Assembly (NCBI GenBank): GCA_037833965.1
Contig: AP031356.1
Location: forward strand, 9,446,501 to 9,510,500
Reading direction: 5' to 3'
Length of the DNA stretch: 64,000 nt
From: Marchantia polymorpha subsp. ruderalis
Taxonomy: Eukaryota > Streptophyta > Marchantiopsida > Marchantiales > Marchantiaceae
Positions 1-64,000 of the stretch are shown here, piece after piece. Numbering within the stretch: the stretch's first letter is position 1; every line of letters starts with the position of its first letter. The position numbers were made by a program, and so were the translations under genes. The notes beneath the pieces were generated by a model that saw nothing but the letters and a program-made list of their open reading frames with translations, searched no databases and was not told where the DNA came from.

Positions 1-1162
1 TGCAGTTGGTGGAGACATGCGGCCAATCTTGCTGGCTACGAGCAGCAGGATGCACACGAGTTTTTTATCTCAACTGTGGATGGCATACATGCCAATTCTG
101 GCACGACGTCTCCAAGAGCCCGAAATTCACAGACCGGCAGGTATGAAGAGGGGTCTAAGGTGTGAAGCAGACTATTTCACTATGTCACTTCGTGTTCCAG
201 ATTTAGACTGAAGTTCTGAGCCCGTGAACTCTTTCTCCTTGTTGTATGCTGCTTCTGATTGTTGTGGATTTCTCAGAAACTAAAGTAATTTATAATCACG
301 CAGGGGAGGCGACGTTGATTGTCGTTGTATAGTTCATCGGGTCTTCTCTGGCCTTCTACGATCTGACGTCACTTGTACAGTTTGTGGATTCACATCCACC
401 ACCTACGATCCTTGTGTCGATATCTCCCTGGACTTGGAGCCGGATATACGCCCTGATTCCAAAGTCTTTATGGATTCCATCATTGGAAACTTCGACGGTG
501 GCCGCTCGAGTCGAGGTTCAACTGCTAATGGGATCACCGGTAACTCCACCCTTTTAGGATGTTTGGATCGATTCACAAGACCTGAAAGGCTTGGAGCGAA
601 TGAGAAGTTTTTTTGTCAGAGGTGTCAGACTCGACAAGAGTCCATAAAGCAGATGTCAGTCCGAAAGCTACCACTTGTACTTTGCTTCCACATCAAGAGA
701 TTTGAGCATTCTTCTACAAGAAATACTTCGAGAAAGGTCGATCGTTATATGCAATTTCCATTTTCCCTGGACATGGCGCCATATATCTCTTCGGCCATTG
801 TAAGGTCTCGGCATGGAAACAGGTTATTGTTTGTAGAAACAGAGGAGATGTGGGCATCACAGAGCCCATCGACTGAGTTTGAGCTCTTTGCGGTGGTGAC
901 ACATTCTGGAAAGTTAGACTCTGGGCACTATGTGTCATTTATCCGTCTGGCTGGACAATGGTACAAATGTGATGATGCTTGGGTAACGCGAGTAAGTGAG
1001 GAGGTTGTACGCGCTTCTCAAGGGTACATGTTGTATTATGTCCTGAAGACACTGTCCTACAAGAGTAGTGATTTTCAAGATTCGACAGCCGGCCATGAAA
1101 GTGAGGCCAATGGCAATCATGGTTATACCTGGAGCTCGTCTGGAGTGACCAACGGAACCTGA
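1..1162 (+). CDS. UBP22: UBP22-type ubiquitin-specific protease, 3' part (5' end outside window)
   Basis: Cysteine protease of the USP family, orthologous to plant UBP22 / animal USP22 / yeast Ubp8. In the family it is the catalytic subunit of the SAGA deubiquitination module, removing ubiquitin from histone H2B in the nucleus. Two exons are visible: 1-140 and 304-1162. The intron 141-303 starts GT (after CGGCAG) and ends CAG, and the frame is kept across it. Exon one carries the QQDAHEFF box that follows the catalytic Cys box in USPs. Exon two carries the zinc-ribbon pairs CTVC and CQRC, the LCFHIKRFE segment, the catalytic His region SGKLDSGHYVSFIRL and the CDDAW acidic site. The stop TGA is at 1160-1162. 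The Cys box and the N-terminal ZnF-UBP domain would lie left of the window. No breaks are seen in the visible part, so it is probably functional. The roughly 25 residues after the usual C-terminus are not conserved as far as I can tell. Confidence 0.93.
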
Positions 1163-1519
1163 TACTTTCTTTAGGGATATCTTGGCAATTCTGACTAGTG
1201 TGAAGCGGTATGGCTTCGTTGCCTTTCTAGAAGATGGGAAGTTGAGGTGGCTGTATAGTTTCTACGGAAACTCGTTTCGATACTGGACATTTACGTCCGT
1301 GCTGGCGAAGCGTAGCCTACAGGAAGCCAAGGGTCTGAAGTTGGCCTCTTGAGCTGACCTGCGGTGACCTTGTTTCCCATACTGCTTTAGGTTTTTCCCG
1401 GACAACGAAGTGGGGGCCAAGCTCCAAGAAAGGAATAGCGATCCCCAGTTATTCGTATTTCGAAGACATCCACGCATGGACCTGTTTGTGATCTTTCATG
1501 AAAGTCGAGGTGCAGCTTA
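1149..1519 (+). other. Coding-like open stretches just after UBP22, unidentified
   Basis: An open frame of about 68 codons runs 1149-1352 and overlaps the UBP22 stop in another frame. It contains RYGFVAFLEDGKLRWLYSFY. A second piece in the same frame starts after a CTTTAG acceptor at 1390 and contains FFPDNEVGAK and FRRHPRMDLFVIF, ending at a TAA near 1518. A GT donor at about 1245 would join the two in phase. The composition looks protein-like, but no start codon is visible and I recognise no family. It could be exons of a neighbouring gene or an alternative UBP22 3' end. Confidence 0.22.
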
Positions 1520-4134
1520 AAAGGCTGGAGATCCAACCATAATATACGGCGGACGAGGGATTTTTAATCTTGAAGGGAAGTACCACATTTTCAGTCTTCC
1601 TCCATGAACCGGGATGGAGATCATCGACCTTCATCTCCAACCACCACGTTGCTGTTCCATAGTCCCGCAGAGTTGTAGGAAGGAAGAGATACTCGAATTT
1701 GGTGCGAGGATGTTGTACAGAAGCACTTCCAACCATTTGTAGGTGGGTTATGAAAATTTTACAGGACGAAATGTTGGTGCATGGACTTTCTTGAGAACAG
1801 GAATTGATGCTCTTCCTGACTGTCTGCTGGCTCAATAGCAGGCTTAGTAATTGACCTGCAGCAGCTGCACCTCAATCCTCGTGAACATCGGATGTGAACA
1901 TCGGCTGAATGTTAGTAAGTCTCTTCGAATTAGGAGCACACCTGGCTCTATTTTTAAAGAACAAGTCCAGGTTTCTTGATAGTTTACGCAGTGGGCAAAT
2001 ATCTGTATTGACTGCTCCTCAAACATGTAATTCAAATTCCCAGTTACAATTTGATGTACAACTACTGTCTTTTTTCATTTCTGGGACCGCGCCACATGAC
2101 CTACGACGCACATCCTCATGATTGAACATTCGGATCGATCTCATTGCGTGTCGTTAATGCTTTTCAAGCCAGTGTTATGTAGTTTTTTTGCAAGGAGTGG
2201 CCTCACATTTGTGGTTGGTCTGAAACGACGTAGGTATATGTCCCGTACCATTCGATTGCTGCTAACAAGTGCCTCTGAATTTTCAATTCCTAAAGTTGAC
2301 GTTTGCAATTTGTGAACTGCGACGCAATGCCACTAGTAATTATCTGGCGAAAGATGGAAACTTGTTAGTGTGTCAGGAGCCAAAGAATAGAACGCTGTCG
2401 TTTGTCACTTCCATATATTCAATAGTAACCAGATCAATTACCTTCATTCTGGAATGAATTTAAGTGGACATGATCTTACATCATACAAACTCAGGTGTAC
2501 ATCGGCCAGTATCAGTAACATTGCCTAGGGTTAGGCAATGGACTATTTCTCGATTTGTGCTTGTCATCCTTGCGTCATCCATCGTTCCAATTTTTTCGGA
2601 TCCCCCGGAAGGGACATCCGATAACGTGGTCCTTCACCGATGGATGTCTTTCATTGTGTTCAGTGGAGCTGTCGGACCGTGACTTGACAGCAATTAAATC
2701 GAAATCAAAATATGCGTTTTGTTTCATGCTGCTATTTCTGTCCCTTTCTTGCTGCTGTTGTGCCTAAAGTTCAGTACGGTGGCTGTTGTTCCCTACGTTA
2801 TGGTACCACCGACATCCATATTGAACTCCTAAAGTGAAATTCAGAACTGAAGTAAAAGACAATCCTGCAATGTGCGCCTATAGCAGGATATACCTTCGAG
2901 AGTGTTCATTCTAGCAAAACAAATGTCCTCACGACATTGCAAACACGCCTGCATGTCTCAACAATCAGATTCATAATTGCATGTAAACAGAAAACTAGGA
3001 GAGGGCAGCAGTGGAAATATTCATTCTTGACAGGTTTGGAGAATCTCATTAGGTTGCTGGATACAGAGCTGTCACCACGGGTGGTAACACGAGAATTATA
3101 AGAGCGGGATTTTTTTCCCTGCGGGGTCGGTCCTTTTCGAACTCTCAAGCAGTTAAAACCAAGCCTTGGACTCCATAGTTGGTGCAGAGAACATCCAATA
3201 GTCGGAAACAACGATCGGACTTGTAGTTTTGTTTACAAGTATTGCCGTTCGAAGGATGAGATTTGGTACTGATGATACAATTGAACCTTCAGCTTGTCAG
3301 GGTTTTTCAGGATATGAGTAGATTTGCCGCGAAGGAACGCCAATTCTAGGTCAGCTGGTTATCTGATGGTAGCATATGAACTCATGGATTCAAGAGCAAA
3401 TATATATGTCAATGATATTTAAGTCCCGTGCTGCAGTTCTCACTGGATCCGGCAATGGTCTGCAACAATAAAAATTTCAGGTTCTTCGACAACCGGCGAC
3501 CTTGACTTTTACCGAGGAGGAAGCGATTTCTGAGTCTGAAGACCAAAAGAAGAGCAGCTTCTCAAGGTCACATTTGAGATCTAGATGCCCCCTGTAGAGA
3601 ATAGTAAAAGTCATGAAAAGAAACTGATCTCCTTCCTTAGAGTAGCCATGAAGAATAGGAAATGAGTGGGTTATACACTGAAAGGTCAATGACACATTTT
3701 GCATTGTAAGTATTAAGAATGATATTATTTCATCTTCATTATGTTTCAAGTGGATACATATAAAATATTAAAAAAATTATTGGAAATTGAACCTATCTGT
3801 TTTCCAATCGGATCACTCTGAATCATGAAACTACTCAATTCATGATTTTCTTTCTTTAAAGATATCAGTCTACATATGATTGAAAAACATTTGGAGAAAA
3901 TTATTTACACACTCCGAGTTTTGGCACAGCATGGCCTGACTGTTGGAAATTAAATGCTCGGATACTCCATACTTTATCTTATTTTTAAGTGGTCATGACC
4001 CCATATTATTTCTCTTCATTGCGTTAGAAACATTTTACTATATTTTTCTAAAATGATATGTATAAGTAACGAGGGCTCGTTATACTATACTCCATGATCA
4101 GATAATACCATCTTAGTGATAAAATTTATTTTCA
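1520..4134. other. Intergenic, no gene recognised
   Basis: Moderately AT-rich sequence with only short open frames. A small perfect hairpin lies at 2519-2540 (9-bp stem CATTGCCTA, 4-nt loop). I see no other structured feature. Confidence 0.4.
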
Positions 4135-4393
4135 TTCAATTTGTAAGTACTTAGAAGGGGCATGGGAGTCTCAAAGCTCCGCGTGTGTGTTCCAATTTCT
4201 CTGGAAAGCAAGATGCATTCTTGCATTCATGAGTATTTTCACTTTCATCATGATGAAAGTGATAAGACCCATTTCGAATTCAATTTGTAAGTACTTAAAA
4301 AGGGCAAGGGAGTCTCAAAAGCGTGTAACCCAATTTCATTGGACCGCAAGATGCATTCTTGCATTCTTAGTATTTTCACTTTCATCATCATGA
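4135..4393 (+). repeat. Two-copy tandem duplication, about 120 bp units
   Basis: 4135-4254 and 4279-4393 are diverged direct copies. Both start TTCAATTTGTAAGTACTT, share GGGAGTCTCAAA, AGATGCATTCTTGCATTC and TATTTTCACTTTCATCAT, and differ by several substitutions and small indels. They are separated by about 24 bp. No coding role is apparent. Confidence 0.8.
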
Positions 4394-7300
4394 TCGCATA
4401 CGTCACGAATCATGTAATTCAAAGCTTCTCTCATTTTATAACTTCTCTCGATTTGAAATAGCTAAATACTGTAGACATGGTTGTCATGGTATCAATCTTC
4501 TCTTATTTTATTTCTTTGATTTGTAAGCCTTAGAGGAGTGCAGGATAAATAAGAAGAGTATTGTCTTCAGTCCAAGATTGGTTCTCTTGATGCTTTGACA
4601 CATTTGTCGTTCATATTTCTGAAAACTGTAATACATGACATGATACATTCCCAAACTAGAGTTCATATATTTATATGAGGTCGCAAATCTCACCGTTCTT
4701 CATCTATCCTCGACTCGCATACAAGGTTTATCGGCGATGACCGATGGCCGACAGCAGCGGAGCGAGCACTTCGAGCTCACCTATCACATCGTCGCCATGC
4801 GCAGCCAGCAAATTTATATAGGGAGTGCACGGGACGAGTGTGCATTAGTGACTTCTTTATAATGGTGTACATAGTTTTAGGGTCTAGAAAGATAACGATC
4901 GAATTGCCTTTCGAGGCCGAGGCAAAGGTAAGGGATCCTATTTACGGAAAAGCATAAGTCATTTAAATAATTAGGTTATTTTTTACAGCTTAGATACTTT
5001 TTGTGTATAATAAGCAAAGTCATAGATTGAATAACATGCAGGTGAATCAAAGTAGAATATCTTCAATATCACATATAAAGTCTTCAAATATATATTGTGT
5101 GTTTTTTTAAAGCCTTACCATTCAAATTTAGAGATGAAAGATCAATCAAGCTAAATAACGATGTGAAAAATACATCAGTTGGATCAAAGACATATGGACT
5201 AGACTGAAGATTTTTCATAAAATGCTGGAAATAGCAGATAGAAATTCTGAAAATGTAAGAATGGATATTCGAAACTTGTGTGTGAAAAGAAAAAGGTCAA
5301 GTTATATGATTTTCACATAATTTATCCATATCTGATTTTTTTAGAACACAAAGGATCGATATTACTTCCAGCGCAAATAAGATGCTCGGGCACAACGTCT
5401 ATAGTGTAAAAAGCCTCAGAAACTTTAAACTTGGGCTGTAATATTATGAAATTTTCTTGAAATTCCACAAGATGAAAGCGGAATGCTTTGACCAAAAAAT
5501 ACCTTTTGCTTCTTAGAAATTTTATTTATAATTGGTTCAAGGCAATGTATAAGAATATAGGCTTTTCAGTATAAAATATATTTTGAGATTTAAAAAACTC
5601 TAAAGTTTTTCGTGTTTTTAAAATGTAATTTTTAGGCATGAAGATTTCAGATTTAGCGGTTTTTAGTATGGATATTCCATATGTATGCAATGTATGGATT
5701 AAAAGTCAATAATCTTGTGTGTTAATACTGATAGGTAGTCAAAGGGATACGGACGAACTAGACTATAAATATATAAAGTTTAACTTTTATAAACTTACTT
5801 CACTATGATGTATGTGTGAGGGTAGAAGGTTTCACGTTGCTCTTGTATTTCCACATAGGGTGGATTGGGAGTGATGATTATCATTCGTGCTAGCTTGAAG
5901 TGCATGCTGCGTGGTTCAGCTGGTTAGGCGGTACGTATGTTAGTGTGTGATAGTTAATCTAGGGGATGACACATGTCGTGCTTGACTCCGCATATCGATA
6001 TTATTCTGGCTGGAAATACTTCGAAGACAATGGGTTTGTCCTCGATATACTTCAGAGGGGTAGGTAACTTGATCTTCACATGTTATGAATTGTAGATAGA
6101 CGACTAACGATGGGACGACAAAGCACCTGACCTACTAGTTTACACATCCACAAATATGTATAGTATGTAGTTGTAGTTAGGGCTATTGGGAATGAGAAGA
6201 ATCTGACCGCTAGCTAGTGACGCGAGTTGTGGTACATTTGAGTGTGTACGTTCTCACGTCTTATATATGTACGTTCTCACGTCTTTGTGTACGTGTACGT
6301 ATGCGAGTATCATGTTAGCGAATATATATCATAACGATATTTATTCTCACGACATTTTATTAGTCCAAATATTATTAGTCTCCATATCTCATCTTTATTA
6401 TTTCAATTTTACATCTATAGTCACCGGGGTACATAAGATTGAAAGGAAACCTGGTCAATGTTCAAAGTTTATGGAAATTTCAAGTAACTTCATGTGCGGC
6501 ATAGGAAGGTTCTTGGTCACCAGTAAGGATCGATTGATCGTATAGGACAGCCTGATCAATCTCACGCAACTATTGTAGCGTCTGTCATTAAAAATGTGGT
6601 AATTATCTGTTTGGCATGTCACTCTCATAATATCAACTTCAGATTCAGGGTACAGTTATCCAGTGACGAGTTGCTTGTGCACTACCTTTTCGGAAGCACT
6701 AATCACCTCCAGCTCAAGAGTGTATGTCTCTTTTTTTTCCCTTCATGACTTGGCATTAAAACGAGCCAAGCAAATATTTTCGAAGACTTCGGCCAGATTG
6801 ACATTATTTCCCAAAGAACATTGCGTTTATTTCATAGTTAAATCTTACATCTTGTGCTGTGAGATATAAGGAAGGCTTCGGATTCCACCCTGTCCGTGAA
6901 CGCGCAGTGTGGAATCCAGTGCCGATAGGGACAATGAATAAGAGCATAGAACACAGTGGAGTGCTGAGATACAACTGAATTTGCAACGAAAGAGGTTGCA
7001 TGGGCACAGAAGCTCAGTCCCGGAGACAAATCCACTGCAAACGCCGTTTTTTCAGCACCTCAGGCTGTCGTCAATAATTGCCCACTTGGAGATTTCTAAT
7101 ATCATTCGATGGCATTTTACAATTTTAGATGACAAATCGAGAAGGAGACCGATTCTTGTGGAAGGAGAGAGAGAGAGAGAGAATGTCTGTCTTAGTCTCC
7201 AAATACGTTCCGCATGGACTGTGTTCCGGCCGAGCGAGAAGGAGCGTCAAAGAAGCATCAGCCTCGAAAGACGTAAAGCTGAGTTTGACGTGCAACAACT

Positions 7301-7752
7301 TCGACTGAAATCGGCTGATTGATTCTATCCCTGTTCTGTAGAATCAATTCGCGCCCGGCCTGTCAAGTACAGTCTCCTGTGGCTAATGTATCATTGACTT
7401 GGCCGCTGATTAGAAATGCCTGCCGCCAGCCTCAGCTAAAGTGAGTAGCATAACACGAATGAAGATTATGTGGCTCGACTCTTATTTTCACGTTACGAGT
7501 ATCACTATACGTTCTAAGAGGCCTCTCTCTGATATTCTCTCAGCTTTACCTGAAAGGCACGACGCCAAACAATTCCTAACTTGACTCTGGATGCTCATGC
7601 TCATGCGCAAGTTTGAGGAGAGGACTAACTACTTCTTTCACGGTGACCCATCTTCCCATCGATGTGATCAAGTCTGCTGCAGCATCTAGGACATAGGAAC
7701 CGACGAATCACTGCTAATATGAAACGATGAGATTTGACATGGTTTGCTAACG
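4394..7752. other. Intergenic AT-rich block
   Basis: No gene recognised. 4736-4870 is a locally GC-richer patch with a short open frame (starts MTDGRQQRSE) and a TTTATATAGG motif, possibly promoter-like. TGTACGTTCTCACGTCTT is directly repeated at about 6246-6286. A short (GA)n run lies near 7168-7182. Confidence 0.35.
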
Positions 7753-10193
7753 ATGGTAGCGAGGCTTGAAAACCTCGTCTCATACAGGGACCTGCTGGAA
7801 GAATTCTATGGTCAAGGTGAATGTCGTTGCTTGATTTGCACTCTATGCTGACATATTTAACATGGGGCCATCACAAAGAAGTCGTTCGTCAGAAAATGGT
7901 CGAATCAATTTACAGGTCTGACAGCGGGAGGAGACATGTGATGCATTACTAGAAGACGTCCTTCACTATGGCTGCAATGTGGACCGTGCCTTAGCAAAGG
8001 CTTTCATGGTTAGACTGTCAAAGTCTTCCCTAGTACTTGGTTTATCTTCTGCTGCATTTTCTCTTCCCTTTGCTGCTTGTTGATTCTTTGTAGATTATAA
8101 GGCATTACACTGGATTCAAGCAAGAGCATCCCATCGACAGTCAGGAACCAACCAACTGATAATGACTGCTACTGGATATTGTACTGGCCCTGCAGCTGTC
8201 TTTCAGTTTATCATCGAAAGTTTGACACACCTGTCTACTTCCAACTATTACAACAGAGTTGAATCAAGTCCTGTTTGCTCCAATCCAATCCAAGGCTCCA
8301 TTTGATGATATTACGGTACGAGACGTTCATGCGAAATGGCGTACTTCATCTACTGACTTCTGACCGTGGAAATGTGCGTGCAGTATGTGGTGGTCGATTT
8401 CTGCTGGTTCCAGAAGAATGGCAGCGTGGCAACATTCAATCAGGGACTTGGTTGACGGTTGGGCCTGCCACCAAAATGATCCCGAGCCCTAGCCGTAGTC
8501 ACGAGGTGGAGTTGGCTTCATGGCTGTGGCAGATTAGGTGCATGCAAAGAATCACGATTTTGGTTAATATTATAAGTGGAATCAGTACCGCTGCTCTGGA
8601 AGAGAACAGACCAAGCCTTGGAGCTGCCAAGGTAATTATTTTTTGTCAAAATTTCTCTTCCTTTACTTGTGAGTTGGTCTGTGTTTTCTTGAACAAATTG
8701 TAGCGGATAAGAGCTTCTCGTCAGCGAGCAGGCGTCGGATACTGCACATGTTTCTTTTCTGCATTTCTGCATACGTTTGAAAATGATCAAAACTTAAAAC
8801 TCATCCGAGAAATGTGCACACTGTCAGATGGATAGGATGATACATGCAGCTTCGTGATTCCGTGATCATTTTTGTTATCATGCAACTGCTGGAATATACA
8901 TCGAACGGTTGATTTGACTAACTGCCCCAGAACGGAGGAAGAGCGTGGGTCTGATGAGGCTTTGCATACCGTTTCTATGACGGTCCAGGATGTGGGAGGA
9001 GGGCACAAGCTGACAGTGGCGACCTCAGGTAATACTGCGCTGGTAGATCAGTTGTGTCCTTGGTATCTGAATTCTTTCGTAGGTGTGAACGTCAACGATG
9101 CAGCTGCTCGACTATTCATCTAGATATCCGGAGTAAATAGATTGGAGTATCGACCACGGTACGTAGTCCTTGATCCCTCCTACGATCGATCTTCTCAAGG
9201 GTCGGAGGGCATTCAAATCCATAGTTTTCGTGTTTGACTCGTGTATCAGGGGAGTGAGAAATTGTCTGGTGTAGAAACGTCTGTAAGTCAACACTAATGT
9301 CTGTTTCTGTGGTGGGCACAGTGAAGCATGACTGCGTCTTCGGTATTAAATACAAATTTCACCTACAGCTAAATAAAATACAATCTGATTCAGAGGTAAC
9401 ATAGAGTCAGAAGTTAGATAAATTCCTGAATCTGAGCCATGAAATTTGAAGGCAGCCAACTTCTATTGAACGCTTTGAAATTTTTTTGAAAGCAGGAAGA
9501 GATGATGTTTCTTCACTGCACCTGTCTGACAGTTCTTGCATCTCGACTTTTTGCAGCCTTGAAATACACTCAGAGAGTGTGAATCATCTTCAGACTATGC
9601 ACCAAATCACTGTCTATTAATGGTATAACTGGGGAGATTGAGTTTCTCATTTTGACGAGGCGAAGTATGTGAGCTGCAAATCAATTCCACAAGCAACGTA
9701 ACAGGAGCTTGCTTGGTGGAGCAATCGTAACTTTTGTAGCAAAAATAATGAGTTCCAGAGTTTTTTCACTCTGTGAAGCAGACCAAGTCAAATGAGGAAA
9801 CTTGCTGCAGTGATTTGTGATTGCTGGTCTGCAGAGACGCTGACGGCCTGATCTTCACATTTCGCCATTGGGACGGCTCACTCATCCAAGTACGTTTATC
9901 TCTTACCCAAATTTTGGAAACTACCATAGCTGGTAATGGGTCAGTATGGTATCATCTCACTCTATCCAAACAACTGGCATATTTATCACCAGTTGTTGTC
10001 ATACAAAATATCCGTTTCTTCGAGGTGCGAGTTAAATTTTTCTTGTCTACAATGCAGTTTGACTCGACCTGAACAGGTTACAATGGTTGGTAAATATCAG
10101 AAAATTCTCCCTGATGTCAGCTCAAAGTTATCTCTACTTGCCAGGAACTTAACACTGGGTGATGGCAAAATCGCCATTACTTCATGGAGATGA
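7753..10193 (+). other. Possible multi-exon gene, unidentified
   Basis: A less AT-rich stretch holds several short open segments bordered by splice-like dinucleotides. These are: 7753-7816 (contains LENLVSYRDLLEEFYG, followed by GTGAATG); 7924-8008 (contains DALLEDVLHYGCNVDRALAK); about 8371-8633 (contains GRFLLVPEEWQRGN, followed by GTAATT); about 8915-9029 (contains TVQDVGGGHKLTVATSG, followed by GTAATA); 9834-9889 (contains DGLIFTFRHWDGSLIQ); and 10077-10193, a terminal-looking exon after an ACAG acceptor, containing ILPDVSSKLSLLARNL and ending in TGA. Exon phases do not all join simply, so the model is incomplete or the gene is decayed. I recognise no family. Confidence 0.25.
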
Positions 10194-10829
10194 TCTGCGT
10201 TATATGAACCATCATACCTGGAAACTCCTCACCAACAAGCTTATGCTTTATATCAACGCCAACGGAGAGTTTGGTTAATGCTTGCTTACGTGAAGATGTC
10301 GTGATTATTTTGAGCTTTCTTAGTAACTGCACCGCATGATTGAAAAATTGCAGCTGTTCACAACAGTTAGAAGCAGCTTTTAATTCATTCCTGTGATTGC
10401 ACAGCTAGTGCTTTCTCGCTTCATCCGTGTGCAAGTCTCATTTGCGGTTCAGAATATTGCGCTTGGTTTCCTTTTGCTTATTTGTTTCTAATGTCATCAG
10501 CTCAAAAATTTATCTCCCAGATTACGGGCAGCATTTCTAAGCCCACGCGCGTGTGGACTGTGAACGGACCAGCAATGTAGTCACTTGGACTTAAATACAG
10601 AAGAGTCCTAAAATCCTGGCGCGTTGTTGTGACGTTCACTACCGCGCTTATTTTTTCTGGTTAGGAATGCTGGAGACTGCATATCCTCTCGGATGGACAT
10701 TTGTAGTGGTGAAATCCCGAAAATCATGTCGTCAATGCACCTATCTCCTACACCTCGTGTTACTTATCATCTTTTGCTCAATTTATTAAAATTGTATAAT
10801 ATTCTTAAGTTAATGCGTTGTAACAACAG

Positions 10830-10915
10830 GGGGCGGTGGCGCAGTTGGTTAGCGCGTCGGTCTCATAGCTCACCGAGAAATCCGGAGGTCGAGAGTTCGA
10901 GCCTCTCTCGCCCCA
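10830..10915 (+). tRNA. trnM-CAT: Elongator tRNA-Met (CAT) with a 12-nt intron
   Basis: Full cloverleaf. Acceptor GGGGCGG (10830-10836) pairs with TCGCCCC (10908-10914), discriminator A at 10915. The D arm is GCGC/GCGC around AGTTGGTTA, and the T arm GAGAG/CTCTC around TTCGAGC. Anticodon CAT lies at 10864-10866, preceded by T33. A 12-nt intron (about 10868-10879, GCTCACCGAGAA) sits directly after position 37, where plant elongator tRNA-Met genes carry one. The D- and T-arm sequences match the A and B boxes of the internal RNA polymerase III promoter. A CCTATTTCACCTTTTT tract just downstream can serve as terminator. It appears functional. Confidence 0.95.
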
Positions 10916-11859
10916 CCTATTTCACCTTTTTCTCATTTTAGGAACACCAACGCTGAAACGATTTGCCTTAGCAAATTCTAGGCCTAAACTCTGTCAAAGC
11001 AAAAGCTATCTCCGACCTCGAGAGCATGTTCTTCGTACGATGTATGAACGGTATTCAAAACAAGCTAATGGATTTTACAATCAACTTCAAGAAACCGTAT
11101 ATACTGTAGGTACAACGAGTAAATATACATATTTTCTCAAATATATGCACAATCATCAAATGTATCATTGTTATTCACAATTAAACGTATTTTGCAAAAA
11201 ACTTCTTATTTCGAAGATGCTATTTTCCCTGATTTTGAGAAGATGTGATCTTTATGAAATACCTGATGACAATTTAACTGTAGATATCTAGTGAGCATTA
11301 CATTCGGTCCGATAGTGGAGCAGATGGGCATCTGAATGCACTTCTCTGATCCCTCATAAACTAGACAGAAGATACGTGAACATTATTGTCGGTCTTTAAG
11401 TGTGGACTTGCGAATTTCCATTAATCTCATTAAAACATTTTTAGTACACAATTTTTATGTTCTCTAGAATTCTCTATTGAAGTTAATTGATGAGGCATTG
11501 TTGGAAGCGCAAATTGAACTCTCATATTGTAGAGGTAAGTATGTAATATTACAACAAGTCATCATCGGAAAATGATTTGAATCGAAAGCTCTAATCAAAC
11601 ATCAGAATTCATATTAAAATCCAAGGTCATATTTTGAAAAAATTGTTTTTTTACTACTCAAAAATTTAGGCGAGATTGTTTTTCTACTACTTAAGATTAG
11701 CAATAGCCTCTCAAGTTGGCTAGCTTACTTCATAGCCCAGACAATGTACAAGATATTCTAATCTTCTTGGACTGATATGAAAATGTATGACCTTAGAATC
11801 TTAGATCTTCTTTTCTGTTAATCTCAATTGGTGACGAAAATGCTAACAACTGTACTAAA
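10916..11859. other. Intergenic, may include the 3' end of the old gypsy relic
   Basis: AT-rich. The minus strand downstream of the old integrase tail would be expected to hold a 3' LTR here, but I could not match a repeat to it. No gene seen. Confidence 0.35.
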
Positions 11860-14510
11860 TTAGTCAATTTTCTATACGGTTCAAGCAAGCAAACTTGAAA
11901 CATTGGATGAATTTTTATAGATTATGATATATACAACCTTTATGCAATCTCGATGACCTGCTTATGCATCCAAAAAGTTTCAAGACGGCGATACTCAAAT
12001 TTGTTGCTTGATTGGATTACAATGCAAAAGCCAAACTTTATCTCCCACTAATATGTTCGGAATTTGCTTTCAAGATTTGTCTGCATTTCTTTATTGTAAC
12101 TCTTGAGCTTTTATAAGCCTTGCATTCATGTCTTCGTGTATCTTTAAAAGTCTAGTAACCAAATCTTGCGTAGATGAATTCTTTGCAAACTCAAGTTTAA
12201 AGAGTCAAATCGTGGATGATATTCATAGTTTGCGAAAAAACAGAGTTTGATGAATGAACTCTTGAAATGAATTATTGTAGGCAAATTTTGCTACTTGAAG
12301 TAGATCTATCAAATTGTCTTGATGTAAATAATGAGGTATCTTAAATACTACTTTGATACTTGATTCACTTGTTTGATTTGTCCATCATATGCTCATGAGG
12401 ATGATATGCTAATGATATATTGATCTTCATTTGTAAATTCTTGAACAAGGTTTTCTAAAACTTAGACATGAACATCAAACATAATCAGGGATGATGTCAT
12501 CAACATGTCCATGATATTTAAACATCTTTTCCAAGAAAAATCATGTCTTTTTTTATTTGTGATAAACTTGTTGCAAGACACAAAGTGTGTCATCTTTATC
12601 AAGTGTTACATCACAACATAAACTTAATCAAAAGATTTAAACTTTGAAAGTTACAAAATGAAGTCCATGAATATGTATGACCATGAGATTTTTAAAATCT
12701 GTAGTGGTTAAGCTAACAACTATTACTTCTGACAATGTATCTTCAATCTAAAGCAATTTTCACATGTTGTGACAAAGTCTTCCATGGTTTTCAATTTTTA
12801 TGATTGTTAAAAGTCTATGGATATCAACTCTTGTTGTAGCCAAAGTATCATGTTGATAAAAAGTAGTGTCAATACTAGAGCACTCGGAGTCGGCATGAAC
12901 CTTTCGGGATATAAAGCTTTTCTTAATATTATATTCTATTTTGAAACTATAATCTTGGATCAACATCATGCAACCTGAAAATCTTGGAATTGGAAATCAG
13001 TTGATTCAAAAATTTTGAATATAGATTTTTAAGCATGGATTCCAAAATTTTCTAGGATTGAAAGTGCTAGCAATTTTTTTGCAATTTCTAGCTCAAAGGA
13101 TTAGGTTTCAATTTACTTGAATATCTTCAATAAAAATACATCCAACAAAGTTGTGCTACGCATGAACTTCTATTAAAGATGTTTAGGTTTGATGTGCGGA
13201 GTCTTTTGTTGGTAAGCTGCATCTCCTTCCTTGGATGCAAGATACTCTCGTAAGGAAAGAGCATCCGATCAAATTAGCTTGGATCAAGATTCTTGTGATT
13301 GATGTGGACCGTGACCAGATGTTGAGCTCCTTCAAAAATATGACGCCACTCTTGGAATGAGTTAATAATGATTGAGAGTTGCTTGTTGTGGATCTCAAAT
13401 GGAGTTTAACGGCAAGAAATTTTTGTGAGTGAATTGCAACAAATTGAACAAAGCCGTACATCTTTGTCGATCTGTGAAAGAATTGCCTCAAGTACAAATT
13501 TGAAATCAACTATTTTTAGAAAAAATGGCTTTTGAAAATCAAGATGCGCCAAAAATATTTAGCCTTATAAACTTTTTTTTATTAAATTTAAAAGATTTGA
13601 TTTGTTTTTGCATTCCACTTGAACTTGTCTTAGCAAGTCATTCTAATCAACAGAGCAACAATCTTGGAATAATTTGAATAAAGCTTCAATATATATTTGC
13701 AAAATCAAGAACACATTGTACGTTACAAACAGTTAACATTTTTTTTCACTTGGCGACCATGCAAATATTCTTTGGATCCATGAAAAAATTGTCTCTAGCA
13801 ATATTATAGCTCAAATATTTGACTTGTAGTCGCTATAAAACATACTTCTCTTGCTTGACGTATAGTCCAACAGTGTGTAGCTTCTCCAATACTAATCCTA
13901 CATGGTTAATGTGTACTTCTTCATTCTTGGTGAAAAACAATATGTCATTGAGCTTACAGACAAATACATTGTATATAAATTTAGAGATAACTTTGTTCAT
14001 CAACTGTTGGAAGATGACAGGTTATGTTGATAAGATTAAAACTCATGATATTTTGTCTAAGTATCCATACATAGTTTGAAATACCGTCTTTCATTTGTCA
14101 CCTTCTTTGATAGGTATTAGATTGTACGCTCCACAAGAATCAATTTAGATCTGCATATTTGTTTGACTGAGTTGATGAAGAAGTCTTGAAATAAGCAAAA
14201 ATGAATATCAATCCTTAATTGTGACATTGTCTCTTTCTTTTTGATAAATATAATAAACATGAGCTCCAACAAGTGACTTGAAATGTCAAATGAATTTCAT
14301 TGCAATATTTTCATCAAGATAATCTCCCAATGCAACAAGCTTGTTTTTAGATTGAATAAAAGAAAGATTGTGCAACTTCTTGGAGTTCAATGTTAAAATC
14401 ATAAGATTGATGTTGAAAAAATGTATCAGCTTTATTATCAAACACGTCTCAATACTCCTCATATTCTGCTAGTAACTTGCTTGGTTTTTGAACACTTTGA
14501 GATGTCAAAA
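11860..14510 (-). pseudogene. Degenerate gypsy pol (RT, RNase H, integrase)
   Basis: Translating the minus strand, with many stops and frame changes, gives recognisable gypsy landmarks in order. RT N-terminus: LLAEYEEY and ADTFFQHQSYDF (about 14300-14500). RT core: GAYNLIPIKEGD (about 14060-14160), then HINHVGLVLEKLHTVGLY-like (13860-13940). RNase H: EAILSQIDKD, then NSFQEWRHIFEGAQHLV and HINHKNL (about 13290-13510). Integrase core: VFKYHGHVDDII (about 12500) and LLQVAKFAYNNSF (about 12242-12335). Integrase tail: VGDKVWLL (about 12030). The pattern matches Tf1/sushi-like or chromovirus-type elements. No chromodomain was recognised downstream. Confidence 0.85.
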
Positions 14511-14922
14511 TTGTGTAAATTGTAAACATATTTTCATTCTTGTCAATCTTCATAAAAGCTCAAACAACAACAATAAACATACCTTTGATTTTGGATCCTT
14601 TGACTTGATAAATACAAGTATCTAAAATTTCTATAAGTATCTAAACAAAATATGAAAAGTTATGGCTTAAAATGTTAGCTTTTAATTTTTTCAATTTATA
14701 TATGATTTAATCATTTGTAATCAAGAGAGATTCAAGACAAAAGTTTTAGAAGGATAAATAATTATAATGAGTCTATAGTATTTATGTGATATTTTCAAAT
14801 AATGTTTAAAAATTAAGTTTTGTGAGAAATAACTCCTGAAATAAAATAACTCAACTCTCAAAGTATATTTTTTAGAATTTATAGGAATATTATGACATTT
14901 TACAAGATTTTTATGAAAAAAA

Positions 14923-15484
14923 GCAAAGTTTGTAAAATCTATCATGACTATATATTTATGCTATGTGGATGAAAATTTAGTTTAAGTGAATTCCTAAAAC
15001 AACAAAAAGTTTCAAAGGATAGTATAACACTTGATGACATGGCAAAATTTATCAACATCATGATTCGAGGGAGATATGATAATGGGTTTGTCAGCTCCAC
15101 TATTTTCAAATTAAATTTTTTTGTGTCTTAACTCATCAGTGCCTGAAATGTAGCAAAATTTGTGCATGTTTTGGCCTTTAAGGTTTCAAGATGCAATTGT
15201 TTAAATCTTCCCTTGAATAAAAAGCAAAGTTTGTGAAATCCATCATGACTATATATTTATGCTATGTGGATGAAAATATAGTTTAAGTGAATTCCTAAAA
15301 CAACAAAAGATTTCAAAGTATAGTATAACACTTGATGACATGGCAAAATTTATCAACACCATGGTTTGAGGGAGATATGATAATGGATGTGTCAGCTCCA
15401 CTATTTTCAAATTCAATTTTTTTGTGTTTTGATTCAAAAGTGCCTGAAATGTAGCAAAATTTGTGCTTTTTTTGGCCTTTAAGG
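14923..15484 (-). repeat. 301-bp direct tandem duplication inside the old relic
   Basis: Unit one is 14923-15223, unit two 15224-15484. They match closely, starting GCAAAGTTTGT(A/G)AAATC and sharing TTTATGCTATGTGGATGAAA, AACACTTGATGACATGGC and TAGCAAAATTTGTGC. Unit two stops abruptly at AAGG, where the younger element begins. The missing end of the unit reappears in diverged form from 26416. Confidence 0.88.
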
Positions 15485-15854
15485 TGTCGTGCGACTCAGT
15501 ATCGCCATACTTCATACATCGCTGACATGCTCTACTCATAACTCACACATACATACACAAGGAACGAGAGTGTTCACACACAAAGGTATCACAACTAAAA
15601 GAAAGGTAAATGTCAAAACTGTACAAAGAGTCGAGCCCAACCCACGACTCACAAGTAGAATAAGGGTCGAAGCTATGGGGATCAACCCCGACGCGAAAGG
15701 CTCAACTCGAAGAATTGACAGTTCTTCGAGTTCGCCTCCTATAAAACCCGAGCCAGCCGACGTCCCAACGTGCATGGCGGTTCCAACGTACACGGTGTCC
15801 CAACGTGTATCTGCCCTCAAACTCAAATCAACACCAACGTCTCGAGCCATGACA
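15485..15854 (-). repeat. Left long terminal repeat, 370 bp
   Basis: Begins TGTCGTGCG and ends GCCATGACA, giving TGTC...GACA inverted termini, with target repeat AAGG on its outer side. It has two parts: segment A (15485-15596, 112 bp) and segment B (15597-15854, 258 bp). B recurs at 26154-26411, and A recurs alone at 15857-15968. B holds four copies of CCAACGT (15765, 15783, 15800, 15834) and a TATAAAA at 15740-15746. These are plausible promoter elements, though the TATA reads on the plus strand while the coding frames are on minus. Confidence 0.8.
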
Positions 15855-15856
15855 GT

Positions 15857-15968
15857 TGTCGTGCGACTCTGTATCGCCATACATCATACATCGCTGACAT
15901 GCTCTACTCACAACTCACACATACATACACAAGGAACGAGAGTGTTCACACACAAAGGTATCACAACT
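15857..15968 (-). repeat. Partial extra copy of LTR segment A
   Basis: Repeats 15485-15596 over its full 112 bp with only a few substitutions, and is separated from the left LTR by two bases (GT). It ends exactly at the A/B boundary of the LTR and is followed by the pol 3' flank instead of segment B. Confidence 0.85.
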
Positions 15969-15980
15969 CGCCCCCCTAGC
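15966..15980 (-). promoter_or_regulatory. Candidate polypurine tract
   Basis: On the minus strand, AGCTAGGGGGGCGAG lies 3' of the pol stop and directly abuts TGTGATACC, a possible LTR start. In Ty3/gypsy elements the polypurine tract primes plus-strand DNA synthesis just upstream of the 3' LTR. The position fits, but it abuts segment A, not the TGTC terminus that carries the target repeat. Confidence 0.5.
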
Positions 15981-16126
15981 TGGCGGTCAGGTCCCTCTGA
16001 CTCCCAGGTAGCCCTATCTACAACTACATGCTATGCACCTTCGTGTGTGCGTGAACCAGTAGGCCGGGTGCTATGTTGCTTCATCGTTAGTCGCCTATCT
16101 GCAATTCATAACATGTGAAGATCAAG

Positions 16127-17710
16127 TCATCTACCCTCTGAAGTACATCGAGGACAAACCCACCGTCCAGTAGGAACAACATCAATAGGTGGAGTCAAGC
16201 ATGACATGTGCCATCCCCTAGAACACCTATCACACACCAACATATGGGCCGCCTGATCAGCTGACCCACATAACATGCACCTCAAGCCGGCACGGACAAT
16301 CGCCAAGCTTGGATCCATAGTACCATCTACGTTTGGGAGGTGGCATGGCGCACAATTGCGCACATGATCCTTCCAAAGGACACCATCACGACCCTCCAAC
16401 ATGAGAACTCCAGAAGGTAACACCTCTCGCACTCGCAAGATAGTGTGTCTTGCCGTCACATCTAACGTAGTCGGTGCAGTCTGCTGTAAATAAACGTAGT
16501 CTCCCACACGAAACCTACGAATCGATGGTCGATAACCTCCTCCTCGAATAGTTGCATACCGCAACGTATCCCTGTGCTGAGCAATCGCAAGGTTCTCGAA
16601 CCCTACAGGCATAACTCTCCGAAAGAGCACTGCACGTTGAGAACACACTCTCACCCACATATCTGAATCATCAAGGTTCACCACCTCGCTAGACTCACGA
16701 CGAATCGCTGCAGGCAAGTCTGGATCTCGGCCGTACAATAGAAAATATGGTGAAAACGAAGCCAAGGATGCTTGACGACTGAATCGATATTCCATGCCCA
16801 GCCATGGTAACTGAATATCCAAGTCCCCAAGATGCCCCTTCTGTAGGCCATACTTGCGCAACGCTCTCTTCACCGTCTGTACCATCCGCTCAGCCAAACC
16901 ATCTGCCTTTGGATGATCTCGGGAAGTAGTCCGATGATCAATCAGCGTCTTGTCACACAAGACCTGAAACTCACCCTGGAACTCTGTCCCCTAATCGGTC
17001 AACACCTCAGCTGGTGCACCAAAGTGACTAATCACCCTGTCAAGAAAAGCATATGCTACTCCCTCACTCGCCTTGTTAGGTACTGCCACCAACTCAATCC
17101 ACTTGGAGAAATGCTCCACCATCACCAACACATACCGATGATGTCGTGTAGTCAAAGGTAGTGGTCCAGCAAAGTCCAAACTCGAACGGTAATCCAATCC
17201 CATGATAGGTAAGGGATGTAACTCTGGTGTCGGGGCATTGAACAATGCCCTCACTCGATCACAAACCATGCAATTTGATACCAACTACTGCACATGCGTA
17301 TGCATACCACGCCACCAATACTGACCTAGGAGTAAGCTGTACGTACGCTTCACCCAAAAATGTCCCAACTCCTCACGAGCATGCCTCACAATGCGTGTTC
17401 TCTGAGCTGGATGCGGTACTACTCATACCTTACCGTCCTCCCACACTCGGAGAACATGTGATCCCTCCAATCGATATCTCTTCGCCCGCTGGAGAACACG
17501 ATCTCGCTCCTTGGCACCCACTGTGTGTGGCACCATACTGGTCCGTAGGAACTCCAACACCAACACATCATCGTGAACATCACGCTGGTTCACACCGCCA
17601 TCCTCCTCAGCATCCGAAAACTGACTATCTACTCTCTGACTAGAGTAAGATGTCAAGTGGTCCTCACTACGATAGGCTTCACGTAACCAACACATGAAGG
17701 CCGATGCATG
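16127..17710 (-). pseudogene. Integrase with C-terminal PHD finger (pol end)
   Basis: Inserts element cDNA into the host genome; three internal stops (17423, 17285, 16991) in one frame. The HHCC zinc-binding domain is visible: HAREELGH, then NCMVC at 17255-17275. Catalytic triad: Asp in SLDFAGPL, Asp in EVLTD just before the stop at 16991-16993, and Glu in DGLAERMVQ (residue 24 of the last open segment). A GDYVYLQQ segment follows, as in gypsy integrase C-termini. The last 50 residues form a PHD finger (about 16145-16279) with ligands C228, C231, C243, C246, H251, C254, C269, C272, a DRCSRGWH core and GRWVCPRC end. PHD fingers read the histone H3 tail. The CLTPP and GRW features resemble PHDs that bind H3 unmethylated at K4, which is inference. 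It takes the place where chromoviruses carry a chromodomain. The frame ends at TAG 16127-16129. Confidence 0.9.
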
Positions 17711-17713
17711 CTA

Positions 17714-19261
17714 ACCGGGCACCATCTCCTCATCAACCTCACCATGCCACCTAGCTCTAGTGTCATCCTCCTGGCTAGTGCATGGGTTCCGACTCAAACC
17801 GTCGGCATCCAGGTTCGCAACTCCAGGCCTATGCACCACTTTAAAGTCGTACTCATGTAAGATGAGAGCCCACCGTGCAAGCTTCCCTGTGAGCTTGTCA
17901 GACTCCATCAATCATTTGAGCGATTGATGATCGGTAACAAGGGTAAACTGCGTACCAAACAAGTAACACCTGAAGTGTGCCACAGCCCACACCGTTGGCA
18001 AACACTCTCCCTCGTACAAACTATACCGCGACTCTGCTGCATTGTTCGAACTACTAGCGTACGCAACCACAAACTCCTTGCCCTCATCATCACACTGCGT
18101 CAACACCGCTCCAAGTCCCAACATACTCCAATCAGTGTGCAACTGGTATGGACGACCTCTGATAGGTCTCCTCAAGATGGGAGCGGCCACCAACCTGGCC
18201 TTGAGCTCAACAAAAGCTCTCTCCTGCTCATCTCCCCATTGCCACTCCTGATCCGACTTCAGCAACTGGTTCAAAGGCTTTGCTATAGCACTGAATCCCT
18301 TCACATACCTCCGGTAATAGTTCGCCAAACCCATGAATGCACGAACCCTACTCACATCCGCCGGACGAGGAATGCGCGCAATAGCCTCCACCTTTGCCTG
18401 CTGAACTCCCAAACCACCTGGGTAGATCACATGACCCAAGTACTCCACCTTCTCATGGAAGAACCTACACTTACCAGGATGTAACAGCAGACCATGAGCC
18501 CTCAACCGCTCAAGCACAATCTGCAAATGTATTTGGTGTTGCTCCACCGTGTCGCTAAACACCAAGATATCATCAATGTAACATCTGACGAAATCTAGCC
18601 TTGCTAGAATCCTGTCCATCACTCTCTGGAACTCGGCAGGTGCATTCTTCAACCCAAAGGGTAAGAATTGCCACTGATACAAACAATCGTTGCCGTGGGA
18701 GTTGACACCCCAAAACGCTGTCTTGGCCTTGTCCTCCTCCCGAATCGGCAATTGATGGTATCCCGGTCGAAGATCCAAAGTACTAAAAATCCTCGCATGT
18801 CCCACCACATCGAAGATCTCCTCAAGTGTAGACATGACATACTTATCGGCCTTCGTCTGCCGATTGATAGGACGGTAATCTCCACACATCCGCCTATCCG
18901 TGTAGTTGCCATGTACATCCTTCTTCGCTGGCATAACAGTGGCTGAAGCATACTCACCATGCGACAACTCCACTAACCCAGCCTCCAATAATTCCAACGT
19001 CCGACTCTGAATCAAGTCCCTTTCCATATCACTATATCGATAGGGACGACGGAAGATTGGCGTATCACTAGCCAACTCTATCCGTATGCCGGGTCCAATC
19101 AAAGTACCCAACTCCTTCATACTGAAGGCAAAACAACTCCTATAGTCACGTAGGAATTGTATCAACCGTCGCCTCTCTCCTCCGGTGATCTGAGAACCAA
19201 TCGATGGCTCCCACTCCTCCTCCATGGACCCACAAGAGGGAGGCGATACTGTCACTGGTTG
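17714..19261 (-). pseudogene. Reverse transcriptase and RNase H domains of pol
   Basis: Copies element RNA to DNA and removes the RNA strand. In the open segment 19255-17912 (447 residues) the RT motifs are FSTLDLRPGYHQ (catalytic D161), LPFGLKNAPAEFQ (199-210) and YIDD (226-229, catalytic pair intact), followed by the thumb/connection GHVIYPGG and FMGLANYYRRYVKGFS. RNase H follows with D375 (HTDWS), E417 (YEGE) and D442 (TDHQS). A stop at 17912-17914 sits where gypsy RNase H normally has Trp, and the frame resumes (ARWALILHEYDF, RPGVANLDADGLSR) to a stop at 17711. Upstream stop is 19262-19264. All catalytic residues I can place are intact, so inactivation is recent relative to the old relic nearby. 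Confidence 0.95.
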
Positions 19262-19264
19262 CTA

Positions 19265-20545
19265 TGACACCTCCTCCAAAGGAGGGTTCTCCGTACCCTC
19301 CTTCGTAGCAACCTTCCTGTGACCATCATCTTCAACTTCATGGGCGTTCACTCTCGCAAGTACTCTCGTCACGTCCCATGAACTCCAAGAATGACGAATA
19401 TCTCGCAAGTCGCGCCCAGCCATTGCCACTACCGTCCCGGTAGGCAATGAGCTAATAAGTGGTGTAACAACCACCAAATCTGCGCGCAAACGGCGTTGCT
19501 CGGCCAAACCCAAGCTCATAATCCACGTCAAGCAGTTTAGGTCCATAGCCTTACCCAAAACCTGACGACGCGACGCCTCTGAAACTGAAGAAGCCGCGGT
19601 CACACCAGTCAGAAACCCCATCGCACGCTCTCTCTCATCAGCGTTGAGCTCCACCAACTGATGTAGGGTACTGTCCCACAGTAGTCTAGGTCCCCCATCA
19701 CGATATGCATGTGATGCCAGATAACTGAACAACGTAGGCAAAGCCATCAGAGGCTGACCTACGTGGTTCACCAATGCCATGGGTGACCTATCCGCCACTC
19801 TCACCACCTGAGAGTATCGAGAGACATCCAAGATCCTGTCAACGGTAAGTGTTGGATCACGATGCACAGAATCATACACATGACGCAATATCTCTCGTGG
19901 TACAAGGTTGGTCCACCATAAACGTGCACGATGAGCACGTGAGCCAACCCTCGCAACATCCAACAACACTGCTAATCCAATCCATGCCCTGACCTCATGG
20001 ACACTCGCCATCAACTGGGCCCGAGTGTCACCCAACAATGGTACATTCTCTAGAATGTATGGGGGAGAACGTGTTTGCTGCTCCTGAAGATGACGTAACA
20101 CTCGTAGCATTTCTCAAAACATCCGAGATCTCGGGTCATGTAACCCTGCTCCATGCCCAACGCGTGTGTGCCCCTGAAATGGCCATCCCGCAATCACCAA
20201 ATCGATATGTCCAACTCGATCGAGGTCTGGCACCCCCAGCAATGAAATGTCTAAAGGCAACGCCTTCTGGTATTCTTGAACAGCTGATCGCGGCAACAAC
20301 AAAGGAAAACGCTGCATAAACTGTGTAACATGTCGTGAAGAAACCCGACTTGCAGTCTTGTCCTTCTCCACGTACAAGTATCTACGTACAAGAATACTTG
20401 ACTGCAACACTGCAGCCAAACCCGTGCTGATCCCTCCATAAAGATCCAGCAAATTAACACCCTCTGGGGAATACTCCCATACGATAGGTGTAGTAACTAA
20501 TGGTGATAGGGTGCTAAGACCACATACTAACCGATCACCTGAGAC
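19265..20545 (-). pseudogene. DNA cytosine-5 methyltransferase domain within pol
   Basis: Family role: transfers methyl from S-adenosylmethionine to cytosine C5. Motif I is LDLYGGISTGL (20449-20417). Motif IV is GWPFQGHT, where the catalytic PCQ is PFQ (TTT codon at 20177-20179). Then GLHDPRSR and a TGA at 20114-20116. In the same frame follow motif VI ILENV, motif VIII GSRAHRARLWWTNL, ERERAMGFLTGVT (motif IX/X region) and RRQVLGKAMDLNCLTW (motif X). The motif order is canonical, not the rearranged order of plant DRM enzymes, and the HRAR(L/Y)xW(T/G)NL block resembles DNMT3. It lies between protease and RT in the same frame as both, so it was part of the polyprotein. An in-frame TGA at 20546 precedes it. 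This copy lacks the catalytic Cys and cannot methylate. The fold assignment is firm; the subfamily is less so. Confidence 0.92.
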
Positions 20546-20548
20546 TCA

Positions 20549-21763
20549 CTCTGCCTCTGCTGGTAAAGAGGCATCACTCCAAGCCTTCTTCACCAACCTA
20601 TCAGCCTTCTGCTGTAATGCGTGGCAAGAACCCCAAAGTGGAACATCCAAAGATGATGACACTGCCGCTGCAAGACTCACCATCTCCTCCACCTCCTCAT
20701 AGACTGGAGTATCCTCGGCTGACCTGTTCCCCTCCAACAAGTCATCAGGCCATGTGAGCACTCCACTGAAACCCGCAATAGAGGCTAAAACTGCAAGAGA
20801 AGATCCAAGAGGTCGATCTCGAGAAATGAACCTCACAGGCAGCTCACTCATACGTCCATCACCGGACTTCCAACCAGGGCAATAAGCTGCCGTCTCCGTC
20901 CAATAATCCATCCGAAATCCCATCGGATATAACACCGCTCCACCAACAAGCACATCATATGACTTTGCTGATATAACCACCGTTCGAACTCCAAACTGCG
21001 AGCTATCCTGAGCATGACCATGTCTCAGCTGCACTGATATGCACTCTTTGGTCATCCTGTAAGACCTGTCGCTGGTGCCACCGAGTGATGTCTGAATCTG
21101 GAACGGACAAGTCTCCAACTCGTACCTCCGAACTCCTAAACTAATGCATGCAATCTTGCCCAACGTCAAAGGCTGTGCACAAGAATCAAGCAACACTCTG
21201 GCTGGGACATATACCTGCCCTGTAGCACTCACCAAGTGAAATACACAGCTCCGGTTGTCCACCATACACACACCAGGGACAACCCTCTCCCGATCAATGG
21301 CTGGTCGGGCTAGCAAGGACTCCATCCGTGCCGCTGCCACCTGCCATGTCGACTCATCGCTCGATGGAGTCGTAGAGTATAGCTCCTCATCAATAGTCTC
21401 GCCTATCTCGGCACTCGTAGCAGTGATACTCCCACGTTCACAAAACGTGGCTGCTACACAAAAAACCCGAGCCAAGTCAATCCCAGAGTCCATCAGCTCC
21501 ATAGCTAAAAATAGTGGAGATCTCATCACTGAGCTAGCCATCCGCGTCACTGCACTAGATGGTGTGTCCGTGTCCACCACACGTGACGTAGATGTCTCAG
21601 TCCTTCCACTAAGTTCACTAGGTGGTACAGGTCTTATGGATGAAGTATTGCCCAACTCTGACAACAAAAACGACTGGGGAGTGTCTGGCCTGACGTCCAC
21701 CCTTACCCCTCTGAGGATCCAACTCCCCTGTCGCACCGCGTGGCTCTGAAGCTCGAGTTGCAC
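20549..21763 (-). pseudogene. Retropepsin-like aspartic protease region of pol
   Basis: Start of the pol frame, overlapping the end of the gag frame by about 145 bp in a different frame, as in elements that make pol by frameshifting. The 405-residue open stretch has a long variable N-terminal half, then a retropepsin-like core VYVPARVLLDSCAQPLTLGK. The active-site triad is at 193-195: Asp193 is kept but the usual Gly is Cys (DSC instead of DTG/DSG). RTVVISAKSYDVLVGGAVLY follows, a typical second strand pair of plant gypsy proteases. It would cut the polyprotein. The listed start is only the first usable codon of the open frame. The region ends at TGA 20546-20548, after which the frame continues unbroken into the methyltransferase. 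Confidence 0.8.
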
Positions 21764-23312
21764 CTCTAGTCACTGCAACCGATGCCTCCACCTGTGGTGC
21801 ACTCGCTAAATAAGAGAAATCCTCTTCCTCGTAAGAGATGGAAGTGCTCGCCCCAGAACTCGCCATAGCTGCAAGCCTCTATTCCAACTGCTCAATCCGA
21901 GCAGCCATCGCGCTCTCTGTGGCAGAAGTAGCACTCGCTACAGGACGTCCAACTACACCGGCACCTCGACCACCTCTACCAGCACGGCCACCTTGACCTC
22001 GAGAAGCATCACCACCACGACCTCTACCACTAGATGTCAACTCTGGATGAAGGTCAAAACACCGATCTCGAGTATGACCTGCTCGACCACAGTGGTCACA
22101 CACCACCTGTGCTGACTGGGATCTGGCCTGTGAACTCTGATCTCCGGCCTCCTGGAGACAATCTCTTCGCCGATGATCCCCTCCACATGTCCAATATGCT
22201 GGTCCCTGCTGCTGGCCAGCAAACGACGGCACTGGTGCACGTGCCCCTGTATCTCTAGCGGCCGTCTGGTGTTGTGTCTGCACTCCGCGACCCCCACTAC
22301 TACCACCACCAAAGAGTCTAGACTGTGCCGTGCTCTGCGGGACACGAGAAGTAGTGGCTGCGTCTCTAGCGAATGAAGAAGTCACCACTCTCTCCTCCAC
22401 TATGTTAAGCTCAATCTTCTCAGAAAGAACAAACACATAAGCCAATGTCGGTGACGCATTGCTCAAGAGGGTAGCATCCCAAACCCTCTGCCGTAGCTCT
22501 CTGTCCAATATCATGTACTAGTACTGGACCGCCTGTGGCTTAGTTACACCGTGAGTAACTGAGATCAACCGCCGCATACGAGTGTATGCCTTCCGAAGAC
22601 TCTCACCAGTCTTCCGCTCAAACTCCTGAAGACTCCTCAACTTCTCCGTCCTCACCCCCTGATAGTTCTTCCTCAACCTCTTGAAGAACTCAGGAATGGG
22701 GCTGAACGAAGGTACGCCAGTAGTCTCCCTACTCGTGCTGGCAACGCCAACAGCACCGATGGTGGTACCTGCTCCACTAGTACCATCGGTGATGCTACCA
22801 CTCGCACCTCCACTGGTACCAACACCACCCTGGGTGATTGACATATAGTTTGGAGACCAATGACGCCTCCATGCGTCAATCTCCACAGCATACTCTCTCC
22901 CAAACTCATGGTAGTCATCCATGGGAGGCCCCTCTAGATGCTGAAACAACCCCTTCCATGCAAAGAAGGGTGTAAACAACGTGGGGTTACGCAAGAACTG
23001 CATATCGCACCACGTGTCAAACTCCTGGATGAAATCATCCAACTCAATGGTGCCCACTGCCCCAAAGTACCGCCGTGGGCCCTTCATGGCCCCGTTCATA
23101 CCGTCCATGTCCCCAGTCCACGAGTGTGGGACCCTAGATGATATCATCACCAAAGATCTGCTATATGCCACACCCCGCGCCTCTGCAACCACTGATGCGC
23201 TAGGATGAGGTAGCCGATACCTCAACACACTCCGCGTAAATCCTCCACGGTCCTCAACGGAACCACCAAACTCCTCCGTGATGACTAACTCACCAACCGG
23301 CACCACTTCCAC
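21618..23312 (-). pseudogene. Gag (capsid and nucleocapsid)
   Basis: Structural protein of the element's virus-like particle. The capsid-like part includes FIQEFDTWCDMQFL and FAWKGLFQHLEG, and then RRMRRLISVTHG-like text in the retrotransposon-gag region. A TAG at 22516-22518 interrupts it, and the frame resumes with ILDRELRQRVWD. A basic, Gly/Arg-rich nucleocapsid has one complete CCHC knuckle, CDHCGRAGHTRDRC (about 22057-22098), and one degenerate knuckle, YWTCGGDHRRRDC, whose first Cys is Tyr. A second TAG lies at 21879-21881, after which the same frame runs to 21618. The true start codon is unclear: the frame is open to a TGA at about 23406-23408. Confidence 0.88.
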
Positions 23313-24248
23313 AACTCCACCTGCCCTTGTCCCTACACTAACCTGCTCTAGCCCTACTGACTTTGGGTATGGGCAACCTAACCTGTCATCACCGCAAGAA
23401 GACTCTCATGGTCCACTGGTCATCACTCCAGTCTCACCATGAGAGAAACAAAGATAGGCGCCGGTGATAAAATCCAACTGCACTATCGACAGCACACTAG
23501 AGTAAAGCTACTCCGGAAATCAGCGTCAACCCAAACATGGGCGCGCATCAAGAAGCCAGACTGGAGAGGATCCAAACACAAGAAAAACAACTAGCAACGA
23601 TTCTCCAGTCAAAATCAAACACAACACATCATGGAAAGTCGCCTCACGTTGCGCTCCATCATCCCCTGTCATCTTCCGTCACCAGCGCTATCTCCTGCAT
23701 CGCGTTGCCAAGAAGATATCTCCGCCAAATTGTTTTGTCCGACAACTCACTTCTCCCCTTCTACTAGAGTAAGGAATCTAAAACGTCCGCCTAATCCACT
23801 CGTTCCCCAAAAGAAATGGTAAACAGATGAAATGTATACTTCCACCACTTCAACCAACACAGACAAGAAAAACTAAAACTCTAGTATAATGTTCACCACG
23901 TCATATAGCTAGAAGTACAATGTAAAGGCATTGTACAACTGAAAAATCATATAGTGAGACCAAGTGCATGTTCTTAGTCTCTTCCGAATACTCTACTTTC
24001 CTCTTCTTATATATATATATATATTTATATCATTTTTTTTTCTTTTTTTTTCTATATAAATATATACAAAAATTAGAAAGCTTACTGGGTATATAAAAAA
24101 AATTTGAAATACCGTAATGCCCACAGGTGGTGGTGCAAATTGCTAAATGAAAACACTTCCGAAGTTGAAAGATCTCCATTCGTCACTTCAGAATGTGCAG
24201 TTCGTGAACATGTGCTTTGGTTCGTTCTGCACATTCTTGTACATTCTT
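23313..24248 (-). other. Element leader, gag-proximal part
   Basis: No long frames. An AT-rich tract with (TA)n at about 24007-24027 and T-runs follows at 24000-24060. I found neither LTR segment nor a standard initiator-Met primer binding site here. Confidence 0.5.
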
Positions 24249-24759
24249 GATTTCCAGCGTTGTACTATTGGCAATTGCTGTTTCAGGATTTTACAGAGCT
24301 TCTGCATCACATGCCCAAAGCGACTCACGTTACTGCTCGTCAAAACTGTTCCTAAGCACCAGGACGGGCGGCTGCGGTGTTCAGAAACAAGCTGGACCAG
24401 CGAGGAGGGGATTTTCAGAGCAATGAAGTAGAAAAAGCTATTACTGTACGTCGCCTTGACGACTTTCACACGGGTTCACGTCAACGTGAACATGGTTCAT
24501 TCTGCACACGTCAACATGAACACTTGACGTGAACCCGTGTGAAAGTCGTCAATGCGACGTACAGTGATAGCTTTTTCTACTTCATTGCTCTGAAAATCCC
24601 CTCCTCGCTGGTCCAGCTTGTTTCTGAACACCGCAGCCGCCCGTCCTGGTCCTTAGGAACAGTCTTGACGAGCAGTAACGTGAGTCGCTCTGGGCATGTG
24701 ATGCAGAAGCTCTGTAAAATCCTGAAACTGCAATTGCCAATAGTACAACGCTGGAAATC
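24249..24759. repeat. Large near-perfect inverted repeat, 236-bp arms, 39-nt loop
   Basis: Left arm 24249-24484 and right arm 24524-24759 are reverse complements with no gaps and about six mismatches by eye. The loop is 24485-24523. The arms start GATTTCCAGCGTTGTACTAT on the outside. Transcription through this region would give a long double-stranded hairpin. No target duplication flanks it, and the arm sequence encodes nothing I recognise. Confidence 0.93.
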
Positions 24760-26153
24760 GTCTCGCTCGTACCTCTCACGAGTTTCGTCAAACAAGCATG
24801 TCCCTGGGCCCTCTTGAAGATTGGATGTCGCAAATTGTTTTCGAACAAGCGAGTTCTGTGCACGGCCAGTCGCTGTCGTACAGTCCAACTTTCCCGTGTA
24901 CGGCAGGAAACATCACAGAAGAGCACAAGCTGTAGATCAGATTTCCACAAAAGCAGTACGAAGCCTTTTAGGACTGCGGAGTTGCACAATGCTGAACACT
25001 GTCATGTACTCAAGAAACTCCTTTAACTCCCGCGTTGGCTACTCAGCAAATCCGAATGGTTGCAGTAGCAGCAGCTTTGCTGAAGGTAGACACAGTGTGA
25101 CCAACATAAAATATTGCTTATTCGGAGACATATTGCGAGATTTCAGCATTTAAAAGCCATAGGTCCTTCCACATGGTGTCCTTGAAACCTGAAATCTACC
25201 CACTACTGTATCTATAATTTGGAGAAGGAGACGTCAAAGGTGGGTGGAGTTCAACACATTGTCTTCCTTCTGATCCGCCTGAAACCCGGCCGATATATAA
25301 GCCTTCTCGAAAGCTCCAAGTCGCCAGACAATGGCCGCAAGAAACCAGCGAGAAACAGTTCCAGCCAGGTCAAGGCGAGGATGAACTCGAACCGAATGAA
25401 CACGGGCTCCCTTACGATGATCTCACTCGCAAAAGAAGGCGGAATAAAACTCATGAACAGCTGGTATTATCACGCCGCGACCGGCTCGAAAACAACAACA
25501 ACTGACATCCGACTTTACACGTCCGAGCGAGTGAAGTCAGTCAGCTCCACCACGACCACGAGCCTGCGGGCAAACAAGATTGCCTTGCCCTGACCGATCG
25601 ATCTGCAACTCACTCACTTACTCATTCAATCAATAAATCAATTCGTGCAAATGAATCTCCTCTCGCTCCCTCTTCCCGTCGCCCCTCACAAATATTTCCC
25701 CTCGTCAGCCGACGTTGACGCCCGCAAAATTGCGCTGCTGACCGAACAAGAAGCGGCTTCGAATCCCACCATTCACTCCATCGCCAAAGATCTTTATGTG
25801 CCCTTTTATTCCAATCAATGCATGCATAACATATCTTCCTCGATGTTTTCTTGCCGTATGCGCAACGAATTGACAGTCTTGTCAAATCCCCGTTTCAAAA
25901 CCGACGACCTTCTCTCAAGACGAAAGGAATCTACAGATAGCTCAAACCGATAAGCCTATGCTATAATCTCGGATCTTCCGTATAGGAAACACTTTGCAAA
26001 CACTTTTCAAGAACGAAAACATGAAAAGATTCCCGAGAAAAGCCCAAACAATAACCTGAAAACACGAACAAAATCAGGAAAGAAAAACCGAATAAAACAC
26101 AAACAAAATATCTAAACAAGCTACCCTGTTGCATTCACGTGAGTTCTTTGAGT
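24760..26153. other. Element leader, LTR-proximal part, with possible captured DNA
   Basis: Mixed-composition sequence without recognisable retroelement motifs. 24780-25150 continues the material next to the right arm of the inverted repeat and has short open frames on both strands. GATATATAAG at 25291-25300 is a good TATA box on the plus strand, with an ATG 30-40 bp downstream (25332). 25970-26130 is A-rich. It could be captured host sequence or an old nested insertion. Confidence 0.4.
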
Positions 26154-26411
26154 AAAAGAAAGGTAAATGTCACAACTGTACAAAGAGTCGAGCCCAACAC
26201 ACGACTCGCAAGTAGAATAAGAGTCGAAGCTATGGGGATCAACCCCGACGCGGAAGGCTCAACTCGCAGAACTGACAGTTCTTCGAGTTCGCCTCCTATA
26301 AAACCCGAGCCAGCCGACGTCCCAACGTGCATGGCGGTTCCAACGTACAGGGTGTCCCAACGTGTATCTACCCTCAAACTCAAATCAACACCAACGTCTT
26401 GAGCCATGACA
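26154..26411 (-). repeat. Right terminal repeat, segment B only
   Basis: Matches LTR segment B (15597-15854) over its full 258 bp with scattered substitutions, and ends GCCATGACA with AAGG after it. Segment A is absent; the 112 bp to its left are unrelated. An alternative inner edge is TGTTGCATTCACG at about 26128, which would make a 280-bp repeat with TG...CA ends. Confidence 0.85.
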
Positions 26412-26413
26412 AA

Positions 26414-26452
26414 GGTTTCAAGGGGCAATTCTTTAAATCGCCCCTTGAAACC
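26414..26452. repeat. Palindrome at the insertion edge, 13-bp stem
   Basis: GGTTTCAAGGGGC (26414-26426) and GCCCCTTGAAACC (26440-26452) are perfect inverted copies around a 13-nt A/T-rich loop. The related site in the old tandem repeat (15182-15217) is a decayed version. The younger element inserted at the left shoulder of this hairpin. Confidence 0.85.
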
Positions 26453-27420
26453 ACCTACAAGACAATCTTCATACAATACTACCCGTCTAATAGTTACTCC
26501 GCGCGGAGACATAATCAACACCCCTTGCAGCCCCAAGGCCACGGACTTTAATCACAATAAAAACACAAGTGATTCTTGTGACGTTGTTGTTTTTTTTTGC
26601 TTTGGTTATCTTTCTACTTCAAAAAATGTTGATTTACGTTGGTTCTAAATCATAGTGCTTGAAGATGTTTAGCAAAATAGAGATGTATAATACTGTCAAT
26701 ATGATTCAAAGAGCAATCATTTAGCTGTTGGTGCTCGAAGAGTGGATTGCACAATTGATTGCATGAATACTAATACCCAACAGATAGTTGATTTGGGAAA
26801 ATTCAGCAACAAGATTTTGATATTGTTGTGGAGTTTTCATCAAAACATGGTGTTGAGTTTCAATTGAGGTTACATGCAAGTTGTTGAAATTTTATAACCT
26901 ATGTAAAAGATATTTGAATGTCTGTTGTTACCGTGTTTGAAGTTTTGTTGTTATAAGTCTTGATCTTTTTCTTCAAACATCATGCTAAGATGTGACAAAA
27001 CTTAATCAAGGTTTATCAAATGTACTTCTTCAATAATGACAAAAATCAAGATAATTCGATTTTGATGAGCAATGATCTAATGAGTCCAAGTTGTGTTTCT
27101 TCTATTTAGTACCTGTGTGGTTGGAGTCAAACAAGTTTGACTTGTTTGAAAACTCTTGAAGTTTTGTACAATCTTTGTCAAACTTCTTTAACTTGTTTAA
27201 CTCAAGATTGTTTTGGCGCTTGTGAAACTAGATTTGCTGAAGGATGTGGAATATGGATTTGAGCGCAAGCATCTTGAAGTTGTTTCATGGCATTTTGTAT
27301 GCTAGCATTCTGTCGTTGTATCTATTGGAGCATGGAAATTCCGTCGTGCATCTAGATGTTTGAAGTGTCATCCATCTTGATAATGTATTCTCATGAACTG
27401 TTGAGAATGGCAACTCACAC
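26416..27420 (-). pseudogene. Old gypsy relic, gag part
   Basis: Minus-strand translation shows a gag-like N-terminus starting MDDTSNI near 27380, with a coiled-coil-like QNAMKQLQDACAQIH (about 27240-27310), then decay. Nearer the insertion come NHLCFYCD (about 26560) and KNCPLKP (about 26420), which look like parts of a zinc knuckle. It is interrupted by many stops. Confidence 0.5.
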
Positions 27421-30000
27421 AAGACTTAGAATAACATTCCAAAATAATCATAACACTCAAAGCAAGAAAACTGGAAGTTGTATCATTCAAACTGAAAAAG
27501 AAAATAAAATTTGATACTAGAAGAGCATGTGCAATTGGTGTTGAAAAGTGAGAAACAATGTCCTAAATCTCTTTAGTTATCCTGCTACTACTACGATGAT
27601 ACATGATAACTCTAGAGTTGAAAAGATGGCAGTGCATCCAAAGTTGGAAAAAAGTCTGCATCTAAAAAATCATTGCAATTGTCACTTTCATTACAAAAAG
27701 TAGATCTAGGTAGCTTCAAAAACAACAATTTAGAAGAGCTAACGCTTTCAAAATTTTGACTGAGCTCCCTGATCTATGGATAGCAAGAATGTAGAGATTC
27801 AAAAACTAACAAAAAAAAATCAGCTTTGACAAAAGCAAGTTGAGATTTCTCAAATTTAGCTACACAAGATGGAAATGGATATATGTTTTTAGATGTAAGT
27901 ACTTGAGTTAATGCAGCTAAAATAAATTTGGAAGTTAATGAGATCTTTGAGTGAGTTTCCAGAATCTGCAGATGAATTTTATTGACACGCGGAACACAAT
28001 CATATGGACACAATATTCAATTTGCTCATGAAATTTTTTTGGAGATAGCAAGGAGTGAAAGAGGAAGAAGAACACCAATTGCTATCTTACATGTCTATTA
28101 GAAGAGTGGTTTGTATAAGAGTAAGGATGTTTAGATGGAATATATATGTAATTATATATACAATTCTTTACAATAACTTTGTAAAATTTTCACATGTCTA
28201 GTTTTCATACTCCAACCGCGGACATGGCAGAGTAAGAGCTCTAAACTTCGTTTATGCAATTTAGCTCAATTTCCATTGTATCCTTGTGAAGTTATATGTG
28301 GAACCTTGAAAATTTGAGTGATACTTTTAAAAAAAACCTTCAAGTGTTATCTCACCTAATCTTGAACTCTAAATTTTCAGTATGATCAATTAAACGAATT
28401 TTTATTTTTCAATCCATTGGATTGAATTAGTGCCAAACTATTATTTTCATGTTTTGGTTAGATATAATTATCAAATTGGCTTAATAAACTTTCACGCTCT
28501 TCCAACCGAGAATATATAGAAGGAACAATAGAACATAATTGGGATCAAATTTTCAGAGGTTGTGTTGGTTTACTTAGTTATTAGTATATGCTGGAAAGTT
28601 GTTTGACATTTGAAACCAAATTCGCTCTACCACGCCTTTATAAAGAACCCATTTGAAATATGACGAAAGAGACATAACCTGAAAATAATGACAAACATAT
28701 GTGGAAACATATTTCTATATGCAGTCAAAGTAAAGAAGTGATAAACAGGAAATTCAACCAAAGAAATTAAACGCACATACATGCACAACCAAAAGAAATA
28801 CAATTCACAATTCGGTGGAGTATGCATGCATAGTATGTATTGAACTACAGTACAAAGACACTTCAGATCTCAGTGGTAACTAGTGCTATGGTGAGATGAT
28901 GGAGAGAAACTATTGAGTGTAGAGTTCAAGCATCGAGCCTATATATTACGCCCAATTTGGAAAGCAGATGCTTGACATGGTGACTTACAGCTGAGCTGGT
29001 GCTTACAGCTGAGAACGTCTACCACGTAGCTACTACATCGCCAAACGAAACTCTTCTCGGTTGGGCCTCCTCGAAACCTACGTACACAAACTTTCTTACT
29101 CCCGTCGATCACATCATGTAATTGCATTGCTTTCTACAACAGTTCATAGAAGAATACAATGGCGGGAGAGAACTATAGTAATGAGCTGTTGATGCATTAT
29201 TGCACTTGCATGAAAAATTAACATTTTCCTACTCCATGGTCCCTAATATTTGAGTAAGCAACTATGCACCTCTTCATACAAATTTTTCAACTTTCTTGGT
29301 TACTGAGGCTTGCCATCCAGTTAATCCGTATTAAACACAGAATTTATTACATAAAATTTACTCATGTGCATAATTATAGATAGTGAAACGTTATCTTTTA
29401 AAAAGATTTTGTATTCCTCATGCATTTGTTTCTCACGTTTGTTCATAGTGGCATAAATTTTGAATTCTATCATTGGATGGAAATGATTGTAAGAAACAAA
29501 TTTCTTAACAGACGAACAGATAGAGTATATTAGAGATATTTCATTCACTCTATCTATTTCAAATAAAGAAGAATGATTTATAAATTTCTTTTAAGTTTTT
29601 CAAAAGATTTCTTCTAAATTTTTTTTACAAAGTGATGTATATAGCACAATCCAAATTACACATAAATTAATAAGTTATGATCAATTCATTTATTATTGTA
29701 AGATATAATAGCATATGTAATTTGATTTGATATTATATCTATAATCTTTGATATAAATATTTTACATATGAACACGTAATTATTTATTACTAAACCCCGT
29801 TTCACGGGTGTTTTCCATTGGTTCCTCTTTCCACTTGGCTACGTTGACTTCTGTTCTGTACCATTGATTAATGTTATACCAAGTATGATTTCTCAGTGTA
29901 CAGTGTCCACAGGAACATCAATTTGATCACATTGATGGGTATTGATCTTCCTCGTAGTAAGCTCTTCAGTTATCTCCACATTTTCACATTACAAGTTTTA
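27421..30000. other. AT-rich intergenic, probably decayed transposon DNA
   Basis: No intact frame or gene recognised. The 5' LTR of the old relic would be expected here but could not be matched to any repeat. Confidence 0.35.
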
Positions 30001-33000
30001 CTCTAGCCAGGTCTATTTTCAAGCTGCTGACGGTGAAATCTGGCCAGTGTTCGAGGACGTGGCGTGGCGTGGCCGGCAGCATGCAGTTGAGAAAGGACAA
30101 TAAATTTCTGCGCTTCAAAGAATTGAAGGTGAGACTTGTAATATAATATGTTCACTTACCAGCATTCGCCTTCTTGTGGGCAGCCGATTCCTACACTCAC
30201 GTATCTGGTCCTGATCCTGAATACCATCACCATAACCAGCGACTCGATCTTCCTACTATCATGGAGTCAGAATAACGCGTCATCCGCTCACTAGAGACTG
30301 CCAGGATCCAAGAAAAAAATTGCTAAATGTCTCATGATATACTCGCTGCCATAGCCCTGACACGAGAGCAATTTCCATCAAAATTTACTAACGTTGGACA
30401 AGATCTCATTCTTAAGGTCTACGTATTGGCTCCACTGATATGTAGAAGTACATTTAAGCAGGTTGTATATGGTTCTACGAACAGCATAAACTGCATGTAT
30501 GGCCCATACTAGACCGGTGGATCGCACGAGGATACTCAATCAATATCTCCACATCGATTCATATCCGGAGGTGAACTGCACGTCCTACGTTAATGCTACG
30601 ATGCCTGGTGTTAGACCGCCAGCTGAGTCACTTCTTGAAAATTCGCTCAAATGCAGTCAAGGATATTGATCAAGAGAAAGTCATGCAATGGTCCCGATAG
30701 ATAACTGTGCGGACGGTAGAGTCAAGACAATCTTCTCATAGAGAAATCTGAAAGCATTAGTCTTGAAGAGAGGTATAGACCTCAATCAGTCATTGGTAAC
30801 AACTGAGGGGATCTACTCCATATCTAGTGGAGCAGAGCTTCACAACGACACGGAATGTACCGGCTGTCCTTACAGCTAGTCCTATACTCCCACTCAGTCA
30901 GTAGATATAATATCTAGGACTGGACTGGATGACAAGTAAGAGTGACTAAATAATATATTATAGTTCCTTAGGCATCAAGTCAACTACAGAGCATTGCTAT
31001 TAGAATAACACAATGAGCCAATATATAGGTAGGTCTCAGCTGAGATGAAATCTGCTTATTCGTGTCTCGAAACTTGGTGATCTTAATCCATGAGTAGTGG
31101 CTACTACCATCTTCATATTGCAGTTATTCTTGTCCCAGAAAAACCCTCCTGTATAGACAGAACGACGCTCTGATCAAAATCATATTCACCGTACGCTTGG
31201 AGCTGACTCAGGGACTTATATCAGACTACTCTAGGAGTACAACAGCGACTGTGTATCATAGAACACAAGATTTGTAGGATGTTGTGCAAGTTTTAGCAAT
31301 TGTGTGTGGCGAATCCAGGTTCTCTCCACCGAGTCGGTGCTTCCAGTTACTTGCAATTTAACCAACGTTGAGTCATCGAATCAACTGACTTATTTTCAAG
31401 GCATTTCAGATTTAAGCGTATGCTTGCAGGGTCAGATCTTAGGTCATCCGTGTGAACTACTCTGGAATTCGGGAGCATGCAGTTCAGTGAAGAATAACTC
31501 CCAGATATGCGACACTCGGGTGAAGCCACTTGTCATCCATGGTGCACTGTGCAAGTCAGCACTTAAAGAAGACAAATGATGGTTGAACGTACTCTATAGT
31601 ACATCGTACAGATTCAGAAGTTCTGCAGGTCTCATTTCCAACAGCTTTTTGCTCTGATCGCTGTGTCTGCTGAATTTTATTACGGAACTTTTTCCCGTAA
31701 TATGGCTGTTCAAAGCTTCGAAGAGATACAGAGCCGGGATACGGGGAATCAGGTATTAAAGATAAAGTGCATGCACATGTGCATTAAACTATGCTGTCAG
31801 TTGACTGGTTGTGTTTTTCTCTCACGTGTAAAGCCCTTGGACCGGTGTTCTCGTTCGGACTAGCTTGCCATCTGTACGCATAACGTCAAGTTTGACACAA
31901 GATCCAGAAAGATTCATCTCTTGCTCAGTTAGTCGTTTAGGTAGTATGATGAACTGAGATTTGAACAATCTCAGCACAATAGACAAAGTGACCATGAAGA
32001 CAAAATGTATGCTCGGAAAGAATGGGAATAAAGGCTTTTAGAATCATACACTGACAAAGAAAGCATTGGCTTTGACAGCTGTTAAAATCCTTTCGTCCCC
32101 ACAGAGGATCATATGATTAGTTGTGAAAGCTTATGTCATGTACAATGGTATTGGTATGAGAAAGTCCGCGATTCAGACATGGCCCATCAATATTTTAACC
32201 TGTGATGCATGTCTTTAGGAGAGGTTGGACCATGCAGGACAGAACAAACTACACGAGTGTCCAGAACCCTTCTTCGGAGATGCTTTTGTTATTTGAAAAG
32301 CTATTACACCAGAAGCCACTCAGTAGCAATCATGGGCAAATGTAAAGGAAACTACGCTTTTCACCCTTGCATTTTTCTGGAGCTAAACATTTTTGCCATG
32401 AATTCAGGACTGTTGTTACAGTGTATTCTTTACACCGTTTTAAAACACAAAATTTCTAGATTACTTTCAGATGGTAATACCTTCAAAATAAAGCGTGAGT
32501 CTACACGAAGATGTTGTCATCCTCTCTTCCGTTATCTGCAGACAATCAAAACATTGATGCTCTTCACTACCATTAACGAAAGCCATCTTTGACAAATTTC
32601 AAGCAGATCTGAGACAATGTACGTTTCTTTTTGATCGTGTAAGTTGTGTACTCTACTGTCTTGTACAGATGTGCGTTGCAGTTATCTAGATACTCGTCTC
32701 CATTGGAATATGCATCATAGCTCTAGTTGGTCATCATGCGTATCTATACAAGATGAGTTCCAGACAATTTTATATTGCGTTATAAGTCACGGTAAGTCGT
32801 AATTTTTTGGTGAAAAATGACAGTCCCCATTTCCAATCTGTACCTTCATAGTATTTAATGAATTTTTCCACCAAATCTCCCGAAAAAAAACCCAGAACTG
32901 ATCCAGCTCCAGCTCCAATCAAGTTTGACCGGTGTGGAGCTCTTGGAGTTCGAGCAGCCTTTGTATGTGTGAAGCATCGAAGGGCTCTCACGGAATAAGG

Positions 33001-36000
33001 TCATGAACTGCAGGAAGAAACTTCGAACAATACTTATGAGTATCAGTTCAACCCATATGAGAAACAATGTAGGCTCCAATCGGTAACTGAAAGTCTTAAA
33101 GAATCTGGCCGGATTTGTGAACAAGGTAATTAGCCATGGGGTATTGCATCCCCTAAAATGTCAGTGAAGTTCAACCTCAAGTAGGTTTCCAAGAAACTGG
33201 AAATGCGAAAACCCGCAAGCACGGCGTGCATCGAATAATCAACAATCGACCTTAGATTCAATACGGGCGGAGTATTATCACGAAACGAAGCGCCAATTCG
33301 TGCTCAACTTTAGAAGGCTGGTTCGAAGTCACAAACAAAATCAAATTGGAAGCAGAGCACGAATTCCGGCTCGTTAAAGACTTCATACAACACGTGTGAT
33401 ACGATGCACATTTGAAGTCTGTGCTTGTGCATGCACCATTCAGGTAGCTGGAGCTCAACTCGGCAGTTGGCTACAAGCAGCCTGATGAAGCTGAACAACT
33501 GTGAAGTTTTAGTAATTATTACTCTCAGGCATATGAAAAAAGTAGAACTTCCTCTCAGCTGTGAACAAAATTTTGTCGTCATTCGTATGGCACGAAGCCG
33601 AGGGCAGCGGATATATGAAATTCACATCAATAGCTATTTGTCGACTGACAATGTAGCAGTATAAATTCTAGTCCTGACTCTAGTGGTACATTGATAGAAT
33701 TGGGTGGTATTTCATTGTTCATGAATGCAGTAGTGATCCAGTGGAAAGCTCGAATTTCCAGATGTTGCTACAGTCGGTTCAGTCAGTCCGGGTATTAGTA
33801 GTAAGAGATGAACAAGGCAATATAAGATTGCTGCGGCTGCAGCTAAACAGGTTTGGAAGCTGGACGACAGATCCTGGAAAAGTTCATGGCTTGTCTTACA
33901 TCCAATACTGTTCCATGCCGGCCACGGACGAAGTGTGCTACCAATGCCATGCTCATCCAATAACGTTTCTCTAGAGCAACGTCATCAGGTCCGGCTGACC
34001 CCCTGCCCCAGCCCCGCCCCCATAACCCCCCCGGAAAAGGTTATATTCCTGTACATGTAGCTCGCTAGCACTGGCTGAAGGGAGTCTAAAAGCTAACCAA
34101 AGTTTGACTGAATCCAATCTGGTTGGCTCTCTTCTTGGTCACATGTCAGGCTCCTGACGTACGCATGACGAGAGATGGAATGGCTGCTGTGCAGGTTTGT
34201 ACACCAGTGTATGATCTCCGCCTTCTTTCCATGAAGCTCTGGAGCATCATGGACTCAATGTCGAATCTGTAATCTGACTTGTCAAGGTTTGCTGAGATCT
34301 GACCTGGATCGACAACCAACCGCCTGCCAGGATGCGTTACATACATGGATGCGTTGGAAGTCAACCTCGTACTTAGGGGGACGACCTTGTTTCTAAAGGA
34401 GCTCAGAACAGGGTTAATGTTCTTGAGAATCGAATCATCGTGAACATACGCAAAGGACGGACAGCATAACTGGTCTTCGAGACTATGATGGACCTTTCTC
34501 CACGTTATGATGTAGAAGACCCAGATATTTACGTAAATCAAGTGGTGATCAGAGTTACACAGTTATCTTTTGCTCAACAGTGCCTTCTTCGAGCTTCAAC
34601 ATCCCATTCCCGAAGCATTTTCAGACTATGTCAACCATACTTGAAATGTCGTTTGGATTCGAATTCATGTGAGATAGATTTGTTCTAAGCCAGGAAGTGT
34701 TGAAATTTACATTTCCTACACTGCTACTACATACAACAGTGTCTTGAGCTTTGAACATTTGAAGTAAACTTCGTCGCTATTTTGACAATTACAGCATTGG
34801 AAGGAGTGGAAAATATTGACATCCTGCACTCACAGTTTTTCCTTGGGAATTTGAGCATATGTTGCTCTTGCTGACTTACTTCTAAGTATATCATTTTTCA
34901 CAGTCTGTCATCTGGCCCATAAAAATCCAAAATTTTTTGAAGTAACTTTTCCAGCTCCAAAAATTAGAGGAGACCGATGTGAAGGATCGCATGCGAATTC
35001 GACAGTAAATTATATGGCTCGAAGCATGAACATATGATCCAGTAGAAGATTGACTGTGACATGTTCGGAGAATGCAGATTCTCCGAACATGCATCGTTCA
35101 TCGTTCATCCACACATTCTGCTTACTTATAATATACCTTGCTAACAGGCTATGTTTGAAGGTTTGACCTACTCATCCATGGAATTTCCTGTTTAGGACAG
35201 AAAGTCCCTCACCTTGAACGAATAGTGTTTTGTCGGATCATCGATTTGTTCAGTCTTCAATGTTGCTTGTGGGTTGGAGCTATCTTGTTCTTGTCTGGCA
35301 CAAAAGCACTCACTTACTATACATGTCCCGACAACTGATGCTGAACTTCGTGAACATATGGGTATCTAATTCTGGATTCCGGTTCAAAGTTCTAGACGTT
35401 TGATGCATGGTATCGGCTTCGTTCGTCAACTTGATGTTTGCAAATCGACAGTTGATGGCTTGCTTATTCGATGGTCTTCGAGCCTGTTGAAGACCAGGCT
35501 CGACTAGCACGAGAATTAATGAATGAAAGATGACGGTAACTTTTTTGGAGGGTCCAGTATCATCTACATAAACCATGAGTTGGTCCTGGTTTTAGGAATA
35601 GGTGACTCTACTGTAGAGCAATTTACAGCTTAAGCTACTTGCATGCATGGACCTCATCGCCAATATCAGAAACTATCGGCCTATCATTTAGGAGTGCCAC
35701 TTGCAGCGTTTCAGTTTTGCTTGAAAGCAATCAAGTGTCACTTTTTGTTTCGGCTCTAACCAACCGAAGTCAACAGGCTTCGGACCCACCAGCAAAACAG
35801 TGGACTCTTAAACACAAGTGTGTGCATCCAGTCTAAGACAATTTGGTATCCACACGTTTGGCAGATCGAGGAGGAAAATCCATCAAAAGCATTCTTTCTC
35901 ATAGCACTAAAATTGGCTTGTGATGTAAGCAGTCTCGATGGACCTTATTGAACTCCTGTTTCCCCTGTACTGAGAATTTGAGTGTTTCCATTTCCAGAAG

Positions 36001-39000
36001 ATCGCTCGAAGTTGTTCAAACCATACCTTAAAATGTTGATATCAGATTCGACTCTGATTTGAAATCTGTATTGTTTTGTAAACTTTTTGAATTGTGCATA
36101 GTAGGTAATGCAAGTAGGCAAAGTAGGAGAGACCTGACACCAAATACGAGCCTGAATACTGCTATGTAATAATGTGGAGTGGATTATTCAGGAAATAATC
36201 TTAGGAATAAACGTGAACCACTGTTTATCAAATTCAGGTTTAGCGTTGTCATATGAATTCAATTCATCCCATTTATTTACTTTAAATTCACTTCTTCATG
36301 ATTCTTTTGAACTGTGATCAGAATTGCTCTTCGAAAGCATAGTCAAAAAATAAGATGAGATGACTATCATTCTTGTATGTCATCTTTGATGTTAGTGATA
36401 TGAATTGGTTAGGTGATCGGTATCGAATGCATAAGTTCAGAGTTAGTTCAGAACACTGTCGAGAAAATAAATGTTTCTACTTTGAAACGTGAAACTGATG
36501 CTGTCAGAAAGAACCTTGAAATGCTGTAACCTGGAGTTTGTTATGTTCCAGGAAATACGTCACGAGTACTTTGTCATTCTGTTTCATATTACATCCCGTT
36601 CACTATATCTTCTACTAGAAGAACCAAAAATAGCAAAACCTTAACATTTAGAGCGCTGTCACTGTTAGAGTCGAAGTTTGCAGACTCCACGTTATGATCG
36701 TCCTTGTTTTCCTTGAAGATTGAAGTAGAGTGGTTCTCATAAACGTCACTCATCCCATTCTCTAGGAGATCTAAATTCATTCGTACCTAGAAACACTAGA
36801 TTTCAAATTCATTAGCTATGTCGTGTTTTCGCGTGTGGCGTACTTGTTATGAGCTCAAATGAAGACCAGATTCTAAGCACATTGATAATATTTCAGGTTC
36901 TGATTTTTCGATGGTTTGCTCTTAAAGATGACTCCTTAAAGTTATTGAGTCTACTAACTAGGAATTCATGAGTGCTATATCAAAACAAGAAGACGGAATA
37001 TACAACTTGGAACTAAGTAGTTTTAGTTTCCTTAGATTTTACAAAGACCAAATATAGAGCTTAGAAGAAATCCTTCACTTCCAGGATCAGAGATGATCAA
37101 CTTCTCAGATCCCAAGTACATTGTTAAGATTGTTGTATAGTGTATGTGCAATGTAGAGTAGAGAGCTAGCTCACTTAGTCTTACTACTAGCGTAACAATA
37201 GCTCTGGTGACTTCAATCTTCTGGCAATTGACTCCACTCCAGGAGTCCACATGAATTGTGCTGCTTGCTGCTGTGAGACTTAACTTTCAAGAAGTAATTC
37301 AGCTGTACAGCCGTCATGCATTGTTTATTACAAGTGGAATGTGCTAGGTTTCCGGATTTGTTGTAATAGGTGTATTTTGGCTGCTAGTTCTAAATCAAGA
37401 TCTTCCACAGTGAATCTCCCCAAGTTTTATTCAAAGGTAAAATGACTTGACAATCTTCAAAGAATAAATTGTTGTGATGTCATTATGAGCAGATCCGCGA
37501 CAAAGGGATGCTCTCAGTATTAATGATTGTTCTCTCTTTTACTGACTCAGCCCTCAGAATCATTTATTCATGTGTATCCAAGTTACGTGTTCTCTCACCT
37601 GACTTTAGGCTGTAACAATCTTAAATTAGGTTCGGAGTTGATCTCAAGGCTACTCGTCCGATCCCGTGAGTTTATCTGCTTTTATGAACATGTACATCCG
37701 TCCTTGCCTGTATACACTCGCTTCAGAGCTCAGCTTCCATCGTTGCTGCCCCATATTAGTTGACAAGTTTCCGAGGCTCAGATATCTGATCCACAACGGT
37801 TATTTGCATTTCAATAAGAGATTTTTCAGTGAGCATGCCTAATGTGGCTCAGTCCTTGATCACGCTGGGTTCTTTGAAAGCCTAAGGACAAAATTCTGTT
37901 TGGGCGAGCTGCAGTCACCTGCTATTGTCTTGATGAAATCATCTCGTGGACTCGCAGAGGCATACCTACGGACGTGGGCTTGCCTGAAGGCGAGTAAACT
38001 TCTCCGGGGGAAAACCGCTAGATGGAGAGTACGATCGAGGATAGGTGGTCTTGGGCTTTCGAACATAGCAAACAAGACAATTTTTGAGCGATAATGGCAA
38101 CGAGTCTCACAACGGCTCTCATCCCACTGCCTGGAAGAACTGTGACCTGACAGTGGACGTAAGTAAGTCACCATGCATGAATATCTCGCTGAGAACTAAT
38201 CAGATCAGATAGCTGGCAATAGGAAGCGTAAAGTCTTAAGCTGCTGTTCACATGAATTTTGTATTGCATGGAGATTCTTCAGGCAGTTCATAAGGAATTT
38301 TATACTGTAACGTCAACGTATGGTGCAGGATGAACTGCTTGCTCTCCAACTGACTCTATTGTAATGATTAAGGTAAGCCTTGACTGTGACAGGGAAGATA
38401 CATGCCCGTATATCATCATTCACTAGCATAATGTTGAGTGACAGACTGACAGTCCCAACCTGTACAATGGTTTATAAGGTTCGTGCTTCTTCCCTTGTGT
38501 CCTAATTTCGTTCAGAGCAACTCGAATTCTTTGCACTTTTTTCAAATTCCTATTCCGCATGAGCTATCCGCAGTCACCGCCCCAAGTTGCATTTACTTTA
38601 TTCACGTAACTGTTTTTATGATAATATATAATAAAGGATAGTAGGCCTAGAGAGTTATGATTGCGAAATTCCTTTACTTGGACATGATTGGTTACTTTTC
38701 TTTGAATTCCATATGTAAAACAATCATGATGAAGTATGGTCGGAAGAAAAAATCCATTTCTCCGAAAAAAGAATGTCTGAAGTTTTAGAACATATAATAA
38801 TGAAATAAAAAATTATTTATCAGATTCGGAGATATGGATTCTTTCTTTTGATTGCACTTTATTACGATTATTTTATGTATTTTGAATTTTATAGATATTA
38901 TTAATATGACATTGAATTATTCAGATTCAAAAATCTGAATTGACAGTCTGAAGAGAATCAAAATATTGAACATAGAAATTCAATATTCATTCGAGTCAAT

Positions 39001-40064
39001 TTGAATTTGGACCCATGAGAACATGCGAAGTGGACTTTGCTTGTGGAGCAAGTGAACAAGGGGAAAATTCTCAACTAAGTGGAATTCTCCGTTTTACATG
39101 ACATGGAAGGTGATTTATATATAAATAAGAACTTGCGTGAATAGATTCTTACCCATGACAGATCATATTTCCAGTTTCTACGATTAGTCTAAGTATTAGA
39201 GCATCATTAGTGGGCACAGTTTACTCTAGGCTCAAACCATTTAAAATTCGTTCTTCTAGAAGTAAAATCTTCTCATGCTGTTGATCATCCCGTGAGCTAA
39301 TGGGGAGCCAACGGACAGCGTAAGAGGCTGCAACTCATACTCACGCACTTCGACAGCAAATACATAGGACCATCTTATTGAGATTGGAGCCGTTTTAATA
39401 ACATAATCAAGCATTCTCTCAAATGATTTTTGTCGGTCTGCTGCACATCAGTTGCCTTTCTGGGCTTTACATAGATACTTGATAGTGTTTGAAGGATTCT
39501 CACAAAAATCTGGTGTTAGGTCGTATGTTTCTAAGCAACTGAACCTATTGTCTTTGAGGCAAAGATTTTTCTCCGCTCATCCCACTATCAATCTGCTGCA
39601 CAATGTTGTTTTCTACATTACCCTTGATGTAGTGCTTGTATTTCGGGAACCTATAATCACAGTGCTTCAGGATAATACTCTCTGACTGATTTAGATATGA
39701 AACATGGAACACATTTGCGAGAAACGATAAGTTTGTACAAACTGTCTTCAAGATACTACATCTGAATGGGAGAATCTGACTTCGCCTGAAGATCGATCGG
39801 TGCTTGAACAACCAGAAATAAACTGTCTACACGTGAATGTCGGCATGCGTGTTTCGAGTGTAGCTCCACCAAATAACTTACGATCCAAATAGCTGCAGAC
39901 CTCTTAAGAATACCAACAACCGAGGTTATCTTTATCCTAAAATTGTGCCAAACGGGAATGTGTCACAAGCTTGAGAAACAACTCCAGGTACCCTGTAATA
40001 ATCAAACAATACTGGGTTTCGCGGTGTAGTTTCCCAAACCTGCGACTCGATCCCAAGTTCACAT
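30001..40064. other. Intergenic, no gene recognised
   Basis: Composition near 40 percent GC with many short frames, none recognisable as a protein family and none convincingly spliced. It may hide diverged exons or non-coding transcripts. The only clear structure is the hairpin at 35060-35091. Confidence 0.3.
35060..35091. repeat. Perfect hairpin, 14-bp stem and 4-nt loop
   Basis: CATGTTCGGAGAAT (35060-35073), GCAG, then ATTCTCCGAACATG (35078-35091). GCATCGTTCATCGTTCATC follows, with a short direct repeat. It could be a cruciform site or a small foldback remnant. No gene adjoins it. Confidence 0.85.
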
Positions 40065-40364
40065 TCACAAGTCTCCAATCACCTGAAGACATATTTCCTT
40101 CCAGACTAGGTACGGGTACACATTCCATCCATGAAAATCATCAGAGAACAGGACCTCGTCAGTGCTCATCAAGGACTTCGAAAGAGCGATGCATAGACTC
40201 AGGCCATTAGACTCCCCCACGATCCTTGAAACTTCTAAGTGTAGCATCTTAGGAATATTGTGGTGACAGACGAAGAGTTCCTCAGGAGTGCGGAGTGCGA
40301 GGTTTGAGAAAAACCCTGCGAGAACGATTGCAGCTGCCACACAAATGTCAAGCTGCATCAACGT
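40065..40364 (-). other. Candidate exon, unidentified
   Basis: On the minus strand a CT-repeat tract (40368-40392) ends in TTGCAG, a strong acceptor context. A 100-codon open frame follows, with hydrophobic text (CVAAAIVLAGFFSNLAL) resembling a signal or membrane segment, then EELFVCHHNIPKMLHLE and DDFHGWNVYP. No homologue is recognised and no partner exons were found. Confidence 0.22.
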
Positions 40365-41639
40365 CTGCAAGAGAGGAGAGAGAGAGAGAGATGTCGTAAG
40401 TTCAACTAACGAGCAGAATCATCAGCGTGCAATGTGTGAAAGCTATATGGATCTAAATATTTGAGGCTCACGTGCATGAAGGATACATATATAGTCCTGC
40501 ACACAGCAAAGCTAGACTTCAAATCTTTCATGGATGGAATATGTCTGGATAACTGTTGAAAAGAAAGTTTCACCCAGAACTTGACAAGTTGCTAATCTGT
40601 CCGAAACGAGTTCATTATTGGGACCCAGTATACTGATCATAAGGCACTAGTCATGACAGCAAAGATATGAGAAAAGCTGCAAATCTCCATAAGCGTATCA
40701 TGATGTCAGAAGTCTACAAGGGGCTAGTTTTTAAAGCATGCCGTTTTCTACGGCAATCATGATCGGTCCATAGTGAGCAAGAATTCATCTGCCAGATAAA
40801 GCTGGACGCCCTGCGATTCACAAACTTGCTTCAGAGTCGTAAAATATATACCCTCACCCGTTCTAGGCTGTCTTGGTAGCATGTGTACAAATCGATCTGT
40901 TTCTTACGATCCCAGACAATTGTTCTTACAATCTACGGGCAATCGCATGGATCGAGGATTTTTACCAACTACTGGATTCTGAACTCGATCGTACACTGAC
41001 CAGGTCAGTTGGTCAATCCATTCTCCAATAGGTCAACATGGCACAGCAAGTCAACTTGCATTCCTTGCTCAGGCATCCTGGGCTGCTTACTGGATCTCTA
41101 AACAGGGCTCCGGAACCTTGAAATTGAGATCTCGGTTTGCAACTTTGCATTGTCGACCAGTCCCGCTCGGTTGCTGAGGGAGTCGGGGAAGTTGCCGCTG
41201 ATGATTTTACATAGAGACATGGTAATGGATGCAGATCTGCTCTTTAAGATAGATGTCCAAGCCGACCCTTAAAAAGAACAGCGTCTCCATGACCAACCTG
41301 CAATGGTGGAGTTCTAACCTGTAGCGAGATTCTGTCAGAAAGTGCACTGCTACAAATCTACAGGTTGCTTTAGGCTTTCAAGAGCTTGCTCATTGTACTG
41401 CAAATGAAATTCGTACAAAAGCTGTCCTGTGCACTGCGGATTGGTCAAGCTGATCGTCGGGAGCGTGGAGATGTTGCAGCCTTATCTACAATAGTCGTAT
41501 TTCTTGGGGGAAAGTGGCGGTGCATAGCCGACCGCGTCACCCGCACATCTGAGGTTGTGGACATGTGGAGAAGGAGTGAACATTCTAAGAAGTAAAGAGA
41601 TAAACGAATGATCGGGCACGCATGTGTGACACACGCGAG

Positions 41640-41790
41640 CGTCAGAGCTGCCAAAGATTTCTCGAGCTGTAAAGACTTTTCCCGAGATGTCCCATGGGCC
41701 CTGGGCCCCGGTTCCCGCTGGAGGGCCCGGCCGCCCGCCTCCCTGGCCTCTCTCTGCCCTCCCTCCGTCCCTCCCTCCCTCTCTCTCTCG

Positions 41791-41825
<35 letters not shown>

Positions 41826-42430
41826 CTCTGCGGCCACCCGGAGCTAGCTCCGGCTCACAGCGAGTCCCGCGACGTCGTCTTCTTCCTCGTTATGGTATTC
41901 CATCTTCTGGAACTCTGAGGTGCCACAGTCGGCCGTGGGCCATGGCTGGCTGGGCTGCATCAGAGCGGTGAGCACCCGCCAAAAGGACTCTTTTTGTTCT
42001 TGCTCACCGAGCATCTCTCATCTCGTGCACCTCCGCGCTGTAAAATTCTATCTGGAAGCGCGAATGAGCTCGACTCGCGACGAGAAGGCCAAGGCTCAGC
42101 GCACTTTCGGCCTCCGGTCAGCTCACATACTCTTCATATGCCCGGGGTGGTCAAACTGTGCATCACTCCAGCACAGTGTGGTCTGCCACATTCGTTTCTC
42201 TCCGTCACGACTGTCATGCCTCCCGTGGTGAACATTGCCGAGTGAACAGGCCCCGGGTCCCTCTCCGGACGACAAAGCGTGCATGATCCTGCCCGTCTCC
42301 AATCCAGCTACGCTGCTTCATCTGACCCACAAATCTCTCTCGATTTCCTCGCTCTGAGCTTCCGGCCTGCCATTCTCCCACCTGTATGTGACTTTTCCCC
42401 CTTCTCCGACCTTTTAAAAGCTACTACACT
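41640..42430 (+). promoter_or_regulatory. GC-rich, CT-repeat region resembling a gene 5' end
   Basis: A GC-rich island in AT-rich surroundings. C/T-rich sequence leads into a (CT)n microsatellite at 41781-41821, as is common in plant 5' untranslated regions. An ATG at 41942 starts a 26-nt open piece (MAGWAASE) ending at GAGCG/GTGAGC, a good donor at 41968. No second exon was identified, so this is only a candidate transcription start region. Confidence 0.3.
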
Positions 42431-45400
42431 AGATTCCTTCTGAGTCGTTAGAACATTACCATCTGCTCCAACCACTTCGAGCATGCTTCATCGTCATGAG
42501 CCTCTTCACTCCTTTGCATGATTCGGAACCACCCTACTTCACCGCTCTATTTTTTCTCTCTTACAACTGTGGCTCTTATTTTCTCTTCCGCCTCACAACG
42601 ATGCCAGTCTTGGGTTTTGAGTTCCCGATCTGGAAACCAAATTGTGTCACCCCTTCTCCCTCCAGATCTCTGACATCTTGGCACTCCACACACTCCACAG
42701 CCCATGCCATTCGCAGTGTAACAAATCTCCTTCGCTAGCGCGTCAGATTGACGTGCAATGTTGGTGACGATTCGTGTCTTCTATGATAGACCTGTGCATT
42801 AAAAAATGCAAATATTACAGTCTTAAACTCCCCATGCATCTCAACATTCTATGACAATTGATCCTCGTTCGTCTTTCTTCGATTTGTGACGTATGAAGAG
42901 TGATTTCATAACCAGACATGCAGTCAACAAACTAACGCTTAAAGATCCTGTGTACATTTGGGTTCTGAGTCATGACATCTTTCCACTTTCAGGGAAAGTG
43001 ACAAACATACACAGTTCATCTGGTACATAGTTAACCCGTCAAATAACTCTCAATAGTGACCACACTCGCAAAAATATTCTGCGAAAATAAATTTTCCAAA
43101 CGACAAAAAGCGTCATAATGTAAATCCCTCTAATCTAGATTAATATATATATAATTAAGTTAGCTCCTATCTTCGATACTCGATACTTGGTAAGATGTGG
43201 AGATATTTGTAAATAATGAGTGACTTTGGCAGTGTTCTAGTAGTTTAATATAATGCATGTTTATATTTCTGTCTGGGAAGTACTTTGTTACACATGATCA
43301 TATACATACATATTTATTTATTCATGTTAACTATCCGTCAACCATTGTACTTGCCATTTGCATACATGATATTCCCAGCAGAAAGCAAGGTTTGTTGTAT
43401 CCTGCATTGATGCAAGAGTAAGTGGATGATGGAAGTCAGTATGATTGAGGACCGAAATCTTTTGTTACCAGTAGCAGATTCAGGGGACTATATTTCTTCA
43501 GGTCAGACAGGATGCACTTCATAAAAACCAGCTTTGGAAAAGAGAGAGAATTCGAGCTGTCTCTGTGATTACAATTCGGTTGAATATTGTATTCTTTTCA
43601 ATTTTCAAAGTTCACTGATTTACTCAAGTCTATAGATATCTCACATGGATCAAAACTGTGAACACCTTGACCCTCAGACTGGGTGAATAAGCTGCACTGA
43701 ATATTGTGGCGGGCTTAGATACGTTAGATGAAAAAATAATAATCGCATGAATGACTCAAGTGCAGTGTTGAGTTCTATATGTGCACATAGTTTTGCTACT
43801 TTGAGGTGTGAACAAAGTTCTAAATATCTGTTATAGATCATCTATCTAGCGCGGTGGTAAAACTACGAAAATCCGAATTTTGAAGATAAAGAAATTCAAA
43901 GAGTGGGTCACCTATCACCTCCACATGAGCCCTATCATTAATGTGGTTCTCTCGAAGTGAATAGATTTAATCATATATGACCTCAAGTTTGTTTTCTGAT
44001 CCATTGACTTTATTATTGCCTTGGAACTAGTATAAAGTGAGAGTGTTCCAGACAAATGTCTGCCTACATTATTTGTAAAAAAAACCAAGGAATGGCGTGA
44101 TGGCAATACCTATCTGAAAGTATGTAAGCAAAGTAGGGCTACTTGAACCATATGTTTCTAATTTAAAATATGATCCTATTGAGATTGAATGCATGAAATC
44201 ATATAAGTCTCCAATTGAGATTTCAAAGCTCTCCCGATGGTTGTAGATGAATTAGAATCGATCTGCATCATTATGACAAAGGGTTTGGAATAAAAAATGG
44301 TAGAAAGTGATATCCTAAAACCTAGAATTGTCGAGTCTTAACGAGATACCATTGAATTGAACTTTTTAGACTCTAGTGGAAGAACGGGAGTGATTCATTT
44401 TGTTTCTCCTGGTCCACATTTTTCAGAATAAAATTTACAAAGACATCATGATGAAAAGGTGATAAAATGCGATCTTTTTGCCGTATAAGTCAGCGTGATC
44501 TAAGAAACCTAATATTTATACCTGCTTATCTATATATCAAATGTAAAAACAAAGGAATTACATCAAAAGGACGAAGCAGTTGTCTTGCATGCAAATGATA
44601 AAATAAAATAATCTAGATTAATATTTAATCAATTCACTGCAAAGTCTATAATTGGAATTTTAAGAACTGCGTAGAATGATGTCTCTAACAATCTAATATT
44701 GAATATTATTTCATTCAGCCTGGCCATTTGTTCTTTATAAATGGCAAAAATTCTAGTGGTACACGATGTGTGATGACTCGACTTAATAGCCACTTTTCCT
44801 CCTGAAAAAATCAGCCATCCCTGCAACAAGGAATTGAGAACCGGCATAGCAGCGCAAGTCATTTTCCGTATTCCTTCCGTGACCATGATTATTATTTGTA
44901 GCTAGGTTGCTAAATCCAGTTACAAATATGTTATGTTACAAATGGAATGGGTTTATCTAACCCCATATCCTACACCCTTGTCACTGACATGTACTCTGCT
45001 CAGCAGTTCTACATTATGTGTGTCTACATCGTATTTGTAATCCCACTCTTCTTTCTCTGTTTCTATATACATATCGCTCGTTCTACTGTATTATACTCCT
45101 AATAGCATTGCATATCTTTAATTATACTTTTAGACGTCGATCGCACATATAAGAAATGAAATGAAACGCACCTACGGGTCTTCAACTGTTCTTTCTTCAT
45201 ATAAATACCTTTGACTAGCAAGATTTCAGAAACCATTGTTGGAAAATTTACTGTATGGAAAAATTAATAACGTACATTATCTAGAAAGTGCTTGTCATAG
45301 TTGGCTTTATTTCTCAACTTCCGTTCGTCGCCATTTAAGTTTAGTTTTCGGACATTCTAGCATCACTAACTCTCTTCCAATGTCTTACAGCTGGTTCTCA

Positions 45401-48400
45401 TCCCATAAGACTCGTCTTTAACTTTCTCTGTGCTCAGGCAATGTCGTACACTCTCACCTCCGCCCCCTAAACTAATATCGTTTTAATCCACTCTACCAGG
45501 TTTGTCTGGATTTGCTCAAGTTTGGAAGAATTAGCTTCTCAAAATTTACCCATCTTTCAAACACATTAAAACCTACTATAGGCTTCCACCAAATAACTTC
45601 TAGTGCTATCCAATGTTGTTTGAGACGTTGACATTGTTGACGTACGGAAAGTTCTCAGTCACATAGACTACTTCGCCCATATTATCAAAAAAAAAATTTG
45701 ATTTCATCATCTTCCATACCTTAAGAAGTTACTTCAACGTCGTTGCAGCTCGTAAGTTTTTTTTAACTTCCTCCATAAGAAGCATTTCCTGCACAATATT
45801 TATTCTGTACACTCCTAGCATAATTATCTGTGAGCTAATTAAAATCCAAACTTTGTCCTCTTCTCATACAAATATAGCGAAATGTATCACAACCACCGCT
45901 GAATCCAATGCTTCACATGATATTAGACTCATCTCTCGCCGTGTTCATATGCCTTATGCTCTTCTATCAAGCTTCTTCAGTTTAGACATATAGATACACA
46001 CAAAATCTGCACTGGCTTTGAGCTTAACAAGGAATTAACACTACAATTGTGCTAACGATTGATGTATGAGGTTTTCAATCCCTTCAACTCAACTCTTTCT
46101 AGCACCTCTTCATTATGTTCTCTGTCCAGGATGGATATCAGTAGGACTATTCAGATAACAAAGAACATCGGTGAAGAAGGCATCAATGCCGGACTCCTGT
46201 CTCCAAATTTATTTTCCAAATGAATCTGTGCAAGATCAGCACTCTGGAAAAGCCTCCCTCAACAAATCCCCTTCGTCATCCAACCAAGGATTGGTGGAGA
46301 AGATCCGCCACCTTCACTTCCCAGAGTACATAATAACCATGAGATCCATCAATGCATAAGCCTATTTGAAGTGTAACTGCACTAATATTGCTTCTATCTT
46401 CTCCCTTTCCAATTCATCACAAGTAATATTGAAAAGGTCTATGTTGTTTGCAAAATCTTCCTCTTCACAAATCGTTTCCGTCTACAGACCACAATTGTAG
46501 AATGTTTACATTGAATTTGTAAGTAAAATGTTCCCATTTGTCATGATCTAATTACACCTCACCTTCCACCCTGGGCCACGTTGGTTTCAGCCAAACAGTG
46601 CTTTACCAACTTATACAAATACCATGATACTTGGGTTCTTCGATCAGCCATTTGTTCTGATAATTTGATTCTTTAAGAGTTCTTCCTCTCCTTTATAAAG
46701 TCTTCACCGTTTTACCATTTACCATTACCAACTTAAAACCTGAGCCTCCGTTTTATCTAACACTTAATCTGCTTTATCGACTTCCCTACCTTAATGCTTC
46801 TGAACTTTATGGATATCTTCCCAACTGAGAAACTTTCAGATCTTTCTTCAACTTACTATTCTCCACTTAAACTCGTTTCTTCTCCACGTCACTTCAGTAG
46901 CTCTAAAGACACATCTTGCAACTCTTTATTGGAACATCTGGATACGCTTTGAAGTGACAAGTTATATATCTCTTGTAAGCCTCTCAAATTTACCGTGTAA
47001 AATACCGGGATGTGTTCAAAGTCTATTCCAATCCCATCATCTTGAATTTATAAAACCATTAATATCTGTCCCATCTGCATCATTAACACTACCAAAATAT
47101 TAAATTTATGTAGAATCATCATTTTCGAAATTGTCATCCCATCGCTTTGAACATGTGCTTCTGCCTACCCTTCGTATCTCGAAGATTGTCCATCGTCATC
47201 ACCAACTGCTACAACCGTTTGGTGTCCTCTTCTTTGCAACAAATCTCAATAGCCACACACAATGGCAAAAAGTCCAACTTCCACCTCTTCTAGAATCAAA
47301 GAGATTAAAGAATTAAGAATTAAAGAAACATCATCTTGCTCTTCCAAAGAGTTCACTTCTGCTTCATGAATTAGACAAACCTCTGATAATGTCTGACCTA
47401 TTGATCACGAGTATAAGCTCCATATACATTCCATCCAGGCATGTACATGAAAATTAGCTAGTTCAACCCCATAAGTACCATGATCATCATTGTCTTCATC
47501 TTCTGCATGAACTATAACCATCCAAGAATTCCCTAAACGGGAATTCTTGCATGGTTTTAGAATCGACTTGGTTGAAACCCTCTCCGTGAGGCCTTCGTAA
47601 TCATAGCTTCCTCCACCTTCTCGTTGGGATTCACCTGCTTCTTAAGTATGCTACGTGCGGACTCACTTCTGGTACTAACGTCTTCTTCCCTCGGGAAAAT
47701 AACAACACTTTCGAGTTTTAATTTTGATCCGACTCTTGATGTCTACAAACTTCGAGGCTTCTTGCATTGACAGAACATATGATCCACTATCAAATTTTGC
47801 ATCATCAAATTTGTCTTCAACAAATATCAAACTTGTACCTCGTTGACAATGCTGCCTTTCTCTTGGACCCAGCCAGTCTCATTGGGAATGCACATAGACA
47901 AAAAAGAAAAGAAAAGAGATATACACATTGCATTCTATTCATAATTCTTCTACTTAACCTGGAATATTAGTAAAGATTACTCCCCAATGAACAAAATACT
48001 CTTTCAAATTTGTTTTTCTATTTCCACACTTTGTAAATAAAAAAATAGCAGTCGCATTAGCCTGTCAAGAAAGAGATACCCATCAACATGAATTCCATGA
48101 GTTTGCAGTACGTGGTTTGATGGGAGTCTTTGCGTGGATGGATGAAATTGAAAACCTTGTAGACTAGACCTAGAGTGGTTATGTTCCCTTAGCTTTGGAA
48201 CAGAGTTCAAAGTAAGCATAAGTCAACATTTCCTCCGAGTGGAAAAAAGACCAATATCTCACCATTCCTTCCTTGCGTTGCGATTTGGGTGATTCCTTCC
48301 GGTGGAACAAACTGACCTGGTTTAACTGTTGCCTATCATTATTTTCTGGATTTTTACGAGTTAAGAAATGATTGACTTTAGCGACTACTCCTAGAATTCT

Positions 48401-51400
48401 TCCCTTTCGTTCGAGGTATCCACATCTATATTTTTTTTAATTACCTCTTCCTTGCATTCTTACTTTGTTGACTCCACTAGGTTCACTTCGGTCGCTGTAG
48501 ATTCTCTTAAGCTCCTGGCTGAGATTTATTGCTCTTTAGCGCTTTTGCCACAATTATATTAAATAAGAAGGCGACGTGGTATTGAACCTCGACCGGATGC
48601 AAGAACGTCATGACAAGTGTCTCTCTTCACCTTTTTTTCCTCTGTCTTTACTGAGGTTCTCAGTTATTTTTTTGGCTACTTCTGTGTCAAGTTGTCTAGG
48701 ATCTAGCTTGTTGAGATCAAGTACTACGCATCCTTTGATCCTAAAATACTTGTGATTGGAAAATAAAATTGACACATGTAACACTCTGCCAAGTGAACTC
48801 AATGCCTCCCTACCCAATCGGTACCACTCTAGCGCCATCCCCATGAGGGTTACCCCACATGCCGTCTTATTGCGTTTCATTCAACTGGAGTCAGAACGAG
48901 TATCCCTGCGAATGGCTAAGACCATTCTCTTTGCCATGAAAAGAGAGATAACTTTCAGGATCGTCTTTTTTCCTTTCCGGTGAGAAGACTGGACTTAGAA
49001 CAAGTAACACCTGCGGTTGACTTGGGTGTTGGATTCGACATTCATGTTATATTTTTCTCAGTAGTAGGTCAGACAAGGTTTGGATATATATGTAGAGGAC
49101 ATTACTTGATGAGACCCCTTGGACCCCTTGTATGATGGTGAGATATCTGCCGTATACAATACGAACGTCTTATTTCGTGATTCCTCTTGCCTTTTCAGTA
49201 ATCTCTGGATATCAACACGAAAAGGAACAATGATTATACCATCTTTCTTAGGTTATAATCCTCAGCATTTCATGAGTTCTTATGAAGTCAGCTTCTGCTC
49301 CTACCCCGTACTCAGCAGCCTTGCAAGGCTGAACTGTTTCTGACACTAAAGTGGCTGAATGCTCCGTCCATTTCTTAGCTTTGATATTGGTGCACCGAAG
49401 TATGAGTGGAGAAACAAAATTCAGGGATGATCCAAGATCCAAGTTTACATATCCTGTGTTTGTCCCCTGATTACGTACTATCACTCTATTTTCTCCTCAA
49501 AGCAAAACTTTCTCTCTTGTGCTCCAGGCTTTTTCTACACTCAGTTCTATGCATAAGACCACACTCCCTGAATTCCTCAGGCAAATTTAGGAGAAATTGA
49601 CCCTCTCCCTTACGAACTCAAGGAGGAGTAGCCCTGGTTCTTGTGATAGTACGTAATCAGGGGACAAACTCTGAATTTTTCTGAATGTTCAAACCCTGAT
49701 ATGCTAAATGACTGCAGTTTTCAGATGTGCCCCTCCCTCTCTTTTGCCACCTCACCTGACCTTCAGAATTTTATACATATCCATTAAATTTGCAATGATC
49801 ATTTAACATGTGCACACGCTAGAATATTCACAATATCCTCAAGAACTACAGTCAAATCGTCTCTATTACATTAAATTTGTCTGATTGAACTTATACAAAG
49901 ATATAGAAACGATGTCAATATTATATCTTTATATAAAATAAGAAAATATCTCGATTTGCAAGAAGAAAAAAAAGTTACAGATGAACTAGAAGCATTGCAA
50001 GGTAAGGCCATTTGTTAGATTGAGCTTATGTGTGTTGAAAAACTGTTCAAATAAATAAGTCAAAGAGCTTTATTAGCACAAGTTATCTGGTATTTAAATT
50101 GTTGCATCCACGTATGTCAAAAGTTGTAGAATTTAAGAGAAAAGGGAAATTCTAAATATTTCTTAAGGTAAAGAGTTCTTCCACAATATGAATAATTTTG
50201 AAATGGAAGAGCAAACGATGTTCTGAATTTTTTTCAAAATGATTACTTTGAGGGTTGATATTTATTGAACTAACATTTATTAAGATAGACGCTAGTTTGA
50301 TATGTTTAATAACTAGATATATTTTTTTAAAGACTATTAACAAGCTGTAATCCAAAATTGTAACCGTGAATCGGATTTAAAATTTAGAAGTAAGTTCAAC
50401 TGACTTGAACAGATACAACAGTTACTTGAGCTTCTCGATAAGTTCCCAACCATGATTTATGTCAATTAATATAATATATTTAAGCGTGACTTTGCGTCTA
50501 GATGCAGGTTTTTAATGCATGACTCAAAACGTCATGCGGAAGATATGAACATGGCCTTTGCAAAGGGCGAATTTTTCTAAGAAGTAAACCATTCTCTTCA
50601 ACTCATAAAGTATATTTTTCTTAAAAGTTGTGGAATAGTTTACGAGAATACTCAAATGGCTGACGTTGGAGATTCTAAGAATCCGAATCCTTACATAGTG
50701 ATGGATAAAAATTGATTATGGATCCACATATTTAATAAGTTTAACTCCAAAGAAGATCTACCTGTAAAGTTATTTTAGTGTTTGCAAAAGCATAATAAAC
50801 GTACGTCCTTCCATCCTCTAACTAAGGCCGAAGGAGAGAGTAACGAAGATGAAACTCTCGAAAGATTGTAACTAAGGATTGTAAAAGAAATATCCATTCA
50901 GATTTGAAAATGTCATTTGTAAAATAATGAGGAACTACCAAAGCTGCAAGAAGTTTCCGGCGTAAATTTGAGTATGGTCCAAAATGAGCATGACACTGTC
51001 TGGCTATGCAAGTGGGCAAGGCACTGTACAGGTGCTAACCGCTTCGCCACTTTGACAGAGATGTATACTTATAAAAGTCTCATCAGTAGAAAAGATACTG
51101 CAGGTCTCCGATTTCGGTTCAGCATGTTTGCAGATACCTCTCAGAATGTTGCTCTCATCATAGCCTGAAATAGAGGATTCAAGAGCTGGACTGCGAGAGC
51201 GAGGGCAGAGAGTGGAATCTGGAATGGTGTGGAACTGCTATTGAAAGGATCGGAACTCTCCTGTACAGCAGGCGGACTCGGATGCGACTCCCTTCCACAC
51301 GTGCGTCTGGGTTGTTCTGGGTTGTTCTCGCAAGCCCTCGCACTGCTGATAGGGATGGATGGAACGGACATGTAACATGAGCGATTGTAAAAATACCTCA

Positions 51401-51900
51401 CCTAGCTGGTCTGGAGGAGTAGAGAGGAAGAGGGAATTAAACACACCTCACTCCGGCCACTCCACGGAATCAGTTGTCAGATTTGTCTGTCCGCATGTTT
51501 GCCGATAAAATTCCATGATGATTTGATCTGGATTAATACCTGTAGCTAGGCAGCTCGCGCGAGATGTGTGTGTGCTTGTTCTCACCAGACCGGTTAATCT
51601 ACAATAATTGCCGCGTACAGCGAGGCAGTTACACATTGATCGCTCAAATTTTTCGAATAGTATATATTTTCCACGTACCGTATCTTCTTGTCCAGCTTCT
51701 CGAGCCGTGTCCGATATCGGTCGATTGGTATACAGTGTACATAAACTGACAATTGTGGCGGGTCACGTAAGCGTGCACGAGCACGGCTTTCTTTAGTGAT
51801 GACTAAGAGTTTGTTGTTGAGATGAGCTTACTCATCTCTTGGTGCTGAGTCCGGTGCCTCGAGCCCATACCCAGGACTAGACTCGGTTACCGCTAGTCTG
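42431..51900. other. Intergenic, no gene recognised
   Basis: AT-rich with short frames only. A perfect hairpin lies at 47523-47549 (11-bp stem CAAGAATTCCC, loop TAAAC). 49900-50800 is particularly AT-rich and may be transposon-derived, but I could not place any domain. Confidence 0.3.
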
Positions 51901-54900
51901 AACCGACTCTACGTAGCACCTCCAGTTCTACAGCATATATAATGGCCGAACAAGTCCTGTGTATCATCAGTCAAGCCCTTATGCGCTCTTGATGATGACT
52001 CCAGCGCCTGAACCTTAGGACCCGATCGCCAGTTCAAATCGATGCGTTCAAATAAGGACCAGCCGTCGAACTCTCCACCTTTGTGAATCCGCCTCTGTAG
52101 CTAACGTGTCTGCTTCTTCGATCGATGGCTTCTTCCCTTCACTCCCTTCACTCCCTTCACGTGCTGTTCAAATTCTGAGCGGATTTTATTCTCAAACCTT
52201 ATCTTGACTGCTCAGATGAGAAGCAGATGTTCATTGCTAGACTCAGTTACTAGATTCTGTTGTTTCCCCATATGTGGCATTCACTGTCTTCTCCGATTGC
52301 CAACAGTGTGGGGGAGATCAAGTCCGGTCCGAGGATCAGCAATTGATTGACAGAGTTATTTCAATCCGATCGAGATAGGAAGATAGATGTCGAAGGCGGC
52401 TGAAAGACACGAACATGAGAGTGCGATATACCGGAGAGCCGTATGCTGCTGTATTCTGATGGCTGACCAGCATATTTAGCACTGCAGATATATGTGAACA
52501 GGGGATTGAGTTGCATGTTTGAGAAACTACCCTTGCGACGTGTGTATGTCTCTTCTGATCGGTGTCCTCATCAGATCTTGAACTCGGATGTGCACAGAAG
52601 TAGTGGGGTTGTTTCTCAAGCTTGTGACACAGTCCCTGGTGCACAAGCATGCAGGACGCAGTGATCTACGCAACGCGATGAGATTATGGTGAACCTGTGA
52701 TTATACGCAACTTTAGATGGCAATGTTTCTCAACGTTTTATCATTCTCTTGGACATTCCACGTGCTACATTTGTTTCGTCAAGAATCCCAGATTGTCCAT
52801 TAGAACCTCGTGTCGGGCCTCGAAGGAATAATAATACTCCTCAGTTTTGTTTTCTTGTCCAGGTTACGACGTGGAATTCACCACCGTCGCGATTTCGTAG
52901 CTGTCATTCGCTCTACGCTCACGAGGGTTATGTACTCTCCTAATCCTTGTGCCTAGTATGAACTTTGCCACAGAGATAAGGATAAGAAGATAGCATGATC
53001 CAATCTGCGCAAACCCTACATGCGGCCATCAACTCCAAAGTGGGGGATTGTCACCATGACGTTGTCTCAGAGCGTCATTGCCATGAGGTTTCTTTAGGGA
53101 TTGAGTAACATCTTTCAAGTGCTGGGGTTGTAATTTGTTGTAGCGTTCACACCGTACCTGCTAAGTCAGGTAGTCATCGTTGTTTTGCATTGCATGGGCT
53201 TTTCGGACAAAAATCTGTCTCCAGACAAAACGGGCAATCATTGCATGATAGGAAATGGAATTTCAAACAATTATAAGAACAATAAAGACACGCTTCTATA
53301 TTTAAAAAGACGGAGTTTTCTCTTTATATTTTATTGCTATTCAACGGAAAGCAGTGTTAAATTACTGGCAACATACTTCTAAAAAGTATCTACTCAACAT
53401 TAAACAAAAGAATAAACTTTAGATCACGTTCGACGCATATCAGTGTGTTGAGAGTCACATGATTGGCCCGAGTATAGATGTTCAGAGTCCAGACTAGTGT
53501 TTTTAACAGTTGAGATGGAAACCGTTAATTCGACGGGATAAAAGGCCCTCGGCGTGAAGAACACCAGATGCATGCACAATCGAGTAGCTTTCTCAACTAC
53601 TCATTTGTAATCATGGAACAAAAATTCCGGTTCCTAGATTCTCGTTTGGATCATCCTTAACTGCTGGTTTACGAGAGCCCGTTTGAAATGTTACTTGGGA
53701 TCTTTGAAAACTTACAGCCCTTGCTCCGGACAGCAGTCTCCTCGACCTCACCAATAAACCCAGCACATCTCTGTGATTGGCCCCTGAATACTACGCCCTC
53801 CCATTGGAGGAAGGGTATCGGCGCACGTGGTACTGTGAGGTCAGGAACACCAGTCTGCAAACTTGTCACTCCAGAGCACCACTAACTTACTCGGACATAA
53901 AGAAAGGTCATGTGAGTAGGTAGCATGGGGACCGATCCTTGCTAGTCCAATTTACAAGCTGTTACACAATCCTGATGTAGACGTTGTCTGTGTGGAGAAT
54001 ATTCATGATTTGTGACGTTGTGCATCGCTCAAAAGGAGAATGAACAACTGTCTCTGACTTCAGACTGACGGCGATGTAGCTTTAGGCAACATTCGTCACT
54101 GTGGGCCCTAGATCGTTGAACAATGGCTACATAACAACATTCTTCACGTGGGCCTTCAATTCGTTCATCATCCTACTCTTCGAGTTGTCCAAGGCACCTG
54201 AAATGGTTTGATTACTTTTCGGTTTCCGATCTATCTATAGATCTTCACTTCGCCAATCCAGCTCATGGGTATAGGACCCCGTGTGGTTTCTGCAAAAGCA
54301 CTGCCAATTTCGCCGGGGAAGTGAGACAATTGTAAACTATTTATGGTGGAGATGTCTCTTTTCAGACCATCCCGTGTGGTATCTGCTGCTCTTCAAACGC
54401 ATGGACATTTGAGCCGACCGAGAGGTCACTGTATGCATCTCGTGAACATAGAACCCCATGGACCTGTCCGGACACACGAACTCTCTTTTACGTAAGCTGC
54501 AGGCATTGTGACCTCGCAACACTCCTCGACATCACGTGTACACGTACTTCAATTGCATCACACAACACTTCTTGTGAGCCTCTTGAACCCCTCCTTTCTC
54601 CCTCCTCATTTGTCCATCGCCGTCATGGCGTTGAGCTTTGAACAATTCACCTTCACATGTTAGTTGTTGGTGACGATGCCTCATGCCACGAATTCTTTGG
54701 TCACGCTTTCTCTTCCATCGAGTGATAGAAATCGCCCGGGCGGGTCTAGAGTCCTCCATTTTCGTATCGTGAGTAGAGCGTCATAAAATGGTCGCAGCTA
54801 CAGTGCGAGCAATCCCCACAGTGTCGCGCAGACAGAGATCGCATGTTACCGAAATCCTTATTTTATATACAAGTTAATAATTGGGCTAAAAGTTGCGCTC

Positions 54901-57900
54901 AGACTAAACTAGCAACTATCGTCATGATAACCCCTATGAGATGTGAATTACCACAACAATCTGATAAGGCCGGAAGAAAACCAAAACATTCAAAGGGCTC
55001 GCCGAATTCTCATGCCATAGCTGTATATCTACTTTTGCGGGGTCTCTCTTTTCTCGTCCATGAGTGATTGATGCTCATGTGACGTACGTAGGCCACGTGA
55101 ATCCGGGCCCTGGGAGGTTGTGATTGGCAGCAGACTGCAGATCTATAGATGTGCATTGATTGAGGTTCATGACGTGACGCAAAGTTGTGCATTTCTACAT
55201 ACCAAGGACAAGGAAACCTTGATATCTCATATCTTCTAAACTGAGCTCAGCTTGGCATGTCTTCGGCGATGAACTCTCATTATGATACATTGATGGCAGT
55301 CTGAATTTTCAGCCGCGAGCAGTTATCAGAGAAGGTTGGATTTAGTCTCGATTTAACCACGATAGCCTTTCACATCGGTAACCTGTAGTGCAGCTCTACA
55401 GATATCGTGGACATCGGATCCAGCTAACATTCTTGCATGGATTTTTCAGCCAGAGTGATTCTAGGATTCTAGGCGTTTCTGTGGAACTTACTCGACGTTC
55501 ACAACTTCCATACATTTACTCGTGTATTGTTTGATTATGTCAGTCTGTGGAGGTTCTTTCATCAATCGAGATCTTCACCATCGTAACTGCAAGTGCTCAA
55601 CGTGCACATCTTTGCACACGAAGCGTCAAATGAATCATTCTGGCGCATGACATTGACCAAAGCTCTGAAGTCAGCGCATGACACTGTTGCAAGCATAATT
55701 GAGACGCAGTCAGGTCAAAGTCTGAGCTTCAAGATTCTAGTGTGCGGATATGAGCTCATTGCCCAAGGTTTCGGTGCTGCACTGCAAGAGATCAGATTCC
55801 CCCGTGTAATGAAATATACTCGTACTCAGATTTGGCTCGATGTGATTGTTGACCTTTCTCAGAGAGGCACATTGGATTCAGGTGCTCACATGTGTGTAGA
55901 GATTTGGGTGCTGCGTTCAAGAAACTCCGCACTCACTATTTTGTAAAATTGGACTACGTCCTACTTGTCGAATACTGTAGGCGTGTGACAAAGGGAAGGC
56001 GAACTATGCTCGAAGATTCAGTGATGATGTGCGTAGCCGTAGAGCCCTTTTCAGAGTGCTACTGCCAAGCGGAGTGCGTAGGTTTGACATCTCCAAGGAT
56101 TTCTTTCCTTCGATCTTTGTCGGTGCCATTGGATATCGCTCTTCTTGCCATTGGATCTGTTGTTGATATGGATCGCATGCCCTTTGGGCGCAAAGAACGA
56201 TATGCCTTCGACCCGATCCGGACGTTCGACAAGCGATGGAGCTTGTATTCCCGAATACCCTACCTGTCGGCTCTTTACGGCATGAAATCTCTCGAGCGAA
56301 GAGCCTCGGGAACAATCACATGCTTTGCACAAAGTCAAGAAACTCAAGGGATTCAGGCTGACCGTAGAAAGTAGACTTACTGTTAGAAAAGCTTGAAGGT
56401 TTCAACTGACTTGATCCGAAGATTCGACAGATCATTGCCCAGCCTTGCAACACCTGCAAAGGTTTAAAAGGCCGCAGTCTGAGAGTGCAATGTAGCCACA
56501 AAACCTTTTCCCGTTCCAATCCACATGAATCGAACTGGCATGGACCGATCTGGGAAATGGGTTTCCACATTGGTCTCCCGTGGCGATGACACTGAAGACT
56601 CAGTAGGCGAGTGTGTATCTATCGGGAGGCTTTATCGGGATGCTATATATTGCATAGCTTATGTGAGAGGTGATTACGTCCTTCGAGTGTCATGTCCGCG
56701 TTTAAAATTGAAAAGAGTGTTATGCTGCTCGCTTAGAAAGAGGAAAGGAAACTTTTCTGGTAGACTTAGGTTACTGCGAACAAGATGACGCGGATCGAAC
56801 TCAGATCCACTGCGCTTTTAGTGCAGTGGATGCCGCAATGTGGCGCTGCATGGCTGGGCCTCGATAGTAGAGGAGAAAGGTCGTAGACACTAGCAAAGCA
56901 GCCGCAGGAGACTATTTCAAATGGTATCCGTCTTTAGAGTGGATGAGATTTGTCCACACCTTACAAGCTCAAAACTTGGAACATCTACAATTGATCTGAG
57001 CATCGATAGCATCGGTCAGGCCCCATCGAGCTTGACAAGGCAACAACGTTGTGTTCTTCACTGAGACCAGTTAATGAACTTCCGATGACACCACCTCTCG
57101 ATCTTCGAGAGAGAGAGGAGAGAGAGAGAGAGAAGGACGGTCCTACAACGACGTATGAGGCAATCATGCAGTTGCAAGATTCCTGGGGCCGCTAAGGACG
57201 ACTGAGCTCCTCTCTCGACCTTTCAAGAACAGATTGATGATATCAGCTGCATTGTGCTGAAATCTGGCCGGACTAGGTATGTACGCTTCGAGTTTGGCTT
57301 TAAGTCATCTTCACGTATCCGCAGACCGGCGTCCAAAGGTTTCAGATGTGGTAGGTTATAGAGATCCACATCTCGTGACTTCGACCAAGTCTCATACTAT
57401 TGTTAATGGGAACATGAGGACTCCTGGACCGTGGCATCTTCATGTGATGTCTTCCTGTACGAAGAATCTATTCAGAGCTTGTCAACAGAAACAATGATCA
57501 AGGTTCTTGAAGACACTTGCATCGATCTGGTGTAGTGTACAAAGAATTTGATCAAGGGTACACTTTACTGCATTACTTCATGCCGTGTTGTGTTTGCAGC
57601 TACGTGCATTGAAGGTAGGTGGATACTACTTCGACCATTTTAATTGACTTGGAACCATAATTTGCGTTTTCTAGCACAAGATGGCAGTGGCAAGTGCCTT
57701 CGAACTCCCGGTAGTTTGAGTCCCTCATCGAATATTCATTCTCAACTGATTCCTTTCTAAAGTTGTAGATCTTTTTTGAAAAACAATTCTTTTATGAGAG
57801 TTGACCCCCACCTTTGGCTTGTATACCCAGGCTTAAAGTTAGCTTACGTCTCGAGCTAGTAAGTGAGTGGCTTCTCCCAAGTTGAATTTTTTTATCTTCA

Positions 57901-60549
57901 ACCTTCACACTGGAATCTCATGTAAGTCATATAGTGAACTTCTTTTCAGTATTGAAGTCAAGATCTCCTGAGAAAGAATTCTGGTATTTGGCAGAATGTG
58001 TTGAGCGCATCAGTTGGAGAATAGTTAGCTATGTCAATGGATTCCTACGGATTATCCATGGATATTGACATGGCTTAACTTTTCTATTAACTGATGAGCT
58101 CTTCACGTTCTGCAAAGTGTCAGAGAATATGCTAGTGAGATTTGAACTGTATCAGTATACATTAGAAAAAATTGTTTCCAGTAAAGTTATGAATCATCAA
58201 TCTTCTGTTTAGAGTATTATTAAAAGGTCGTTGAAAGTTTGTTCTGATTTTATCAATTTAAAATAAAACCGGTTACATGTTACTTATAATCAATCAATTT
58301 AGCATGCTACAGATGGTGGATACGAAAAAATTTTATGTCTATTATAGAAATAAAAGTGAAGAATGATCTGAAAAGAACATAAACAGAGTGCTTACATCTT
58401 CATTTTAAAGTTTCGGATAATATTTTCATTAAGAATAATATTATATCTTATATATAATCGATCTCGGCATCTATCAGTTTGAATCTAAAAACAATGAAGG
58501 AGATGCAAAATCAGTTAAACAGTTGATAGAGTTACCAATATCAAAACTGACATGAATATGAGGTAAATACCTTCAAATTATTATCTAAGATTGTAGCCTA
58601 AGTGAGACGTTGCATATAGTTAAATCCTAGAATTCAAAAGGTCATTTCGCACTTTCCATCAGAAATAAACGTGTGAAGTCGATGCAAAAAGACACTAGTT
58701 CTCTCAATCAGATTTACAATGTGAACCATCAAAAATTTTTTAGAACTTTAACCACTATATTGCATTGAGTTACATCAGTAAAAGCATCTTGTAAAGGGTA
58801 CATATCATTCTAACATCTTGTTCAATATATAAGGATAACACTGAGGATCTGTAATCAGAAGTAAATATGTGACACCTGATATTGAAATATTTCCAGAAAT
58901 TATTATTTGATAAACCAGTTGTGATACACAGAGAGATGTCAATCCATGATTTCAATCACGTTTGCAAGATGTATCATCGATTTAAACTTCCTAACCTTAG
59001 TCATTCTATAGTTAATGATATATGTACCATATTGCACCTGAATTGCATCCAAAAGTGCAGATCCAAGCATATCACTACTTCAGAATTTACTTCAAAACTC
59101 AATGACTTTCATTATTCCAAAACTCATCTGTGTTAGCCATGGTGAGACACATAATCCGGATCTGCCGCTGAAGATAAGTTCGCTCGGTGAAAGGTGGCCG
59201 CTAAATGATCGTTATGCGTATTCCAAATGGAACAATGGAGCCATATATCAAGATGCCGAAGAAGTCGAGTGTGAAATTGCTTGTTGATTCGGGCAAACTT
59301 CTCGAAAGTTGAAAGTCAAGATATCTTGCCTGTGATATATACCAAATCGTGACGATGTTCAATTCATACAGCAGATACCGCCGGTTCACAGTTAAGCACA
59401 CTCGTGGTTCACATCGCCTGCGTCAAAGCTAGATCACAACATTACTCCAAAACAAAATTCATGGAAGATTCGACCAGTGATAACGCTTCATCATGCAGCT
59501 AGAGAACGAAAACCGGTCATTATATCCAACAAATATAAGTAAATATGAGTAAACAAACATAAAATAAAATTTCTTTCTAGATAGGAAGGATCGAGTTTAA
59601 TTATCCTGAACAAGTTTTTCTCTTATGCAATGTCCGCAATGTATCATTAATGACATTCAGTCAAAAAATCAAAAAATCGGTCAGACCACAACAATTGCAT
59701 GTCATCTGGAAATTTCTCAAAATTAGAAGGATATGCTATATAGTGAGTTTTGATATTCAATCTAATTAGAGATGGTTGGTAGAATAGATGATCTCCGAAT
59801 ATATGGGAGGAGCTACAAATATGAAACCAGCTTCGTGTGTACAAAGGCCAGCTTACACCTATGGGCACCACAACTGAAATGGCCTGTTGTGGTGAAGGCC
59901 ATAAGAAGATTTTAGAATTCAGGTGCAAACGAACAAGAGGGATAGCTGAATCGCTTTCGCTCTGAACAAATAATACATTCATTTCAGTAATGGTAACTCA
60001 AGCGGAAGACAAATCATTATAGCTCCAGTTGAGAAACACTAAACAAGCTATAGCGGAGAGCAGATGATCAAACAAGAATTTCGGGAAGCTCAAGCCAGAT
60101 TTGGACAAATTAAAATACAACAATTTGGAAGGGGTCAAAAGGGTGAGAATATATGATTGATTAGGAAGGCTTGGCCCAATTCACTGGGTTTGATATCAAC
60201 AAAGCACAATGGTCTGTCAGGATTGAGAGTGAATTGATGAAGGACATAAGTTAGATCTTACTTCGGACACTGGGAAAAATTGGCCTTCCACGTTCAAGAA
60301 GATTCTTTTTTACCAATCTTTCCAGATTACTCCCTTAACGACAATGTGAGATGGCATGCACAAGGTTCGTCAATTTGAAGACGTATAACGTTTGATGAAA
60401 CTAGCACTATTTGCCCACAGTGTGCAACTGATAATGGAGAGGATGAACAAGTCTAAAAAAGAAAAGATGAACATGTCTTGATATACCATGAATAAGTATT
60501 TTAGAACAATAAGAACCAACTTACTCTTTTACCTGGACATGGGCCTAAC
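51901..60549. other. Intergenic, no gene recognised
   Basis: Contains a three-copy 9-bp minisatellite (ACTCCCTTC) at about 52134-52160, and a (GA)n tract at about 57107-57134. Short frames at 55593-56374 are not recognisable. A tRNA-like fragment near 56785-56850 is discussed among the rejected items. Confidence 0.3.
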
Positions 60550-61290
60550 ACTAGCTTAAAACAGCTTCATCTTGAGTAATAATAGATAAGTTATAAATTG
60601 TAAATGGTAATAGATCAAGCCCGGGGGATCCAAAGGGGTCAAAAAGCTGAAAAACACAATATAAGCGAAAACCACAAACAAGGTAAAAGATCCCAAAGAC
60701 CAATCTCTATTTAGTGCCAAGAGCACTAGAATAGTAACTAACAATTTACTTATTTAACAACCTAAATCAAAAGTAACTAACTGTAACAAAGAATAGAAAT
60801 TCTCCACATCTATAGTATGAGCAAGCCTAATGTCTTCGTACCTAGAACAAGTAAAAAATACATGCTCTTCGTACTCAATATACCCACTTTCACATAATCT
60901 ACAAATACGTTCACTTCTTTCAATGTTAAGCCAACGCCCTTCCTCAATTCCAAGCCTATGAGATTCAATTCTATGCCTAGCAATAATATGACATAAGGCC
61001 GGAGAGATTCCTATAAGAAGGTAATCTTGTTCACAATAAACAAGCATAAGATTCACATGAAATTGATAAAACTGCATCTTGATGTCGCGCTTGCTCCAAA
61101 TCATGTTCAGAAACTCCTTCTTTAGACATTCACGTAGTGCTATAGGTTGTAAGTTCCAATCGCTTTCCGTCACATTCCACCTCAAAGACCAAGTTATCAC
61201 ATCCCTAAACCATCATTTGGCACGTGTGGCATTCAAAGCTTGAAGAAGAAGGCAAGAAGCATCAAGATATCTCACCCTTCTGATGTAAAT
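60550..61290 (-). pseudogene. Non-LTR retrotransposon (LINE) ORF2 C-terminal fragment
   Basis: Minus-strand frame from 61290 with one stop near 61206. VRYLDASCLLLQAL is followed, after the stop, by a 148-codon open stretch. That stretch holds ARHRIESHRLGIEEGRW, then a CRLCESG...EEHVFFTC zinc-binding motif (C-x2-C...H-x4-C) and SRYEDIR. This arrangement is the usual C-terminus downstream of LINE reverse transcriptases. The RT and endonuclease domains are missing, as expected of a 5'-truncated insertion. The text below 60754 (TTTTTGACCCCTTTGGATCC on the minus strand) may be its 3' tail. Confidence 0.7.
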
Positions 61291-62479
61291 GATGGTCAGT
61301 TATAGAGCTTCAAATATAGAACATCTAGAGAACACAACTTTGCCAAATAATTGATGGTTGATCTTCGTGAGGAAAGAATACAAGTAGAAATGTTGCAAGA
61401 CAATGGAGTGGTTGAAGAGTCATTCACTTAGTACTGTTAGCCAAACTTAGGGGAGATCAGACACAAAGAGCAAACAACATGTGTGGAGAATGGAGTCTAC
61501 GTGCGTGTAGACTCATGAAGAAACATATGTGATTGAGGAAAGAAATTGAACCATTGTAAAGTTTGAAGATTGGTAGCCCAATAAGAAAGTAACAAAGAAC
61601 AAAAACATGTATCTTTGGTATTGCAAAAGACTAGGTGGCTAGAAAATATTGTAGCGCATATGATTATGAAGTTTGAAATCATTAAATATGCCAAGACATG
61701 GTGTCAAAAGCTCTCCTAAATATATATATCGACATTTTTATGACTAAAAAGTTGCATAAAAGATTTATAAACAAAAATCAATCAATCTAAGATCAAAATG
61801 ATTATCAAACTAAAAACTTGTATTCTTTTTAAGAATGAAAATTCATATTCATTGAAGTAATTTATGACACTTATTGAAATCTGTTAAAAAAAGCAACAAA
61901 AAATCAAAAAAATATGTCTAGTTTGAGCTATTTCAAAGAAACTCCAACAAAACATTCAAAATCATTCACAAAATTTCATCACAAGAGCTCACACGGAGTT
62001 ATAGTCTACAAAATAACTCAGGTTTTATTGAAAAACTCCAAAACATTTCACCATGAGCTTTTGTGCGTTCAATCTATAATAACAATCTAACCAACTGCAC
62101 TAATTGAGGTTAGTGAACTTGAATTAAGTCAAAATCTAAATTAATTTTTATCAATCTTTTCATTCAATTATATCTTGGAGACTTTAGCTTTCTTGCCTGA
62201 TATAAATAATTAGTGGTAAGTATTTTTACAGAAATAACATTGATATTATGCTAATTTGAACTAAGTTGCAACCAAAATTTGGTAAAGTAAAAAAATATAT
62301 ATAGTTAACTAAATCACTAGTATTCTCTAAGTGTGCTCTTCATGCAATATTTTCAATATGTCACAATGTTTTTTTTAACTTTCCAAAAGAATAATTCAAT
62401 TCAATGCATTAGCTAGATTGAATTTATCAAAATTTTGATTAGCTCAAACTTCCAATCAAAAATTTTATCTTTGACAAAA
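61291..62479. other. AT-rich intergenic
   Basis: No gene seen. It may contain the decayed 3' part of the copia relic next to it. Confidence 0.3.
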
Positions 62480-62900
62480 GTATTCCCGACGTTGATGTAG
62501 TTTATTCGAATCTTCAGCACTTAATTTTTGTCAGATGGTAATGCAATAAATCTTCACAATCTCTTGTTTCAATGCCTTCATACCAATAGACATATTCAAC
62601 CAAATGTTTCGTTTGCTGAATCTACTACCACTATATTTTGAGTTTGAGTTTTGGTTGATCAGGCTAATTATTTCTGCAGAATATATTTTCAACCAATGCA
62701 TACATCATCACGTGCAGCTGGTTTTATATAATATGTTGTCTAAATTTTTTACATAATCAAAATCATTATAACCTAGCAAGTATTTTTCATTTCCAAATAA
62801 TCTAGCATACAAACTATTATTATTTTAATAAATTTCAATTGATTTAAACTCAAATTCATATCTTTTTAATGCTTTTTTCTTGTATTTGACATAAACTTCA
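62480..62900 (-). pseudogene. Possible Ty1/copia RNase H relic
   Basis: Minus-strand translation gives LLGYNDFDYVKNLDN (about 62737-62783), like the copia GYxDADYAGDxD block. Further on come RFSKRNIWLN and KQEIVKIYC (about 62545-62580), like the SSxxKEAIWL and IYCDxQSA blocks, in the right order and spacing but with stops and gaps. Strongly decayed, and identified only by pattern. Confidence 0.45.
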
Positions 62901-63261
62901 TCATATTGTCTACTACTAGAGCAATTTCATGTTAAGTGCATATAATAAGATACATGAGATGGCTAATTGGTTTTTCATTGAAAATTGATGACATTTTTCA
63001 TTTTCAATAATATAAGACATTGAGCTGCAAAAAGTTTAAAATGTGTTATCAAAAGAATCAAATTCAAGTTAAGTCAACCATAACCAATCATCAACACGTT
63101 GAATGTACATACTTTGACTTTAATTTAATATTACTTTCTTCAAATTCTTATAAACATTCATTCCTAATATACTCTTAGACAAATTTCAAATGTTTCATCT
63201 TGAATCCAAATTTTATTTTATTTTAAGATTTGATAACATTGGATTGATTATTTGTCAAGAT

Positions 63262-63795
63262 TAGAGCTCCAATAGGGTCCAGATTGAATTTGACCTCCTA
63301 ACAAAATCCGACCCAAAAAAGCAGGTCGGATTCAAATCAATTCAGGTGGAAATCAAAATCGGGGTCGGCGGATTCATGATTGTGAGGGGACGGCAAGTGG
63401 AGGAACGCCAAGGAAGAATTGGAAAATTGGAGCTGCAAGTATATTCTTGACAAAGAAGCGATGCGAGAATAATTTGAGAAGTCATGATGAACAGCATAGG
63501 TAGCGCAACGCAGCCTAGCTAGGCGTAGAAGCAAGCGAGCAAAGGAGCAGATGCTTGCATTGTTTCGAACGAGGTGCGCAGTAGACAGGAGGAGCAGGAG
63601 GTGTAACATGCACAAGAGGAGGAGCAAAGTTTAGCGAGATGGAGCGGAAGTCAATGCAGAAGACGACGGATCATCTGGGCTTGCAACTGAGCTCTTATTG
63701 GTAGTTGCTGTATTAGTTTTTTTATTTTGGATCGGGTACAGCCCTCTATCCGAACTTGGATTTTCAGGTTTTACTTGAACTCCATCGGAGCTCTA
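63262..63795. mobile_element. hAT-type non-autonomous element (MITE), 534 bp
   Basis: Imperfect terminal inverted repeats: the left end is TAGAGCTCCAATAGGGTCC, and the reverse complement of the right end is TAGAGCTCCGATGGAGTTC. The TAGAG start fits the hAT consensus. The flanks are GTCAAGAT (63254-63261) and GTCAAAAT (63796-63803), an 8-bp target duplication with one mismatch, also as expected for hAT. The interior encodes no transposase; a 96-codon minus-strand frame inside is probably fortuitous. Its GC content exceeds the flanks. Confidence 0.75.
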
Positions 63796-63803
63796 GTCAA
63801 AAT

Positions 63804-64000
63804 GATCATGTAAAATGAATGATAGAATTAAATATTTCATTATTCACCTTCTTCATACATATACAAGAATTGTACATACAGAAAAAAAATCCTTGAACTT
63901 TCATAAAATCATCAAATTTTTGCATTTGATTGTTTAAGAACTTGCTTCAATCCATGTAAATAATTTTTAATTATATACATATCAACTTATTTTGAACTTT
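63804..64000. other. AT-rich flank to window end
   Basis: No feature seen. Confidence 0.4.

Follow-up and report, generated by a model that had tools for sequence, protein, structure and literature searches.

Copies of a Ty3/gypsy retrotransposon family in the liverwort Marchantia polymorpha carry a DNMT3-type cytosine-5 methyltransferase that is under purifying selection and is encoded in one frame with Gag and protease, ahead of a UAG stop codon that is conserved before the reverse transcriptase (RT). This is a paradox, an element bearing the kind of enzyme that is used to silence its own kind. A Ty3/gypsy family of liverworts and other streptophytes appears to have acquired the methyltransferase, which is now the final domain of the Gag-protease polyprotein (ORF1). 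Our joint explanation brings together a DNMT3-type enzyme on the Gag-protease side, RT and integrase produced through a leaky stop, self-priming, permuted integration and methylation of the cDNA, and we consider it rather probable as a whole. As far as the literature was searched, what is new is the land-plant family itself, the conserved UAG, the PHD finger at the integrase terminus, a putative Tf1-like self-priming layout and split repeats with 4-bp duplications. The high copy number, the selection and the open copies in genetically tractable Marchantia make it testable why a transposon would methylate DNA.

The Element and Its Decay

The window, i.e., the whole stretch of 64,000 nucleotides that was analysed (G000:C7:9446501-9510500), contains a decayed Ty3/gypsy element at 15485-26411 on the minus strand (Table 1). 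From 26411 to 15485 the order is the terminal repeat part A1, a long leader, Gag, protease, methyltransferase, RT-RNase H, integrase with a terminal PHD finger, and the repeat parts B1-A2-B2. The element starts with TGTC, ends with GACA and has CCTT on either flank. A preliminary description of this DNA had reported methyltransferase motifs I, IV, VI, VIII and IX/X in canonical order, sharing a frame with the upstream protease and the downstream RT, and this is confirmed on the minus strand. The description had also named the element a Ty3/gypsy retrotransposon with a methyltransferase between protease and RT, which the domain matches bear out. The order RT-RNase H-integrase, with Integrase_H2C2 and rve, is found in two other Marchantia copies (L009 and L022) and in the relative L038, and by this domain order the family is classed as Ty3/gypsy. 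The matches at the Gag-protease end are below threshold: Retrotrans_gag matched two other copies weakly, under its Pfam cut-off, and Asp_protease_2 scored 20.5 bits in L038 against a cut-off of 24.3.

Table 1. Features of the window element and the basis of each assignment.
Feature	Position	Strand	Basis
5' terminal repeat part A1; TGTC start; CCTT outside (26412-26415)	26153..26411	-	96% identity to A2 at 15596-15854
Putative self-priming site position, directly after A1; decayed in window copy	26142..26153	-	In five other copies, reverse complement of stretch 29-30 nt downstream of TATA box
Gag-like region; TAG breaks at 22518-22520 and 21879-21881; out of frame with protease region in window copy	21879..23405	-	ORFs
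Protease region, decayed; VLLDSCAQP in window, VLLDSGAQP in L009	20546..21769	-	ORFs
DNMT3-like cytosine-5 methyltransferase domain, broken (PFQ, one internal TGA)	about 19484..20461	-	Limits carried over from L009 HMM match; identity from homologues
Motif I, DLYGG	20432..20446	-	Sequence
Motif IV, catalytic loop; PFQ in window copy, PCQ in 20/20 fetched copies	20174..20182	-	Sequence
Motif VI, ENV	20042..20050	-	Sequence
Motif VIII, HRAR	19922..19933	-	Sequence
Tail from methyltransferase to leaky stop, weakly constrained (dN/dS 0.62 between subfamilies)	19265..19483	-	dN/dS
Putative leaky stop UAG + CAACCA (CARYYA type), ORF1 end	19256..19264	-	Sequence; consensus from PMC2754532
ORF2, RT-RNase H-integrase-PHD; several stops in window copy	16127..19261	-	ORFs, Pfam
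PHD finger, integrase C-terminus	16145..16279	-	PF00628, 7.3e-11
Putative polypurine tract CCAGCTAGGGGGGCG, directly before B1	15969..15983	-	Sequence
Terminal repeat part B1	15857..15968	-	97% identity to B2
Terminal repeat part A2; linked to B1 via GACA-AC-TGTC	15596..15854	-	Repeat comparison
Terminal repeat part B2, GACA end; CCTT outside (15481-15484), read as 4-bp target duplication	15485..15596	-	Repeat comparison

In-frame stops lie around the window methyltransferase at 20546-20548, 20114-20116 and 19262-19264, and there are more in Gag and ORF2. The stops at 20546-20548 and 20114-20116 are decay; the one at 19262-19264 is conserved across the family. With PFQ in place of PCQ and several stops, the window copy is dead. 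Its leader holds an inverted repeat between A1 and Gag (24249-24759; 236-nt arms, 97% complementary, 39-nt loop), and its form suggests that a foldback element inserted here. A 270-nt repeat is present twice in tandem (93% identity) at 14918-15488, immediately past the element's 3' end.

Identity of the Methyltransferase

The preliminary description had looked to a profile of C5-methylases for support, which came from other copies and not from the window itself. Pfam matched no family on either piece of the window methyltransferase, and the NCBIfam dcm model matched the window segment, read across the internal stop, at 4.6e-6 and 26.5 bits, far under its cut-off of 100.65. Both other copies scanned passed the cut-off of Pfam DNA_methylase (6.6e-9 and 1.5e-9). 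Against the PDB, the top match of the L009 domain alone was DNMT3A (2.5e-11), and a profile made from 11 sequences placed DNMT3A first at 6.1e-24 (best 60 of 67 matches). The same profile matched 4onj at 3.9e-14 and DRM2 at 1.4e-10, both over positions 3-130 only, followed by HaeIII, HhaI and DNMT2 at about 1e-9 and DNMT1 at 0.08. The entry 4onj is named only 'DNA methyltransferase', and we take it to be tobacco DRM. A predicted model of the close homologue P0050 (39-sequence alignment) had a mean pLDDT of 89.5 and a pTM of 0.90. All 50 of its listed PDB fold matches were DNMT3A/B/C entries, some of them complexes with DNMT3L, and the best had 22-23% identity to DNMT3A.

The profile and fold matches thus put the element methyltransferase closest to DNMT3, ahead of DRM, DNMT1, DNMT2 and the bacterial enzymes. 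It shares fold, motif order and an HRxR-type motif VIII with eukaryotic DNMT3, i.e., human DNMT3A/B and an apparently DNMT3-like exon of the Marchantia host. The element enzymes have the canonical, unrearranged motif order I-IV-VI-VIII-IX-X. A DRM source is ruled out by this order and by the better DNMT3A profile score, in agreement with the early reading of a DNMT3-like origin. PCQ, ENV and HRxR are present in 20/20 fetched copies and the full motif I in 17/20, in a set biased to long frames. Across the 11-sequence alignment, neither the catalytic Cys nor the Glu-Asn of motif VI varies. A broader set of 54 full-length domains includes five with EC in place of PC and five missed by the narrow search pattern; one of the latter, P0049, reads SPC by eye. 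Pfam at E 0.1 found no further DNMT3 domain on ORF1 of L009 and L022.

A viral donor of the methyltransferase is not favoured by comparison of the predicted model. In the fold search, the best viral match had an E of 5e-16 and a target TM of 0.52, against 8.5e-19 and 0.81 for DNMT3A; the highest target TM among the viral fold matches listed was 0.68. The host exon mentioned above lies in one fetched stretch (L001, 1249-1881) and belongs to a host DNMT gene. It has 31% identity to the element domain over 134 columns and, by our reading of the sequence, appears DNMT3-like.

Copies and Selection

The genome searched comprises 241.5 Mb in 9 contigs. It contains at least 123 scored places that match PF00145, host genes included, at least 137 scored matches to the C-terminal segment of the window methyltransferase and at least 94 to the window RT, the window being counted in the last two. 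All of these are lower bounds because only the best candidates were scored. A methyltransferase match lies upstream of the RT match in 80 of the 94 cases, 79 of them at 3-12 nt and one at 514 nt. Five further RT matches have a Pfam methylase at the expected distance and two have it about 3 kb upstream. The remaining seven have no methylase match, and six of these were recovered, with methyltransferase tail and junction, in a search with the junction. The idea that other copies would share the protease-methyltransferase-RT order with an intact PCQ is therefore upheld by these 80 cases and by the PCQ of all 20 fetched copies.

We fetched 20 copies of 10 kb, mostly picked for long frames, with two divergent ones added. 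Both reading frames are open in 12 of them. Ten of the 12, which fall into two subfamilies and give 24 non-independent pairs, were used for dN/dS. Between the subfamilies, dN/dS is 0.12 for the methyltransferase, 0.07 for RT, 0.07 for integrase, 0.19 for Gag, 0.19 for protease and 0.62 for the tail. Within the subfamilies it varies (methyltransferase 0.18 and 0.19; RT 0.09 and 0.31; PHD 0.30 and 1.81). The methyltransferase domain is under purifying selection, and with 0.12 against 0.07 it is retained almost as strictly as RT.

The Stop Before the Reverse Transcriptase

The preliminary description had joined the methyltransferase to the RT in one frame. The shared frame holds, but a UAG separates Gag-protease-methyltransferase from RT-integrase in all 20 fetched copies and likewise in the window and L038. 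In the fetched copies the first frame (up to 1365 aa) stops at this TAG and ORF2 (up to 1045 aa) goes on in the same frame. The six bases after the TAG match CARYYA in 19 of the 20 and in the window, and L038 has TAG-CAATCA at the equivalent point. TAG was found in 148 of 150 scored genome matches across the junction, its exact position being verified in the fetched copies only. The two without it lie at G000:C2:17474404 and C5:31766699; one has TAA and one has no stop. After UAG, CAR YYA is essential to the readthrough of tobacco mosaic virus (TMV), and the TMV sequence gave 32% readthrough in the assay of the same study (PMC2754532).

By its TMV type I context, the UAG of the family is a putative leaky stop. 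ORF2, with RT, RNase H and a DDE integrase that ends in a PHD finger, would then be made as an extension by readthrough of UAG-CARYYA. If ORF2 is made in this way, the methyltransferase would be packed into particles at levels nearer to Gag than to Pol, so the putative stop predicts the enzyme at a near-Gag dose. As judged from the reading frames, the methyltransferase would be part of the ORF1 product whether or not the UAG is leaky.

Terminal Repeats and Priming

Plain identical LTRs at both ends are absent from the family copies examined. The repeat order is A1-body-B1-A2-B2, with A1 at the 5' end and B1-A2-B2 at the 3' end. Ends were examined in the window copy and in nine of the 20 fetched copies; the 5' ends of L014, L024 and L025 lie outside the fetched stretch. 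B1 and B2 enclose A2 and share 97-100% identity in the copies examined. A 4-bp duplication flanks A1 and B2, by eye, in 7/7 copies in which both ends were found (CCTT in the window, TCTT in L009, GGTT in L012, TACT in L015, GTGC in L016, AAGA in L022 and GATG in L026). GACAGCTGTC is the sequence at the B1-A2 junction in 15 of the 20 fetched copies, as it is in L038; the other five copies lack it. A purine-rich tract lies directly 5' of B1 in most copies examined. Extra repeat units are present in L024 and L026. The unit in L026 (8643-9438) lies at the 3' end, where this copy has two GACAGCTGTC junctions; its 4-bp target duplication is normal, and the extra unit fits concatemers. The ends of L038 overlap by 127 nt, which is not evidence of a real circle because collapse of a repeat in the assembly graph would give the same.

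Five copies have an 11-13 nt stretch, 29-30 nt 3' of a TATA box, that is the exact reverse complement of the sequence right after A1. L038 is arranged in the same way, with a 13-nt pair of other letters. No such pair of 10 nt or longer was found in the window copy, which is decayed. The 5' stretch can also pair with a 12-14 nt inverted copy just upstream, both in L038 and in four of these five copies. The start of the RNA is placed only from the TATA box 29-30 nt upstream.

The RNA is probably self-primed as in Tf1, its 5' end pairing with the sequence directly after A1; the RNA would then start at AGTTCTTCGAGT. Reverse transcription would yield an LTR of the order B-A. The cDNA is probably circularised or joined in tandem and then cut by the integrase at the B/A palindrome, so that the provirus would be permuted (A-body-B-A-B) and flanked by a 4-bp target duplication. 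The combination of DIRS-like split repeats with 4-bp target duplications suggests such integrase-driven insertion from circular or concatemeric cDNA. We know of no palindrome-cut route through circular or tandem cDNA for elements with a DDE integrase.

Role of the Methyltransferase

We infer that the most likely role of the methyltransferase is to methylate the cDNA of the element itself. The preliminary description had proposed the element's cDNA or its target as substrate, which would agree with the layout of the domains. It would most likely act on new cDNA in the particle or the pre-integration complex, and the cDNA would enter the nucleus already marked like host DNA. A check for CpG depletion in Marchantia copies against the rest of the window gave no clear signal of self-methylation. 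CpG observed/expected is hardly lower in the copies (0.71-0.73) than in the rest of the window (0.73-0.77), and TpG/CpA is 1.27-1.29 against 1.18-1.20, with a GC content that differs too. Differences of C/T type between copies were compared by context in 17 of the 20 fetched copies (L019, L027 and L028 were left out), in groups of 10 and 7. They amount to 0.032 and 0.024 at CG, 0.037 and 0.031 at CHG, and 0.022 and 0.014 at CHH. The rise at CG and CHG means that integrated copies were probably methylated in the past; it is what host methylation alone would give and is not diagnostic.

Could the domain be kept for something other than DNA methylation? A structural or nucleic acid-binding role in Gag, such as RNA or cDNA binding or particle assembly, is unlikely in our view. 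It would suit a domain that sits in the Gag-side product, and the nearest published relative, KnitGypsy-Dnmt3, gave no methylation in yeast (PMC5890265). The five EC variants and the five domains outside the narrow pattern among 54 point the same way, but the retention of PCQ, ENV and HRxR in every fetched copy and the invariant catalytic Cys and motif VI Glu-Asn speak against such a role. Another possibility is self-restraint in trans, the methyltransferase helping to silence existing copies or insertion sites so that the host is harmed less and the lineage lives longer. A related idea, in which slower retrotransposition spares the host, was discussed by de Mendoza et al. (PMC5890265), and the rise of C/T differences at CG and CHG agrees with self-restraint. 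We think this quite unlikely, since the same pattern can come from host methylation alone and a self-silencing gene is not obviously favoured by selection on individual elements.

The arrangement itself can also be read in other ways. If ORF2 had its own start or a spliced RNA, the UAG would be an ordinary terminator and not a leaky stop. Among the 20 fetched Marchantia copies, 17 have an ORF2 Met at residue 13 and the remaining three at residue 5 or 48, and the Met at residue 13 leaves room for a start of its own. Two things argue against this. The UAG lies in the same frame and is followed by CARYYA in 19 of the 20 copies as well as in the window and L038, and the first Met of the L038 ORF2 is residue 117, inside a conserved region whose homology to L009 begins at residue 22; we judge an independent start very unlikely. 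That the methyltransferase is a recent chance insertion or a pseudogene fragment in one copy could be suspected from the broken window copy. This case, which the preliminary description had given as its own refutation in the form of a one-off insertion, is refuted by the at least 137 scored genome matches, the purifying selection, and the relatives in Sphagnum, Calypogeia, Riccia, Marchantia paleacea, Closterium and metagenomes.

Returning to cDNA methylation, the proposal can be extended to a streptophyte lineage in which a near-Gag DNMT3, self-methylation of the cDNA, circular or tandem cDNA cut at the palindrome GACAGCTGTC, and a PHD finger that reads target chromatin act together. We put this forward tentatively, as a possibility with the odds against it. 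If true, self-methylation and chromatin-guided insertion would be coupled in one element.

Known Elements of Similar Kind

The preliminary description had mentioned retrotransposons with a DNMT, as rare cases, from dinoflagellates and a charophyte alga. Such elements are published (PMC5890265); the host here, however, is a land plant. One of them is KnitGypsy-Dnmt3 of Klebsormidium nitens, a gypsy element that carries a DNMT3 and has repeats like those of DIRS (de Mendoza et al., 2018; PMC5890265). It has in common with the Marchantia family the Ty3/gypsy domain set and an unrearranged Dnmt3-type methyltransferase under purifying selection (PMC5890265). Its repeats are called the same as those of DIRS by its authors, and the Marchantia repeats are DIRS-like too (PMC5890265). 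The domain of KnitGypsy-Dnmt3 is described as lying in the Pol ORF, whereas that of Marchantia ends ORF1, with a conserved UAG before RT (PMC5890265). The host is an alga in one case and a liverwort in the other, and the two elements are compared here by published description (PMC5890265). The words 'PHD' and 'readthrough' do not occur in the main text of PMC5890265. In yeast, KnitGypsy-Dnmt3 gave no methylation, which its authors considered inconclusive because human DNMT3B failed too (PMC5890265). SymbioDIRS-Dnmt3 of Symbiodinium is of Dnmt3 type and was active on CG in yeast (PMC5890265). Like the Marchantia family, SymbioDIRS-Dnmt3 and SymbioLINE-Dnmt are cases of a retroelement-borne cytosine methyltransferase, but they belong to other retroelement classes, with a tyrosine recombinase and LINE, respectively (PMC5890265). 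A paper of 2025 places some DNMT3 members in streptophyte and dinoflagellate retrotransposons, naming LTR Copia and DIRS (PMC12344493). The literature searched, which left most subscription journals outside, held no description of a Marchantia element of the DNMT-bearing kind; nor, with supplements outside as well, did it describe a land-plant family, a leaky stop, a PHD finger or target-duplicated permuted ends.

The layout for putative self-priming resembles that of Tf1/Sushi and of plant Tcn1. These are chromoviruses, and the Marchantia family has a PHD finger instead; no chromodomain was matched by Pfam in the window element, L009 or L022. Target duplications of plant LTR lineages are mostly 4 or 5 bp, and the main text of the source makes no mention of Marchantia, PHD, methyltransferase or DIRS (PMC6317226). 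The repeat order A1-body-B1-A2-B2 of DIRS matches that of the Marchantia family (order as given in PMC5890265). Unlike DIRS, the family has a DDE-type integrase (rve) and not a tyrosine recombinase, and 4-bp target duplications in all seven copies with both ends. To our knowledge, DIRS elements lack target duplications. To judge from these split repeats and the target duplications around them, a tyrosine recombinase may not be needed for a repeat pattern like that of DIRS to arise.

Relatives and Distribution

Family proteins reach 99% identity to annotated proteins of Marchantia polymorpha (P0001), which points to this species or a very close relative as the host. Named matches come from M. 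polymorpha, M. paleacea, Riccia sorocarpa, Calypogeia fissa, several Sphagnum species and Closterium sp. NIES-53, and many more relatives are in metagenome contigs. The searches covered 49 of 49, the best 120 of 188 and the best 120 of 248 matches, with about 8000 scored candidates each, and none of the relatives so listed carries the name Klebsormidium. A methyltransferase together with RT or integrase is found in 31 of 221 entries. It is upstream of RT in 21 of the 31 and after RT in six, five of which then have the integrase. Of the other four, three have it before the integrase, without RT in the piece, and one after the integrase. A PHD finger occurs in members of both main layouts. Some environmental relatives have the methyltransferase between RNase H and integrase in one frame, and placement on the Gag side is therefore not universal. 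In trees of the methyltransferase and of RT for 13 family entries, those with the methyltransferase between RNase H and integrase form a clade in both (0.996 and 0.997). Because the long branch of P0049 takes different positions in the two trees, a single origin is not proven.

Three relatives (P0039, P0041 and P0044) have some 300-350 more residues past the PHD finger, with an APP-like motif. Pfam at E 0.01 found nothing on these extensions, and our guess is that they may be a second, degenerate methyltransferase.

A pattern search of viral contigs gave 19 matches and no relative; the same kind of search in genome contigs gave 103 matches and one relative, L038, with 32% identity in ORF1 and 65% in ORF2. 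L038 is contig CADCWO010000201.1 of a Synechococcales MAG and is binned as a cyanobacterium, and another family protein, P0082, carries the label Candidatus Obscuribacterales. The retroelement family filed under bacteria in these two entries is apparently eukaryotic.
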